A stretch of DNA of 64,000 bases, from the NCBI RefSeq assembly GCF_026151205.1, contig NC_087072.1:503501-567500 (forward strand). The letters run 5' to 3'. Source of the stretch: Bolinopsis microptera. Lineage: Eukaryota > Ctenophora > Tentaculata > Lobata > Bolinopsidae. Under the pieces are notes generated by a model, which saw nothing but the letters and a program-made list of their open reading frames with translations, was not told where the DNA came from and made no database searches. Shown here in pieces: positions 1 through 64,000 of this stretch (position 1 is the first letter of the stretch; each line of letters begins with the position of its first letter). The position numbers and the translations under genes were made by a program.

Positions 1-410
1 GAACAGTCTGCAGCAGACTTGCACTCTTCAGCACTCTTTTCATGGCAACAGTCCCCAGTGTTCTGCAAATCTAGGTGTCATTCTTCCGGTAGGTATTAAT
101 TTTCCATTGTTTGCAGATAAAGAATTAACGAATTGTTGAGTCGCGTGTCGCACTTGGCAGTTCCTCCTTGTTAGTTTTCTGCGTAATAACACATATTTGA
201 AAAACAACTTCCGGAATGATGAGGGCAAGTGTATTCTTGTATTTTGATCGCGTCATTTTTTATCGACAAATTACATTTATTAAAGATATTGATCAGATAA
301 ATTATGTTGTCTAGTTGATAAAATGTGTAGGAGTCTCCACAGAATTTACGGAAAATGACGTGATCTGAGAGCCCAGTCTTCCCTCAGCTAACCGATAACT
401 AATGCTAACT
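1..410. other. no gene seen
   Basis: I see no supported coding region, RNA gene or clear repeat here. The short open frames have no recognisable content. Confidence 0.4.
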
Positions 411-488
411 ACTAGTTTCAAGTATGGTTACTATGGTTACTACTAGTTTCAAGTATGGTTACTATGGTTACTAATAGTTTCAAGTAAT
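411..488. repeat. 31-bp tandem repeat, about 2.5 copies, with GGTTACTATGGTTACT core
   Basis: The flank ACTAGTTTCAAGT occurs at 411 and 442, with a diverged third copy near 471. The copies are separated by a GTTACTATGGTTAC-type near-palindrome. This is one of the small flank-plus-motif duplications seen throughout the window. Confidence 0.8.
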
Positions 489-561
489 CTTTAGGATTTG
501 AGAGTGACCTGTGCTTGAAACCCCCTCAATCATCCACTACGTCAATATACTTATTATACAA

Positions 562-875
562 ACTAGCAGGAACCCGTATAATATAACCCTGAACGGTGTC
601 AAGACTCAAGAGACTAAAATAATTATTACCTATTTAATTCGCGTTTTTGACACCACTAAAGGGTCCAAATTTTGGGCTCTAAAATCCTTATTCCTTGACA
701 TATTTTTTATTTTTTCATGCTGATTTGGAAGCCATTAAAGCATTTGACCCAGTCAAAAAAGTTTCAGTTGTATATCTTTTACGGTTTTTGCGGAAAGTCG
801 CGTTAAAGTTGATGCCGTGGTGTCGGTAAAATGGCACGGAAAACTATCGTCTCGCTTTATATATAGTAAGATATA
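562..875 (+). repeat. interspersed repeat, inverted relative to 4226-4590
   Basis: The segment matches the reverse complement of 4226-4590 over about 300 bp with scattered changes. Shared landmarks are CGCGTTTTTGACACCA, GTTAAAGTTGATGCCGTGG and TCGCTTTATATATAGTAAG. It looks like an old dispersed repeat. No coding capacity is visible, and the 70-residue open frame across it is not recognisable. Confidence 0.7.
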
Positions 876-1178
876 GAAAAATATAATAATCTAAAATTAC
901 TTATTGGTCTAGTTTGGTGACACAGGAGAGCCCAGTTGAGTTTTAGTTTAGGTTTAGGTTTTAGATCATAGTTCAAAAGGTTAGCCATGTTTCATGGCAG
1001 AGAGAGATATCATGTGTGCAGAGCCGTACCGGATGTAGAATTTGAGATATAATATAGATTAGTTACCATGTATTAGGGTCATCTCGATTTTGGAGGGATA
1101 GCAAGTGCTTTTTAAGGTTAGATTTAATAATACCTGACGAGGCTGATAAGTCTGAATTTTTGGAAGAACCCGGGATTA
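876..1178. other. no gene seen
   Basis: This is AT-rich unassigned sequence. A few TTTAGG-like words near 938-962 are too few to be a telomeric tract. Confidence 0.4.
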
Positions 1179-1835
1179 TTATCCCATCTTCATTAGCATC
1201 ACATATTTCGGGCTGAGGTCATTCCAAATTTTCGTAGAGGTGTACAAAACGTTCTGTTGGGAGATATCTAACCGCAGTAATGGGACAATCAGACGAAGTT
1301 TTTCATTTCTAGGACAGAACTTGAAAAGATCTTTATTCGACTGGGGAACATCAAATTTAAGAATTTTGAATAGTTCCATAAATGTGTGGTACATGTGCAG
1401 ATTCTCCAGGTTCATAATTTTCTGCTCAGTGAATAGCGGTTTAGTGTGTTCAAGACAGTAGTTCTTGCTAGCCATATGTTCGTTATAAGTTCTTGAACGT
1501 GCACAGGTTAAATAGTATTCTTTATGATCAAAATTGGGAATGTTACCAAATAGCAGTCTTATACATCGTTTTTGAATTGCAAAGATTTTATTCAGCTTAT
1601 GTTTAGGGATCCCACCCCAGCAACTTATACAATAGCTAAGATGTGACATAAAAAGAGCATTGTATAGTTTCAAATATTCAGATTTGGGAATGAATTTGCA
1701 AATTCTCTTAATCGATACAATACTGGAGTTCAGCTTTAAAGATAAATGATTAAGATGTGGTTCCCAGCTTAGCTGTTCGTCTATTATCACCCCAAGAAAC
1801 TTTGTACATTGAACTTTTTCTAGCTTTTTGCCATC
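1179..1835 (-). pseudogene. 5'-truncated LINE reverse transcriptase C-terminal remnant
   Basis: The minus-strand frame reads CTKFLGVIIDEQLSW, then a stretch with LYNALFMSHLSYCISCWGG and IFAIQKRCIRLLF, ending near STKIWNDLSP. This order (FLGV-D.L.W, Y.A...S.L.Y....WG, Q.+..R) is typical of the thumb and connector region just after the reverse-transcriptase fingers and palm of Jockey/CR1-like non-LTR retrotransposons. The palm motifs are absent, so only about 200 codons remain of a polymerase that would normally exceed 800. The frame is open from about 1830 down to 1179, which suggests moderate age. The family assignment is from motif order only. It is part of a dead mobile element, not a host gene. 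Confidence 0.75.
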
Positions 1836-2039
1836 TTTTAAAATCGTTAGATTCCTGTTAAAGGGCCGTGTTCTGGCCCTTTTAAACCCATCGAAAAATA
1901 TTGTTCCTAGTCGGATTTATCGCTGGTCAAGGTTGCTTGTGAGCAATTGTATTGCGCGAGCGATTTTCAGGTTATGTTCTAATGATCATTTAGAAGAGAT
2001 TTATCATCTAAACATTTTTATTCAGTTTTGAATAATGAA

Positions 2040-2155
2040 TATCTTGGACCTCTATTATATACCGTGCCTCTCTATACCGGGTACCTCTATTATATACCGT
2101 GCCTCTCTATACCGTGCCTCTCTATACAGGGTACCTCTATTATATACCGTGCCTC
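2040..2155. repeat. short tandem repeats with CTCTATTATATACCGTGCC
   Basis: Several near-identical blocks of CTCTATTATATACCGTGCC and CTCTCTATACCG alternate here. The CTCTATACCGGGTA word recurs at 31608, 33310 and 36306, so this block belongs to the same dispersed family as the inverted-repeat arms at 30.8-34.1 kb. Confidence 0.7.
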
Positions 2156-2230
2156 TGAGTTTTCCCTATACGTTGAATTAATAAGCTCGAGTTGTGCGAG
2201 AAATGTGACTCATCATGGCTCATAACGCGT

Positions 2231-2589
2231 TTGGTCGGTGATTAGAGTAAATATCGAGCTGTATTGCATCACAATACGACTTATTAGAGCTTTTCATCTA
2301 GAGGTGCACCATATTTTTCATATTATGGAGCCAGGGACTAGGACATGTACAACACGTGCTTAAAAGGGCCTGCTGGGGTATATGATACGCTTGACAGGTT
2401 ATTTTATTGAGGCTACAGATACTGTCGATTGGAATAGTTTGAACCTCTATAGTCTATACCAGGTTTTCTTTTCTATACCGTGCACTTTTCGTTTTCCCCG
2501 AGATATATAGAAGTTTGACTGTATTTGAAAAGATTTTTAATAAAACTTGATCTGGGGAGCTTGTGAGAGAACCAACTATCGCCCTGCCT
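2231..2589. other. no gene seen; weak dispersed-repeat similarity
   Basis: Fragments such as TATACCGTGCACTTTTCG resemble the dispersed family at 36.3 kb. No gene is supported. Confidence 0.35.
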
Positions 2590-3062
2590 ACATCAAACAT
2601 GTGATGCGATGTATACTGTAACCATGCCATCATGTGATGCCCTGTATTCTGTAACCATGCCAACATGTGATGCCCTGTATTCTGTAACCATGCCAACATG
2701 TGATGCCCTGTATACTGTAACCATGCCAACATGTGATGCCCTGTGCCTCTGTATTCTGTAACCATGCCAACATGTGATGCCCTGTATTCTGTAACCATGC
2801 CAACATGTGATGCCTTGTATTCTGTAACCATGCCAACATGTGATGCCCTGTATTCTGTAACCATGCCAACATGAGATGCCCTGTATTCCGTAACCATGCC
2901 AACATGTGATGCCCTGTATTCTGTAACCATGCCAACATGAGATGCCCTTTAACCATGCTATCATGAGATGCCCTGTAACCATGCCAACATGAGATGCCAC
3001 GTAACCATGCCATCATGAGATTCCCTGTAACCATGCCAACATGAGATGCCCTGTAACCATGA
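2590..3062. repeat. 33-bp minisatellite with GTAACCATGCCAACATG core
   Basis: About ten units of roughly 33 bp contain GTAACCATGCCAACATG and TGCCCTGTATTCT. Units after 2940 shorten by losing the CTGTATTC part. Because 33 is a multiple of three, long minus-strand frames appear, but they are repeat artefacts. A related short array of the shortened units lies at 4080-4198. Confidence 0.9.
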
Positions 3063-4024
3063 AATAAACTTTTTTAGGAGTATGTAATCTTTCTGATCAA
3101 GACAATACATTTCAACAGTTACGCTTAGGGGCCATCTCAGACCACCCCCCCCTCCTTCTGTCCGGGTGCAGTGTGTCCGAATTTTCGAAACCACCCCCCT
3201 CCCTCGGACGTCCGGATTTCCAGCTACTTTTAAGAGTACAAATAAAACCAACTCAAATTCATTGTTAAAAAAATGTGTAGTTACTTAAAATAGACAATAA
3301 TACATTTAGTGTCGAACAAGTTTAGCACAGTTGTCAGTTACATTTAAGTACATTTAAGTACTCGTTCAAAATACAGGTAGATCAAAGAGTAGAAATAAAT
3401 GGGACTTTTTCGTTAATTCTGCCAAAATTTCTGGACGTCCGGATTTTTATAAACCACCCCCCCCTCCCCCTGTCCGGAATTTCAGACACCCCCCCCCCCT
3501 CCTGTCCGGATTTATCCGAAATTCCAACACAACCCCCTCCCCTCCAGTAGCAGTAAAATATTAGAATTTATACCATCCACTCAACATGATAACCTTCGAC
3601 TACTTTGCTTACCGCAGAAATTGGATCAAAATGCGGCGATAATTCAGGGCCATATTTATGAAAAGTTAACTGTATTTACTATTATATTATACTATTTATC
3701 CATATATGAAGATATCCATCATTAGTTAAAGATTTCAGTTAAAGATTTCAGTTAAAGAGGCAGGAGAATTAATATCCTACAAAATATGAGATATATAATA
3801 TATATGTCTTATATTTTATGGAATATTATATATTCTTTATAAGATATTATATTATATATTTCAATATTAAATATTCCATTACTACAGAAAGGTAAGTTCG
3901 CACACGGCTGACGTTTAACCTAGTTTAAGGGTTTGAATTAATCTTTGGCGGATAGTAAGCAGTTCTCACCCAGATTGGAATTCGTTTCAGAGCTCTCGAA
4001 TATTCTGTCGAATTAGCTTAATCG
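3058..4024. repeat. about 1-kb interspersed repeat, copy 1 (direct copy at 4770-5790)
   Basis: The segment matches 4770-5790 in direct orientation from ATGAAATAAACTTTTTTAGG through GAATATTCTGTC, with indels mainly in C-rich tracts. It holds pyrimidine-rich blocks such as ACCACCCCCCCCTCC separated by GTCCGGA words. No protein is supported. The two copies lie about 1.7 kb apart and could be a segmental duplication or two insertions of one element. Confidence 0.8.
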
Positions 4025-4079
4025 CCTACTTTGTAACCATGATAACTAGTAGCAATATTGTAATTAATCGTGCCTACTT

Positions 4080-4198
4080 TGCCTGTAACCATGCCAACAT
4101 GAGATACCCTGTAACCATGCCATCATGAGATGCCTTGTAACCATGCCAACATGAGATACCCTGTAACCATGCCAACATGAGATGCCCTGTAACCATGC
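4080..4198. repeat. short minisatellite of CTGTAACCATGCCAACATGA type
   Basis: About five units of around 24 bp (GCCAACATGAGATGCCCTG variants) match the shortened units at 2940-3060. Confidence 0.85.
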
Positions 4199-4225
4199 AA
4201 CATTTCCTTGTAGTTCTGCGTAATA

Positions 4226-4590
4226 TCTTACTATATATAAAGCGAGACGATATATATATATATTTATTTATCCGCACCATTTTACTGACACCACGGCATC
4301 AACTTTAACACGGGTTTCCGCAAAAACCGTACAAGATATAAAACTGAAACTTTTTTAACTGATTCAAATGCTTTAATGGCCTTCAAATCAGCATGAAAAA
4401 ATCGAAAATCGGCCAAGGAATAAGAATTTTAGTACCCAAAATTTTGACCCCCAAGTGGTGTCAAAAACGCGAATTAAATAGGTAATAATTATTTTTACTG
4501 GGAGACTTTAGGGTAGGAAACTGATCCGGCCACAAAAGAGCCTTGACACCAGTCTTAAAGGTTTGACGGGTTCCTGCTAGTATATATAAC
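4226..4590 (-). repeat. interspersed repeat, inverted copy of 562-875
   Basis: Reverse-complement similarity to 562-875 covers AATATCTTACTATATATAAAG, the GACACCACGGCATCAAC block and the GTGTCAAAAACGCGAATT block. The copies differ by many substitutions and by a TA-repeat expansion at 4250-4270. Confidence 0.7.
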
Positions 4591-4769
4591 GTTTAAACAG
4601 TTTACCAAATAGCCAAAAACTGTCGAAACCGTGGAGAACTCGTGGCATTTCTTTTAGTACCCTTCTTGTACCTCGTTCAAGAAAATGGCCTGTAACCTCC
4701 ATGTCCAGCTAGGCCAATCAAATTAAAACTAGGGTTTTGCTCGCGAAAATGACATATTAAGGAGGTTTT

Positions 4770-5790
4770 CATGAAATAAACTTTTTTAGGAGTATGTAAT
4801 CTTTCTGATCAAGACAATACATTTCAACAGCTACGCTTAGGGGCCATCTCAGACCACCCCCCCTCCTTCTGTCCGGGTGTGTCCGAATTTTCAAAACCAC
4901 CCCCCTCCCCCGGACGTGCGGATTTCCAGCTACTTTTAAGAGTGCAAATAAAACCAACTCAAATTCATTGTTAATAAAATGTGTAGTTACTTAAAATAGA
5001 CAATGCAATAGTACATTTAGTGTCGAACAAGTTTAGCACAGTTACATTTAAGTACATTTAAGTACTCGTTCAAATTACAGGGACCAAAGTTGAAATAAAT
5101 GGGACTTTTTCGTTGATTCTGCCAAAATTTCCGGACGTCCGGATTTTCATAAACCACCACCCTCCTCCCCCTGTCCGGATTTTCATACCACCCCCCCCCC
5201 CCCCCCCCTCCAGTAGCAGTAAAATTTTATATTAGAATTGAATTGAATTTATACCAACCACTTAACATGGTAACCTTCGACTACTTTGCTTACCGCTGAA
5301 ATAACAGGGGGAGGGGGGTTAATAACCCAACCGATTTAGATATTAACCCTCTCTTAAAACTGCTAAAGCAATTGGAACAAAATGCGGTGATAATTTCAGG
5401 GCCATATTTATGAAAAGTTAACTGTATTTATCCATATATGAAAATATCCATCATTAGCTAAAGATTTCAGTTAAAGATTTCAGAATGCAGTTATAGAGCT
5501 AGAGGTAGGAGAATTAATATCCTACAAAATATGAGATATATAATATATGTCTTATATTTTATGGAATATTATATATTCTTTATAAGATATTATATATATA
5601 TTTTAATATTATATATTCCATTCCTACAGAAAGGTAAGTTCGCACACGGCTGATGTTTAACCTAGTTTCCTAGTTTAAGGGTTTCAATTTTTCTTTGGCG
5701 GATAGTAAGCAGTTCTCACCCAGATTTGAATTCGTTTCAGAGCTCTCGAATATTCTGTCATTTAATAAACCTGCTCGAATTTGCTTAATC
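4770..5790. repeat. about 1-kb interspersed repeat, copy 2
   Basis: Direct copy of 3058-4024. It contains an extra segment around 5287-5380 not present in copy 1 and longer C tracts near 5188-5208. No coding region is supported. Confidence 0.8.
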
Positions 5791-5837
5791 GTGCCTACTT
5801 TGTAACTATGGTGATGTAATTAATCGTGCCTACTTTG
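5785..5837. repeat. flank-motif-flank duplication (18-bp flanks)
   Basis: TTAATCGTGCCTACTTTG occurs at 5785-5802 and again at 5820-5837. The 17 bp between them is TAACTATGGTGATGTAA. A diverged equivalent surrounds TAACCATGATAAC at 4018-4081. Confidence 0.85.
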
Positions 5838-6345
5838 CTTCAAGTGAACACGATGGTGATATTTATTTTTATCATAACTCAAGTTTTAAATTTTTAGGAA
5901 TAAATACAAGCTTTGCTCCCCCCATACTCGTCTTTTAAAACATTGACGTTAGAATGAAGATATTCAATATTTCAGAAAGCAAATTTAGACTAATCCGTTT
6001 CAAATTTTTAAGTATATTTTAAATTAGTGTTCTCCTCCTTCCTTTTCTTAGCCTAACATTTGATATTCTCCTATTTTTTCTCTTAATAAGCCTAACTATC
6101 TTTAGTCTACATTCTGGTGAATGACAAAGTCACTTAGCTAGTAACCATGGTAACAACGTAACTTTAAGGGGCGTCGCCACTAACTCTAACTTCTAAAAGT
6201 TGGAGCAAAGCCAACAATTCGGCAATTCGAATTTCCCCGGATGATAAAGGCCCATGACGGGCGTAAGTGTGCTAGTTATTGCATATTTGTACTTATCGTA
6301 ATACTCAAAACAACAATTCAATAACACAACCGCCGCCTATTTAGA
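5838..6345. other. no gene seen
   Basis: AT-rich sequence with one GTAACCATGGTAAC palindrome near 6143. No gene is supported. Confidence 0.4.
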
Positions 6346-6349
6346 CTAG

Positions 6350-6379
6350 CACGTGGTGTGGTCACGTGGTGGTCACGTG
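6350..6379. promoter_or_regulatory. cluster of three CACGTG E-boxes
   Basis: CACGTG occurs at 6350, 6363 and 6374 within 30 bp, in a locally GC-richer stretch. bHLH factors of the Myc/USF/MITF type bind this palindrome. No adjoining gene is supported, so the regulatory reading is an inference. Confidence 0.4.
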
Positions 6380-6560
6380 GTAGGCGGGCTGATAGCATGC
6401 TCTCTCCAGTCAGCTCGCTCACAACACACCAGCAGGTGGTACCTAACAACAGAGCAGGCACCGGGACCCGCCTCTTCCTACACTCTTCACATGTTCTCCG
6501 AATAAAAGTAGTTATGACGAAATTTTTGGCAGAGGGCTTGGCCATCAGGTGACATGATTA

Positions 6561-7200
6561 CATTATTTCTAGATGGCGTCAAAGCTGAGCAAGCAGATTG
6601 TGAGGCCACTTTCTATGCTAGTTTCTAGCCTTATCTTGTAATCCAATAATCATGACATTGAAAAAGGACCCATCCCTGATTATAGAGAAGTCAGCAGTAC
6701 TGCGGACAATATTCTCATTTTCAATACCCACCCAAGCGGGATTTTCCAAGAGCGTAGGAGTGCAACAAAAAGATTTAGGGTTTTATGTATATGAACCTTA
6801 CAACCGACCCCGGCCCCTCCCCCCCCCCCATCCCCCCCCCCCCCCCCCCCCCCCCCCGGTCTTGTTCGTCACATTTGTAAGTTTTCCTGAACCCAATAAA
6901 AAACTGGCAACGCCTCGCAAGATACGGTATAATTATCTTGTGTCTGCAAGATTGGGCCCTACAGTACAAACTTTATGAAGTCCTCGCTTTATGACCTCCT
7001 TATGTATAGACTATCAGTATCACATCTATAGCTAACCTGTGTAGACTAACCTAATCCTATGATTTAATTTGACACGTGACCAAACAGCATCAAGCACATG
7101 GACAGGTTATTACAGGAGTTTAAATAACCCTTCCCTATTAGGAGTTACCCAGCCTTTACAGTTGAACCCTTGTCCTTTGGTCTGACCATTGTACAGTAGT
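6561..7200. other. no gene seen; homopolymer C tract
   Basis: An almost pure C run lies at about 6819-6857. The proline-rich frame over it is an artefact of the tract. Nothing else is recognised. Confidence 0.4.
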
Positions 7201-7207
7201 AATATTA

Positions 7208-7305
7208 TAATATTGTAATTTAAAGTTAGTAGTAGTATTTTTAGCTAGTGACCATGGCAAGTGGCAACTAGTAGTAATATTGTAATTTAAAGTTAGTAGT
7301 AGTAT
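7208..7305. repeat. flank-motif-flank duplication (31-bp flanks)
   Basis: A 31-bp block containing GTAATTTAAAGTTAGTAG is present identically at 7208-7238 and 7275-7305. The insert between them contains GTGACCATGGCAAGTGGCAAC-like sequence (7248-7268), a member of the GTNACC-AT-GGNNAC motif family. Confidence 0.85.
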
Positions 7306-8290
7306 AATTATACTCCCGAACTTGTTTATAATTCTTATTCAGTTGTCATAGTGACCAGTCAGATTCTCCCTATCAGTATTTATTTACCATCAGCTAGAAC
7401 AAGATGAAGGTGTAGTTTTTGAGCGTGCAGCGGATCAATCAATTGCTAAGGAGCAACGTGCCGACTGCCGCCCGTGCTAATATGTGAAATTTGTAGTCGG
7501 CGGGTGCAAAGCCTGACACAGATGGAAACGTGCATTTAGGAGTACCAACAGAGCGACTTCCACCTTATTCAAACGTATTCAATCAGTCCATCTGCCACGT
7601 GCCATGTCAGGTTTAGTTAGTTGTCAGGGTGACCATGCTGGGGGCCCTGACATTTTGACGTTTCAGTGATTAATTTAGCGAGGTTGCGAGCAGTACTGGT
7701 AAATGGACCACTAACCCCGGCTTTAGAACGGCGCACTTATGTGACCGCCATGCCAGGGTACCCCCACCATTTTGTAATCATATTTTTTTGTAAGCTGTTG
7801 ATCTCATAACTTTGTAAGCACTATAACGCAGGTCGGCTAATAGCTGCATCTCGTCACGTCCAGCACACGATTAATAGCTGCATCTCCAAACCCCGTACAC
7901 AATTTCGAATTGGCCCCTGTTCCTCTGGTCACCATGACAACTGTTCCTCTGATTGCGTCAAAAAATTTTAATGTGCAGGCAACATACAATTTTGTGCGGT
8001 TAGGATTGAACATTCACGCAATAGAATTCATTTTCAAACACAAGTTTGAAGAATGATTTAAATAATACGGTTTAAATAGTACAGTTTTAATGCATACTAG
8101 TTTATCATGGCCTACCAGCAGCTCTTGCGAAATAAGTGTGGTTCAAATTAGTTATGCGAATTTTAGTCTCTCGGAAACATTTCAGGAAATTTGCCTTCAG
8201 GATTAAATCTAACAATGTAAAATGATAAATCAAGCATGATTTTGCTGTGCCAATTTAGGGGACGAAGTCCTGAAAATTTAAAATATGCTC
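7306..8290. other. no gene seen; small motif duplication at 7917-7950
   Basis: No gene is supported. CTGTTCCTCT is duplicated at 7917-7926 and 7941-7950 around GGTCACCATGACAA. The repeated phrase TAATAGCTGCATCTC occurs near 7839 and 7872. Confidence 0.5.
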
Positions 8291-8295
8291 ACAGT

Positions 8296-11245
8296 GATAT
8301 AGATCTCAAAGATGGTGCAAGGAGAGAGAGCCTGGAGTATAGATCTCAAAGATGGTGCAAGAAGAGAGAACCTGGAGTATAGATCTCAAAGATGGTGCAA
8401 GGAGAGAGGACCTGGAGTATAGATCTCAAAGATGGTGCAAGGAGAGAGAACCTGGAGTATAGATCTCAAAGATGGTGCAAGGGGAGAGGACCTGGAGTAT
8501 AGATCTCAAAGATGGTGCAAGGAGAGAGAACCTGGAGTATAGATCTCAAAGATGGTGCAAGGAGAGAGAACCTGGAGTATAGATCTCAAAGATGGTGCAA
8601 GGAGAGAGAACCTGGGGTATAGATCTCAAAGATTGTGCAAGGAGAGGGGACCTGGAGTATAGATCTCAAAGATGGTGCAAGGAGAGAGAACCTGGAGTAT
8701 AGATCTCAAAGATGGTGCAAGGAGAGAGGACCTAGAGTATATATCTCAAAGATGGTGCAAGGAGAGAGGACCTGGAGTATAGATCTCAAAGATGGTGCAA
8801 GGGGAGAGGACCTGGAGTATAGATCTCAAAGATGGTGCAAGGAGAGAGGACCTGGAGTATAGATCTCAAAGATGGTGCAAGGAGAGAGAACCTGGAGTAT
8901 AGATCTCAAAGATGGTGCAAGGAGAGAGGACCTGGAGTATAGATCTCAAAGATGGTGCAAGGAGAGAGGACCTGGAGTATAGATCTCAAAGATGGTGCAA
9001 GGAGAGAGAACCTGGAGTATAGATCTCAAAGATGGTGCAAGGAGAGAGGACCTAGAGTATAGATCTCAAAGATGGTGCAAGGAGAGAGGACCTGGAGTAT
9101 AGATCTCAAAGATGGTGCAAGGAGAGAGGACCTGGAGTATAGATCTCAAAGATGGTGCAAGGAGAGAGAACCTGGAGTATAGATCTCAAAGATGGTGCAA
9201 GGAGAGAGGACCTGGAGTATAGATCTCAAAGATGGTGCAAGGAGAGAGGACCTGGAGTATAGATCTCAAAGATGGTGCAAGGAGAGAGGACCTGGAGTAT
9301 AGATCTCAAAGATGGTGCAAGGAGAGAGAACCTGGAGTATAGATCTCAAAGATGGTGCAAGGAGAGAGAACCTGGAGTATAGATCTCAAAGATGGTGCAA
9401 GGAGAGAGGACCTGGAGTATAGATCTCAAAGATGGTGCAAGGAGAGAGGACCTGGAGTATAGATCTCAAAGATGGTGCAAGGAGCGAGGACCTGGAGTAT
9501 AGATCTCAAAGATGGTGCAAGGAGCGAGGACCTGGAGTATATATCTCAAAGATGGTGCAAGGAGAGAGGACCTGGAGTATAGATCTCAAAGATGGTGCAA
9601 GGAGAGGGAGCCTGGAGTATAGATCTCAAAGATGGTGCAAGGAGAGAGGACCTAGAGTATAGATCTCAAAGATGGTGCAAGGAGAGAGGACCTGGAGTAT
9701 AGATCTCAAAGATGGTGCAAGGAGAGAGAACCTGGAGTATAGATCTCAAAGATGGTACAAGGAGAGAGGACCTGAAGTATAGATCTCAAAGATGGTGCAA
9801 GGAGAGAGGACCTGGAGTATAGATCTCAAAGATGGTGCAAGGAGAGAGGACCTGGAGTATAGATCTCAAATATGGTGCAAGGAGAGAGGACCTGAAGTAT
9901 AGATCTCAAAGATGGTGCAAGGAGAGAGGACCTGGAGTATAGATCTCAAAGATGGTGCAAGGAGAGAGGACCTGGAGTATAGATCTCAAAGATGGTGCAA
10001 GGAGAGAGGACCTGGAGTATAGATCTCAAAGATGGTGCAAGGAGAGAGGACCTGGAGTATAGATCTCAAAGATGGTGCAAGGAGAGAGGACCTCAAGTAT
10101 ATATCTCAAAGATGGTGCAAGGAGAGAGGACCTGGAGTATAGATCTCAAAGATGGTGCAAGGAGAGAGGACCTGGAGTATAGATCTCAAAGATGGTGCAA
10201 GGAGAGAGGACCTGGAGTATAGATCTCAAAGATGGTGCAAGGAGAGAGGACCTGGAGTATAGATCTCAAAGATGGTGCAAGGAGAGAGAACCTGGAGTAT
10301 AGATCTCAAAGATGGTGCAAGGAGAGAGAACCTGGAGTATAGATCTCAAAGATGGTGCAAGGAGAGAGGACCTGGAGTATAGATCTCAAAGATGGTGCAA
10401 GGAGAGAGGACCTGGAGTATAGATCTCAAAGATGGTGCAAGGAGCGAGGACCTGGAGTATAGATCTCAAAGATGGTGCAAGGAGCGAGGACCTGGAGTAT
10501 ATATCTCAAAGATGGTGCAAGGAGAGAGGACCTGGAGTATAGATCTCAAAGATGGTGCAAGGAGAGAGAACCTGGAGTATAGATCTCAAAGATGGTGCAA
10601 GGAGAGAGAGCCTGGAGTATAGATCTCAAAGATGGTGCAAGGAGAGAGGACCTAGAGTATAGATCTCAAAGATGGTGCAAGGAGAGAGGACCTGGAGTAT
10701 AGATCTCAAAGATGGTGCAAGGAGAGAGAACCTGGAGTATAGATCTCAAAGATGGTACAAGGAGAGAGGACCTGAAGTATAGATCTCAAAGATGGTGCAA
10801 GGAGAGAGGACCTGGAGTATAGATCTCAAAGATGGTGCAAGGAGAGAGGACCTGGAGTATAGATCTCAAATATGGTGCAAGGAGAGAGGACCTGAAGTAT
10901 AGATCTCAAAGATGGTGCAAGGAGAGAGGACCTGGAGTATAGATCTCAAAGATGGTGCAAGGAGAGAGGACCTGGAGTATAGATCTCAAAGATGGTGCAA
11001 GGAGAGAGGACCTGGAGTATAGATCTCAAAGATGGTGCAAGGAGAGAGGACCTGGAGTATAGATCTCAAAGATGGTGCAAGGAGAGAGGACCTCAAGTAT
11101 ATATCTCAAAGATGGTGCAAGGAGAGAGGACCTGGAGTATAGATCTCAAAGATGGTGCAAGGAGAGAGAACCTGGAGTATAGATCTCAAAGATGGTGCAA
11201 GGAGAGAAGACCTGGAGTATAGATCTCAAAGATGGTGCAAGGAGA
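8296..11245. repeat. 40-bp minisatellite, about 74 copies, with a roughly 1-kb higher-order duplication
   Basis: Units of exactly 40 bp contain GATCTCAAAGATGGTGCAA followed by GGAGAGAGGACCTGGAGTAT. Variant units show an internal duplication. GGAGCGAGGA is at 9481 and 9521 and again at 10441 and 10481 (960 bp apart). GGTACAA, TATGGTGCAA and CCTCAAGTAT variants recur 1000 bp apart (9751/10751, 9871/10871, 10091/11091). So about 24-25 units were duplicated en bloc. Open frames here are short and are not genes. Confidence 0.95.
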
Positions 11246-12300
11246 TTCATTAATGAATGAATTCTAGCAATGAGGAATGTAAATTTGGAATGCAAGGGGC
11301 GACTTTCGTGGAGTAAGACAGTCTAAAGTAACTAGGACCCAAAATATTTGGTCGCGGGTCCTAGTTTTAACTGGCACAAAGATGTGACCAAATGATATTA
11401 GCACATTGTTCATAAAACTGCAGTTACCTAATGATTCAACTTGGCAGTTCCTTCACTCACTCTCCCTACTTCAGTCATGATCAATAGTAGTTAACTAGGT
11501 GACAATAGTCTGCACGCGTGAATTAAACTGCTTCTTGATATCATTATCCTCATTCCGCGACCAGCAGGGTAAACACTTGTGATTTTGGGTTGACAACCTG
11601 TTGTCAAGACAACATGCTCGCAATATACTCAACTACATCTAAAGGGTCATCTAGTAAGTTAATCTAAATTTGTATTTTCTAAAGAACTGTCATTTTCTAA
11701 AGAACTGTCGCGTTCAGAAAATTATTGTCATTTCGTGATTTCTGCTCTGCCGAGCTCTTAGCGAATGATTAATATTGACCATTCTGCAACCCAGGAAACC
11801 TGTTGTCAAGACAACATGCTCGCAACAGGCAATAATACAACTTTTAATTTTAAACCACTCCGTAATATTATTTTGTAATATTATCTTGTAATATTATTTT
11901 GTAATATTATTTTGTAATATTATGGGTTAGTTAGCCAGCTTATGTTGCACGATGTTCGAATAACCAACGATCAAAGCAGATATCATCTCAGCCCACGACG
12001 CGAAACCATCTTGAAACCAGGTAACTTGTAACAGCGGCAGTGTCCAAGAAGCTCTGCTGCCCACAATAACCTCGACCAGTACAGTTTGAGAACCCTCAGT
12101 ACCGTGTCTTATCACAGTTTGAGAACACCTTGAACCAAGTGAGGTGAGTCAATTTTAGCAACATAATCTGCAGTTCATTATCAGAGGAGAGCCATGACAG
12201 CTGTAGTAACTAGTAGTAACGCGTTGATTGTAGCGTTTATCTTGTAGCCTGCAAATGCCTACATAAGTACCTAGATACTTAATATTTAAATATAAAACAC
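11246..12300. other. no gene seen; duplicated 27-mer and small AT repeat
   Basis: A 27-bp block with the palindrome GTTGTC-AA-GACAAC occurs at 11597-11623 and 11799-11825. A TTGTAATATTA tandem repeat lies at about 11864-11922. I see no gene. The 62-codon minus frame at 11927-12115 has no recognisable content. Confidence 0.5.
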
Positions 12301-12896
12301 GCATCCGGCACCCTCACAGCTCACGGCTCATATTAATCTTTAGTTTTTGCCCCTCACAGCTCACAGTTCATATTTATCTTTAGTTTTTGCCCCTCACAGC
12401 TCACAGTTCATATTTATATTTAGTTTTTCCCCCTCACAGCTCACGGCTCATATTTATCTTTAGTTTTTGCCCCTCACAGCTCACGGCTCATATTTATCTT
12501 TAGTTTTTGCCCCTCACAGCTCACGGCTCATATTTATATTTAGTTTTTCCCCCTCACAGCTCACAGCTCATATTTATCTTTAGTTTTTGCCCCTCACAGC
12601 TCACAGTTCATATTTATATTTAGTTTTTCCCCCTCACAGCTCACAGCTCATATTTATCTTTAGTTTTTGCCCCTCACAGCTCACAGTTCATATTTATATT
12701 TAGTTTTTCCCCCTCACAGCTCACAGCTCATATTTATCTTTAGTTTTTGCCCCTCACAGCTCACAGTTCATATTTATATTTAGTTTTTCCCCCTCACAGC
12801 TCACAGCTCATATTTATCTTTAGTTTTTGCCCCTCACAGCTCACAGTTCATATTTATATTTAGTTTTTCCCCCTCACAGCTCACGGCTCATATTTA
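12301..12896. repeat. second 40-bp minisatellite, about 15 copies, 80-bp dimer pattern
   Basis: Units of 40 bp contain CCCTCACAGCTCAC, CATATTTAT and TTTAGTTTTT. From about 12540 they alternate between a TATCTTTAGTTTTTGC form and a TATATTTAGTTTTTCC form, giving an 80-bp higher-order unit. Confidence 0.9.
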
Positions 12897-12906
12897 GTTT
12901 CCGTTG

Positions 12907-13080
12907 TTTTACTGAATAAACCTCCAGGGTTTGTGGATCCTATAATTAAACGGTAGGTAACGGTAGTTACTGGTTACTAGGTTACTGGTTACTAGGTTAC
13001 TGGTTACTAGGTTACTGGTTACTAGGTTACTGGTTTTACTGAATAAACCTCCAGGGTTTGTGGATCCTATAAATAAACGG
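12907..13080. repeat. 46-bp flanks duplicated around a GGTTACTGGTTACTA array
   Basis: A 46-bp block containing CTGAATAAACCTCCAGGG and TTTGTGGATCCTATAA is present at 12907-12952 and 13034-13079 with one difference. The interval is filled by GGTTACTGGTTACTA units. It follows the same plan as the other flank-motif-flank loci, with a longer flank and an expanded core. Confidence 0.9.
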
Positions 13081-13659
13081 CAGTTATAATGCACTTTAGG
13101 TGTTCGGTCTGGGACAGGGAGTAGAATGAGTGAGAACTTTTGCGGATTTGATTTGAAACTTTCACAAGTATTAGATACACAATACAGCAATGATATAAAA
13201 GAAAGAAACGACATCATGAGGCATTACGTAGACAATATTGTTAAAAAAATACCAAATGATAAATAAATAAGTAAAGTAAATGTTACAATTTCTGGAGACA
13301 TACCTATTACTGGTAATAACGGGTGATGACAAAAATGGAACTTTTTTCAAATCCTTTCATCGGGTCGATCAATTCATTTGTGGTCAAAATCAATGAAACA
13401 GTGTTCAAATTTGGACAATTTTGAAAAAAATAGTCTATGGCAAACACTCAGAAGCCTCTTGCGGTTGGCACAGAGCACAGAGCTGAGCAATCTCTTTCTT
13501 ACAGCCACTGAAATGGCTTGTACAGTTTATATTAACCCAGACTCACAAACAACACCTCCATCTAAAAACACATGCAATTTCAAAATCATTATTAGAGACA
13601 CTCCCCTTAGTCTTACGAGGGGCTTTCAATCAAGCCAAATACTCGATGCCATTATACTA

Positions 13660-14312
13660 TTATAGTGATGACCCTGTTCACCAAGGATCCACGTAACTGC
13701 TCTGCGCTGGATGCTTTCAACTTTGTTAATTAAGGCAACACTAATTGTTGACCTCTATAGACAACACTGCAATTTTCAAAAAGGCTTCTAATCAGTGCTA
13801 GATAGAATGCCTTCTTTTGTTTACGGTCCTTAATAAACCGCAGAGTTCTTTTCATTAAACGTAGACGTGAACTTTCGAACAGAGGGTGAGTATGTACTCC
13901 TCCCACTTTAGGTCTGTTGCAACAACGACCCCAACATCATTTTTACTCTGGACGAAATCTAGTGCAGATCCATCTAGGGTACAGACTAAAAAGTTCACAG
14001 GGGGAAACACTCAAAATCCCCTTTTCGCTTATTTAGTTAGATATAGTGAGCACTTTGCATTTATTGGGATGAAACTTGATTCTTACCGCCCAACATTGCG
14101 GTCCATTTAATATGTTTGCTTGTAGGATCTCATGGTCGCTCCAGCCCACCATTTTACGCGATATTTTGGTGTCATCGGTATATACTGCTGCTTTTGTACC
14201 TCCATATACGCATTCTGACTTGCCATTAATAAATAGTTTTAAAAACAGAGGTCCTAGAATGGAACCCTTCGGAACCCCTGATTGGACATTCTTATGTTCT
14301 GAACATACACAA
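13660..14312 (-). pseudogene. degenerate LINE reverse transcriptase fragment (palm to thumb)
   Basis: On the minus strand, from 14312 downward, the translation gives SGVPKGSILGPLF, LFINGKSE, then VYTDDTKIS. These are the conserved block before the catalytic site and the (Y/F)xDD box of non-LTR reverse transcriptases. After frame changes, DLKWEEYILTLCSKV and then LCGLLRTVNKRRHSI-like pieces follow, equivalent to the thumb. Several stops and frameshifts interrupt it, and the N-terminal endonuclease is missing. It is a dead retrotransposon copy. The alanine usually seen in YADD is threonine here. Similarity to the relic at 1179-1835 is at domain level only. Confidence 0.8.
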
Positions 14313-15072
14313 TCCTTTGATTACTTCACACTGTTGACGGGGGGGGGGGGGGGGGGCCGGGGGGCTCACTGTTGACGGTCTCTTAGCCAATTTCCGTTCA
14401 GATTGCATTAGGTCGAAATTCTAAAAAGGCTCGAGAATGGATATATTCAATGCTATCTTTACAGAGATCATCTTTTGGTCAATAAAATTTTCAATTTCTC
14501 TTATTATCTGCATTGTGAGAAATGTGTGCAGTCCTCTGCAAGTGCAAGGCGTTTCTATTTGATTTTAACCGCAGTTTTTCCTTTTGGAGACACATCAGAT
14601 AGGTTTCAGAGTCAAACAGGGCGGCTGATCTGATATCTTAATAGTTGGGCGGTCTGTGTGTCTGAGATCATGTATGAAAGTCGTGATGCTGATTTTGAAA
14701 TCTACTCCGACTGCATTAGTAGCCCCCCCCCCCCCCCCCCCTCACTCCCTTATCAGTTTGTGGTGATTGTTTATCAAATCACTTCGTAAATGTGAATTAG
14801 CATTTACAGTTTTAATTTTACAACTTTCAGCAATTGAGCGCTCTTTTTCGGAATAAAACTGATTGATGAAATAAAATGATAATATTATTCAGTATCATGA
14901 TTAATGATTATAGCAATTAGATGTGTAACTTCAGTTTGGAACGCTGCCAACTTATTATTATTATTATTAAATACTAGTAGCAACACTAGACGATAGGTTA
15001 TTTGCGGACGTCACCTCCCCAGATTATAAACACACACTATTTTAAAGTAGAAGACGCTGATCCCCACTTGTA
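14313..15072. other. no gene seen; G and C homopolymers
   Basis: A G tract at about 14340-14356 and a C tract at about 14724-14741 are the only notable features. Confidence 0.4.
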
Positions 15073-15156
15073 TTAGCGAACGTAGTGGTTACTAGGTTAC
15101 TAACTGGTTACTAGTGGTTACTAGGTGGTTACTATGGTTATTAGCGAAGGTAGTGG
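15073..15156. repeat. flank-motif-flank duplication (16-bp flanks)
   Basis: TTAGCGAACGTAGTGG at 15073-15088 is repeated with one change at 15141-15156. The interval is GGTTACTAGGTTACTAACTG-like sequence. Confidence 0.8.
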
Positions 15157-15417
15157 TGCTGTGGTAGTGTATAGGAGGGTATTAGAACTGAACTATCGTT
15201 GTTTGCCTTTGTTACACTCAGGCGGGTTTGTGATGGTATCTAGAGAGTTATTGTATTATTTATACTACTATTATGTTACATCTTACTACTTGTAGTATTA
15301 ATAACACCTATTACAGCACCTTACATCACACAATGCTTATAACATTGGTAACAAAAGGGATGTGACTGTTTGGTAGCATAACACTTCTAATCAAATCACG
15401 GTACATTGCAAGTAGTT

Positions 15418-16580
15418 CTATACCAGGGACAGTGTGGGTGCTGGTGCAGTGAGGGTGCTGGTGCAGTGAGGGTGCTGGTGCAGTGAGGGTACTGGTGCAG
15501 TGAGGGTGCTGGTGCAGTGAGGGTGCTGGTGCAGTGAGGGTGCTGGTGCAGTGAGGGTGCTGGTGCAGTGAGGGTGCTGGTGCAGTGAGGGTGCTGGTGC
15601 AGTGAGGGTGCTGGTGCAGTGAGGGTGCTGGTGCAGTGAGGGTGCTGGTGGAGTGAGGATACTGGTGCAGTGAGGGTGCTGGACACTGGTGCAGTGAGGG
15701 TACTGGTGCAGTGAGGGTACTGGACACTGGTGCAGTGAGGGTACTGGTGCAGTGAGGGTGCTGGACACTGGTGCAGTGAGGGTACTGGTGCAGTGAGGGT
15801 ACTGGACACTGGTGCAGTGAGGGTACTGGTGCAGTGAGGGTGCTGGACACTGGTGCAGTGAGGGTGCTGGTGCAGTGAGGGTACTGGACACTGGTGCAGT
15901 GAGGGTGCTGGTGCAGTGAGGATACTGGTGCAGTGAAGGTACTGGTGCAGTGAAGGTACTGGTGCAGTGAGGGTGCTGGTGCAGTGAGGGTGCTGGTGCA
16001 GTGAGGGTGCTGGTGCAGTGAGGGTGCTGGTGCAGTGAGGGTGCTGGTGCAGTGAGGGTGCTGTTGCAGTGAGTGAAGGTAGTGTTGCAGTGAGGGTGCT
16101 GGTGCAGTGAGGGTGCTGGTGCAGTGAGTGAAGGTAGTGGTGTAGTGAGGGTGCTGGTGCAGTGAGGGTGCTGGACAGTGGACACTGGTGCAGTGAGGGT
16201 GCTGGTGCAGTGAGGATACTGGTGCAGTGAAGGTACTGGTGCAGTGAGGGTACTGGTGCAGTGAGGGTGCTGGTGCAGTGAGGGTGCTGGTGCAGTGAGG
16301 GTGCTGGTGCAGTGAGGGTGCTGGTGCAGTGAGGGTGCTGGTGCAGTGAGGGTGCTGTTGCAGTGAGTGAAGGTAGTGTTGCAGTGAGGGTGCTGGTGCA
16401 GTGAGGGTGCTGGTGCAGTGAGTGAAGGTAGTGGTGTAGTGAGGGTGCTGGTGCAGTGAGGGTGCTGGTGCAGTGAGTGAAGGTAGTGGTGCAGTGAGGG
16501 TGCTGGTGCAGTGAGGGTACTTATACTGGTGCAGTGAGGGTACTGGACACTGGTGCAGTGAGAGTGCTGGTGCATCCTAT
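15418..16580. repeat. 17-bp minisatellite with CTGGTGCAGTGAGGGTG unit
   Basis: About 65 units occur. A 17-bp unit cycles through all frames and, in codon terms, repeats every 17 residues, which creates long Thr/Ala/Pro/His frames on the minus strand (up to 390 codons). Variants with CTGTTGCAGTGAGTGAAGG at 16061 and 16355 show a duplication of about 294 bp. CTGGACACTGGTGCAG variants cluster at 15680-15900. Confidence 0.95.
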
Positions 16581-16740
16581 TCCATGACATATAATATTAA
16601 TTAAGGATATGAAAACATTACCGTCTATATAACTTCCACCGCGTGGGGTTTAAGACTTGAAATACCTCAAGGGACCCATCAGGAAAAAAATTTAGCTTGG
16701 GTAAAATTTTGAACATGATAAAGTTTTGGTGCCTTTTTGG

Positions 16741-17150
16741 TGCTTTTGCGACTTAAAAATCAAAATAACTCTGCTTCTGATTGGAGTAAGGAGCTAAACT
16801 TAGGCAGAATAGGCAGAATAGAATCACTATATTTAGGTAGAGAATAGTTTCAAAGTCCTCAGACTTCAGGTTGTTGAGGAATGTGGCCAAATCCTATTTT
16901 ACGCTCTTGCAAGTAACAATTACAGCACTTAAAATCAAAATAACACGGCTTCTGATTGGAGCTCTAGTAGGAGCTAAATTTGGTCAGCAAAATATTAAAA
17001 ATGATCATATTGAGTGGGGTAAGTCTGGTTTCAAAGTCCTCAGATATCAGGTTGTTGATTTATCAGGTCACACCTAGTCTTACGCTCTCACGAGTAGCAA
17101 TTGATTATTGACGCACTTAATACATCCCGGCTTCTGAGTGGAGTAAGGGT
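16741..17150. repeat. degenerate tandem repeat of about 175 bp, 2-3 copies
   Basis: Blocks such as TTTCAAAGTCCTCAGA, TCAGGTTGTTGA, TTACGCTCT and GGCTTCTGATTGGAG recur in the same order near 16750-16930, 16930-17080 and partially to 17150. This lies immediately upstream of the receptor start codon and may be part of its 5' region. Confidence 0.6.
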
Positions 17151-17202
17151 CTTACTAGAAATTTGTAAATTTGAACTAACTCAACCACCTCCAGTACACG
17201 CA

Positions 17203-20200
17203 ATGGCAGATAAAACCCTCTCCAGTGACATCCGCTTCTTTATGAGCGTCGTGATGTTCCTGATGGCTACCATGGCAACGCTCGGTAACTTTATTATCGT
17301 CTTCCTCTACTGGTCGAAGCCTGCCCTCAAGAAGAACGCTAACCTCCTGATAGCCAACATTGCTGTTGCAGGTCAGTTACTAGGTTACTGGTTACTAGGT
17401 TACTGGTTACTAGGTTACTGGTTACTGGTTACTAGGTTACTGGTTACTAGGTTACTGGTTACTGGGTTACTGGTTACTAGGTTACTGGTTACTAGGTTAC
17501 CTCCTGATAGCCAACATTGCTGTTGCAGGTCAGTTACTACGTTACTGGTTACTAGGTTACTGGTTACTAGGTTACTGGTTACTGGTTACTAGGTTACTGG
17601 TTACTAGGTTACTGGTTACTGGTTACTAGGTTACTAGGTTACTAGGTTACTAGGTTACTAGGTTACTGGTTACTAGGTTACTGGTTACTTGGTTAATGGT
17701 TACTGGGTTACTGGTTACTAGGTTACTAGTTACTACTACTACGTTGTTGCATGTATTTGTATCTTCTTATCTTACCCTCGATATGTGTGCTAAGTTTTGT
17801 ACAAAACTTAGCACACACAACCAAATTGTCATACGTTTTTACATAAAAATAACTCCATTACTGATGTGGAGTGATAATAACTCCATTACTGATGTGGTGT
17901 GATAATAACTCCATTACTGATGTGGTGTGATAATAACTCCATTACTGATGTGGTGTGATAATAACTCCATTACTGATGTGGTGTGATAATAACTCCATTA
18001 CTGATGTGGTGTGATAATAACTCCATTACTGATGTGGTGTGATAATAACTCCATTACTGATGTGGTGTGATAATAACTCCATTACTGATGTGGTGTGATA
18101 ATAACTCCATTACTGATGTGGTGTGATAATAACTCCATTACTGATGTGGTGTGATAATAACTCCATTACTGATGTGGTGTGATAATAACTCCATTACTGA
18201 TGTGGCGTGATAATAACTCCATTACTGATGTGGTGTGATAATAACTCCATTACTGATGTGGTGTGATAATAACTCCATTACTGATGTGATAATAACTCCA
18301 CTATTACAGATATGCTGGTTGGTTTCCTGAGTATGACCGCAGTGGGAGTGTCGATGAGTTTTAACGACTGGGTGTTCGGGAGATCACTGTGCACATTGTC
18401 AGCCTTCCTAGACAACGTCATGTTAGTTACCAGCATGTACCTCATCATGATGATCAGCATAGAGAGGTGGGTACACTTGTTTTGCTAAGTTACTGGTTGC
18501 TAGGTTACTGGTTACTAGGTTACAGGTTACTAGGTTACAAGCTGGTTACTAGGTTACAAGCTGGTTACTAGGTTAATGGTTACTAGGTTACAAGCTGGTT
18601 ACTAGGTCAAGTCAAAAACTGACATAAAGATACATGATATATATTCTATAATGTGCGAGTGTTGCTAGGGAATCAGCTGTGGTTGATATGGAGATACTAG
18701 TAACCTAGTAACCAGTAACCTAGCAACACATTACAAAGCTTTAAAGTACCCTTTTACTGAGATGACGTTATGACACAATATCATGCATAGCATGACCACT
18801 CAGATAATTAAAAACATTGTTATAAGAATATAAGAATAATATTGCAGTACCGTTGTAAAACGTGGTCAGGAAGGCGACTTTTATAATTACTCTAGTAGCA
18901 ATACTTTTATGATGCTCCTTTATAATGCCCTTTTATTAATCTCGCCTAAAAGTTTGCTCACCAATGTCTGAATAAGCATGGTTCTTACGACAAAACTCGA
19001 AACTTTAAAGCTATGTAATGTGTTGCTAGGTTACTGGTTACTAGGTTACTAGTTAAAGCTGTGTAATGTGTTGCTAGGTTACTGGTTACTAGGTTACTAG
19101 TTAAAGCTATGTAATGTGTTGCTAGGTTACTGGTTACTAAGTTACTAGTTAAAGCTGGGTAATGTGGGGAGGGGTGGGCACAGTGGGCAATCTAATAGGG
19201 CATTATGCGGGGGGGGGGGGGTACACTACACTTTGTAGCCAATATTAATTAGTCCACAAATAACATCATGTGCTATCTACTGGTGATCTGAGTGAAGTAC
19301 GAGGGGGGGGGGGGTCGACCCCACTCTCTGCAACCTTATTTCAAAATAAACTTATTCCGACAGGTTGATAAGAATAACAAGGCCTAACGAGTACAGGAAG
19401 AGAGTAACACAGACCGTTACCAAGGTGATGGTTGGGATAGCCTGGGCTGTCAGTGTGGCCCTTTCCAGTCCCCCCGTCTTCGGAGTAGCTACTTACAAGT
19501 AAATTGTTTCCAAATGATCATCAGCTGTCCAACACATTTGCTGCACGAGTGTTACAGATCACTCCATTGATTATTAACGTCTCAACCTCACAACCTCACA
19601 ACCTCACGACCTCACAACCTCACGACCTCACGACCTTACAACCTCACGACCTAACAACCTCCCTACCTCACAACCTCACAACCTCACAACCTCACGACCT
19701 AACAACCTCCGGACCTCCCAACCTCACGACCTCACGACCTCACAACCTCACAACCTCACAACATCAAAACCTCCCAACCTCACGACCTCACAACCTCACA
19801 ACCTCACAACCTCACAACCTCACAACATCAAAACCTCCCAACCTCACAACCTCACAACCTCACGACCTCACAACATCAAAACCTCATAACCTCACAACAT
19901 CAAAACCTCATAACCTCACGACCTCACTCTCAGGTACAGTCCGGCCACGTTCTCCTGCGGTCTGAAGATAGAGGGCTACTTCGCCCCACAATGGTTCCTC
20001 ATCTTCTCCTTGGTCGCTTTCTTCCCTCCTATCATTTGCACCTTCTACTGTTACGGGAACATATTCTACGTGGGGTGGCAGGTGGTGAACAGCAGCCGGT
20101 TCAAACCCGCCAATGTCACTAGTGAGTATTTAACTGTTTTCAGGTAGTGACCCGCCAATGTCACTAGTGAGTATTAAACTGTTTTCAGGTAGTTTCTCTT

Positions 20201-21204
20201 TTAAACTTTACGAATGAACGTTCTTTTCGAATATTATCAAGAATCTTATTGCTCAAATATCGCAGTAATACATAGCAACAAGTAACTATAAAAAGTACTA
20301 AGTATTCTGTAGTACTCGAAGTTGTTGAGCCGTAAGCAATGCCCCAGCAGAAGTGATAGTGACCTCAGTTGACCAGAGGACCACGACAGTACAAGTTAAT
20401 AAGAGGAAGAAGAACATGCCGAAGGGGATGAAGCTCTCCATGTCCATATTTGGGATTGTAGCGCTGGTTCTAGTCTTCAACTTCCCAGTGGTCTGCCTTG
20501 GGCTGCTCATGTATGCTGGTAAGGAAACTTATACTACCTTATATGGGCATCACGTGACACGTTTTACAACACTTGTTGTATATTACATGTCTTATACTAT
20601 GTACAGAAATTCAATTAAATGGCTATTAGCCGGCTGTTTAAGGGCTGTTAGGTATTAGTGCCCCCAAAATGGCTGTTAAGTGTTAGAGGGCTGTTACCGT
20701 AACAACCAGCTAATAATAGCAGGTCGGCATTGCACCTATTTGCCGAGAACTCTGAGTACAGTTTAACCGCTAAATGTTCAGCAACTAACTTGTCCCCTCC
20801 TCAGAAGTAATAACGACCATCCCATTCGAGTTGGGGATGACATTCCACGTGCTGTGGTACGTGCACTCCGCCCTCAACCCACTCATCTTCCTGCTGACAG
20901 TGCCCGACTTCCACCACCACCTCACTCTCCTCCGCAGGTTACACTACTAGTTACCATAGTTACACTACTAGTTACCATAGTTACACTACTAGTTACCATA
21001 GTTACACTACTAGTTACCATAGTTACACTACTAGTTACCATAGTTACACTTCTAGTTACCATAGTTACACTACTAGTTACTGCTGACAGTGCCCGACACC
21101 ACCACCTCACTCTCCTCCGCAGGAACAGCTTCAGACCTAAAGCACAGCCTCGGAACATTGTCATCAGGGACAACCACAGCGACACCTCCGGACGGTGGAA
21201 CTGA
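17203..21204 (+). CDS. rhodopsin-like (class A) G protein-coupled receptor, seven exons
   Basis: Predicted plasma-membrane receptor of about 343 residues; the ligand is unknown. Exons: 17203-17371, 18310-18466, 19364-19498, 19934-20121, 20351-20518, 20805-20937, 21123-21204. All junctions are GT-AG and the phases agree. TM1 has LGNFIIVFLYW, and TM2 (NIAVADMLVGF) is split by intron 1. TM3 begins after the disulphide Cys in RSLCTLSAF and ends in SIERLIRI, so ERL replaces DRY. TM4 has GIAWAVSVALSSPP. TM5 has FFPPIICTFYCYG. TM6 has LVFNFPVVC without the usual CWxP Trp. TM7 has HSALNPLIF (NPxxF). The ATG at 17203 opens the frame just before TM1; an upstream TTG in frame is not needed. Intron 6 and parts of introns 1 and 4 show duplicated exon-intron junctions. 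The last exon is the first unit of a 63-bp array. Amine or peptide receptor subfamily cannot be decided. Confidence 0.85.
17372..17740. repeat. intron 1 minisatellite of GGTTACTGGTTACTA units with an embedded exon-end copy
   Basis: Units of 15 bp fill the 5' half of intron 1. At 17499-17528 the array contains a second copy of the exon 1 end (CTCCTGATAGCCAACATTGC...) with its donor GTCAGTTACTA. Confidence 0.9.
17855..18300. repeat. 28-bp minisatellite at the 3' end of intron 1
   Basis: About 15 units of ATAACTCCATTACTGATG plus TGGTGTGATA occur. The last, truncated unit runs into the acceptor CTATTACAG at 18301-18309, so the array abuts the splice site. Confidence 0.95.
18480..18606. repeat. 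intron 2 GGTTACTGGTTACTA-type array
   Basis: Degenerate GTTACTAGGTTAC and GCTGGTTACTAGGTTACAA units lie just downstream of the exon 2 donor. Reverse-orientation units (TAGTAACCTAGTAACC) occur near 18696-18724. Confidence 0.8.
19010..19165. repeat. intron 2 tandem repeat of about 60 bp, three copies
   Basis: Each unit combines TAAAGCT(A/G)TGTAATGTGTTGC with TAGGTTACTGGTTACTA. G homopolymers follow at about 19208-19221 and 19302-19314. Confidence 0.8.
19575..19932. repeat. 9-bp ACCTCACAA minisatellite ending at the exon 4 acceptor
   Basis: Around 40 units of ACCTCACAA or ACCTCACGA occupy most of intron 3 and run directly into CACTCTCAG, the acceptor at 19933. The pyrimidine-rich strand therefore serves as the polypyrimidine region. 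Confidence 0.9.
20110..20196. repeat. tandem duplication of the exon 4 / intron 4 junction
   Basis: CCGCCAATGTCACTAGTGAG and the following intron bases through TTTTCAGGTAGT appear at 20108-20150 and again at 20152-20194. This gives two potential donor sites (20122 and about 20166). The first keeps the receptor frame with exon 5. Confidence 0.85.
20892..21122. repeat. exon-end duplication around a GTTACCATAGTTAC array (intron 6)
   Basis: The 46-bp exon 6 end at 20892-20937 is repeated at 21081-21122 with a 4-base deletion. The interval 20938-21080 consists of about seven units of GTTACCATAGTTACACTAC plus TA. The upstream copy provides the donor and the downstream copy the acceptor. Confidence 0.9.
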
Positions 21205-24200
21205 TAGGACCTTATTAACATTGTCATCAGGGACAACCACAGCGACACCTCCGGACGGTGGAACTGATAGGACCTTATTAACATTGTCATCAGGGACAAC
21301 CACAGCGACACCTCCGGACGGCGGAACTGATAGGACCTTATTAACATTGTCATCAGGGACAACCACAGCGACACCTCCGGACGGTGGAACTGATAGGAAC
21401 TTATTAACATTGTCATCAGGGACAACCACAGCGACACCTCCGGACGGTGGAACTGGTAGGACCTTATTAACATTGTCATCAGGGACAACCACAGCGACAC
21501 CTCCGGACGGTGGAACTGATAGGACCTTATTAACATTGTCATCAGGGACAACCACAGCGACACCTCCGGCCGATGGAACTGATAGGACCTTATTAACATT
21601 GTCATCATGGACAACCACAGCGACACCTCCGGACGGTGGAACTGATAGGACCTTATTAACATTGTCATCAGGGACAACCACAGCGACACCTCCGGACGGT
21701 GGAACTGATAGGACCTTATTAACATTGTCATCAGGGACAACCACAGCGACACCTCCGGACGGCGGAACTGATAGGACCTTATTAACATTGTCATCAGGGA
21801 CAACCACAGCGACACCTCCGGCCGATCGAACTGATAGGACCTTATTAACATTGTCATCAGGGACAACCACAGCGACACCTCCGGACGGTGGAACTGATAG
21901 GACCTTATTAACATTGTCATCAGGGACAACCACAGCGACACCTCCAGACGGTGGAACTGATAGGACCTTATTAACATTGTCATCAGGGACAACCACAGCG
22001 ACACCTCCGGCCGATGGAACTGATAGGACCTTATTAACATTGTCATCAGGGACAACCACAGCGACACCTCCGGACGATGGAACTGATAGGATCTTATTAA
22101 CATTGTCATCAGGGACAACCACAGCGACACCTCCGGACGGTGGAACTGATAGGACCTTATTAACATTGTCATCAGGGACAACCACAGCGACACCTCCGGA
22201 CGGTGGAACTGATAGGACCTTATTAACATTGTCATCAGGGACAACCACAGCGACACCTCCGGACGATGGAACTGATAGGACCTTATTAACATTGTCATCA
22301 GGGACAACCACAGCGACACCTCCGGCCGATGGAACTGATAGGACCTTATTAACATTGTCATCAGGGACAACCACAGCGACACCTCCGGACGATGGAACTG
22401 ATAGGATCTTATTAACATTGTCATCAGGGACAACCACAGCGACACCTCCGGACGGTGGAACTGATAGGACCTTATTAACATTGTCATCAGGGACAACCAC
22501 AGCGACACCTCCGGACGATGGAACTGATAGGACCTTATTAACATTGTCATCAGGGACAACCACAGCGACACCTCCGGACGATGGAACTGATAGGACCTTA
22601 TTAACATTGTAATCAGGGACAACCACAGCGACACCTCCGGACGGTGGAACTGATAGGACCTTATTAACATTGTCATCAGGGACAACCACAGCGACACCTC
22701 CGGACGGTGGAACTGATAGGACCTTATTAACATTGTCATCAGGGACAACCACAGCGACACCTCCGGACGGTGGAACTGATAGGACCTTATTAACATTGTC
22801 ATCAGGGACAACCACAGCGACACCTCCGGACGATGGAACCGATAGGACCTTATTAACATTGTCATCAGGGACAACCACAACGACACCTCCGGATGGTGGA
22901 ACTGATAGGACCTTATTAACATTGTCATCAGGGACAACCACAGCGACACCTCCGGACGGTGGAACTGATAGGACCTTATTAACATTGTCATCAGGGACAA
23001 CCACAGCGACACCTCCGGACGGTGGAACTGATAGGACCTTATTAACATTGTCATCAGGGACAACCACAACGACACCTCCGGATGGTGGAACTGATAGGAC
23101 CTTATTAACATTGTCATCAGGGACAACCACAGCGACACCTCCGGACGGTGGAACTGATAGGACCTTATTAACATTGTCATCAGGGACAACCACAGCGACA
23201 CCTCCGGACGGTGGAACTGATAGGACCTTATTAACATTGTCATCAGGGACAACCACAGCGACACCTCCGGACGGTGGAACTGATAGGACCTTATTAACAT
23301 TGTCATCAGGGACAACCACAGCGACACCTCCGGACGATGGAACTGATAGGACCTTATTAACATTGTCATCAGGGACAACTACAGCGACACATCCGGATGG
23401 TGGAACTGATAGGACCTTATTAACATTGTCATCAGGGACAACCACAGCGACACCTCCGGACGGTGGAACTGATAGGACCTTATTAACATTGTCATCAGGG
23501 ACAACCACAACGACACCTCCGGACGATGGAACTGATAGGACCTTATTAACATTGTCATCAGGGACAACCACAGCGACACCTCCGGACGGCGGAACTGATA
23601 GGACCTTATTAACATTGTCATCAGGGACAACCACAGCGACACCTCCGGACGGTGGAACTGATAGGACCTTATTAACATTGTCATCAGGGACAACCACAGC
23701 GACACCTCCGGACGATGGAACTGATAGGACCTTATTAACATTGTCATCAGGGACAACCACAGCGACACCTCCGGACGGTGGAACTGATAGGACCTTATTA
23801 ACATTGTCATTAGGGACAACCACAGCGACACCTCCGGACGGTGGAACTGATAGGACCTTATTAACATTGTCATCAGGGACAACCACAGCGACACCTCCGA
23901 ACGATGGAATTGATAGGACCTTATTAACATTGTCATCAGGGACAACCTAAGCGACACCTCCGGACGGTGGAACTGATAGGACCTTATTAACATTGTCATC
24001 AGGGACAACCACAGCGACACCTCCGGACGGTGGAACTGATAGGACCTTATTAACATTGTCATCAGGGACAACCACAGCGACACCTCCGGACGATGGAACT
24101 GATAGGACCTTATTAACATTGTCATCAGGGACAACCACAGCGACACCTCCGGACGGTGGAACTGATAGGACCTTATTAACATTGTCATTAGGGACAACCA

Positions 24201-24974
24201 CAGCGACACCTCCGGACGGTGGAACTGATAGGACCTTATTAACATTGTCATCAGGGACAACCACAGCGACACCTCCGAACGATGGAATTGATAGGACCTT
24301 ATTAACATTGTCATCAGGGACAACCTAAGCGACACCTCCGGACGGTGGAACTGATAGGACCTTATTAACATTGTCATCAGGGACAACCACAGCGACACCT
24401 CCGGACGGTGGAACTGATAGGACCTTATTAACATTGTCATCAGGGACAACCTAAGCGACACCTCCGGACGGTGGAACTGATAGGACCTTATTAACATTGT
24501 CATCAGGGACAACCACAGCGACACCTCCGGACGGTGGAACTGATAGGACCTTATTAACATTGTCATCAGGGACAACCACAGCGACACCTCCGGACGGTGG
24601 AACTGATAGGACCTTGTTAACATTGTCATCAGGGACAACCACAGCGACACCTCCGGACGATGGAACTGATAGGACCTTATTAACATTGTCATCAGGGACA
24701 ACCACAGCGACACCTCCGGACGGTGGAACTGATAGGACCTTATTAACATTGTCATCAGGGACAACCACAGCGACACCTCCGGACGATGGAACTGATAGGA
24801 CCTTATTAACATTGTCATCAGGGACAACCACAGCGACACCTCCGGACGATGGAACTGATAGGACCTTATTAACATTGTCATCAGGGACAACCACAGCGAC
24901 ACCTCCGGACGATGGAACTGATAGGACCTTATTAACATTGTCATCAGGGACAACCACAGCGACACCTCCGGACG
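21154..24974. repeat. 63-bp minisatellite, about 60 copies, derived from the receptor C-terminal codons and stop
   Basis: The first unit starts inside the last coding exon (21154) and includes the codons for INVIRDNHSDTSGRWN-like residues and the TGA at 21202-21204. Every following unit repeats that piece with an added TAGGACCTTATT segment. Core: CCACAGCGACACCTCCGG. As 63 is divisible by three, the frames not used by the receptor stay open on both strands for up to 937 codons; these are artefacts. Variant positions show a six-unit (378-bp) duplication: CCTAAGCGAC at 23946 and 24324, GAACGATGGAATTG at 23898 and 24276. Confidence 0.95.
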
Positions 24975-25801
24975 TTATTAACTTCCGGGTTGACTGAGCT
25001 GCCCTGAAAGTGAATTCATATGTAGAAGTGTAAATTCTACACTAGATTTGATAAAATTTAGGATTGCCTAATATCTTTCCGACGATCGAACGATCTGTTC
25101 AATATTCTGCATTGCTTATTTTCGGAAGTTATGTGACCATAAAGTATTTTTGCCGGATTTATTATATTTCCAGTATTACCTTTATTTTTGTCGGGTTTGT
25201 TCAATATTACGCCAAACGTAGTATTTCGGCTGCTGTAAAATGTTGCTGTTTTATGTGTGTAAATAAGCGGTTACACTACTAGTTACCAATAAGCGGTCTT
25301 TGTGTAAACGTATAATATGTTTATTGTACATGAAAATAAATTTGTTGGTATTAAATTTGCATTTAACTTGAGTGACAAAATGCATACATTGTAGTATTTT
25401 TAATCGATTATAACTAAATTTAGAAAACAATGAGAAAATATTCCAACACATATCATAATGTTATGGTAGATAACACACACGTAACCATGGTAACAATGAG
25501 CTTTATTCCCAAGGCTAAATGATAATCTTTAAATATTTTTGACTTATTGTCAATTGAACAGATTCTGATGGAAAAGGTGCGAAATAATAAGCCAATAAGC
25601 CCAATATTCATCCACTGATCAAAGACAGTGCACGTATTTCGAGGATTCTGGTTACTTTGGTAAGAAGCCCACTTCTCCAGGACGAAGTGGTCAGAACCAC
25701 AGACAGAGAATAGAGATGTCTGCTCCGTGCGAACGAATTGAGGGTGTCCTTCCGTCCCATATTCCACGTTTTCGAAATTTACGCTATAAGTTCGGGGGAA
25801 A
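24975..25801. other. no gene seen; one 9-bp flank-motif-flank locus
   Basis: AATAAGCGG at 25262-25270 and 25288-25296 brackets TTACACTACTAGTTACC. A GTAACCATGGTAAC palindrome lies near 25483. The 104-codon minus frame at 25453-25767 has fairly balanced composition in 25600-25767 but no recognisable domain. Confidence 0.45.
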
Positions 25802-26185
25802 TGACTACAGCTGAGTACTGACTACAGCTGAGTACTGACTACAGCTGAGTACTGACTACAGCTGAGTACTGACTACAGCTGAGTACTGACTACAGCTGAG
25901 TACTGACTACAGCTGAGTACTGACTACAGCTGAGTACTGACTACAGCTGAGTACTGACTACAGCTGAGTACTGACTACAGCTGAGTACTGACTACAGCTG
26001 AGTACTGACTACAGCTGAGTACTGACTACAGCTGAGTACTGACTACAGCTGAGTACTGACTACAGCTGAGTACTGACTACAGCTGAGTACTGACTACAGC
26101 TGAGTACTGACTACAGCTGAGTACTGACTACAGCTGAGTACTGACTACAGCTGAGTACTGACTACAGCTGAGTACTGACTACAGC
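25802..26185. repeat. 17-bp minisatellite with GACTACAGCTGAGTACT unit
   Basis: About 22 nearly perfect units occur, each with a CAGCTG palindrome. High homogeneity suggests recent expansion. Confidence 0.95.
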
Positions 26186-26319
26186 TGCTGGCTGAGTACT
26201 GACTACAGGTGCTGACTGTTGCGTTAACACAGATCAGTCCTAACTTCCTAAATGAGAGCTAGAGTACAGATCACTATCGTGTTTTCAAGACACAGGTTTT
26301 AAAACAGCTGTTGCATTTA

Positions 26320-26590
26320 CTACCATCGTATAAGATAACGAGTGACTACACTGTGTTCTACCATCGTATAAGATAACGAGTGACTACACTGTGTTCTACC
26401 ATCGTATAAAATAACGAGTGACTACACTGTGTTCTACCATCGTATAAGATAACGAGTGACTACACTGTGTTCTACCATCGTATAATACAACGAGTGACTA
26501 CACTGTGTTCTACCATCGTATAAGATAACGAGTGACTACACTGTGTTCTACCAACGTATAAGATAACGAGTGACTACACTGTGTTCTATC
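26320..26590. repeat. 38-bp minisatellite, seven copies
   Basis: Units contain ACCATCGTATAAGATAACG followed by AGTGACTACACTGTGTTCT, with few differences among copies. Confidence 0.95.
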
Positions 26591-27315
26591 ATCAGCAATT
26601 TATAAAGGTAAATTTCCGTGTGAAACCGAAGTGCTTTGAATATGACGTGATAATTAATATTTGTTTGTTGAGTGAGCTAACTACTAAGGAACAGCAGAGT
26701 TGTCATAATTAATTAATGGTTACCATGGTTACGAGTATACACTATAGTCACTAAACATTGTATATAACATAGGTTAAATTACAATCAATATCATACACGA
26801 TAGTTAATGTATATTTATTTCATGAGTTCTAGTGTTTGTCTTCTCGTAGGATTCAATATGTTTTAATGTTTGTTTTAATATATTATGGCGCTTTTTATAC
26901 AAATATAAATTCACACTCATTTCTGCTGCCCCAGAACCAGTATACATTTGTTATTTGGGATGACTGGTACACTAAATACCTCACAAGCTCCGTCTAAATC
27001 ATACGCTCTGCAAACACCCGTCTTTTGTTTGCTAATCTTATTGTTTCTTCTCTTTTGTTTAGGATTGACTTTGTTCTCTTTTTTTTTGGCTTAGATTTTT
27101 CTGTTTCTTTTAAAAATCTCCTCAAAGAAATCTTAATCAAAAACGATTTACAAATATTTTGTACAGTTTATGATCGATCCAACTATAAAACATGCTAGCA
27201 CATATTGGTGCCAAAAACTTATCAGCCAATTCATGCTTTGATTCAAATATAAATAATAATCAACTGTTGAGTCAGTTATAAACTACTAGTTACCAAGACA
27301 CCCAGGAACCAGGGC
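26591..27315. other. 5' region of receptor A, nothing definite
   Basis: AT-rich sequence. A TATA-like AAATATAAATAA lies near 27246, about 70 bp before the start codon, but no promoter can be proved. Confidence 0.3.
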
Positions 27316-30300
27316 ATGGCCCCCAAAGATAACGAGTACAGTAACAGAACTATTTACGGAGTTGAAAATGCTGCTCTTCGATATACCTGGGCAGGATTTC
27401 TCTTCTTCATCTTCGTCTCGTCTTTCATAGGAGACACAATCATCCTACTAGCCTCCATAAAATACAGAGCCATCAAACTTCATAAAATCATCATCGTCAT
27501 CATCCAGCACATAGCAGTATGTGATCTGATGGTTTCTGTTGCGGACGTTCTCCCGAACTTGGCCTCCCTGCTAGCTAACAAGCAAGTGTTTGGAGACTTC
27601 CTCTGCTCCATCTCACCTTACCCGCGGTTCTACTTAACCGTAGCTAGCGTGCTCCTCATCTGCACCATGACAACCAGTAAACTCTTCACCTTGCGGCACC
27701 CCATCAGATCTAGAGTTATCTCTCTTAAACAAGTACACCTGCTCTGCCTGGTGTGCTGGGTAGTCTCCTTCATTGTACCCGTCATCTTCATCTGTATAGA
27801 CTGGCACGATGTGTACTTCTCATTCCGTATCTACCAGTGTAGCTATGGTTACTCAGCGGACATCTACCGCAAACTGAAACCTATCCTGGTAGCCTTGTTC
27901 ATATTCCTTCCTACTTGTGTGGTAGTAACTGCAACCGTTCTAGTGCTGATCATAGCTAAACGAGTGGCTAGTCGTAACCGAGGCAGTCTGAAATGGCAGG
28001 GGATCACTACAACAGTACTCACCGCCACTATCTACTGTGTCTCTGTGCTCCCTGTGTTCCTCTACGCTGCTGGAGAGGGTAAAGTGGGAGGTGATAAGAG
28101 CACTAGTTTCTTCCACACCTACTTCTACAGGTTACCATAGTTACATTACTAGTTACCCTAGTTACACTACTAGTTACCATAGTTACACTACTAGTTACCA
28201 TATACATAGTTACACTACTAGTTACCATAGTTACACTACTAGTTACCATAGTTACACTACTAGTTACCATAGTTACACTACTAGTTACCATAGTTACACT
28301 ACTAGTTACCATAGTTACACTACTACACAGTGTGCCCAGAGGCTGCAAAAAGTATTTAGGGTGATATTTGCTTTCCAGATAAGTTTAGCCTGATCTGATC
28401 AGAAATAATCTGAATTTTCTAACAAAAAAAGAATTAAGGGGCTATCATTTTTGGTTCTTGAGATATCTTGAATCATATACACCAAATTGGTATGAAATTT
28501 ATGAATAAAATTCAATAGGATAAGAATTAATGGATGAATTGGTCGCATATAAACTAGAATAATAATCTCTAAACATGTCTAAAACCATAAACATTGTTTT
28601 TCATCATTATTATATGGAGTTAGGGGCCAGATCCAATAAAAATTGGGTTAAAAATACGAAATTTCGATTTTTGCAGGCAAAATTCGATGTTTTCATCATT
28701 TTTGAAGGACAAAATTTCGTTCCCATGGTACCAAAGTGCAGAATCAACTTCCAGATCCCAGTTTTGGGAACTATTAACTAAGTTATTTGTTATGCCTGAT
28801 ACCTTACATTGACAGAAAAAACATAATGGGGAACCCGAATTTGTCATCTGACACCTTCCCATGGCCATAAGTACCCCCAGCCTCCCTCAAAAAATTTGAC
28901 TGCCAAAATATGGGGATATCACTATTTTACCCTTAACTAATCATGGGGGCAGTTTAAGAGTCTCCACATGTTTTTTAAAGTAACCTTTAGGTATGGTTAT
29001 GCCTAAGAATGACTATTTGGGAACTATTTTCAGCTACTGCCCTAAAATTTTGGTAATTTTATTGAAATTAGGGTCCTTTAAAGTTAAAAAAGGGCTAAAT
29101 CTACCATTTTTAGACCTTAAATTGCAAAAATAATGATTTCTGAACTGTTTGAGAGAATAAAGATTGCTTTTTAAGTGTTTTTGGTCATTGTAAGGTCCGG
29201 AAACACTTGTTGAGGTGATTTAAAGGCTTTAAAAAAGAAAATATCAGCAATTTGGGGCTAAATTACCTTATTTTGTAAGCGCGTAACTCAATTTAGCTCA
29301 AAATAACATTGTTTTTGTCCACGAAAATTCGAATTTTGATTAAAAGCCATGTATGGAGGTATCAAATGAAAGCTCTTGATAACCTCTTTCCATTTAAAAC
29401 ACAAAGAAGTAGTTTATAATTGATATAAGTGATAAAATGGTCTAAAAATGGAATCAAAAAGTCCTAAAATTCACAAAATTTCTGTCTAATCTTAAACCTT
29501 TGATGGCCCATAAAAAAATCATGCCACAATATCACACTGTAAATTTTTCTGGGATTACTCTAAATGTCCTATACTTACAGATAGCGTAAATTATGGATGC
29601 TCATCAAAGTGAATTTGTCACTTATTTTTGTAATTTGTTCAAAAATATGGCAAAAAACGGCAAAAAAATGTAATTTTACACCAAAAATCAGGTTAAATCA
29701 ATATATGAGGTCAAAAATCCTTCTAATCATCTTGAAAACCCCTTTAAACGATTTCTCATGCAATTTTAGGTTGGATAGGGTAGTTTTAAATTGAAAATAA
29801 GCTGGTTGAAGAAAAATACTGACTTTTTGCAGAAAATCGGGCTCGCGGGCACACTGTGTACTAGTTACCATAGTTACACTACTAGTTACCAAAGTTACAC
29901 TACTAGTTACCATAGTTACACTACTAGTTACCATAGTTACACTACTAGTTACCATAGTTACACTACTAGTTACCATAGTTACACTACTAGTTACCATAGT
30001 TACACTACTAGTTACCATAGTTACACTACTAGTTACCATAGTTACACTACTAGTTACCATAGTTACACTACTAGTTACCATAGTTACACTACTAGTTACC
30101 ATAGTTACACTACTATTTTCTTCCACACCTACTTCTACAGGATAGCTAACCTCTTCCTCTCCCTCAACACGATCAGCAACTTCTACATTTACAGTCTCAC
30201 GGTGGAGAGCTTCAGACGGTTTGTGCGCTCACCCAGTCATTACAAACACTCTGTAAACTCTGCTGATATTATCAGACATGGTGAGACGTTAGGTTAATTT

Positions 30301-30517
30301 TACTTCTACAATATATATATACAGTATAATAGCTGACCGTGTCATTAGGAAATGATCAGGGTCAGCTGTGATATTACATTTTAATTCAATCTGTAAAGAT
30401 GAATAATACAATGAATTGTATTGAATAATACAATGAATACTACATTCATCAGTATATACATATCTTGAATACTCGATACATTTACCAGGAGAAAGTAAGG
30501 ATGAGACACGAACATAA
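27316..30517 (+). CDS. receptor A: rhodopsin-like orphan GPCR with a recently gained intron
   Basis: Predicted seven-helix membrane receptor of about 327 residues. Exons: 27316-28130, 30141-30280, 30489-30517. The N-terminus carries an N-glycosylation sequon (NRT). Landmarks are GDTIILLASIKYR at TM1/ICL1, AVCDLMVS in TM2, Cys in FLCSISPY, TSKL where DRY normally stands, YQCSY in ECL2, GSLKWQGIT before TM6 and SNFYIYS in place of NPxxY. The first intron falls at FYR/IAN and is bounded by two copies of the exon end. Receptors B, C and D are continuous there. The last intron (phase 1, after RHG) leads to a tail ending KDETRT, matching tail exons of the paralogues. If it is not spliced, the frame would stop at 30297. 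Ligand and coupling are unknown. Confidence 0.85.
28102..28325. repeat. 5' part of receptor A intron: exon-end copy plus GTTACCATAGTTAC array
   Basis: The exon end (28102-28130, containing TTCTTCCACACCTACTTC) is followed by about nine units of GTTACCATAGTTACACTAC plus TA. The array is interrupted by a TA-flanked insertion at 28326. Confidence 0.9.
28326..29859. mobile_element. non-autonomous TIR element (about 1.5 kb) nested in the intron array
   Basis: The segment begins CACAGTGTGCCC and ends GGGCACACTGTG, a perfect 12-bp terminal inverted repeat. TGCAAAAAGT also recurs inverted some 10-15 bp further in. Both ends are bordered by TA, fitting a TA target duplication of the Tc1/mariner type. 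No transposase frame is present. It interrupts the GTTACCATAGTTAC array, which resumes at 29862, so it arrived after the array existed. Confidence 0.7.
29860..30140. repeat. 3' part of receptor A intron: GTTACCATAGTTAC array plus exon-end copy
   Basis: About 12 units lead to ACTATTTTCTTCCACACC... at 30112-30140, a 29-bp copy of the exon end (28 of 29 identical to 28102-28130). It provides the pyrimidine tract and the CTACAG acceptor. Confidence 0.9.
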
Positions 30518-30778
30518 GAACTGTTAACAAATACCGGTGACATTGTAAGCTTGACGTGATGAGCGGAGTAACTGAAGAGGACATGCTGGACACTAATTAA
30601 TACTAATTTATAGATTATTCAGTTCTGACATTAATGGTAGTAGTAGTAGCAGTAGTTCTGACATTAATGGTAGTCGTGGTAGTAGTAGTTCTGACATTAA
30701 TGGTCGTTGCATTCCCCTGTTCAGTTGAATGATAAGTGATGAAGATGAGCTGAATAAATTGTAATACCCATGGCTCGC
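30518..30778. other. no gene seen; small TAGTAG repeats
   Basis: TTCTGACATTAATGGTAGT is repeated three times at about 30623-30705. No gene is supported. Confidence 0.5.
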
Positions 30779-32162
30779 CGATTTAGTAAGGGGAAAAGTG
30801 GTCGATTTAAGGGTTCCGTTGGATTTGAATGTTCACAAGGATTTCTCAACGGAATATGGTAGTTAGGACCCCTACGAACATAATTAGACTTGTTGCCAAT
30901 TTTGTATCTCAACAGAAACACCACTTTTACCACTTTTTACCACCTTTGTACCACTTTTCTGGTTTGCCAAATATCTTTAGTTGTGAACGTCGTAGAAGGC
31001 TGAAAATTAACCTAGAATGTTTATCTTATCAAGGAGTAAAACTTTTGTATCAAAAATTTTTACATCGGACAATCAGCTAATTGGATAATTACCAATTAGT
31101 TAATCACCAAAAAAAGTGAAAATTTTTTATTGGCTTAAAATGATTTAAATCGTTTGAAACACGGAGAAATGTAGTTTTTAGAAAAACTTCAAAATTTTTT
31201 CACTTAAAATTTTTTTTTCGAGACTTGAAAAAAAAGTTTGAAAATTTGAAAATATTTTTTTCCGCCAAAAGTGATCGAATTGCATGAAACGTGGATAAAA
31301 ATGCCTTGCAGAAAAACTTCGAAGATTTTTAGATTGGGGAATACTAAAATCATCAATATTTGAAGTTGGAGTTCAGTAAATCTCGACATATTTTAGTAAT
31401 TAGGAATAGCTTAGCGGAAAGGGCTGGACCTGAAAAAGGTTAACCACACAATATTAGAGTTTCATAACTAATTACAATACAGCTTTATCAAATTCCACAT
31501 AAAGAAACAGCACAAAAGGACCATTTAAGATCGAACCGATTTTACCTGCTGTACTATCATTTTATTGATTTCAATGATCAAAACCTCTGTCAATCTTGCC
31601 AATCTATACCGGGTATCTGAATGTACCGGACCTCTTATTTACCTCTATAATTAGACCCAGTTGTGCAAGAAATGCGATTTCTCACAGGGGTTTCTTTAAA
31701 CTGTGCACTTTTTATCACTCTCGCAACTCGCAAGAGGCCTGGTATTATAGGGGGGGTATAGGAAGCGAGTGTAAATATACCTTCCATCATCCATTGTGGC
31801 TTTTTTGTATTGTGAATGCGCATGCCGCTTCGTTTGCTATGCCATATACCTCGAATAACCCCCATATGTCATTGCCAGGGTCGGGATAGAGCTGGAGATA
31901 GCATTGAAAAGTTGCTAGAAATAGCTAGATTTAGAGTAAACTGGTGGTAGCTGGGTGGTGCTAGCATGGATGTAGCAGAACGTAGCTACACGGGGTTTCA
32001 TTGGAGTTGGTTATTTTAATGGCCAATGAGTGCCGGAACTAAAGTTACTTAAGATTGCAGTTTAGGGGCAGTGTAAACCACGGTGTAGTCAGGGACACAG
32101 AGCTACAGTGCAGGAGTACTGCAATAGAACAGTGCAAGTGATACAGTCTGCAACAGTAAAAC
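30779..32162 (+). repeat. left arm of a 1.4-kb inverted repeat
   Basis: The arm is nearly identical to the reverse complement of 32751-34136. Differences include a short G tract here (about 31750) against a 20-base C tract in the partner, plus scattered substitutions. Internal unknown frames (30829-31080, 31596-31889) appear in both arms without recognisable domains. A diverged third copy lies at 34980-35400. The arms probably belong to a dispersed foldback-type element. Confidence 0.9.
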
Positions 32163-32750
32163 GCCGACGAAGCTAGACTTAGAGTGAACTGATGGAAGCT
32201 GGGTGGTGCTAAAATGGAGGTAGCAGAACGTACTACATGATGAAAACAGGAAAACTAAGGCTGGTTGAGACCTAAAAAGATGTGAATCTGTCCTGATAGA
32301 TCCAGTGAAGAGCGAGTAGCGAAGAGTTTGATCACTAACCTAAAGCTCTAAACAAGAAGAGGGCTAAAGAGACTCACTTTGATCAATAAATCCGGTACGG
32401 CAAGGTCTGTAGCCTTGATAAGAAGATACCATGAAGTAATTCATGCAGAAAAGTCGATTTATATAAAGGGTTTCGTTGGATCTAAAAAGGGTGGGTCAGT
32501 CTCTCTGTTTTCATAAGATTCTGATGAAACGCTGTTAAGCTCAGGACGGTGATCTTAATAGGTCGGATAGCTGTATCTGGTTGCTTCCAGCCCACCCTTG
32601 TCGCTTGAAAATAAGTTCTCACCCCACCTCTTCCAAAAATACAGTTACCAGAGCAGGAAACTCTTCTTCCTCCTCTTCTTTCAACACAAACACAATCAGG
32701 TTCCAGCTACTCTCCTCCTCTGCAGCCACAATCTTATCTCCTTCTTCGGA
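32163..32750. other. spacer (588 bp) of the inverted repeat
   Basis: The first part (32167-32237) is a diverged direct copy of 31920-31990 in the left arm (AGCTGGGTGGTGCTA, GTAGCAGAACGTA). The remainder has no recognised gene. The 95-codon serine-rich frame at 32581 is not supported. Confidence 0.6.
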
Positions 32751-34136
32751 GTTTTACTGTTGCAGACTGTATCACTTGCACTGTTCTTTTGCAGTACTCC
32801 TGCACTGTAGCTCTGTGTCCCTGACTACACCGTGGTTTACACTGCCCCTAAACTGCAATCTTAAGTAACTTTAGTTCCGGCACTCTTTGGCCATTAAAAT
32901 AACCAACTCCAATGAAACCCCGTGTAGCTACGTTCTGCTACATCCATGCTAGCACCACCCAGCTACCACCAGTTTACTCTAAATCTAGCTATTTCTAGCA
33001 ACTTTTCAATGCTATCTCCAGCTCTATCCCGACCCTGGCAATGACATATGGGGGTTATTCGAGGTATATGGCATAGCAAACGAAGCGGCATGCGCATTCA
33101 CAATACAAAAAAGCCACAATGGATGATGGAAGGTATATTTACACTCGCTTCCTATACCCCCCCCCCCCCCCCCCCCCCTATAATACCAGGCCTCTTGCGA
33201 GTTGCGAGAGTGACAAAAAGTGCACAGTTTAAAGAAACCCCTGTGAGAAATCGCATTTCTTGCACAACTGGGTCTAATTATAGAGGTAAATAAGAGGTCC
33301 GGTACATTCAGATACCCGGTATAGATTGGCAAGATTGACAGAGGTTTTGATCATTGAAATCAATAAAATGATAGTACAGCAGGTAAAATCGGTTCGATCT
33401 TAAATGGTCCTTTTGTGCTGTTTCTTTATGTGGAATTTGATAAAGCTGTATTGTAATTAGTTATGAAACTCTAATATTGTGTGGTTAACCTTTTTCAGGT
33501 CCAGCCCTTTCCGCTAAGCTATTCCTAATTACTAAAATATGTCGAGATTTACTGAACTCCAACTTCAAATATTGATGATTTTAGTATTCCCCAATCTAAA
33601 AATCTTCGAAGTTTTTCTGCAAAGCATTTTTATCCACGTTTCATGCAATTCGATCACTTTTGGCGGAAAAAAATATTTTCAAATTTTCAAACTTTTTTTT
33701 CAAGTCTCGAAAAAAAATTTTAAGTGAAAAAATTTTGAAGTTTTTCTAAAAACTACATTTCTCCGTGTTTCAAACGATTTAAATCATTTTAAGCCAATAA
33801 AAAATTTTCACTTTTTTTGGTGATTAACTAATTGGTAATTATCCAATTAGCTGATTGTCCGATGTAAAAATTTTTGATACAAAAGTTTTACTCCTTGATA
33901 AGATAAACATTCTAGGTTAATTTGCAGCCTTCTATGATGTTCACAACTAAAGATATTTGGCAAACCAGAAAGGTGGTACAAAGGTGGTAAAAAGTGGTAA
34001 AAGTGGTGTTTCCGTTGAGACACAAAATTGGCAACAAGTCTAATTATGTTCGTAGGGGTCCTAACTACCATATTCCGTTGAGAAATCCTTGTGAACATTC
34101 GAATCCAACGGAATGCCACTTTTCCCCTTACTAATT
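32751..34136 (-). repeat. right arm of the 1.4-kb inverted repeat
   Basis: Reverse-complement partner of 30779-32162. A C homopolymer lies at about 33157-33178. The arm ends near CCCCTTACTAAT at 34136. Confidence 0.9.
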
Positions 34137-34979
34137 GACGCGATTCCACCAATTTAATGCTTCAAAAAGTTGTCACCTTTTTTACCTTATTTACTCTGTG
34201 TATTATGATAATGCTAAATATCTGTTAAATTAGCCTGTAATACGGCTACACTAATTGCTTACATCCTTCTTTCTATCCGGGAGAGAGTGCACTAACAGCT
34301 GCTGAGAGAATGCTACGTGTGTGTTACCATGGTTACTCATTATTTGTTAAGTAAATCATTAATAGTTATCCGGACACTGCTTAGCTTTTGATTATAATAC
34401 TCCAGCGATCTGCCTTATCCATCTAGACAAGTAGTAAAGTAAAGCGGTCTCAAGTAATGTGGTCTGGTAGAGAGCGGTCTCAGATCTTTAGTAGAGGTGT
34501 AACCATGGTAACACACACGTAACCATGGTAACATCTTTACACACGTGTATCTTAATGAGAAATATAATAGACAGCTGAGTCATTCTGCAGTCGTCCTGTA
34601 CTCCAGCTATCCTAATGTATCGATCGGTATTTCTGCTTTAAACAGTGTTCTTTTATAACTAAATCTGGCTTTACTATCTATATTATATTTTAAACTTGAC
34701 GAAATTCCCCCGGCAACGGGGAATTTCGTCAAATGAACCGGGACGCAAATGAAACCTCGCCATTTTTAGCAGGGTTGTAAAAAAAGGGTAGGAATAGGAG
34801 ATAGCATTCTTAGAATTTTGATTAAGGCTTCAGATTTTCTATAATTAACGTCGGAAGTGAGGTAAAATAAACGTTAGAATAATGGCGTAATTTCATCAAA
34901 GGTTACCTGCGTCGTTGCTTGGCAACAGCAAGAGATTGCACGTTCGCGAGAAAGAACAAGTCATAACTAGCTCACAACA
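34137..34979. other. no gene seen; tandem GTAACCATGGTAAC palindromes
   Basis: Two perfect palindromes GTAACCATGGTAAC... lie at about 34499-34512 and 34520-34533, separated by ACACAC. Otherwise unassigned. Confidence 0.5.
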
Positions 34980-35400
34980 GTGATCAAATTGCATGAAACG
35001 TGGAGAAAAATGTTTTTTTTTTAATCTGTGAATTTTTCGTTTCAAGAATACTAAAATCACAAATATTTGTAGTAGGAGTTCAGTAAATCTCGGCAGATTT
35101 TAGTAAACAGGAATTACTAAGTGGAAAGGTCTGAAACTGAAAAACGTTTGCTACACGTTGTACACCTCTCTCGTGCACGCGAAAAGGGTATACAACGTGT
35201 GTCAAAAAACGTTAACCACACGATATTAGAGTTTCATAATTAATTACAGTACAGCCTTATCGATTTTCACAGAAACTGCACCAAAGGCACATTCGAGATC
35301 GAACCGATAGCTTGCTGTACAATAATTTTATTGATTTCAATGATGAATCAGTGGGGTTAAGATAATCACATTTGTTATAAATAAAACCTCTCTGTACCGT
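34980..35400 (+). repeat. diverged third copy of the inverted-repeat family
   Basis: TGATCAAATTGCATGAAACG and the later block from GTTAACCACACGATATTAG to TTTTATTGATTTCAATGAT match 31270-31580 in the same orientation with many substitutions and indels. Confidence 0.75.
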
Positions 35401-35539
35401 TAATCGTGCTGATCAGAATCTAAACTGGCCTGCCTGGATTACCAGACGTCACCTACCGATTCAAATATGGCTACAGGGTGGAAATCGGTAAGGGTGGAAA
35501 AATGTTCAGTTTACATTACAATAACATTAAAATTAAAAA

Positions 35540-35840
35540 ACTAGGCTTGTGAGGTATATGAAAAGGAAATGCCAGATGGCCTGGTTTTTAGAGATGAAGC
35601 AATCTTGGGAAGGATGGGGTTCCATAGTGAGCTACATTTGGGGGCACGATCAGTTCTGTTCATGGAGGGTTGTCTTATCTGAATAGCAGCCTGCAGCATG
35701 TTCTGTCAGGTCAAGTTGAGATCGTGTGGTGAGGGATTTGAGGACTTCTATGTTGTTCCAGGAGATGGAATGTCCAGTGGTCAGGGCATGATGGGCGGGG
35801 GCAGATTTGATCCTGTCTGTGGTTTGATGTAGAAAGCAAT
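35540..35840 (-). pseudogene. Penelope-like element GIY-YIG endonuclease C-terminal fragment
   Basis: On the minus strand the translation gives APAHHALTTGHSISWNN, then EVLKSLTTRSQLDLTEHAA. After a frame change come QPSMNRTD and CSSLWNPIL. This pattern (A..H....GH.I.W.N...L....R...L.E, then LNR and a terminal W) is the C-terminal part of GIY-YIG endonuclease domains of Penelope-like retroelements. The frameshift and missing N-terminal reverse transcriptase mark it as dead. The call rests on motif spacing alone. Confidence 0.5.
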
Positions 35841-35964
35841 TTAAAATGCAAGAAATCGTGATAAGTGATGAGAAATCGAAATAAATGAAGATTCCTGGCA
35901 CAAAAAGATCAAATATGGCCGGGTCCTTGCACGCTGATCCTCTCAATCTCACCTCAAAACTCAA

Positions 35965-36292
35965 TTAAAAGATCTGCCAAAAAATGCGTTACTCAATAAG
36001 TTGTTTGGAGTATTCTCTGTAACTAAAAACCGGTTTTACACGTGCCCACAAGTAAGCATCCAATGAAACAGAGGAGTGATCATGCTGTAGGCCACGTGGA
36101 TCGCTCTGATTGGTCAGCGTTACGGAAGAAAATAGAAAAACGTGTTTTTTATTGTTAATTAAGTCCAAATTTGTTTTTTTTGTCGCAAATTGTAGCATTA
36201 TTTATCTTGATGTGCTGTACCAAAAGTAAGTTATGGAACAGCTGTCGGAACTCGTGCCTTCGGCACTCGTTGCTCCATAGTTCCATAACCTA
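35965..36292. other. no gene seen
   Basis: No supported gene or clear repeat. Confidence 0.35.
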
Positions 36293-37034
36293 CCATATGA
36301 AACGCTCTATACCGGGGTGTTTCTATACCGTACACTTCTCGTTTCTCCCGCGAGAGGCCCGGTATAGACTATAGAGAGGTTATACTGTATCACGAAAACG
36401 TTACTTGGCCTCATGGCTCATTGACAGCTCGCAGAAGGCAATAAAATAACAGAAAGCCTAAAATGCAATGTCAACTATAAAAAAGTTGACATTGCATTTT
36501 AGAGAGCTCTTTTCAATGTTCTTCGATCCGTCCCACATAAATCCCTGCGGCAAGAACCTGTATTTTTACTTCAAAACATCCGGATTCCAAATCAACATCC
36601 CTAATAACATTAACAATCCTTCCTGATCACGAACTGTCGTTTCTTAGCAATTTCCAAGAAATCCTGACTCTCCTGGAACTCATTTAACTGAATTAATTAT
36701 TACCGTTTCTTTGCTACCCCTTGCCCGACGCTCGTATCTAAAATTACCCTTGCCCGTATCTTAATCTTGTTCATTTTAGCCGACCCTGACATATGGGGGT
36801 GATTTGAGGTATCTCGCAAATGAAGCGGTATGCAGTACAATACAAAACAAGTCACAGTAGAATATGTTGGAAGGTGTATTTACACTTACTTCCTAGCTGT
36901 TCCTCGGTTCTCTGGTCTTTTAGTTGTATTGCCTTCTTCGAGCTGCAAATGAGCCATGAGGCCAAGTAGACGTTTTCGTGATAAACTGCAGAACCTCTCT
37001 TTACCGGGCTTCTGCGGTATAAAGTGTTTCATAT
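36293..37034. mobile_element. foldback element with about 100-150-bp inverted arms
   Basis: The left arm (36293-36442) and right arm (36929-37034) are inverted copies sharing TATGAAAC, CCCGGTA, CACGAAAACG and TACTTGGCCTCATGGCTCA. The interior includes a 120-bp segment (36780-36900) related to the inverted-repeat family at 33030-33150. The CTCTATACCG words tie it to the same family. No transposase is present. Confidence 0.7.
36458..36502. repeat. perfect hairpin, 19-bp stem and 7-nt loop
   Basis: CTAAAATGCAATGTCAACT is followed by ATAAAAA and then its exact reverse complement. It lies inside the foldback element close to the left arm. Confidence 0.85.
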
Positions 37035-37110
37035 ACCGCATTAAGTGTTACCATGGTGACACTACTATACTAGTTACCATAGTTACACTACTACTATATA
37101 CCGCATTAAG
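37031..37110. repeat. flank-motif-flank duplication (15-bp flanks)
   Basis: ATATACCGCATTAAG at 37031-37045 and 37096-37110 bracket a 50-bp insert. The insert starts TGTTACCATGGTGACACTAC and includes a GTTACCATAGTTAC unit. Confidence 0.9.
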
Positions 37111-37890
37111 GGGGGCATACACCAAAACTGTCCAACCCAAATGACCTCATAGGAAGTTCAGTAACTATCTAGCGCACCGTTTTCATACCAAACAAATTGA
37201 TTTTGAGGATTCCCATATTTGTAATCGAGCATTTCCTGGTTAAAGTGCATTTTTCGGAAAAGCCCAATTTGTTTTGTTGAGGCTATAAGTCAATAATTTC
37301 TTGTGATATCGAGCTGAAATGTTGCACGAAGTTTATTCATATCTTTAATCTTGTTCAAGATGTTTGTAAAATCTTGATATCGTATCTGAAAAGTCTGCGT
37401 TTTTATAAATTTTTAAAGTCAAAAAGGGGTATTTTACTTTTCAGGCTTGTTTTGACCAAAAAGTCCGTCTAAGAACATCGGATTGTTTTGATACTTGACA
37501 TGAAATTGTTCTCTGAATTCTGGCGCAGTTTTTTGATGCCCTAAAAAATGTGTTTATTTAACTGGAAAGTTGATCTTTTGGACCTAAAAGTCAAACAACA
37601 AATTTAGGCATATTTTTCGTTTGTCATATTTATAGATTTTTTAAAAATTTCGATAGGAATGTGCTAGAGACTTTTGGAAGGGTGCAAAATAACCGCAACT
37701 AGCACATTTATTTATAAGTTATGAATAACAAAACACCCTAAAATGCTTCTTTTTAAAGTTATGGTAGAAAGTGTGATTTTTTGGCTTTGCATATACAACA
37801 AGAATTGCGCCCGTTGTTTCGTTTTGGCGGATGCTAGATTTCCATTCACTATAACTTTAAGTATAAGCTCCAATCAGCTCACCTCATAAT
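37106..37890. mobile_element. TTAA-bounded DNA element end, inverted copy at 45660-45862
   Basis: TTAAGGGGGGCATACAC at 37106 begins a segment matching the reverse complement of 45660-45862 over some 180 bp (AAATGACCTCATAGG, TAATCGAGCATTTCCTGG). Both copies end at TTAA, the target of piggyBac-type transposons. No second terminus or transposase is seen, so the downstream limit is uncertain. Confidence 0.5.
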
Positions 37891-38231
37891 AATAAAACTG
37901 ATAAATTATGCATTAAATACGGGAAACCCTTGAAATTCAATTCAATTGCCCTAGAACTTAACTTGTATCTGTAATTCAAGAGACTGTAAGCAAAAGTAAA
38001 CTATACTCGTGTACACATCAATACACTACGCGTGCCACGTACAAATTGGGCTTATAACCTAATATTATAAATAACATAGTATACATTAAAATACGCTCGC
38101 GCCGCGCATTCATTGACCAAAGGCTATCTATACATCACATCTCCACAAGCAATCCTCGCGCACGCGTGCGGCTTTTCGTTGCATGGTAACGAACGGAAGG
38201 AAGGAACACGACATACTCAGACCTACCTACC
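37891..38231. other. no gene seen
   Basis: Unassigned. Locally CpG-containing sequence (CTCGCGCCGCGC near 38096, CGCGCACGCGTGCGG near 38157) without a supported gene. Confidence 0.35.
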
Positions 38232-38535
38232 GCAGTACTGCAGTAGTAACCATGGTGACACACACCCAGTAGCAGTACTGCAGTAGTAACAATGGTGACA
38301 CACACCCAGTAGCAGTAATGCAGTAGTAACCATGGTGACACACACCCAGTAGCAGTACTGCAGTAGTAACCATGGTGATGCACACCCAGTAGCAGTACTG
38401 CAGTACTAGTAACCATGGTGATGCACACCCAGTAGCAGTACTGCAGTAGTAACCATGGTGACACACACCCAGTAGCAGTAATGCAGTAGTAACCATGGTG
38501 ACACACACCCAGTAGCAGTACTGCAGTAGTAGTGG
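38232..38535. repeat. third 40-bp minisatellite, with GTAACCATGGTGAC core
   Basis: About seven units contain GTAACCATGGTGACACACAC, CCAGTAGCAGTACTG and CAGTA, with period 40 (once 46 near 38400). Each unit holds one GTAACC-AT-GGTGAC near-palindrome. Confidence 0.9.
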
Positions 38536-39520
38536 TATTCCTACGTCACTAATAAATAACGTGTGTAAAATAGCGCGTCTCAGAACAGCTGACTTAAACA
38601 GGGCAGGACACAAAACCCCGAATACACATAGTATAACATTACATATATAATATAATATGATATATAACATGATACAGGGCCAGCTTTTAAACCTCCTTAC
38701 AGCCCACTTCTCGACAGGTGAGGGTTTGTTTTTTAAAGTTGTTGACAGCCCCCCTCTCACTGCAACCCGTACTGGTAGACTTATATATATATACCCGTAC
38801 TTATAAAGTCATAATTATTATCATAATATCATTATGAAGAGTTTTGTTAATGAAGTGTTTTGTTAATGTATTTACTATATAGAGACTTAAAGCACAATCG
38901 TGTGGCATTCCATTTCAGTATCGAAACTTATTCCTAAGTACACCCAGTAACCATGGTAATACACACCCAGTATTCAGTAACCATGGTAACACTAACACAC
39001 ACCCAGCAACTAGTTCTGTTAGTGGCCCCGATTTCTTATTTGCGGGCTTTGGACTTAACCACAGATCTTGAATGATGTATGAGCTTCTGCAACATGTAAT
39101 TGAAACTGATCATTTGTCTTTTCTTGCAGTTTTTCGTATCGACAGAATCTATTAACGCTTCCCCCTCCTCTATTATACCATAGGAATTGTTTCTGATTAG
39201 TTTCTGATAAGTTTGCTAAAGTTGTTGTACGAGGTCTTCTGTTAAAACGGTTCAGCTTTAATCAGCTATAACATACCTCTAGCTCGATTGTTAACAATAT
39301 AATATGTTTAAGATATAGTTAACAATATATCCTGATCCTACACGGAACATTGTTCGCACATACCGCTCATACGCTCATGATCTAATAATAACCTATAGAC
39401 CGTAATTGCTCGGACTATGGCACACGTACAGTTGGGAACTTGTTCAGAGTATGACGAGAACTAGTTTTGTGCTGAGAGTCCGGACCCTGTTGTTTTGTGT
39501 TATATAGAGTCCCCGTTGTT
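38536..39520. other. no gene seen; two motif copies at 38939-39005
   Basis: GTAACCATGGTAAT and GTAACCATGGTAAC lie between ACACACCCAG words. No supported gene. Confidence 0.4.
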
Positions 39521-39524
39521 GCAC

Positions 39525-40070
39525 CTTGTTTTGTGCTGTGTTGTTTTGTGCTGTGTTGTTTTGTGCTGTGTTGTTTTGTGCTGTGTTGTATTGTGCTGTG
39601 TTGTTTTGTGCTGTGTTGTATTGTGTTGTTTTGTGCTGTGTTGTTTTGTGCTGTGTTGTTTTGTGTTGTGTTGTTTTGTGCTGTGTTGTATTGTGCTGTG
39701 TTGTTTTGTGCTGTGTTGTTTTGTGCTGTGTTGTTTTGTGCTGTGTTGTTTTGTGCTGTGTTGTATTGTGTTGTTTTGTGCTGTGTTGTTTTGTGCTGTG
39801 TTGTTTTGTGCTGTGTTGTTTTGTGCTGTGCTGTTTTGTGCTGTGTTGTTTTGTGCTGTGTTGTTTTGTGTTGTGTTGTTTTGTGCTGTGTTGTTTTGTG
39901 TTGTGTTGTTTTGTGCTGTGTTGTTTTGTGTTGTGTTGTTTTGTGCTGTGTTGTTTTGTGTTGTGTTGTTTTGTGCTGTGTTGTTTTGTGCTGTGTTGTT
40001 TTGTGCTGTGTTGTTTTGTGCTGTGTTTTTTTGTGCTGTGCTGTTTTGTGCTGTGCTGTTTTGTGCTGTT
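39525..40070. repeat. 15-bp minisatellite with TTGTTTTGTGCTGTG unit
   Basis: About 36 units occur. The 15-bp period keeps several frames open on both strands (Val/Leu/Cys or Thr/Gln/His/Lys rich); none is a gene. The strand is strongly T/G biased. Confidence 0.95.
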
Positions 40071-40928
40071 GTTCGGATCTGATAGTGTTTGTTAGAAAGT
40101 ACACCCAGTAACCATGGTAACACACGCCCAGTATCACGAGTTACAATCAAGTCCCCTTTTAAACGCCACGTTAGAAGGTTCTTGTTAAAAAGTAAAAACG
40201 GGTTATAATTTAAAAGAGCAAGTAACCATTGATTTTTTCCCTTTAAAATTAAGTTATTCTTTTGCGAGCTACAGTGTCTTTATCTTTATCAGATTGAATT
40301 TAAACATAGTACATAGTATGTATAGTGCCGTTGTAAAATTTTATTCTATTCTATTCTATCAATGCCGCTGTTGTTATTTTTGTTTTTGATCAAAATTACC
40401 AATAAAATGATCGACATTTTTGAAAACGCAAAGGATGAAATGTAAGATGTTAAAATCTTACATATACGGTCACTATACGGCTACGTAAATATTATTCACA
40501 GCAGCTTAATCGAGCCCTGCAAGGAAATCACCCCTGGATACTCATTTATACCTGATTATAGTTATTTAACTTCTCCATATTATATAATAGGTTATTAAGT
40601 CTATCGTAAATAAAATAAATTATTATAACGATTTCGGTACCTCATTTCTTCTTCCCCTGCATGATGAGAGCTTAGTACTTTATTGAATTATAACTTTTCG
40701 TGGAATCCTATTTCCTAACAGTCTTGTAGTTCTAGCTAGTGTATGGATAACCAACATGGTTTTCACTTCTCATCGACAATGTGATTTGAACGCTGACTTT
40801 CTGATCAGTCAACAGAAGCAAATCAACGATAAAGATTTTACTAATTTGGTAGTTACTATGGTTGCCAGCCTGTAGATCCCGCTCCTTATGAAAACGCACA
40901 ACACCCTTCTTCCGCAAGCTTACTCGTC
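40071..40928. other. 5' region of receptor B, nothing definite
   Basis: A GTAACCATGGTAAC palindrome at about 40109 sits between CACCCAGTA and CGCCCAGTA. A TATTC repeat occurs near 40341-40356. No promoter element is convincing. Confidence 0.35.
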
Positions 40929-42186
40929 ATGACCTCAGGAGTAATGAATGAGTTCAGTAACAGAACTGTTTATGGCATTGAAAGTAGCGCTATTCGTTAC
41001 ACCTGGGCAGGATACTTTCTCTTCGTCATCGTCTCGTCTTTAATAGGAGACACGGCCATTCTCATAGCTTCCATAAAGTATAGAGCCTTTAAACTTCATA
41101 AAATCATCATCGTAATCATCCAGCACATAGCAGTATGTGATCTGATGGTATCACTTACAGACGTCCTCCCGAAGCTCATCTCTGTAATTGCAAATGAAAA
41201 TGTGTTCTCGACCTTCCTCTGTTACCTATCCCCTTACCTGAGATACTACTTCAACCCGGCGAGTGTGCTTCTCATCTGTGCCATGTGCTGCAGTAAGCTC
41301 TACACTCTCAAGTCCCCGCTCCGCTCTGCAACTGTGACATTAACTCGGACTCATATGATGTGTGTAGGGTGCTGGTTAGCAGCCTTCACCTTCCCTGCAA
41401 CATTCCTGGTCTTGGATTGGAAAGATATTTACTTTAGTTACAGGGGGTATCAGTGCAACTATGTGTATTCCTCACCAGTGTACCTCTGGCTCAAGCCTCT
41501 TCTAGCGGTCGTGTTTTTGTTCATTCCAACTTGTCTTGTTGTAGCTACCACTGTTAATTTGCTTATTATAGCTAAGAAAGTTGCCCGCCGTTGCCGGGGG
41601 AGTCTGAAGTGGCAGGGTATCATGACAACAGTTCTCATAGCAACAGTGTACTTCATCTCTCTAATCCCTATGGTAGTGTATCGCGTTGGAGAATCCCTCG
41701 TCAAGATCGACGACAAAAGCAGAAGTTTTCATTTCACCCACCTTTACAGGATAGCGATTTCTTTCCCATCCCTGAATATTATCAGCAACTTCTACATCTA
41801 CAGTCTAACCGTCTTGGGCTTTAGAGACTTCGTGTGGTCGAGAATACAGCTCCCCTTCCGGCTCTCTACCAAAATGGATGCTTTTACAAGACTTGGTGAG
41901 ACGATTGTTGAATCATTCAGACTTACTTAATACTCAACTGCCAAGTTTCGATGAAGATTTAATGGATTTAAATAATATCTCAATTATAATTCCGTAATTT
42001 ATCTTTGTCAGAAAAGTGCATAAACGTGCAAAAGTTATTTTATTTGCAATTTCTACGACAACAATTTGCACGATGAAAAGCACAGGCGACGGGATTTCTA
42101 GTATTTCTATAAAGCTGTTTTTTTCAGGAAGAAGAGGATCTGAGACAGAAAGTCACACGAGAAACATAAACTCCAAGCCATCTTAA
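40929..42186 (+). CDS. receptor B: rhodopsin-like orphan GPCR
   Basis: Predicted seven-helix receptor of about 341 residues. Exon 1 is 40929-41895, holding all seven helices. Exon 2 is 42128-42186, the C-tail. An alternative ATG lies at 40944. The N-terminus has sequon NRT. Landmarks are GDTAILIASIKYR, AVCDLMVS, Cys in FLCYLSPY, CCSKL replacing DRY, YQCNY in ECL2, RGSLKWQGI and SNFYIYS. The tail after the phase-1 junction reads GRRGSETESHTRNINSKPS. The tail exon is inferred from the TTTTTTCAG acceptor and its likeness to the tails of A and D; without it the frame ends at 41930. A 53-bp stretch (41097-41150) matches receptor A with one change. The family is an expansion of orphan class A receptors; ligand unknown. 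Confidence 0.88.
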
Positions 42187-42194
42187 CTAAATTA

Positions 42195-42630
42195 CACCCC
42201 TGTTCCATGCCCAATGAACGATGAACGAGGATGGGCACGAGGATACAATTTCCATAAATTCGTCGAATATTGCCTCCAAATCCTCGCGCAAATGCCCATC
42301 CTCGCGAGGGTAAATCATCATCGTGCACAATTTCCCCACAAGGATGATTTCCTCGCGATGATATTATTGGACATTTCCATCCTCGCGAGGGTATTATATT
42401 GCAAGGGTTTTCTCCTCACACGCAGCTTATCAAAATAGGTAAATTTTCACTTTTGTCACAAATATAAATGTAGGCAGTTTCTGGTGTCATCGCGAGGATC
42501 CCACGAGGATCGCACGAGGATTGCACGAGGATCACCGCGAGAATACCTATATGAAATTTCGACAAAATTATGGAAATCATATCCTCGTGTGCATCCTCGT
42601 TCATCGTTCATTGGGCATGGAACAGGGGTG
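42195..42630. mobile_element. MITE, 436 bp, TTA target duplication
   Basis: The element begins CACCCCTGTTCCATGCCC and ends with the inverse. The inverted match runs about 75 bp (through ACGATGAACGAGGATG and on to TTTCCATAA). TTA borders both ends, as for PIF/Harbinger-like TWA targets. The interior is rich in CCTCGCGAGG palindromes. There is no coding capacity. It sits eight bases after the receptor B stop codon. Confidence 0.8.
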
Positions 42631-42770
42631 TTACTGTGTTTCTTAACATACATTACTGTGTTTCTTAACATACATTACTGTGTTTCTTAACATACATTAC
42701 TGAGTTTCTTAACATACATTACTGTGTTTCTTAACATGCTTTGTAGTGTTTCTTAACAAACTTAGCTGTA
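42631..42770. repeat. 22-bp tandem repeat, about six copies
   Basis: Units of ATTACTGTGTTTCTTAACAT plus AC start immediately at the MITE's right end. The later copies are diverged. Confidence 0.85.
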
Positions 42771-43413
42771 TTTTTAAGATTATGCTACTATGCTTCTGAG
42801 CATACGTTTTTCAAAAGTATAAAATATTTAAATTGGTTGAATCAGAATTTGCCTAATTTTAAGATATTTTCACATGACCTGCTCAAACAGTGCACTGTAT
42901 TCAGTAATTGTTTATGTTATGGTCTTGTCTTTGTCAATGAGTGAATTACCGCAATAACTGGACACCCAATACTGATTAACGTGATCGCAATGTTCTCATA
43001 ATCTTTTTGAAAATTGAATTTATGACATGGGGTCAAAATTCGTTATATATTTTTCTGAATGATTTTGAATTTTTGTTTTAATTATGCCTTTCACATTTCA
43101 TGAGCTGGAAATTCAGAAATTAATTTTGCTTTTGAGCGACTTGACAATGATAATAAATTACTTAGTTTATGTTACTTTATCATTGTGTAGATTCGGCAGG
43201 GGTCGCTTCTCTGGCTTGAACAGTATCAAGTACGTTCTCCAATCGCCCTGGCTTGAACAGTATCAATTACGTTATCCAATCACCCTGGCTTGGATCTTTT
43301 AAAGATTCCATTCCAGAAGTGTTCTTTGTGATGGCGCGGCGGTATACCCTTTTGTGGGCGGGGTATCAGGATAGCCTCTCAAGAATTTAGCAAGAGAATA
43401 TTTGAAAGTTTTT
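42771..43413. other. no gene seen; short duplication at 43213-43300
   Basis: TGGCTTGAACAGTATCAA occurs near 43213 and 43250. Otherwise unassigned. Confidence 0.4.
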
Positions 43414-43651
43414 CTAGATATTTATTGCGTTAACTTCCTTGGGGAGCAGGTTCCATAACTTGGCTGCTTTTACTCCAAAAGGGTTTTCATAGTGGGTCGA
43501 GATTGAATATTGTGCCTTTTTATTAAATGCAGGCACAGTGGCTTTTACGCTGTGCCGGAAGCTCTCCTTGAACTGCATGTGGATGTCGTTCGGAGCTAGT
43601 CCATTCACATTTAATGTTATGGAAGATAATTCATCACACAATATCTTTACT
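43414..43651 (-). pseudogene. LINE reverse transcriptase extreme C-terminus
   Basis: The minus-strand frame ends with NPFGVKAAKLWNLLPKEV. This FGV.AAKLWN.LP block closes many non-LTR retrotransposon polymerases. Only about 75 codons survive, a strongly 5'-truncated insertion. Confidence 0.7.
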
Positions 43652-44061
43652 GTAATATTGAACTAAGAAGTTTTAGTACCAAGCGATGTCGATGACAAAG
43701 CATTTAAATTATACACATTTGCATTGTCTGCAGATTCTTCCACTAAACTATCAACAAAAGGATCCATTATACTCTAGGTTATACTATAATACATTTCGAA
43801 TTAAATTGTGTTGTACACGTGACCTCAGCACCGACAGTAAACACATTCCACCCTCCTTACATCACGTGACAGATAAACACTGTTTTATTTTTATTTGCTG
43901 GATCTAAACTTCCTTTATAAGACTCTACATACCACGCATTCCGAGATTGATTGCTCAAACAATAGAGAAGAAAGTCGTGCTGATCAGGGCGGGCACTCTT
44001 CTCTTTACACTATTTAAATTGCTGCATCATTACAGACAGACTCGTAATCACGGTAACCACG
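43652..44061. other. 5' region of receptor C, nothing definite
   Basis: No gene. A weak TATA-like ACTATTTAAATTG lies near 44008. Confidence 0.3.
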
Positions 44062-45239
44062 ATGAAGATCACACCTGTAGATTACGAGTATAATGACAGG
44101 ATTGCGTATGGTATTGAGAGCGATGGTTTACGGTACGCATACGCCGGGTACTTCCTCTTCGTGATCGCCTCCTCGTTAATCGGAGACACGGCCATTCTCA
44201 TAGCCTCCATAAGGTACGATACCTTTAAACTCCATGAGGTGATGACCGTGATCATCCAGCACATAGCGGTTTGTGACTTGATGGTCACTGTTATGGATGT
44301 ACTCCCGAGGTTTGTTTCTGTGACTGCTGGTGAGTGGACGTTTGGGACTTATTGGTGCTATCTGTTTCCTTACGCAAGTTACTATTTAAACCCAGTTAGC
44401 ATACTTCTCATCTGCGCTATGACCACCTTCAAGCTGCTCTTGATGAAATATCCCGACAAATTTGAGGACACTACAGAAAAGCAAGCTCATAAGATATGTG
44501 CGTTATGTTGGCTAGCAGGACTCACTTTCCCTGTATCTTTCTATTATCAAGGTTGGGATGACATTCAATTCTCATACAGAATCTACCACTGTAATTACGT
44601 ATACTCTGAGGAAATTTGGCGCTCTTGGCTAAAACCTCTCCTCGCTGTCGTCTTCCTATTTATTCCAACTTGTTTGGTTGTATTTAACACAATTTATATG
44701 CTGATTATAGCGAATAAATGTGCTGTCCAAAGCAGAGGAAGTCTGAATTGGCAAGGGATTATGGCAACAATTCTAACCGCAACTGTCTATGGCATCTCCG
44801 TTCTTCCATCTTTCGTGTATGCTGCCACAGAATCGTTCGTCAACGTCGACGATAAGAGCAAAAGTTTTTTCCACGTCCAGTTTTACAGAGTAATACATTC
44901 GTTCATTTTCCTAAACACCATGAGCAACTTCTACATTTATTGTCTGACCGTTCTCAGCTTTCGAGATTTTGTCAAGTCTAAAGTATCACGGTCCTACCAG
45001 TTTATCACCAACGTCGGATCTTCCTTCCGTGGACCTCGCCGTGGTAAGAATAGTCCACATTATCTGATATCTCCCTTCAGAAACATAGAAATTGTGAATT
45101 TTCCTTAAATTTAATTAGTATTACATCTACAAAGTCTACAGCAATACATTTGCCAGGAGAAAGAAGGTGCAGGACAAAGGCAAAAGCAAACGTTGATGAA
45201 GGAGCTGAACCATCAACACCGCTTGCTGTGACAGTGTGA
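44062..45239 (+). CDS. receptor C: rhodopsin-like orphan GPCR
   Basis: Predicted seven-helix receptor of about 354 residues. Exon 1 is 44062-45043 and exon 2 is 45157-45239. Landmarks are GDTAILIASIRYD, AVCDLMVTV, TFGTYWCYLFPY with the TM3 Cys, TFKL in place of DRY, YHCNYVY in ECL2, GSLNWQGIMAT and SNFYIYCLTV. The N-terminal NDR is not a glycosylation sequon, unlike A, B and D. The C-tail exon begins after RRG and runs to ...PLAVTV, ending in a possible PDZ-binding tripeptide. Its acceptor context AATACATTTGCCAGGAGAAAG matches receptor A's tail exon, which supports the model. Unspliced, the frame would end at 45108. Long segments are almost identical to receptor D at silent sites, while others differ strongly. 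Confidence 0.88.
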
Positions 45240-45659
45240 CCTTCAACACCATAACTATCAGAGATGCAAAGGATTAAGTTTGAATACAGACCTTTGTTGA
45301 TCTGCGAACTGTACGCCAAATGATTTCTAACTACTGAGAAACACAAAACGATATTAATCTCCGTTATAGTGACATACCTAATCTAAATTCTACACGTCAT
45401 CATGAAATATATCTGGCTTCAATAGCGACTGTATCAATAGGACCCCACGAACTAAAGGAAACATCGATTTAAGAAAGAAATCGAAGTTAACTAGACTGAG
45501 AAATGACATTTTCTTGATGCTTTTTTATTTGTTTGTTTTATTATTTGAGATAACTTCAGTAAATAACTTTACAGAGGAACTACTCATGTCCCTCAGTTAA
45601 ACAGGACTTATTACTCATGTCCATCAGTCAACCCGATACCGCAAGAAATGATTAACTTA
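45240..45659. other. no gene seen
   Basis: The 3' flank of receptor C. TTACTCATGTCC(A/C)TCAGT is duplicated near 45582 and 45611. Confidence 0.4.
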
Positions 45660-45862
45660 TAGCCTCTCCATAAAACAAATTGTGTTTTTCCGAAAATTCC
45701 ACTCTTACCAGGAAATGCTCGATTACAAAAATAGATATTCTCAAAATAATTTTTTTTGGTGTGGAAACAGTGCGCTAGAGGGTCACTGAACTGCCTATGA
45801 GGTCATTTGAGTTGGACGGCAAAAAACGGCAAAAACCACTGTTTTAGTGTATGCCCCCTTAA
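45660..45862. mobile_element. TTAA-bounded DNA element end (inverted relative to 37106)
   Basis: The segment ends GTGTATGCCCCCTTAA and matches the reverse complement of 37106-37290, about 75 percent by eye. It is a remnant without a transposase. Confidence 0.55.
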
Positions 45863-46021
45863 ACAAGACTAATTTCTTGGTTTTTTAGAATATGACCATC
45901 TTCCGTTTGTGATATGCGGAAGATGGATAGAGTTTTTCTATTTTAAATCCTTTAGCATAAATTAATAATTGTATAAACGAAAGATATCTCTTGAAACATT
46001 GAAATGGCTGAAATGAAGTAA

Positions 46022-46160
46022 AGAATGTATGATGTTGCCATGACCACTGTAGAATGTATGATGCCCAGTTGATACAGCTATAAGTATAAGAATGTATGAT
46101 GCCCAGTTGATACAGCTATAAGAATGTATGATGCCCAGTTGATACAGCTATAAGAATGAG
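46022..46160. repeat. flank-motif-flank duplication followed by a tandem repeat of about 32 bp
   Basis: AGAATGTATGATG at 46022-46034 and 46051-46063 flank TTGCCATGACCACTGT. The same block then recurs three times with GCCCAGTTGATACAGCTATAA. So the duplication locus has grown into a small minisatellite. Confidence 0.85.
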
Positions 46161-46691
46161 GTAGTAGCATGATCAGGCACTGCCAATTGGTAATTTAGTC
46201 CTGTACAACACACGGTGTCATTGTTGCCATGACAACTGTAATATGTTCAACGATCGCTCAAGTTTGTTCATAAGACAATCATCGCATTTAATCTATTGTA
46301 TTCCTCATTAAATCTATTGTATTTCTGGATTATCTCCCAATTAAGTATCAACAAAAAGGACACCGTTTTCCAGCTCTGAGACGAGTTGACTTCTCGTATT
46401 CTTAAAAGTGAGTATTAGTCAATATTACTATACAGTAGTATTGTTATGGCAACAATACTATTAGTCAATATATAATGCTCATTCAAAACGAATAAAAGAT
46501 GACCTGGTTTAACAATGCTAACATTAACTTATCCGTACAGAGAACATGAAGATAATGATGACTGTAAGTCAGCACCAATAGCTAATAGTCTTGAGAGATT
46601 ATATTGAAACCAACTATATCAAAGCAGCCATTTTGTCGGTTTGCTGTAAACGTATTGTCGCGTACGCCGTATTTCAATACTCAAGTTCTAC
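46161..46691. other. 5' region of receptor D, nothing definite
   Basis: GTTGCCATGACAAC near 46223 and GTTATGGCAACAATAC near 46441 are members of the palindromic motif family. No promoter is assigned. Confidence 0.35.
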
Positions 46692-48041
46692 ATGAATCCT
46701 TACGAGTACGGTAATAAAACTGCGTACGGTATTGAAAGTGATGCTCTCCGGTACACATGGGCAGGGTACTTCCTAACAGTAATCGCTTCATCTCTGATAG
46801 GAGACACCGCCATTCTCATAGCCTCCATAAGGTACGATACCTTTAAACTTCATGAGGTGATGACCGTGATCATCCAGCACATAGCGGTTTGTGACTTGAT
46901 GGTCACTGTTATGGACGTATGCCCGAGGTTTGTGTCTGTGACTGCTGGGGAGTGGACATTTGGAACCTACTGGTGCTATCTGCTTCCTTACGCAGCATAC
47001 TATCTCAATCCAGTAAGCATACTTCTCATCTGCGCTATGACCACCTTCAAGCTGCTCTTGATGAAATATCCCGACAAATTTGAGGGCACTACAATCAAGC
47101 AGGCTCACAGGATATGCTGGGCATGTTGGCTAGCAGGACTCACTTTCCCTGTGTCTTTCTATCATCAAGGTTGGGATGACATTCAATTCTCATACAGAAT
47201 CTACCACTGTAATTTTGTCTACTCAAAGGATATCTGGCGCTCTTGGCTCAAACCTCTCCTTGGCTTCGTGTTCCTATTTATTCCAACTTGTTTAGTTGTA
47301 GTTAACACGATTTACATGTTGATGATAGCGAAATCGTCTGCAGACCAGCGGGATCGAGGCAGTCTGAATTGGCAAGGGATCATGGCAACAGTTCTAACCG
47401 CAACTTTCTACTGTATCTCCGTGCTACCAACTTTTGTGTATGCTGCCGTAGAAGGGTTCGTTCACGTCCACGATAAGAGCAAAAGTTTTTTCCACGTCCA
47501 GTTTTACAGAGTAATACATTCGTTCATTTTCCTAAACACCATGAGCAACTTCTTCATTTATTGTCTGACCGTTCTCAGCTTTCGAGATTTTGTCAAGGCA
47601 AAACTGGCGAGGTCCTACCAATTCTTTACAAGGGCAGAAAACGTTGATAGAAAAACATCTACATCAGTTGTGGTGACCCTCATAGCCAGCATGGCAACTG
47701 CTGCAGTCACAAGTCACGGTAAGATAATATTGCTCTTAACTATTTATCATACTTGGTGAATTTTGATTTCTTTAACTTATCGATCCGGTGGGAAGGTTAC
47801 CATGGTAACACATCGTGAAGTATGTTTCACTTTCAACTCCCAACGATCTGGGTTTCAGATCTATATTATGGGGGGGGGCGGGGGAGGGGGGGCAAAACCA
47901 CCATACTATCTATTTTTAAGTTATAATTCTAAAGTTGCAATTTTTTGACTGCCCATTATAATTAACAAGATTAACAAGATTACATTACCAGGCAGGAGGA
48001 TCAGCGAGTCCGATAGCGAGCTGGATACTTCTTACGATTAA
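46692..48041 (+). CDS. receptor D: rhodopsin-like orphan GPCR
   Basis: Predicted seven-helix receptor of about 358 residues. Exon 1 is 46692-47718 and exon 2 is 47992-48041. The N-terminus has sequon NKT. Landmarks are GDTAILIASIRYD, AVCDLMVTV, TYWCYLLPY, TFKL for DRY, YHCNFVY, GSLNWQGIMAT and SNFFIYCLTV. The tail exon after SHG reads GRRISESDSELDTSYD, acidic and serine-rich, as expected for kinase and arrestin regulation. Unspliced, the frame would end at 47759. The final 22 bases of the coding tail, stop included, are duplicated 19 bp downstream around a TACCATGGTAAC motif. Silent-site identity to receptor C in three blocks suggests gene conversion. Confidence 0.88.
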
Positions 48042-48083
48042 TTACCATGGTAACACTTGATCTGGATACTACTTACGATTAAT
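48021..48083. repeat. duplication of the receptor D coding end around TACCATGGTAAC
   Basis: CTGGATACTTCTTACGATTA plus AT (48021-48042) recurs with one change at 48062-48083. The 19-bp insert is TACCATGGTAACACTTGAT. A further GGTACCATGGTAACACTTG lies at 48095. Confidence 0.9.
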
Positions 48084-49625
48084 CATAGCCACTCGGTACC
48101 ATGGTAACACTTGTTTTTAATCCGGTTAATGAAACCTTGGAAGCTAGTTGTTACAACAGCTCTTGTTATTTTTTACTTTTGAAAATATTTTAATCCTAAT
48201 CTTAATATGTATAATAGTGACAAATCGAGATTGCGATTTTTTTAAACTATTGTCTCCCTCTTTTTCACTATTGTCGTCATAAAGTGAGTGATTTCATCGG
48301 GAGCTATTCGCTAACGTGCAACAATGAGCCTCATTAGGCGCTACCAAACATGTTGGGGGATGGCGATCAGATCACTTTGAGTGAATACTGATAGTGACTT
48401 TCCTTAAAATCAAAGATATTCGCGTTATACCGTTTCGAAGAGATCACTGATTAAGTGTCAGGATCACAGCTCGGCTTAGTTGAAAACAATCAACTTGAAA
48501 TTTTGGGAAATTCCTTGAATTACCAAATGTGTCTAGAAACTTTTGAGTTCCTAGCTTAAAGCGTTCTCACTTTATGGCGACAATAGTGAAAAATAGGGAG
48601 TGGCGTGCCACACCCCTATTATCGATGAAATTTTACGAAACGTTCAGAAATTCTAAATTTGACCCATATCTATATTCTCCGAAATTTTTGTGAAACTCTG
48701 ACACGATTTACGTGAGTTATTAAAGGGTTGTGACTTGCGTGTGGGTAGTTACCTTTGTATTTCAATCCCCAACTTACATGATCATAAAATGAAACGACTA
48801 GCTTGTATTTTTCGACTTGTTATCTTTTGATTTTTGGGATGATCGCCAAATGATCACGGGTTTTTCTGTTTCTTTTTATCTTATTTCCCTAAGATTTTCC
48901 TTTAAATTTCCGGTGCAAATCCCGAAATAATAGAGTTTCAGACAACCCTGGAACTTCAAGATGACTGTTGTAGCGAATCAACTGCCAATCATATTTATAT
49001 GTTATAATTATAGTTATTTTATACACATATTTATATGTTATAATTATAATTATTTTCTACACTAATTTTCCCTCAGAAGTCAGATTCATACATTTTTTAT
49101 GTTTTCAATTTTTGATTAAAATCTTTTAGAACATGAATATGATGTAGTGACATTGAAATGTCGAAAGTTTACTTTACCTGAAAAGAGCATTTTTCCTTTG
49201 TCGCATTTACGGAATTATTAAAAATTTTCATCAGAAACAATTATATGTAATCGTTAAAAGTAAAACTGTAAAATTGTTCTGACCTGACTGCGAAAAGTTG
49301 ACGTTTCTGATAAACTTGCTTTAGTTTCTTCTTTGAAAGTGAAGACTTGTTTCTCCATGGCAGCATTCGCTTATATAATTAACAAAAATAGTACATGTCC
49401 TAACGATTGGTCTCAGGGAAGAAAATAAGACAAAACCACAAGACTACTGTTACCTTGGTAACATCAACATTCAACATGACACGTGACATCGATATTCAAC
49501 ATAACACTTGACATAAACATTGAACATGACGAAGACCTGACGGTTTCTGACAGTTTCTTTCTCTATCAGGAGATAGATAAAGAGGTTTCGAAAGATTTTT
49601 GAAAAGAAGCTTTTCTGAAAATTTT
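48084..49625. other. no gene seen
   Basis: AT-rich sequence. TTATATGTTATAATTATA is repeated near 48994 and 49031. GTTACCTTGGTAAC lies near 49449. No gene is supported. Confidence 0.35.
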
Positions 49626-49653
49626 GAATATGTCCTACCGGTAGGACATATTC
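49626..49653. repeat. 28-bp perfect palindrome
   Basis: GAATATGTCCTACC is followed directly by its reverse complement. The symmetry continues imperfectly on both sides (AAAATTTT / GAATTTT). Confidence 0.9.
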
Positions 49654-49825
49654 GAATTTTAGCCTGCCGCGACCCAAATTTCACTGTTTTGACTGAATTT
49701 TTCTTGAATGACCATCTTACAAGGTCACTGAGGATGGCACAAGACACGATTTAGGTACTCAAAGTTCAATTCCCAAAGAAAGCTTGGATAAACGGAAAAT
49801 CACCAGGATATAAAACTGAAGATAT

Positions 49826-49859
49826 CAAAAATATTTCTCCGTGCGGAGAAATATTTTTG
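49826..49859. repeat. 34-bp hairpin, 16-bp stem
   Basis: CAAAAATATTTCTCCG, then TG, then the exact reverse complement of the first arm. Confidence 0.9.
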
Positions 49860-49987
49860 AATTTCATTTCCGGTCGCAAAAATGTGAGAAAAAATGTGAG
49901 CAAATCTGGTTGCAAAACTGAGCCGTGGAACTGCAGGGTAAGAGGAGAAACTCGCGCTATATATGATAATAATTATTTCCCGATTTG

Positions 49988-50035
49988 TAGTAGTTACCTT
50001 GGTAACAGTAGTGGTTACCTTGGTAACAGTAATAG
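49988..50035. repeat. two GGTTACCTTGGTAACAGTA palindromic units
   Basis: GTTACCTTGGTAACAGTA occurs at about 49993 and 50015, each matching the GTTACC-NN-GGTAAC motif. Confidence 0.85.
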
Positions 50036-50378
50036 TAGTAAACACGCGGATGGGTGGAATGAGCCTCAATAGGATTTTACATAAATGTATATTGTGATAA
50101 TCATATAATCAAACAATATCAATAAGTATCATGATAGATCGTTAACGAGTTGGGAACGGGTATTATTTATGATACCCCAATCTTTTATTTACAAACAAAT
50201 AAACACATATTCTATCCCTGGAATTAGATCTCGTAGAAATACCGTTATTTGACTGTCAAACATTTATTGTTCTTTTTGGAAGTAGTTACATTTTCTATGT
50301 TCCAAGTTGGAGTCCATTATAATTGTCAAGAATAATCGGCCAAAAAACCCGCAACAATTTCACACATAATACGAACAG

Positions 50379-50508
50379 ACCTTACCGGGCCGTGATGAGG
50401 CATCAACTGCTGCTGGAAAGTGTAGAGGTGCTGGAGAATAAAGTATTTGAAGTTTCTGGTCTGTCCACTATTCGAACCATACTAAAAGAGGAAATCTGTC
50501 ATGACTAG
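50379..50508 (+). CDS. possible terminal exon of an unidentified gene
   Basis: After an acceptor-like ACGAACAG the frame encodes about 42 residues with a helical look (RHQLLLESVEVLENKVFEVS, ending EEICHD). It stops at 50508, and AATAAA follows at about 50530. Composition differs from the surrounding AT-rich DNA. I could not identify upstream exons; a candidate near 49860-49938 ending CTGCAG/GGTAAG is speculative. It could also be a chance frame or a retrocopy scrap. Confidence 0.25.
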
Positions 50509-51328
50509 AAGCAGTTTGTTTTGTTACAACAAAATAAACTGGTTGGGAAGTCCGAATTGTTATGTACCCGAAACGACAGCTTACACTGTGATTAATTTTT
50601 ATCAAGTTTACAATATTCTGAATGCTAATTAAATGAACATCTTATAAAATAAGGAGTATTCAAATGAGATGGGTAATTTTGAAATAAGTAACCTCATTAT
50701 TTAAAACTAAAGATACTAATTACTAATCATTTTGAATATCAGTAATCAATGTCATGTCGATTAAAAGATAAAAACAATATTTTCAACGACTTTTAATTTC
50801 AAATAAGAACATCCACAAAGATGAATATGTTAATTATGTCCATTATCCATACATTGATAAGAGAATACTCAATATAATTTGTTAGATATAAAAATGTCTC
50901 CATAAAAATCATAATGCTATTCATATCCAGTATATCCTGGTTCAAAATCTTGAAATAAATAATCAGTATAATATAAATTTCTCTAAAACCTGGATCCCAA
51001 TAAAACGTAGGGTATAAGAGTAAAAGATAGCGTCCTCCGTAGATAAATTCAAAACAATTAAACAGCAAATTAAGGTATAAACAGATAGATGTGTAAAACT
51101 GATAAATTAAAATAATCAAGATGAAAAACAGTCAAAAGTCATAAGACATCTAACTATCAAGTCTGGAAGAGGTAATAATCTATATAAAATACGTTATAAG
51201 CAGTGATGTAACTGCTTAATATAAAATACATTGAACCTTATTCTAAGACGACACAATTTACCTTAGCCTCGATCAGTCAATCACACGTAAGACTTACACT
51301 TATGTCCACGTCCATTCATTTACTAGCT
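50509..51328. other. AT-rich, no gene seen
   Basis: Low-complexity AT-rich DNA. The 106-codon Ile/Tyr/Leu-rich minus frame at 50799-51119 is a composition effect. Confidence 0.4.
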
Positions 51329-52501
51329 TCAATCCTCGTTGCAGTTGATAATCTTAGCCAACATGCGAAGTTTCGCCATCGGTTCGAGATCCCTGTCCGT
51401 CAGATCCATCACCTCAGAATCTACTTGAGAGATGTGGAGTGAAGTCATATTATCTTCCCTGTGACCTGTCTTCAGCTTAGGTGCGTACTTGAATGATGTT
51501 ATTAACCTGGAACAAAAGGTGAGCAAATAATAGCAGCCTATTGTTTTTTTTAGTTCGTACTTAGTGGTAAGATAATAAGTTGTTTAATTGATTTTCCTCT
51601 CAGTTCGACTAAGTGATGCATCACTCAAGAGAGAAGTTCATTCATATCGATATAACCAAAAAAACAACGTAAATGTAAACCACAGCTGCAGAATATGTAA
51701 CAAGGGGTACCTGAGAAGATCAGTGAACTCGATCAGTCTGAGATTAGAACAGGATCTCTGACTAACAGCTCCAGTACTTTTCAGCTTCCTTGCGAGAGTG
51801 TAGTCAGTTTGTTTAACAAGGGTGTGAGGGGCTCCAAGCAACCGAGCTCTTAAGTTAACACTGGATCTAGCTCGGTCCACAAATACGACCTTGATCACCT
51901 GTAAAATTCTACATTTAGGTCACGAATTTGGTACAAATCAAAATGATATTTAGCTCATCATACCCATCATAACAAATGCATTACACGAAATTTTGTAAAA
52001 TAAACAAAGAATCGAGCTTATATTATTATTACCTCACTGTAAATAAAGTACTGCGAGCCTTCCTTCCACTGAATAAAACACAAGGACTTCTCACCAAACT
52101 TAACAAGCCTGACTTTTGGGGAGTCCACGGATCTGGAGGGTACTTGAGGAGACGTACTCGAAACTTCAAAGAAAGTGGCACGAGTGGTTCTTCTTCTTTT
52201 ACTTGCTCTCGTACTTGGGCTTGGCTGTGGCAGCTCCGCAGAAATAGAATCACCTCCCCACTTAAACGGGTCCTGGAGACAAAATTAAATTATTGATTTA
52301 GCAATTTCTCATCAAATTCGTCTGATGGGATACTTTTTAACAGGTGATAAGGCAGACGAACAGCTAAATTTGAAGTTAACAAATATCATATGTAAACTGC
52401 AAGCGCATACCTGATAACAAGCTTCGTTGAAAACAGAAAACGCTAAGCAGCTTTTAAGCAAAGATTTTGGAGTTACAGGTGTTCTACAAGGGGCAGCATC
52501 G
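51329..52501 (-). CDS. uncharacterised gene, paralogue 1 (3' four exons)
   Basis: Exons on the minus strand are 52411-52501, 52033-52272, 51711-51898 and 51329-51506, in phase with GT-AG ends; stop at 51329. The first exon is not found; it should end in phase 2 upstream of 52501. The exon at 52033-52272 has a basic run (SKRRRTTR) and then FGEKSLCFIQWKEGSQYFIY, which continues into VIKVVFVDRARSSVNLRARLL. DRARSSV and the later LRLIEFTDLLRLI block are shared with the divergent gene at 53815-55864, at the same exon position and phase. The folded part looks like one compact beta-rich domain followed by helices. A Rec114-like meiotic protein is one idea from overall layout, with very weak support. 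No function is assigned. Confidence 0.7.
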
Positions 52502-53279
52502 CTGTGGTAAAAAAAGTGAGTTCCTCGAAAAAATGAAATGGAAATCAGTAGCGTAGCGCAATTTATGAACAAAATAAGGTCATACTTGGTACAACAAAAA
52601 CGTCGGGAAGAAAAGTATAGGGTCGTGATGCAAATTCGATGCTATTAGGGACGTCAAAAAAGGGAATGGGACAACGAAGGGGCCGACGAAAACCTTAACG
52701 GGACGGAAATTGTAACGCTACGCCACTGAATTTAATGCAGGTTTGCGGTAAAACTAGACCTTAAACAATTCTTTGATAAATAGATTAGCAAAAGAAAGAT
52801 AACATTGTAGATACGAAGCATAGATAATGGGTTTAGCTGAAATTATTTCTTCATAATGGAGAGGGCAATTTATGTAGCAAGTTATTAATAACAGATCACC
52901 TCAAAAGTTTAGAATGAGGTGCCGGTATCCTCATGTTAGTATCTTCAATCATCGCAGAGACAGTAGAATCCTAATTTAGTGATATAAGATGGTTTTGACT
53001 CTCTGATTGATGAAAGGGAATATTCTTTAACAAATTTAAGCAACTGATTACTGCGGCCTGGGCCAGAGGGAAATTTAAATTATCAGCAAGGAACATAAAA
53101 AGCATTTTGCGAGTCAGGTATAATAAAGTAATAATAGTATTAGTGTCCATTTGGAAATTACAATAAAGGGATGGACGTCCTTAATTGAGCAAAATTGAGC
53201 AAAATGAAGTCAAACAGATACATTTACACAAACTGCGAACGAAGATCATTCGAGAAGTTTCACGGACGACGAGTAACAC
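52502..53279. other. expected location of the missing first exon of paralogue 1; nothing convincing seen
   Basis: I found no frame resembling the first exon of the partner gene. CGCTACGCCACTGAA-type sequence near 52719 and an inverse TAGCGTAGCGCA near 52549 suggest a small repeat insertion. Confidence 0.3.
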
Positions 53280-53425
53280 TTCGCCCAACAAAACTCTGGC
53301 CAATGAACGCGCGCGCAGTTGCCCACGTGACTAATGAGTATCGTGACGTCACAAAATGTACACGCGTGCGCGTGTGCCCTACTTGTCCTCAAAGTTGTTT
53401 TGGCGCCATCTTGTCTAGAGTTGTC
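53280..53425. promoter_or_regulatory. CpG-rich putative bidirectional promoter
   Basis: Within 130 bp lie CCAAT at 53300, repeated CGCGCG, CACGTG at 53324, TGACGTCA (full CRE) at 53344, TTTTGGCGCC (E2F-like) at 53397 and GCGCCATCTTG (YY1-like) at 53403. The region is much richer in CpG than its neighbours. It lies between two divergent paralogues, as in broadly expressed bidirectional promoters. Function is inferred. Confidence 0.6.
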
Positions 53426-53814
53426 TGATATGAGTAGTAAATTGACGCGTCCCTCCATTGGGATATCTTTATCTTCCCGAATGTAACATCCGTTCGATTT
53501 CTGTTTAGGAAATACTATTAGAAACAGTTTCAAAAAGAGACTTGTCGAATGTACGTATTGAATGTATTTCAATATGGACAGTTGACGGAGCTTTCTCAAA
53601 TTTTCAAACATTAGAAAATCAATAACGATCTTAAAACGAATAAAACCTAGAATTTCGGAAATAATGCCTTGTATGATTATTTCTCTAATACAATGTAATA
53701 ACTTTGATTCTTATTTTATTGAAGTCCACACCTTTTAAAATTTTTCTGTTGCTCAGGGATGTAAATTTTGGAGTTAGGAATAAAGTGATTTGATGACATA
53801 GTTAGCCACTTAGA

Positions 53815-55864
53815 ATGACGAAGTCTATGGAAATTCCTACATCTTCACCAGATAGCTCTGGAGTAAGCACAGTGTTAGGAGCCACCCTCACACTTTCATC
53901 CAACTCCAATCCAGTCACTCCTCTCAGTACATCTTGGATAAACGCTCACATTTCAACTCATGTCCCATTAGAATACCATCTCTGGAGTTCACCTCCACTT
54001 CCACAACTCTCACCCAGCAAAACACCCAACTCAAGTGCTAGTTTTCACTTTGACGGATTTGATGATGAATTTGATGAGATTAAGGAAAAATATCTAAGGT
54101 ATCCTGCTTAGCTTTTCAATCACATCCTTATCTTTTTAATTTTTCTGCACAAATTATTCTTTTCGATCGATAGCTCGACAATCGACTTTCACATTCAAAT
54201 TAGGAAATGGTGTAATCTTGATTTTTATCAGTGACGCGGCTGTGTCAACCCCATCGCGACAATTGAGTCCATTCTCTGCTACTGCTGACCCATCCTTCAA
54301 AAGCCCAAGTGTAAGTTTCACTTTCGGGTAATAATGAATGAGCAATTGTATTTATTCCTGTAGACTTAGAGCGAGCTCAACAAAAATTCATTTTTAACAT
54401 TGATAATATGTTTTTCAGTTTCAGATCTTCCTTTGCTAGTTCTACAGGAAAATTCCTTACAATAGTTTCTTATCCGACTGTTCACACAGGTACTTGGAGC
54501 TGAGAGTAAAGGAAGAGAAAACTGTAGCAATGCTGTCGCAAACGAATCTCTTATCATGAACGATTACAAAAAGCTTGTCGGTGATTGGGATTACTTTGTG
54601 ATACGTCTCAGAGTTGGTATCAAGGTAACTGTTATCATCGCGATTTGTATTTTTTTTTTAATCTTGAAACTCTTTAAAATCGGTAAGTTGGGATTAAATA
54701 GCGAACGTTCCAGATTATCAACAAAACTGATGTAATCTTGCATGCCTACTAGAAAAGTGATAACTATTAAGTAACTGTAACACCTTTTTGTTCAGGGGCG
54801 ATCGTTCGACAAATCTCTCATGTGTTTAAGACTGGGGAGCAGTAACGTTTGGTATTTTCTCATGCATCAGGTTATCATTATTTAAATTAAAAGTACCTCC
54901 AAGTTTTTCGAATTTTTATCAACTTAAAGTTAGCTTTAATATTAGATAATGTACTATAAGAATACGAATAATTTCCTTATTTGGAAATAATCCTGGCAAC
55001 GCGAATAAACTAGATTTCGTTCATGTGCATGAATTTGGTGAATATCACAGGTGTTTGAGATAGTGTTTCCAGACAGAGCTCGTTCTTCAGTTCGGCTCCG
55101 GATGGAATTTTTGAAGATTCACGACATGAAGGTCGCCGATTATCACCTGGTACATAAGCTGAAAGAAAAGGGCTGCACGAAACTACATACAGGAACTCTA
55201 AAACTTGTCCGATACATCGATTTAATGAGGTCAGAAGAGAAATAAATTACTTGTCTGTAGGTTGTCGAAATAACCTTAATTCCACAACCCCAATTTTCAT
55301 AATTCGAAGCTTTCGTTGGGTTACATTTTTATTAATATTAAAGTATTTAAATTGTAACTTCAACGCTCCCAATTGTGTTTACACTTGCGTAATGCGTATC
55401 CATTCTGGTACTATAACTTTTGACTGAACTTTGCTCAACAGCGGCGACTGTCACGTTTTAAAACAAAGTTATCTTAAAGCTGTAAAATGGATGATGCTCA
55501 TTGCTCATGGACCATCATAACTTAATGATTATAGAAAACTAGGCAGTGCCAACCTTCAGTTTCTTCACGTTTTCTGTAGTTTGACTACTATTTCAGACTG
55601 ATAATATCGATGAGGAGAAGCAGCAGGTTTCAAACTGGGGGCAGTCAGAAATCAAAGGACGCTATTGAGCAACACAAGAGACTGGTGGACAGAATAGTGC
55701 GAGGGTTGGAATGCGAAGAGAAGCTATACAACAAAAAGTTCATCGGAAGACTGATTTCGGATCCAGGATTCATTAACAAGATTTTGTCGAGGAGTAACTG
55801 TCCGAGGGGTGAGCAGCGGCAAGAGGTTCTGGCTAACAGTAACTCACAGTATTCTAGAATCTGA
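53815..55864 (+). CDS. uncharacterised gene, paralogue 2, five exons, about 314 residues
   Basis: Exons are 53815-54098, 54232-54310, 54490-54624, 55051-55229 and 55597-55864; phases agree and all introns are GT-AG. The first exon is Ser/Thr/Pro-rich and ends with an acidic FDGFDDEFDEIKEKYL. Exon 2 begins SDAA, as in paralogue 1. Exon 3 ends DWDYFVIRLRVGIK. Exon 4 has VFEIVFPDRARSSVRLRMEFL and LVRYIDLMR. Exon 5 is helical and charged, with FIGRLISDPGFINKIL. The start ATG is the first in the frame after stop codons. A disordered N-terminus, one conserved domain and a C-terminal helix would fit a scaffold or adaptor. Resemblance of this layout to Rec114 is only a suggestion. Downstream is AATAAA at 56153. 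Confidence 0.72.
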
Positions 55865-56152
55865 GATTTGATTAGTCAGACTTCTTCAGATTTTCACACG
55901 GGGTTTCCACTATTCTGCGAGATTCCTAGTCAGGCATTTTTGTTTGCCACTGTCCGGTCAATTCCCAAGGATGTTGAAGCTAAAGGTGGAACTTTAGCCT
56001 AAGGCGTCGTGAATCCAAAATTTCATATTAGTGTCCAAACTTTCTTTCGGTCACTCTTCCAGGATATTCATTCGATGAAACATAACCGGCCGAAACTGCA
56101 GTTAAAAACTTGAAGTTGAGCTCACCAAATGTAAAGTTGTAAATCATATGAT

Positions 56153-56158
56153 AATAAA
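56153..56158 (+). terminator. AATAAA polyadenylation signal for paralogue 2
   Basis: The first AATAAA after the stop codon at 55864, about 290 bases downstream. Confidence 0.45.
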
Positions 56159-56400
56159 CATCCTCCCGAAAACCAAGATATCTTGATTTGAATTTAATTT
56201 ATAAGTATCAGGTCAGCCTGGTTGTCATTCTGGTATTTTCGTTAAGGGTGACAAAAATTCGTTTTAAAACGATAAAGTGATTGAATTCAATTGTCACTTT
56301 GCGGAAAATTATTGTCACTTGTTGGACACAAATTTATGCCACCTTCTAAAAAAATGACTTCCATTTAATTTTAACATGATATTTAATTTTGGATTACAAC

Positions 56401-56410
56401 TTTATTTATT
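56401..56410 (-). terminator. AATAAATAAA polyadenylation signal for the VWD gene
   Basis: Minus-strand AATAAATAAA about 310 bases after the stop at 56719. Position and composition fit; no other evidence. Confidence 0.35.
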
Positions 56411-56718
56411 ATTGATCTTGCCATAATTGTCACGTATCTTAGAATCATTTGACATTTTGAATTTTGTTCAACAATCTTGTTTTCGGTTCTATAACGCATC
56501 AAACAATAAAATTATGCAGAACTAATGCTGAAAATAAAATGTATTGATCGATTGACAAGAAATTGAAAACATAAAATAATTTTAAAATCCTTTAAGAAAT
56601 GAAAAAACTAAATTGAATTGTTACTAAACAGATTTAAGAATGGAGTTGTTTTGAAGTACAGTTTACAATCGTACACATTTTCCGTGCATAAGAAGGTTCG
56701 ATACATGGTGTAATCTCT

Positions 56719-59700
56719 TTAGCCCTTTTTGTCTTTCTTCTTTTTGTCCTTCTTGTCCTTCTTCTTTTTGTCCTTTTTGCCCTTTTTCTTGTTGCACACA
56801 GCAATTCCAGAGATAGCTCCGTCCTTTCCGCACTTCTCTTTTTTCTTTCCTACAGGGGTTGTAACAATAGAATAATCGAAATTGTGGATCAATATTGATA
56901 ACATGCAACATCTAATTTAATTAGTTTATTTGATATTCAATATTGAATAAAAACAAACTGATTCGATTTCTGAATGTTTTTAGTCTGAATATTAAAAATA
57001 CTCGATTTGATTGTAAGTTAGATTACCTTTTATCTTGAATCCCTTCTGACACTTGTACGCGACAGTGTCCCCGACGTTAACTTCCGGCCCAGCTGGGATC
57101 GCTATTCCGTTCTCCGGAGCCACAACTTTACAGGTTTGTGCTGCTTCTTTAGTCTTCACCGTGATAACAGCTTCCTGAGACCGGAATCTCTTCCTTGCCA
57201 CACATTTGTACTGACCTGTACGTGTACGTGGTTAGAAAACTACCAGAAACGTACTGTATCAGAAAATAGCTGTCATTATTACTATACTAAGTGAGTCTTT
57301 TGAATATAATATGATGTCCTCATTAAAATTATTCGACTCAATTTAACTCAATAACAGTAACAGTAACAGTAACAGTAACAGTAACAGTAACAGTAACAGT
57401 AACAGTAACAGTAACAGTAACAGTAACAGTAACAGTAACAGTAACAGTAACAGTAACAGTAACAGTAACAGTAACTATGGTAACTAGTAGTGTAACTATG
57501 GTAACTCAGTAACAGTCGCAGTAGCAATTGTTTTACCGTCGTTATCAGATGTAATGTCCTTGATGGTGTAGTCTAAACGGTTGAGCTCCCTCACTATCTC
57601 GGTCCAGGTGGCTCCCTCGTCGCTGGAGAAGAACCAGTCCACCCTTGAAGGGGTCACCAGACTCTGACAACTGATTTTCAGGTCAGAGGACTGAGTGACA
57701 TCTGTAAACTCGGCAGGTTCGGCTGTCAACCATTGTTCCACACAGTCCGGACAGCAGGCATCTCCTTCATACACCGGCATTTCCTGGTGGTGTATCAGTG
57801 TTATACGAACAACGAAGCGACCTTTAATTTTCAGTTGCTGGCGTACGATTCTAGGATAAGTTCGGGTACCATTTCTTTCAAGTTTATAATAATTACCATT
57901 TATTTCAAGTTTATAATTATAAATTAATATGTAATATTAATACGAATTATGAGTTACGATAATTACGAATTATGACATTTGACAAACCGTTTTCTTGCAC
58001 TTGCTACAGAGAGTCTTGACGCAGATCACCTCGCCCTGCCCTTCACATTGACAAGTCTCACACGTGTTCTCATTTTCCCACGTGGCTCCCACCTGGTGAG
58101 GTTATTGAGTTGAATCTGGGTAGATTAAGCTAAAGAATAAGGTTTATTTTAAAGTCTCCTAACCCTCCCAACTAACCTCCTTCTCTTCTCCATTAAAAGT
58201 ACACTGACACTCCTCAGCCGCTATACACTTGCCTCCGAGCAGGTAAGTTCCTTTAGGACAGAAGCAGCCCTCGTTACACTGTCCAGCCATCTTACCACAC
58301 TCCGGGGTCTTGTCTCCGCAAGTTGGGGGACAGTAGCTTCCGCACGGCTCGTACACTAGCCCCTCCTCGCAAGTCAGCGCTGAGTGTGTTAGTTTAGGAT
58401 TTATTGTTGGTTTTAATTTCAGACATAGTGTGTTAGTTTAAGATTTATTGTTGGTTTTAACTTTAGACATAGTGTGTTGGTTTAAGATTTATTCTTGGTT
58501 TTAATTTCAGACATATGGTAGAGATAAGCCTTTGATGATGGGGTTTATGCTATTTTATTTAGGGTTTATGTTATTTTAGGTTATTTTATCTGGGGTGCAG
58601 CCCAACTTACGACAGTAGCTAGCCTTATCTCTCCAAGCCTCCAGACCCTGGACTCCCTTCTCCTGGCACTCCTTAACATATGCTTTAATAGAGTGGCAAG
58701 CACATGCGGAATCATAACAAGCACACGTGTCGTATTTGCAGTTCCGGATCGTGGCTTCCGGGTCCACTAGAGCGTGACAAGCCGCGAATGGAGCAGCTGG
58801 AAATGTGAAAATATCGAAATTAGAGAAATAATTTTGGTTCAGTCATTATTTTATTCTATAATCGCCATAAATCCAAAATTTAATTGAAAAAATATCTTTT
58901 CACCATTATATAACCCACCTTCAAGGACATCGCAGGCTTGGTCAGCTATTGGAGTTGCCCCAGGGAAGAAGGTATCATCACACGGGTGTTCTGGCTGTGG
59001 TTCTTCCTCGCACACCTCGTCATTATACTTGTTGCCCCAGCCGAAGTCGTTGAGATCCGCCCCACCCTGCTCATTACCATCATCTTCGTCCCAGGAGCCG
59101 CACAGACCTGAGGTTCCCTCGAAGTACTTGCCGTGGATAGAGGAGGAGACGGTGCTGTTACCGTCCCAGGTCAGATCCAGAGCTTCTAATCCGTTAGCTT
59201 TCATCACCTTGACTACCACCTGATCAGTGTATCATGCAGTGATCCAACAAGATTATTACATTCGGTACTTCCTATTAGAATATGCTTACTCCAGTAGCAG
59301 GGTGTAGTTGAGTGTGCACTACGATGTCAGAGGTTTTGTCATTTGGTAACTCAAATACAGTGAGTTTTACTTAATGCAATATTATTATTTGATTAAAAAC
59401 GAAAGAAGGTGAATTATGAAATGAATAACTAGTCAAGCTGGATCACATATTGTAGCTGTATATTGACCACATAACACATCAATCTTCCTTTTTTTTTCAG
59501 ACCGGCCAAACCGAGTGGCAAACAGGAAAATACAAAATTCATGTATTTGCGCCTGAGGGTAATTTAGAAATTGTGCTCCTAGGGTTGGAACTACTGATAA
59601 AATTGCGTACTTCATCAATATCGAGAATGACTTTAAAAAGGATCCTGTGTATAGAAAATTAGTAGATACCGAAATGCATACTCGATTTCACTTAGCTTAG

Positions 59701-62700
59701 AAGAATAGATTTTTACTCAAACTCCAGGGAAAATCAGTTTTTCTGGATTGTTTCCAAAAGTGAGCATTTTGGGCCTTCATACCCTTCACAGTGCTAATAT
59801 ATACATGTGCATTGCGATCATTTTAAACACAAGATTCAGTCTCTAATCCGTTCAGAAGCTGCGATACACATTTCCCATATACGCGCCTAATATGAAATAT
59901 GGGCGTGGTCCCACAGGGTTGAGACTAACGACACAACATATTGCGCACCGAAGTGATCTGAGTTACCAATGACCTATTTAACCAAATTCAGTAGCAAACA
60001 ACTCTGTACATCGTACTCGTAGTGCACACTCAACTACATCCTGCTACTGGAGTAACTTGGTTGAACGAGTCTTTTCTGGTGAATTCAAATTTTAAATATT
60101 ATTCAGATTCTTTGATTGTGGATCTCTGCAGTTCCTTCAATAACACGTGGCCCTATTATTTCGTTAGTACGAAGTAAAAGGTTCGATGGTAAGTGAAAAT
60201 TTTGTGGTAAGAAATTGGACTCACTGTGCTGCCGGCAAGTTTAACAGAAATGGATTCCCTGGTCTTCCCCTTGCCTCTGAATGATTTCTCGTACGGTAGG
60301 ATCACTGCTTCATCCCCTACTTTAACCTCTCCCGCCGGTCCGAGGTACAGTTTTACAGCTGAAATAAGCTCAATTAAGACTAGCTATGTCAACTACTACA
60401 CCGCTAGTTGTTAAAGTTAAAATAACAGTTGAACATCTTTAACTTCTATAACTGATTTATGGGAATGAAGAGCTCACATTGGAAGAAGACTTCAACAGCG
60501 TCATTCCAAGCTACATTCTTGTTACCATCTCTGTGCTTGTTTGTTCCAACCACTTCAAAGTCTTCTGTTTTCACCTACAATTGAATCGAAAAGATGCAGT
60601 GAATGTAGTGTAACTATGGTAACTAGTTACTAACGAATGGGTGGCTTCGAAACTAACAGTTACTATGTTTACTAACTTCTAGAACACAAGAGTTGGCAGT
60701 TACTATGGTTACTGTTACTATGGTTACTAACTTCTAGAACAAAAGAATTGGCAGTTACTATGGTTACTAACGAATGGGTGGCTTCGAAAAAATCAATATT
60801 GACAAGAATCTTATTCAAAGATACTTTTACATACTGTGTCAGTAAGTTTGATATATAACAAGATTTATCCATGGACGGAACCTACCTAGTACCTATTGAC
60901 CTGAATTCTTTCAAAATTAGAAATACTTTTAAAAAGTCTTACCAAAGAGAATCTGCAGTTTCCACCCTGGAAATCGTGCCTGTATCCGTCAAATGTCTTG
61001 TAGTGAGGATCTCCCGTCACCAAACAGTTTCCTGGCACTGAGGGCAGTTATTATGGTTACTAACAGTCACCAAACAGTTTCCTGGCACTGAGGGTATTAT
61101 ACAGTTACTATGGTTACTAACAGTCACTAAACAGTTTCCTGGCACTGAGGGTGTTCACTATTCAGTTACTATGGTTACTAACAGTCACCAAACAGTTTCC
61201 TGGCACTGAGGGTGTTCAGAAACTTGTTAGTAAGGAAAAGTTGTTCCTCTATTAGAAATAATTAAACTACTTAATGCTGAACAGTTACTAACGTCTAGAA
61301 CACAATAGTTGGCAGTTACTATGGTTACTAACAGTTACTATGGTTACTAACAGTTACTATGGTTACTAACGTCTAGAACACAATAGTTGGCAGTTACTAT
61401 GGTTACTAACAGTTACTATGGTTACTAACGGTTACTATGGTTACTAACGTCTAGAACACAAGAGTTTGCAGTTACTATGGTTACTAACAGTTACTATGGT
61501 TACTAACGTCTAGAGCACAAGAATTGGCAGTCCTCGTCGTAGTACCCCTCCTCGGTAGCTTCACATGTGACCTCCTGTTCAATACAGCTGCACTCTGTCT
61601 CTCCTATTGAAGAACAGGAGCATTCCGTGTAATCCCCCTCCTTCCACGTCTCTCCTTCCTGAGGGACAACAAACATGTGTCTTCAACATTTAACAGTACT
61701 GGGGGACAACAAACCTGTGTTTTCAACATTTAACAGTACTAGGGGACAACAAACCTGTGTCTTCAACATTTAACAGTACTGCTTAAATCAAAACTATAAC
61801 TGCGATAGTTCCTTCCTGATATTGAAAAGGCTTCCAGACATACAACTAAGCTGGAATGGGTAGCTAAGATATAACTAAGCTGGAATGGGTAGCTAAGCTG
61901 GAATGGGTAGCTAAGATACAACTAAGCTGGAATGGGTGGCTAAGATATAACTAAGCTGGAATGGGTAGCTAAGCTGGAATGGGTAGCTAAGATACAACTA
62001 AGCTGGAATGGGTAGCTAAGATATAACTAAGCTGAATGGGTAGCTAAGCTGGAATGGGTAGCTAAGATACAACTAAGCTGGAATGGGTAGCCTAAGATAC
62101 AACTAAGCTGGAATGGGTAGCTAAGCTGGAATGGGTAGCTAAGATACAACTAAGCTGGAATGGGTAGCTAAGATATAACTAAGCTGGAATGGGTAGCTAA
62201 GCTGGAATGGGTAGCTAAGATACAACTAAGCTGGAATGGGTAGCTAAGATATAACTAAGCTGGAATGGGTAGCTAAGCTGGAATGGGTAGCTAAGATGCA
62301 ACTAAGCTGGAACGGGTAGCGAAGATACAACTAAGCTGGAATGGGTAGCTAAGATGCAACTAAGCTGGAACGGGTAGCTAAGATACAACTAAGCTGGAAT
62401 GGGTAGCTAAGATACAACTAAGCTGGAACGGGTAGCTAAGATACAACTAAGCTGGAACGGGTAGCTAAGATGCAACTAAGTGGAATCCGGTACAAATACA
62501 ACTTCAGGCACTGAGGTCAGCTAGAATACAACTAATGTCTGTTTAGAAATATTACAACTAAGGCTGGAAATGGTTAGCTTAGAACACAAGCGGTAACGTT
62601 ACTAAGGATACATAACGGAATGGTACTAACGCTAGAACAAGCTGTAATGGGTTACTAAGTTACAACATACTATGGTTGCTAACAGTACAACTAACTTGAA

Positions 62701-63864
62701 ACAAGTAGCAAGTCAACTCGTGAACCCCGGTAGCTATACACACTCCAGTCAATACGTGACTATGTCTCACTAAGCGGAATTCTGTGTAAATCCCACTACT
62801 GCACGATGTCTCTAAGAACAACAACTGGACGTCAAATATAACACAGTACCTGGGTAGCAAAAACCTCTTAACTTTGTAACGTAGCTAAATCAAAACTATA
62901 ATGGATAGTCTACTGATATGAAAAGGCTTGAACGAGCTAATACAACTAAGCTGGAATGGGTAGCTAAGATACAACTAAGCTGGAACGGGTAGCTAAGATA
63001 CAACTAAGCTGGAATGGGTAGCTAAGATATAACTAAGCTGGAACGGGTAGCTAAGATGCTAACAAAGAAATATATAAACTCACGAGTCTCTCCTGATCCC
63101 CCTCACACACAGCTAGAACCTGTAGCTCTACATCCACACAGTCCGTAATATCTCCCTCAGTCACACACACTCTGTATGGTCCTTCGTCTGTATCTTGTGC
63201 GTCACAGATCTGTTAGGCGGATAGTTTAAAATAGCATTAAAATAGCATTAAATTAGCATTAAAATAGCATTGAAATAGCATTAAAATAGCATTAAATTAG
63301 CATTAAAAAGCCATTTTGCAACTTTTAAAGCTCACCTTGAGAGATTTGCCTCCCTGAAGTAGAGTAAATTTGTCATTAGAGAAGTCCACGGCAGTGTCCA
63401 CCAGCCCAGATGCCCAAGTAAAGTCCTCCGCTGAAAAGTCCCCATCCCCAATAACATTCACCTGGGGTAAAGCTGATAAGTTCGCAACAGATAACCATAA
63501 AACTATGACGTCATCACTATGACGTCATCCCCAATAACATTCACCTGGGGTAAAGCTGATAATTTCGCAACAGATAACCATAAAACTATGACGTCATCAC
63601 TTATTAGAGTCCTGATGGTCGCTCTTCAAGTTGAGATATCTTATTTAATAAGCTGACGGCGGTGCTCTGTAACCATAGTAACACGGTACTCACCGAAAGA
63701 GTCTGACAATCTCCCTCCTTCACAGTCTTGGGCGAGTCTCCCTCCAGCTCTATCAGGTTCTTGGGAGGTACCGGAATAACGTCCAGATCGAACTTACAGG
63801 CGCCCACAACTCCGTTATAGATAACCTCGGCTACGTAGTCATTCTCATCAGTTATCTGTGCGGG
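56719..63864 (-). CDS. secreted mosaic protein: Ig, VWC-like, VWD, C8, TIL, Ig, sushi and lysine tail (5' partial)
   Basis: Fourteen exons, all in phase: 63694-63864, 63336-63461, 63084-63209, 61508-61658, 60943-61037, 60478-60574, 60225-60358, 58919-59219, 58611-58796, 58177-58379, 57988-58092, 57537-57783, 57027-57215, 56719-56849. At least 753 residues; the gene continues beyond the window. Domains in order: Ig ends (NDYVAEV..GACKFDLDV; DEGPYRVCV), a Cys-rich VWC-like block (ETWKEGDYTECSC), VWD with GDPHYKTFDGYRHDFQGGNC and SSSIHGKYFEGTSGLCGSWD, C8 (CKYDTCACYDSACAC), TIL (CPPTCGDKTPECG..EGCFCPKG), VWC-like (TCETCQCEG), Ig (LKISCQS to DNDGQYKCVA), one sushi module (CKVVAPENGIAIPAG), then KKDKKKKDKKDKKKK. 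VWD/C8/TIL is the mucin, SCO-spondin and zonadhesin type assembly unit, so an extracellular matrix, mucus or adhesion role is likely. No identity is claimed. Confidence 0.85.
57350..57520. repeat. CAGTAA hexamer array with GTAACTATGGTAAC motifs
   Basis: About 20 CAGTAA units precede two GTAACTATGGTAACT motifs. All lie in the intron between exons 57537-57783 and 57027-57215. Confidence 0.9.
58381..58515. repeat. 44-bp tandem repeat, three copies, in the C8-TIL intron
   Basis: AGTGTGTTAGTTTAGGATTT and GTTGGTTTTAATTTCAGACAT recur at about 58384, 58428 and 58472, next to the TIL exon acceptor. Confidence 0.85.
59286..60055. mobile_element. non-autonomous TIR element of about 770 bp in a VWD intron
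   Basis: TTACTCCAGTAGCAGGGTG and the following AGTTGAGTGTGCACTACGA at the left end recur inverted at the right end (60018-60055), about 38 bp with a few changes. No transposase frame. The palindromic ends make the target duplication ambiguous. Confidence 0.65.
60600..60790. repeat. intron array of CAGTTACTATGGTTACTAAC with a 24-bp duplicated flank
   Basis: ACTAACGAATGGGTGGCTTC plus GAAA occurs at 60629-60652 and 60766-60789. Between them lie GTTACTATGGTTAC units and two copies of TTCTAGAACA(C/A)AAGAGTTGGC. The latter are diverged copies of the end of the exon at 61508. Confidence 0.85.
61005..61215. repeat. splice acceptor of a VWD exon multiplied four times
   Basis: CACCAAACAGTTTCCTGGCA plus CTGAGGG (exon start plus acceptor, minus strand) occurs at about 61018, 61068, 61125 and 61187. 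The copies are separated by CAGTTACTATGGTTACTAAC. Only the copy nearest the exon body is contiguous with the VWD coding sequence. Confidence 0.9.
61285..61530. repeat. splice donor of the upstream exon multiplied, with GTTACTATGGTTAC units
   Basis: The minus-strand exon end TTCTTGTGCTCTAGAC with donor GTTAGTAACC (true junction at 61508) recurs as diverged copies near 61446, 61372 and 61293. Between them are runs of CAGTTACTATGGTTACTAA. Confidence 0.9.
61660..61780. repeat. tandem duplication beside an acceptor, three copies
   Basis: GGGACAACAAACCTGTGT and CTTCAACATTTAACAGTACT recur at 61663, 61704 and 61743. They start at the acceptor of exon 61508-61658. Confidence 0.85.
61840..62480. repeat. 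CTAAGCTGGAATGGGTAG minisatellite
   Basis: About 30 units of CTAAGCTGGAATGGGTAG alternating with CTAAGATA(C/T)AA. Resumes at 62935-63058. Confidence 0.9.
62481..62934. other. scrambled, indel-rich copy of the 61290-61900 exon-intron region
   Basis: Order of recognisable pieces follows 61290-61900. First come motif and CTAGAACA remnants. Then GTCAATAC, ACTATGTCTC and ATTCTGTGTAAATCCC echo the exon at 61508-61658. Then AACACAGTACC, AAATCAAAACTATAA and GATATGAAAAGGCTT echo the intron. Differences are dense small indels, which no coding or repeat model explains. It is either a decayed duplicated exon or uncorrected read sequence in the assembly. Confidence 0.55.
62935..63058. repeat. second block of the CTAAGCTGGAATGGGTAG minisatellite
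   Basis: Same units as 61840-62480, continuing up to the donor side of exon 63084-63209. Confidence 0.85.
63215..63312. repeat. 11-bp TTAAAATAGCA tandem repeat
   Basis: About eight units of TTAAAATAGCA or ATTAAATTAGC in the intron between exons 63084-63209 and 63336-63461. Confidence 0.85.
63447..63600. repeat. 79-bp tandem duplication spanning an acceptor
   Basis: CCCCAATAACATTCACCTGG to CTATGACGTCATCAC occurs at about 63446-63516 and 63525-63599. The repeat includes the acceptor of exon 63336-63461 and its first 15 or so bases. Two TGACGTCA words sit in the spacer. Confidence 0.85.
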
Positions 63865-64000
63865 CTGAGGAGACGGAACTTCAGAAACAAGATAAACTGA
63901 TTCTCATCTCTTATAACGTAAGGATCATCACCACAATGTAACAGTGAATTTGTTTAAGACATTGTCCGTTTGATTAGTGATGACCATGTACTTTACAATA

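Follow-up and report, generated by a model that had tools for sequence, protein, structure and literature searches.

How new spliceosomal introns originate is a long-standing question, and recent cases that can still be read are few. Several described systems come close to the locus analysed here. In the Introner survey, TSDs of 3–9 bp are given for earlier families and TIRs for 72 of 177 families, a share of the families is reported to lack TSDs or TIRs, and low-complexity families were removed from the pipeline by manual inspection (Gozashti et al., 2022; PMC9860276). The main text of that survey contains neither "ctenophor-" nor Bolinopsis nor Mnemiopsis. In Daphnia, neointrons are described with exon-end repeats of 4–12 bp, interpreted as the result of staggered breaks (PMC4202315). 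In amphioxus, minisatellite-like duplications of exon-intron boundaries, termed mirages, were put forward as an origin of new introns (PMC3087553), and in human segmental duplications novel introns can form from variable tandem repeats that lie at such boundaries (PMC2812944). In the open-licence literature, to which our search was restricted, no report was found in which satellite arrays, inserted with long target duplications, repeatedly give rise to introns.

An inferred new intron in receptor A

The window (the whole stretch of DNA analysed, 64,000 nucleotides from Bolinopsis microptera) contains a gene, receptor A, in which an array of GTTAC-containing repeats lies between two copies of an exon end. 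Its features are as follows.

27316–28130, plus strand: receptor A exon 1, from the ATG to CTACAG (ORF and spliced translation)
28102–28130, plus strand: coding (upstream) copy of the target duplication, ACTAGTTTCTTCCACACCTACTTCTACAG
28131–30140, plus strand: inferred new intron of 2,010 bp, ACAG/GTTACC ... CTACAG/GATAGC
28131–28325, plus strand: left part of the array (21-bp GTTAC unit), 9.0 copies
28326–29858, no strand assigned: TIR element of 1,533 bp within the array, with the target duplication TACTA at 28321–28325 and 29859–29863
29859–30115, plus strand: right part of the array (21-bp GTTAC unit), 12.2 copies
30112–30140, plus strand: intronic (downstream) copy of the target duplication, ACTATTTTCTTCCACACCTACTTCTACAG, providing a pyrimidine-rich stretch and the predicted AG acceptor
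30141–30297, plus strand: receptor A exon 2, through the stop (spliced translation)

The two copies (28102–28130 and 30112–30140) match at 28 of 29 bases and are identical over the last 24. Because the first four bases (ACTA) also belong to the array unit, the length of the duplication is best given as 24–29 nt. When the flanks of the receptor A array were compared with each other the score was 27, and mismatched flank pairs from the window had a 99th percentile of 11 and a maximum of 83, the latter being due, we take it, to neighbouring arrays that share overlapping flanks. The array unit is the 21-bp GTTACCATAGTTACACTACTA; an earlier note on this DNA had correctly described the intron body as a repeat array, but the 14-bp motif that it gave is only part of this unit.

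Removal of 28131–30140 in silico restored FYR/IAN within a 323-aa ORF that encodes a rhodopsin-type receptor, and the spliced protein matched the Pfam domain 7tm_1 with an E value of 5.8e-16. If left unspliced, receptor A would meet an in-frame stop within a few codons. The exonic CAG joined to the array GTTACC would provide the donor, and the duplicated exon end would provide the acceptor. In our reading the donor GTTACC is weak apart from its exonic CAG, and splicing itself is inferred from the DNA sequence, with no transcript data. The earlier note had placed the intron within FYR/IAN, where paralogues B, C and D read through, had described its end as a 28-of-29 duplicate of the exon end, had assigned donor and acceptor as above, and had stated that splicing removes exactly one copy and restores the ancestral reading. 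The analysis bears out the interruption, the duplication and the exact restoration of the frame, and the assigned donor and acceptor agree with the sequence, splicing itself being unproven.

Paralogues B, C and D are uninterrupted at the position of the receptor A intron. A genome search with the spliced receptor A gave 701 candidates, of which 124, including receptor A itself, were scored, and the family may be larger. Among the 123 other scored matches, 122 read in a single frame through residue 272, where the intron lies in receptor A (11 of them with an in-frame stop somewhere), and the remaining one stops short at residue 266. The 24 other loci cut out by this search were all aligned, and the site is uninterrupted in each of them (24/24). 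On this comparison the intron was most likely gained in receptor A, and the recent gain put forward by the earlier note is well supported.

The TIR element has the termini CACAGTGTGCCC ... GGGCACACTGTG. It splits the array and carries its own TACTA duplication, and the order read earlier, with the array first and the element after it, holds on the sequence. The first 271 bases of the element have 13 matches in the genome, that of the window included: ten are full-length (97–100% identity), two are near full length (90%) and one covers 45 bases. Target duplications of 5 bp were found in the three copies examined (TACTA in the window, GAGCG and CTGCA). The family of this 1,533-bp element is young.

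Recurrence of GTTAC arrays between target copies

Further arrays of the window lie between flank copies, one of them in a second receptor gene, receptor E.

20891–20937, plus strand: end of a receptor E exon in TM7/helix 8, duplicated over 47 nt, this being the upstream copy (flank comparison)
20938–21122, plus strand: receptor E inferred new intron of 185 bp, CGCAG/GTTACA ... CGCAG/GAACAG, with a 21-bp GTTAC array
12957–13035, plus strand: GTTAC array between 48-bp flank copies (flank scoring)
15084–15140, plus strand: GTTAC array between short flank copies of 18–19 bp (flank scoring)

Receptor E is of rhodopsin type. Its exons, from about 17204 to 21204, were joined by eye, and the hand-joined protein matched 7tm_1 with an E value of 2.8e-38. 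The downstream exon-end copy measures 43 nt (21080–21122) and the upstream copy 47 nt, a length difference of 4 nt. Absence of the intron from relatives, taken as a criterion of break repair, is satisfied for receptor A; for receptor E it rests on one distant homologue that crosses the site in one frame (contig C9, 17023199–17023531; 30% identity, query 226–343).

Other repeats were seen in and beside receptor E. In its intron 1 a direct duplication of 157 bp (17342–17658), which takes in the exon end, the donor and the array, resembles the mirages of amphioxus, and positions 20105–20193 hold a 45-bp tandem duplication (exon end, donor and TTTTCAG) without an array. At 21154–24974 a 63-bp unit is repeated about 61 times, and the first unit contains the C-terminal coding end and the stop of receptor E.

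The genome searched comprises 264.65 Mb in 232 contigs, and stretches were taken from 13 contigs of 15–26 Mb. Among proteins of solved structure, an ionotropic glutamate receptor encoded in it matches best the iGluR entries ML032222a of Mnemiopsis leidyi (241 bits) and next a kainate-like protein (4zdm, 192 bits), and the others of the 60 matches listed reach at most 163 bits. GTTAC arrays were sampled by patterns, not by a whole-genome scan: (i) a 35-nt internal pattern, with the first 100 of 838 matches listed, the listed arrays outside the window being L001–L014; (ii) a left-edge pattern in which the base before GTTAC is not A, with 100 of 161 matches listed and 58 loci fetched; (iii) a CAG/GTTAC edge with 26 matches, two in the window and 24 in 21 fetched loci; and (iv) four loci hand-picked from the edge pattern CAGGTTAC with free spacing. 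With 2,651 matches, this last pattern proved too general for use in its own right. The reversed control of the 35-nt pattern gave no match, against 838 for the pattern itself. Among the matches listed for it, those on contig C1 (26.2 Mb) lie within 2.4 Mb of one end, with one exception at 17.7 Mb, which suggests regional clustering.

A flank-against-flank score of at least 14 was obtained for 49 of the 118 GTTAC clusters with adequate flanks (73 loci, the window counting as one), and these 49 lie in 32 loci. In the null set of 5,827 mismatched pairs the 99.5th percentile was 13 and the maximum 46. Seven of the 49 sit in loci judged to be of low complexity or of another period. The 69 clusters that score below 14 could be ancient or decayed arrays, or arrays that expanded at their present site.

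Copies abutting the array were found at 15 of 48 scorable loci chosen blind to the copies: 7 of 14 from the internal pattern and 8 of 34 from the left edge, the latter without the low-complexity L054 and with L092 and L093 counted as one event. The CAG-edge loci gave 6 of 20 scorable (L027 and L028 being one event) and the hand-picked loci 3 of 4. When arrays were defined by TRF, abutting copies were present at 23 of 97 GTTAC arrays and at none of 81 non-GTTAC arrays (Fisher, 3e-7). The 97 include the CAG-edge and hand-picked loci, some of the control loci overlap the window, the TRF rows are not fully independent, and arrays with one or two GTTAC or with low density are omitted. "Abutting" was defined slightly more widely in the per-locus counts than in the TRF comparison, and both cut-offs were set after first looks. 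Five of the 81 controls score at least 14 and none of them has abutting copies; three of the five are one place counted three times, and the other two align GTTAC-array letters. If the window is taken by itself, abutting copies flank 5 of its 13 GTTAC arrays and none of its 22 others, two GTAAC-containing arrays being placed in neither group; for one of the five (60659) the result hinges on where the array edges are set.

In four loci (L002, L011, L015 and L025) the target copy together with the array is itself repeated several times, as expected of unequal exchange between flank copies.

Two broader claims of the earlier note have to be revised in the light of these loci. It had called receptor A a rare case, and the same footprint recurs in receptor E and at many of the loci sampled elsewhere in the genome. 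It had also described the gain as an exon-end duplication around the motif array; the duplication is best understood as the footprint that an inserted satellite array left at its target site, and not as an exon duplication that gained an array afterwards.

Outside the window, sampled arrays lie in two recognisable genes. At L004, a trypsin-like gene, the joined empty site is spanned by one ORF with a trypsin domain (E = 3.3e-39), and the exon end CTCTCAG is followed by a GTACTAGTTACC array and then by a decayed copy of the exon end. This intronic copy differs at 3 of 28 positions, all to T, which enriches the pyrimidine stretch before the putative acceptor. L092 and L093 are two copies of an SMC-hinge gene on contig C9 (112520–113750 and 282350–283570) with the same array intron; we assume that the gene is SMC2-like. 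One ORF crosses the joined empty site of L093 and matches the Pfam domain SMC_hinge (E = 3.4e-25). Here the duplicated AGGTACGTCATGATA yields a predicted donor, AAG/GTACGT, upstream and a predicted acceptor, CGCAG/GTACGT, downstream. The array is antisense, and the insertions of L092 and L093 differ, at 113 and 206 nt start to start. The pair could be a true gene duplicate or an uncollapsed haplotype.

An architecture like that of receptors A and E (CAG/GTTAC or CAG/GTAAC ... CAG) was also found at L025, L029, L030 and L038, which were selected by that edge and whose coding status was not established. At L005, L001 and perhaps L017 it is a putative acceptor that is duplicated, and arrays of this type could have been absorbed into a pre-existing intron. 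Pfam gave no match for the empty-site ORFs of L027, L038, L005 and L070. Because these other ORFs lack a Pfam match, the loci claimed as genes are limited to receptors A and E, the trypsin-like gene and the SMC-hinge gene. The ORF of L070 looks to us like that of a reverse transcriptase or retroelement, although this is an assumption on our part; with an array inside such an ORF, GTTAC-array insertion seems not to be targeted to genes.

Footprint, proposed mechanism and alternatives

The footprint was measured on 32 rows scoring at least 15 (15–78 bp), reduced to one row per event to give 22 curated events; L016, L031, L037, L054 and L094 were dropped (low complexity or other period), and 10 cases without a clear period were set aside. 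The target duplications of the curated events are 15–69 bp long (median 39), and the arrays have seven unit periods (8–21 bp), the 21-mer being present in 12 of the 22. At the right junction, array and target share at least one base in 12 of 22 events, or in 12 of the 16 whose junction is clean. Against an assumed 0.28, P is 0.008 for the 22 events and 1e-4 for the 16 clean junctions; the excess over all 22 is modest. The remaining right junctions carry filler, which exceeds two bases in six of the 22. The phase of the array at its junctions differs between loci, the insert shows no fixed ends, and no constant terminal sequence was noticed in the flanks looked at, which were not surveyed systematically.

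We compared these features with what defines the known systems. The Introner criterion that shared sequence reach near both splice boundaries is satisfied in receptors A and E, the trypsin-like gene and the SMC-hinge gene, where the 21-bp array fills the inferred introns up to the target copy, with some filler and, in receptor A, apart from the TIR element. The further Introner criterion, a transposable element with defined ends or a short fixed TSD, is not satisfied (15–69 bp, variable phase and unit). Direct repeats of the exon end at opposite ends of the intron, a criterion of break repair, are present in receptors A and E and in L004. An intron made solely of a duplicated boundary, as the tandem-duplication and mirage models require, was not found, and a foreign array lies between the copies in receptors A and E.

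We consider it likely that GTTAC minisatellite arrays were inserted at staggered breaks and that the target duplication made the insertions in exons removable as introns. This reading builds on the observed structure, on the exact restoration of the coding, on the absence of the intron from the paralogues of receptor A, on recurrence and on the association with GTTAC. Arrays of this type would have entered staggered DNA breaks at many genome sites, the most likely route being microhomology-assisted break repair that captured or copied satellite DNA, and fill-in of the overhangs would have left the target duplication (15–69 bp in the curated events) at both sides. Splice sites could then arise in two ways. 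In the first, exonic CAG together with array GTTAC (or GTAC) would serve as donor, with the repeated exon end as acceptor, as predicted for receptor A, receptor E and the trypsin-like gene; in the second, the duplicated target itself holds AG/GT and would give both sites, as in the SMC-hinge gene. The insertion would persist as a spliceosomal intron with the coding meaning unchanged. The splicing, the repair route and the source of the array copies are all inferred. No empty allele, from an individual or a sister species, is among the evidence, and insertion is deduced by comparing sequences.

Duplications of varying length, junctions of varying phase, and brief microhomology or filler are easier to reconcile with break repair, or with template switching at staggered breaks, than with a transposase. 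What the break-repair model does not explain is the link to GTTAC arrays, and this leaves room for a dedicated mechanism. GTTAC arrays might be a mobile class of their own, "satellite introners", seeded across the genome by a specialised activity that recognises GTTAC repeats or writes them, such as a reverse transcriptase of the telomerase or Penelope type that primes repeat synthesis at staggered nicks; introns would then keep arising from them. We give this a low probability; if true, it would explain why the GTTAC core and the footprint go together across seven unit lengths and not with the other minisatellites tested. Telomere motifs were counted in 700–1000 bases at six contig starts (C1–C6) and two contig ends, where TTAGGG occurred 0 times and CCCTAA once. 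The start of contig C2 has 7 GTTAC and 5 GTAAC scattered over 700 bases, and the other ends tested have 0–2 of each. These counts bear on a possible telomeric origin of the arrays; the contig ends tested probably do not represent genuine telomeres.

It is unlikely that a transposon carried the arrays, in effect an Introner loaded with satellite DNA and equipped with a transposase or retro-machinery of its own. In its favour are the target duplications found at unrelated loci, their association with GTTAC arrays, and the use of target duplications as splice sites by Introners (PMC9860276). Against it, the duplication length is not fixed and ranges from 15 to 69 bp over the 22 curated events, the phase at the junctions varies, seven unit periods occur, and the flanks looked at, non-systematically, lacked a constant terminal sequence.

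It is also unlikely that the insert is unspliced and receptor A (and E) broken, or that the assembly is in error, although RNA data are lacking and the donors are weak. The copies in the trypsin-like gene have diverged (3 in 28) while the ORF across the join is intact, as for an older, tolerated intron. The two SMC-hinge loci share the insertion at different lengths (113 and 206 nt), and the splice-compatible architecture recurs among unrelated genes.

We disfavour, as improbable, a plain tandem duplication of an exon piece, as in the AG/GT model or the amphioxus mirages, between the copies of which an array grew later. One 35-nt array sequence occurs 838 times in the genome, against 0 for its reversed control, and an independent origin of the array at each site is therefore unlikely; furthermore, none of the 81 non-GTTAC arrays has abutting flank copies. 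Boundary duplications that lack or span an array do exist in receptor E (20105–20193 and 17342–17658), and the mirages are close precedents (PMC3087553). An old origin of the receptor A intron, with loss from the paralogues, has nothing in its favour in this analysis and was rejected with hardly any doubt: of the 123 other family matches scored, 122 read across the position in one frame and one stops before it, 24 of 24 aligned relatives have no interruption, and the 24-nt core of the two receptor A copies is identical.

Comparison with known systems

Insertion of GTTAC arrays at staggered breaks may be regarded as a satellite-borne variant of Introner or insertion/break-repair intron gain, with splicing not demonstrated and the enzymatic route inferred. 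One genome displays several stages, from identical to decayed flank copies, of an apparently single process, and two distinct ways for a target duplication to yield splice sites. The intron prediction is directly testable by RNA-seq and with sister ctenophore genomes. Introns made from satellites may be under-counted elsewhere because the large survey removed repetitive families by design (PMC9860276).

As with Introners (PMC9860276), repetitive DNA enters exons, the target duplication can give splice sites and the coding is mostly unchanged. In contrast to Introners, the GTTAC duplications vary in length (15–69 bp), and what is inserted is a tandem satellite in which no fixed ends were seen. 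In Daphnia, too, break-repair gain leaves the exon end directly repeated on the opposite side of the new intron (PMC4202315); the repeats are longer here (15–69), and the filler is one recurrent satellite class. Two mirage-like duplications lie within receptor E (17342–17658 and 20105–20193), but in a mirage the repeated unit is the boundary itself (PMC3087553), whereas here a foreign array common to unlinked loci lies between the boundary copies. The human segmental duplications also show that minisatellite repeats at exon-intron boundaries can yield novel introns, although these are local repeats expanding in paralogues (PMC2812944), and here the array is common to unrelated genes and lies between target copies. 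Finally, in the tandem genomic duplication (AGGT) model (PMC3443670), a duplicated AG/GT gives both splice sites, as is predicted for the SMC-hinge gene; unlike the SMC-hinge case, that model places no inserted array between the copies.
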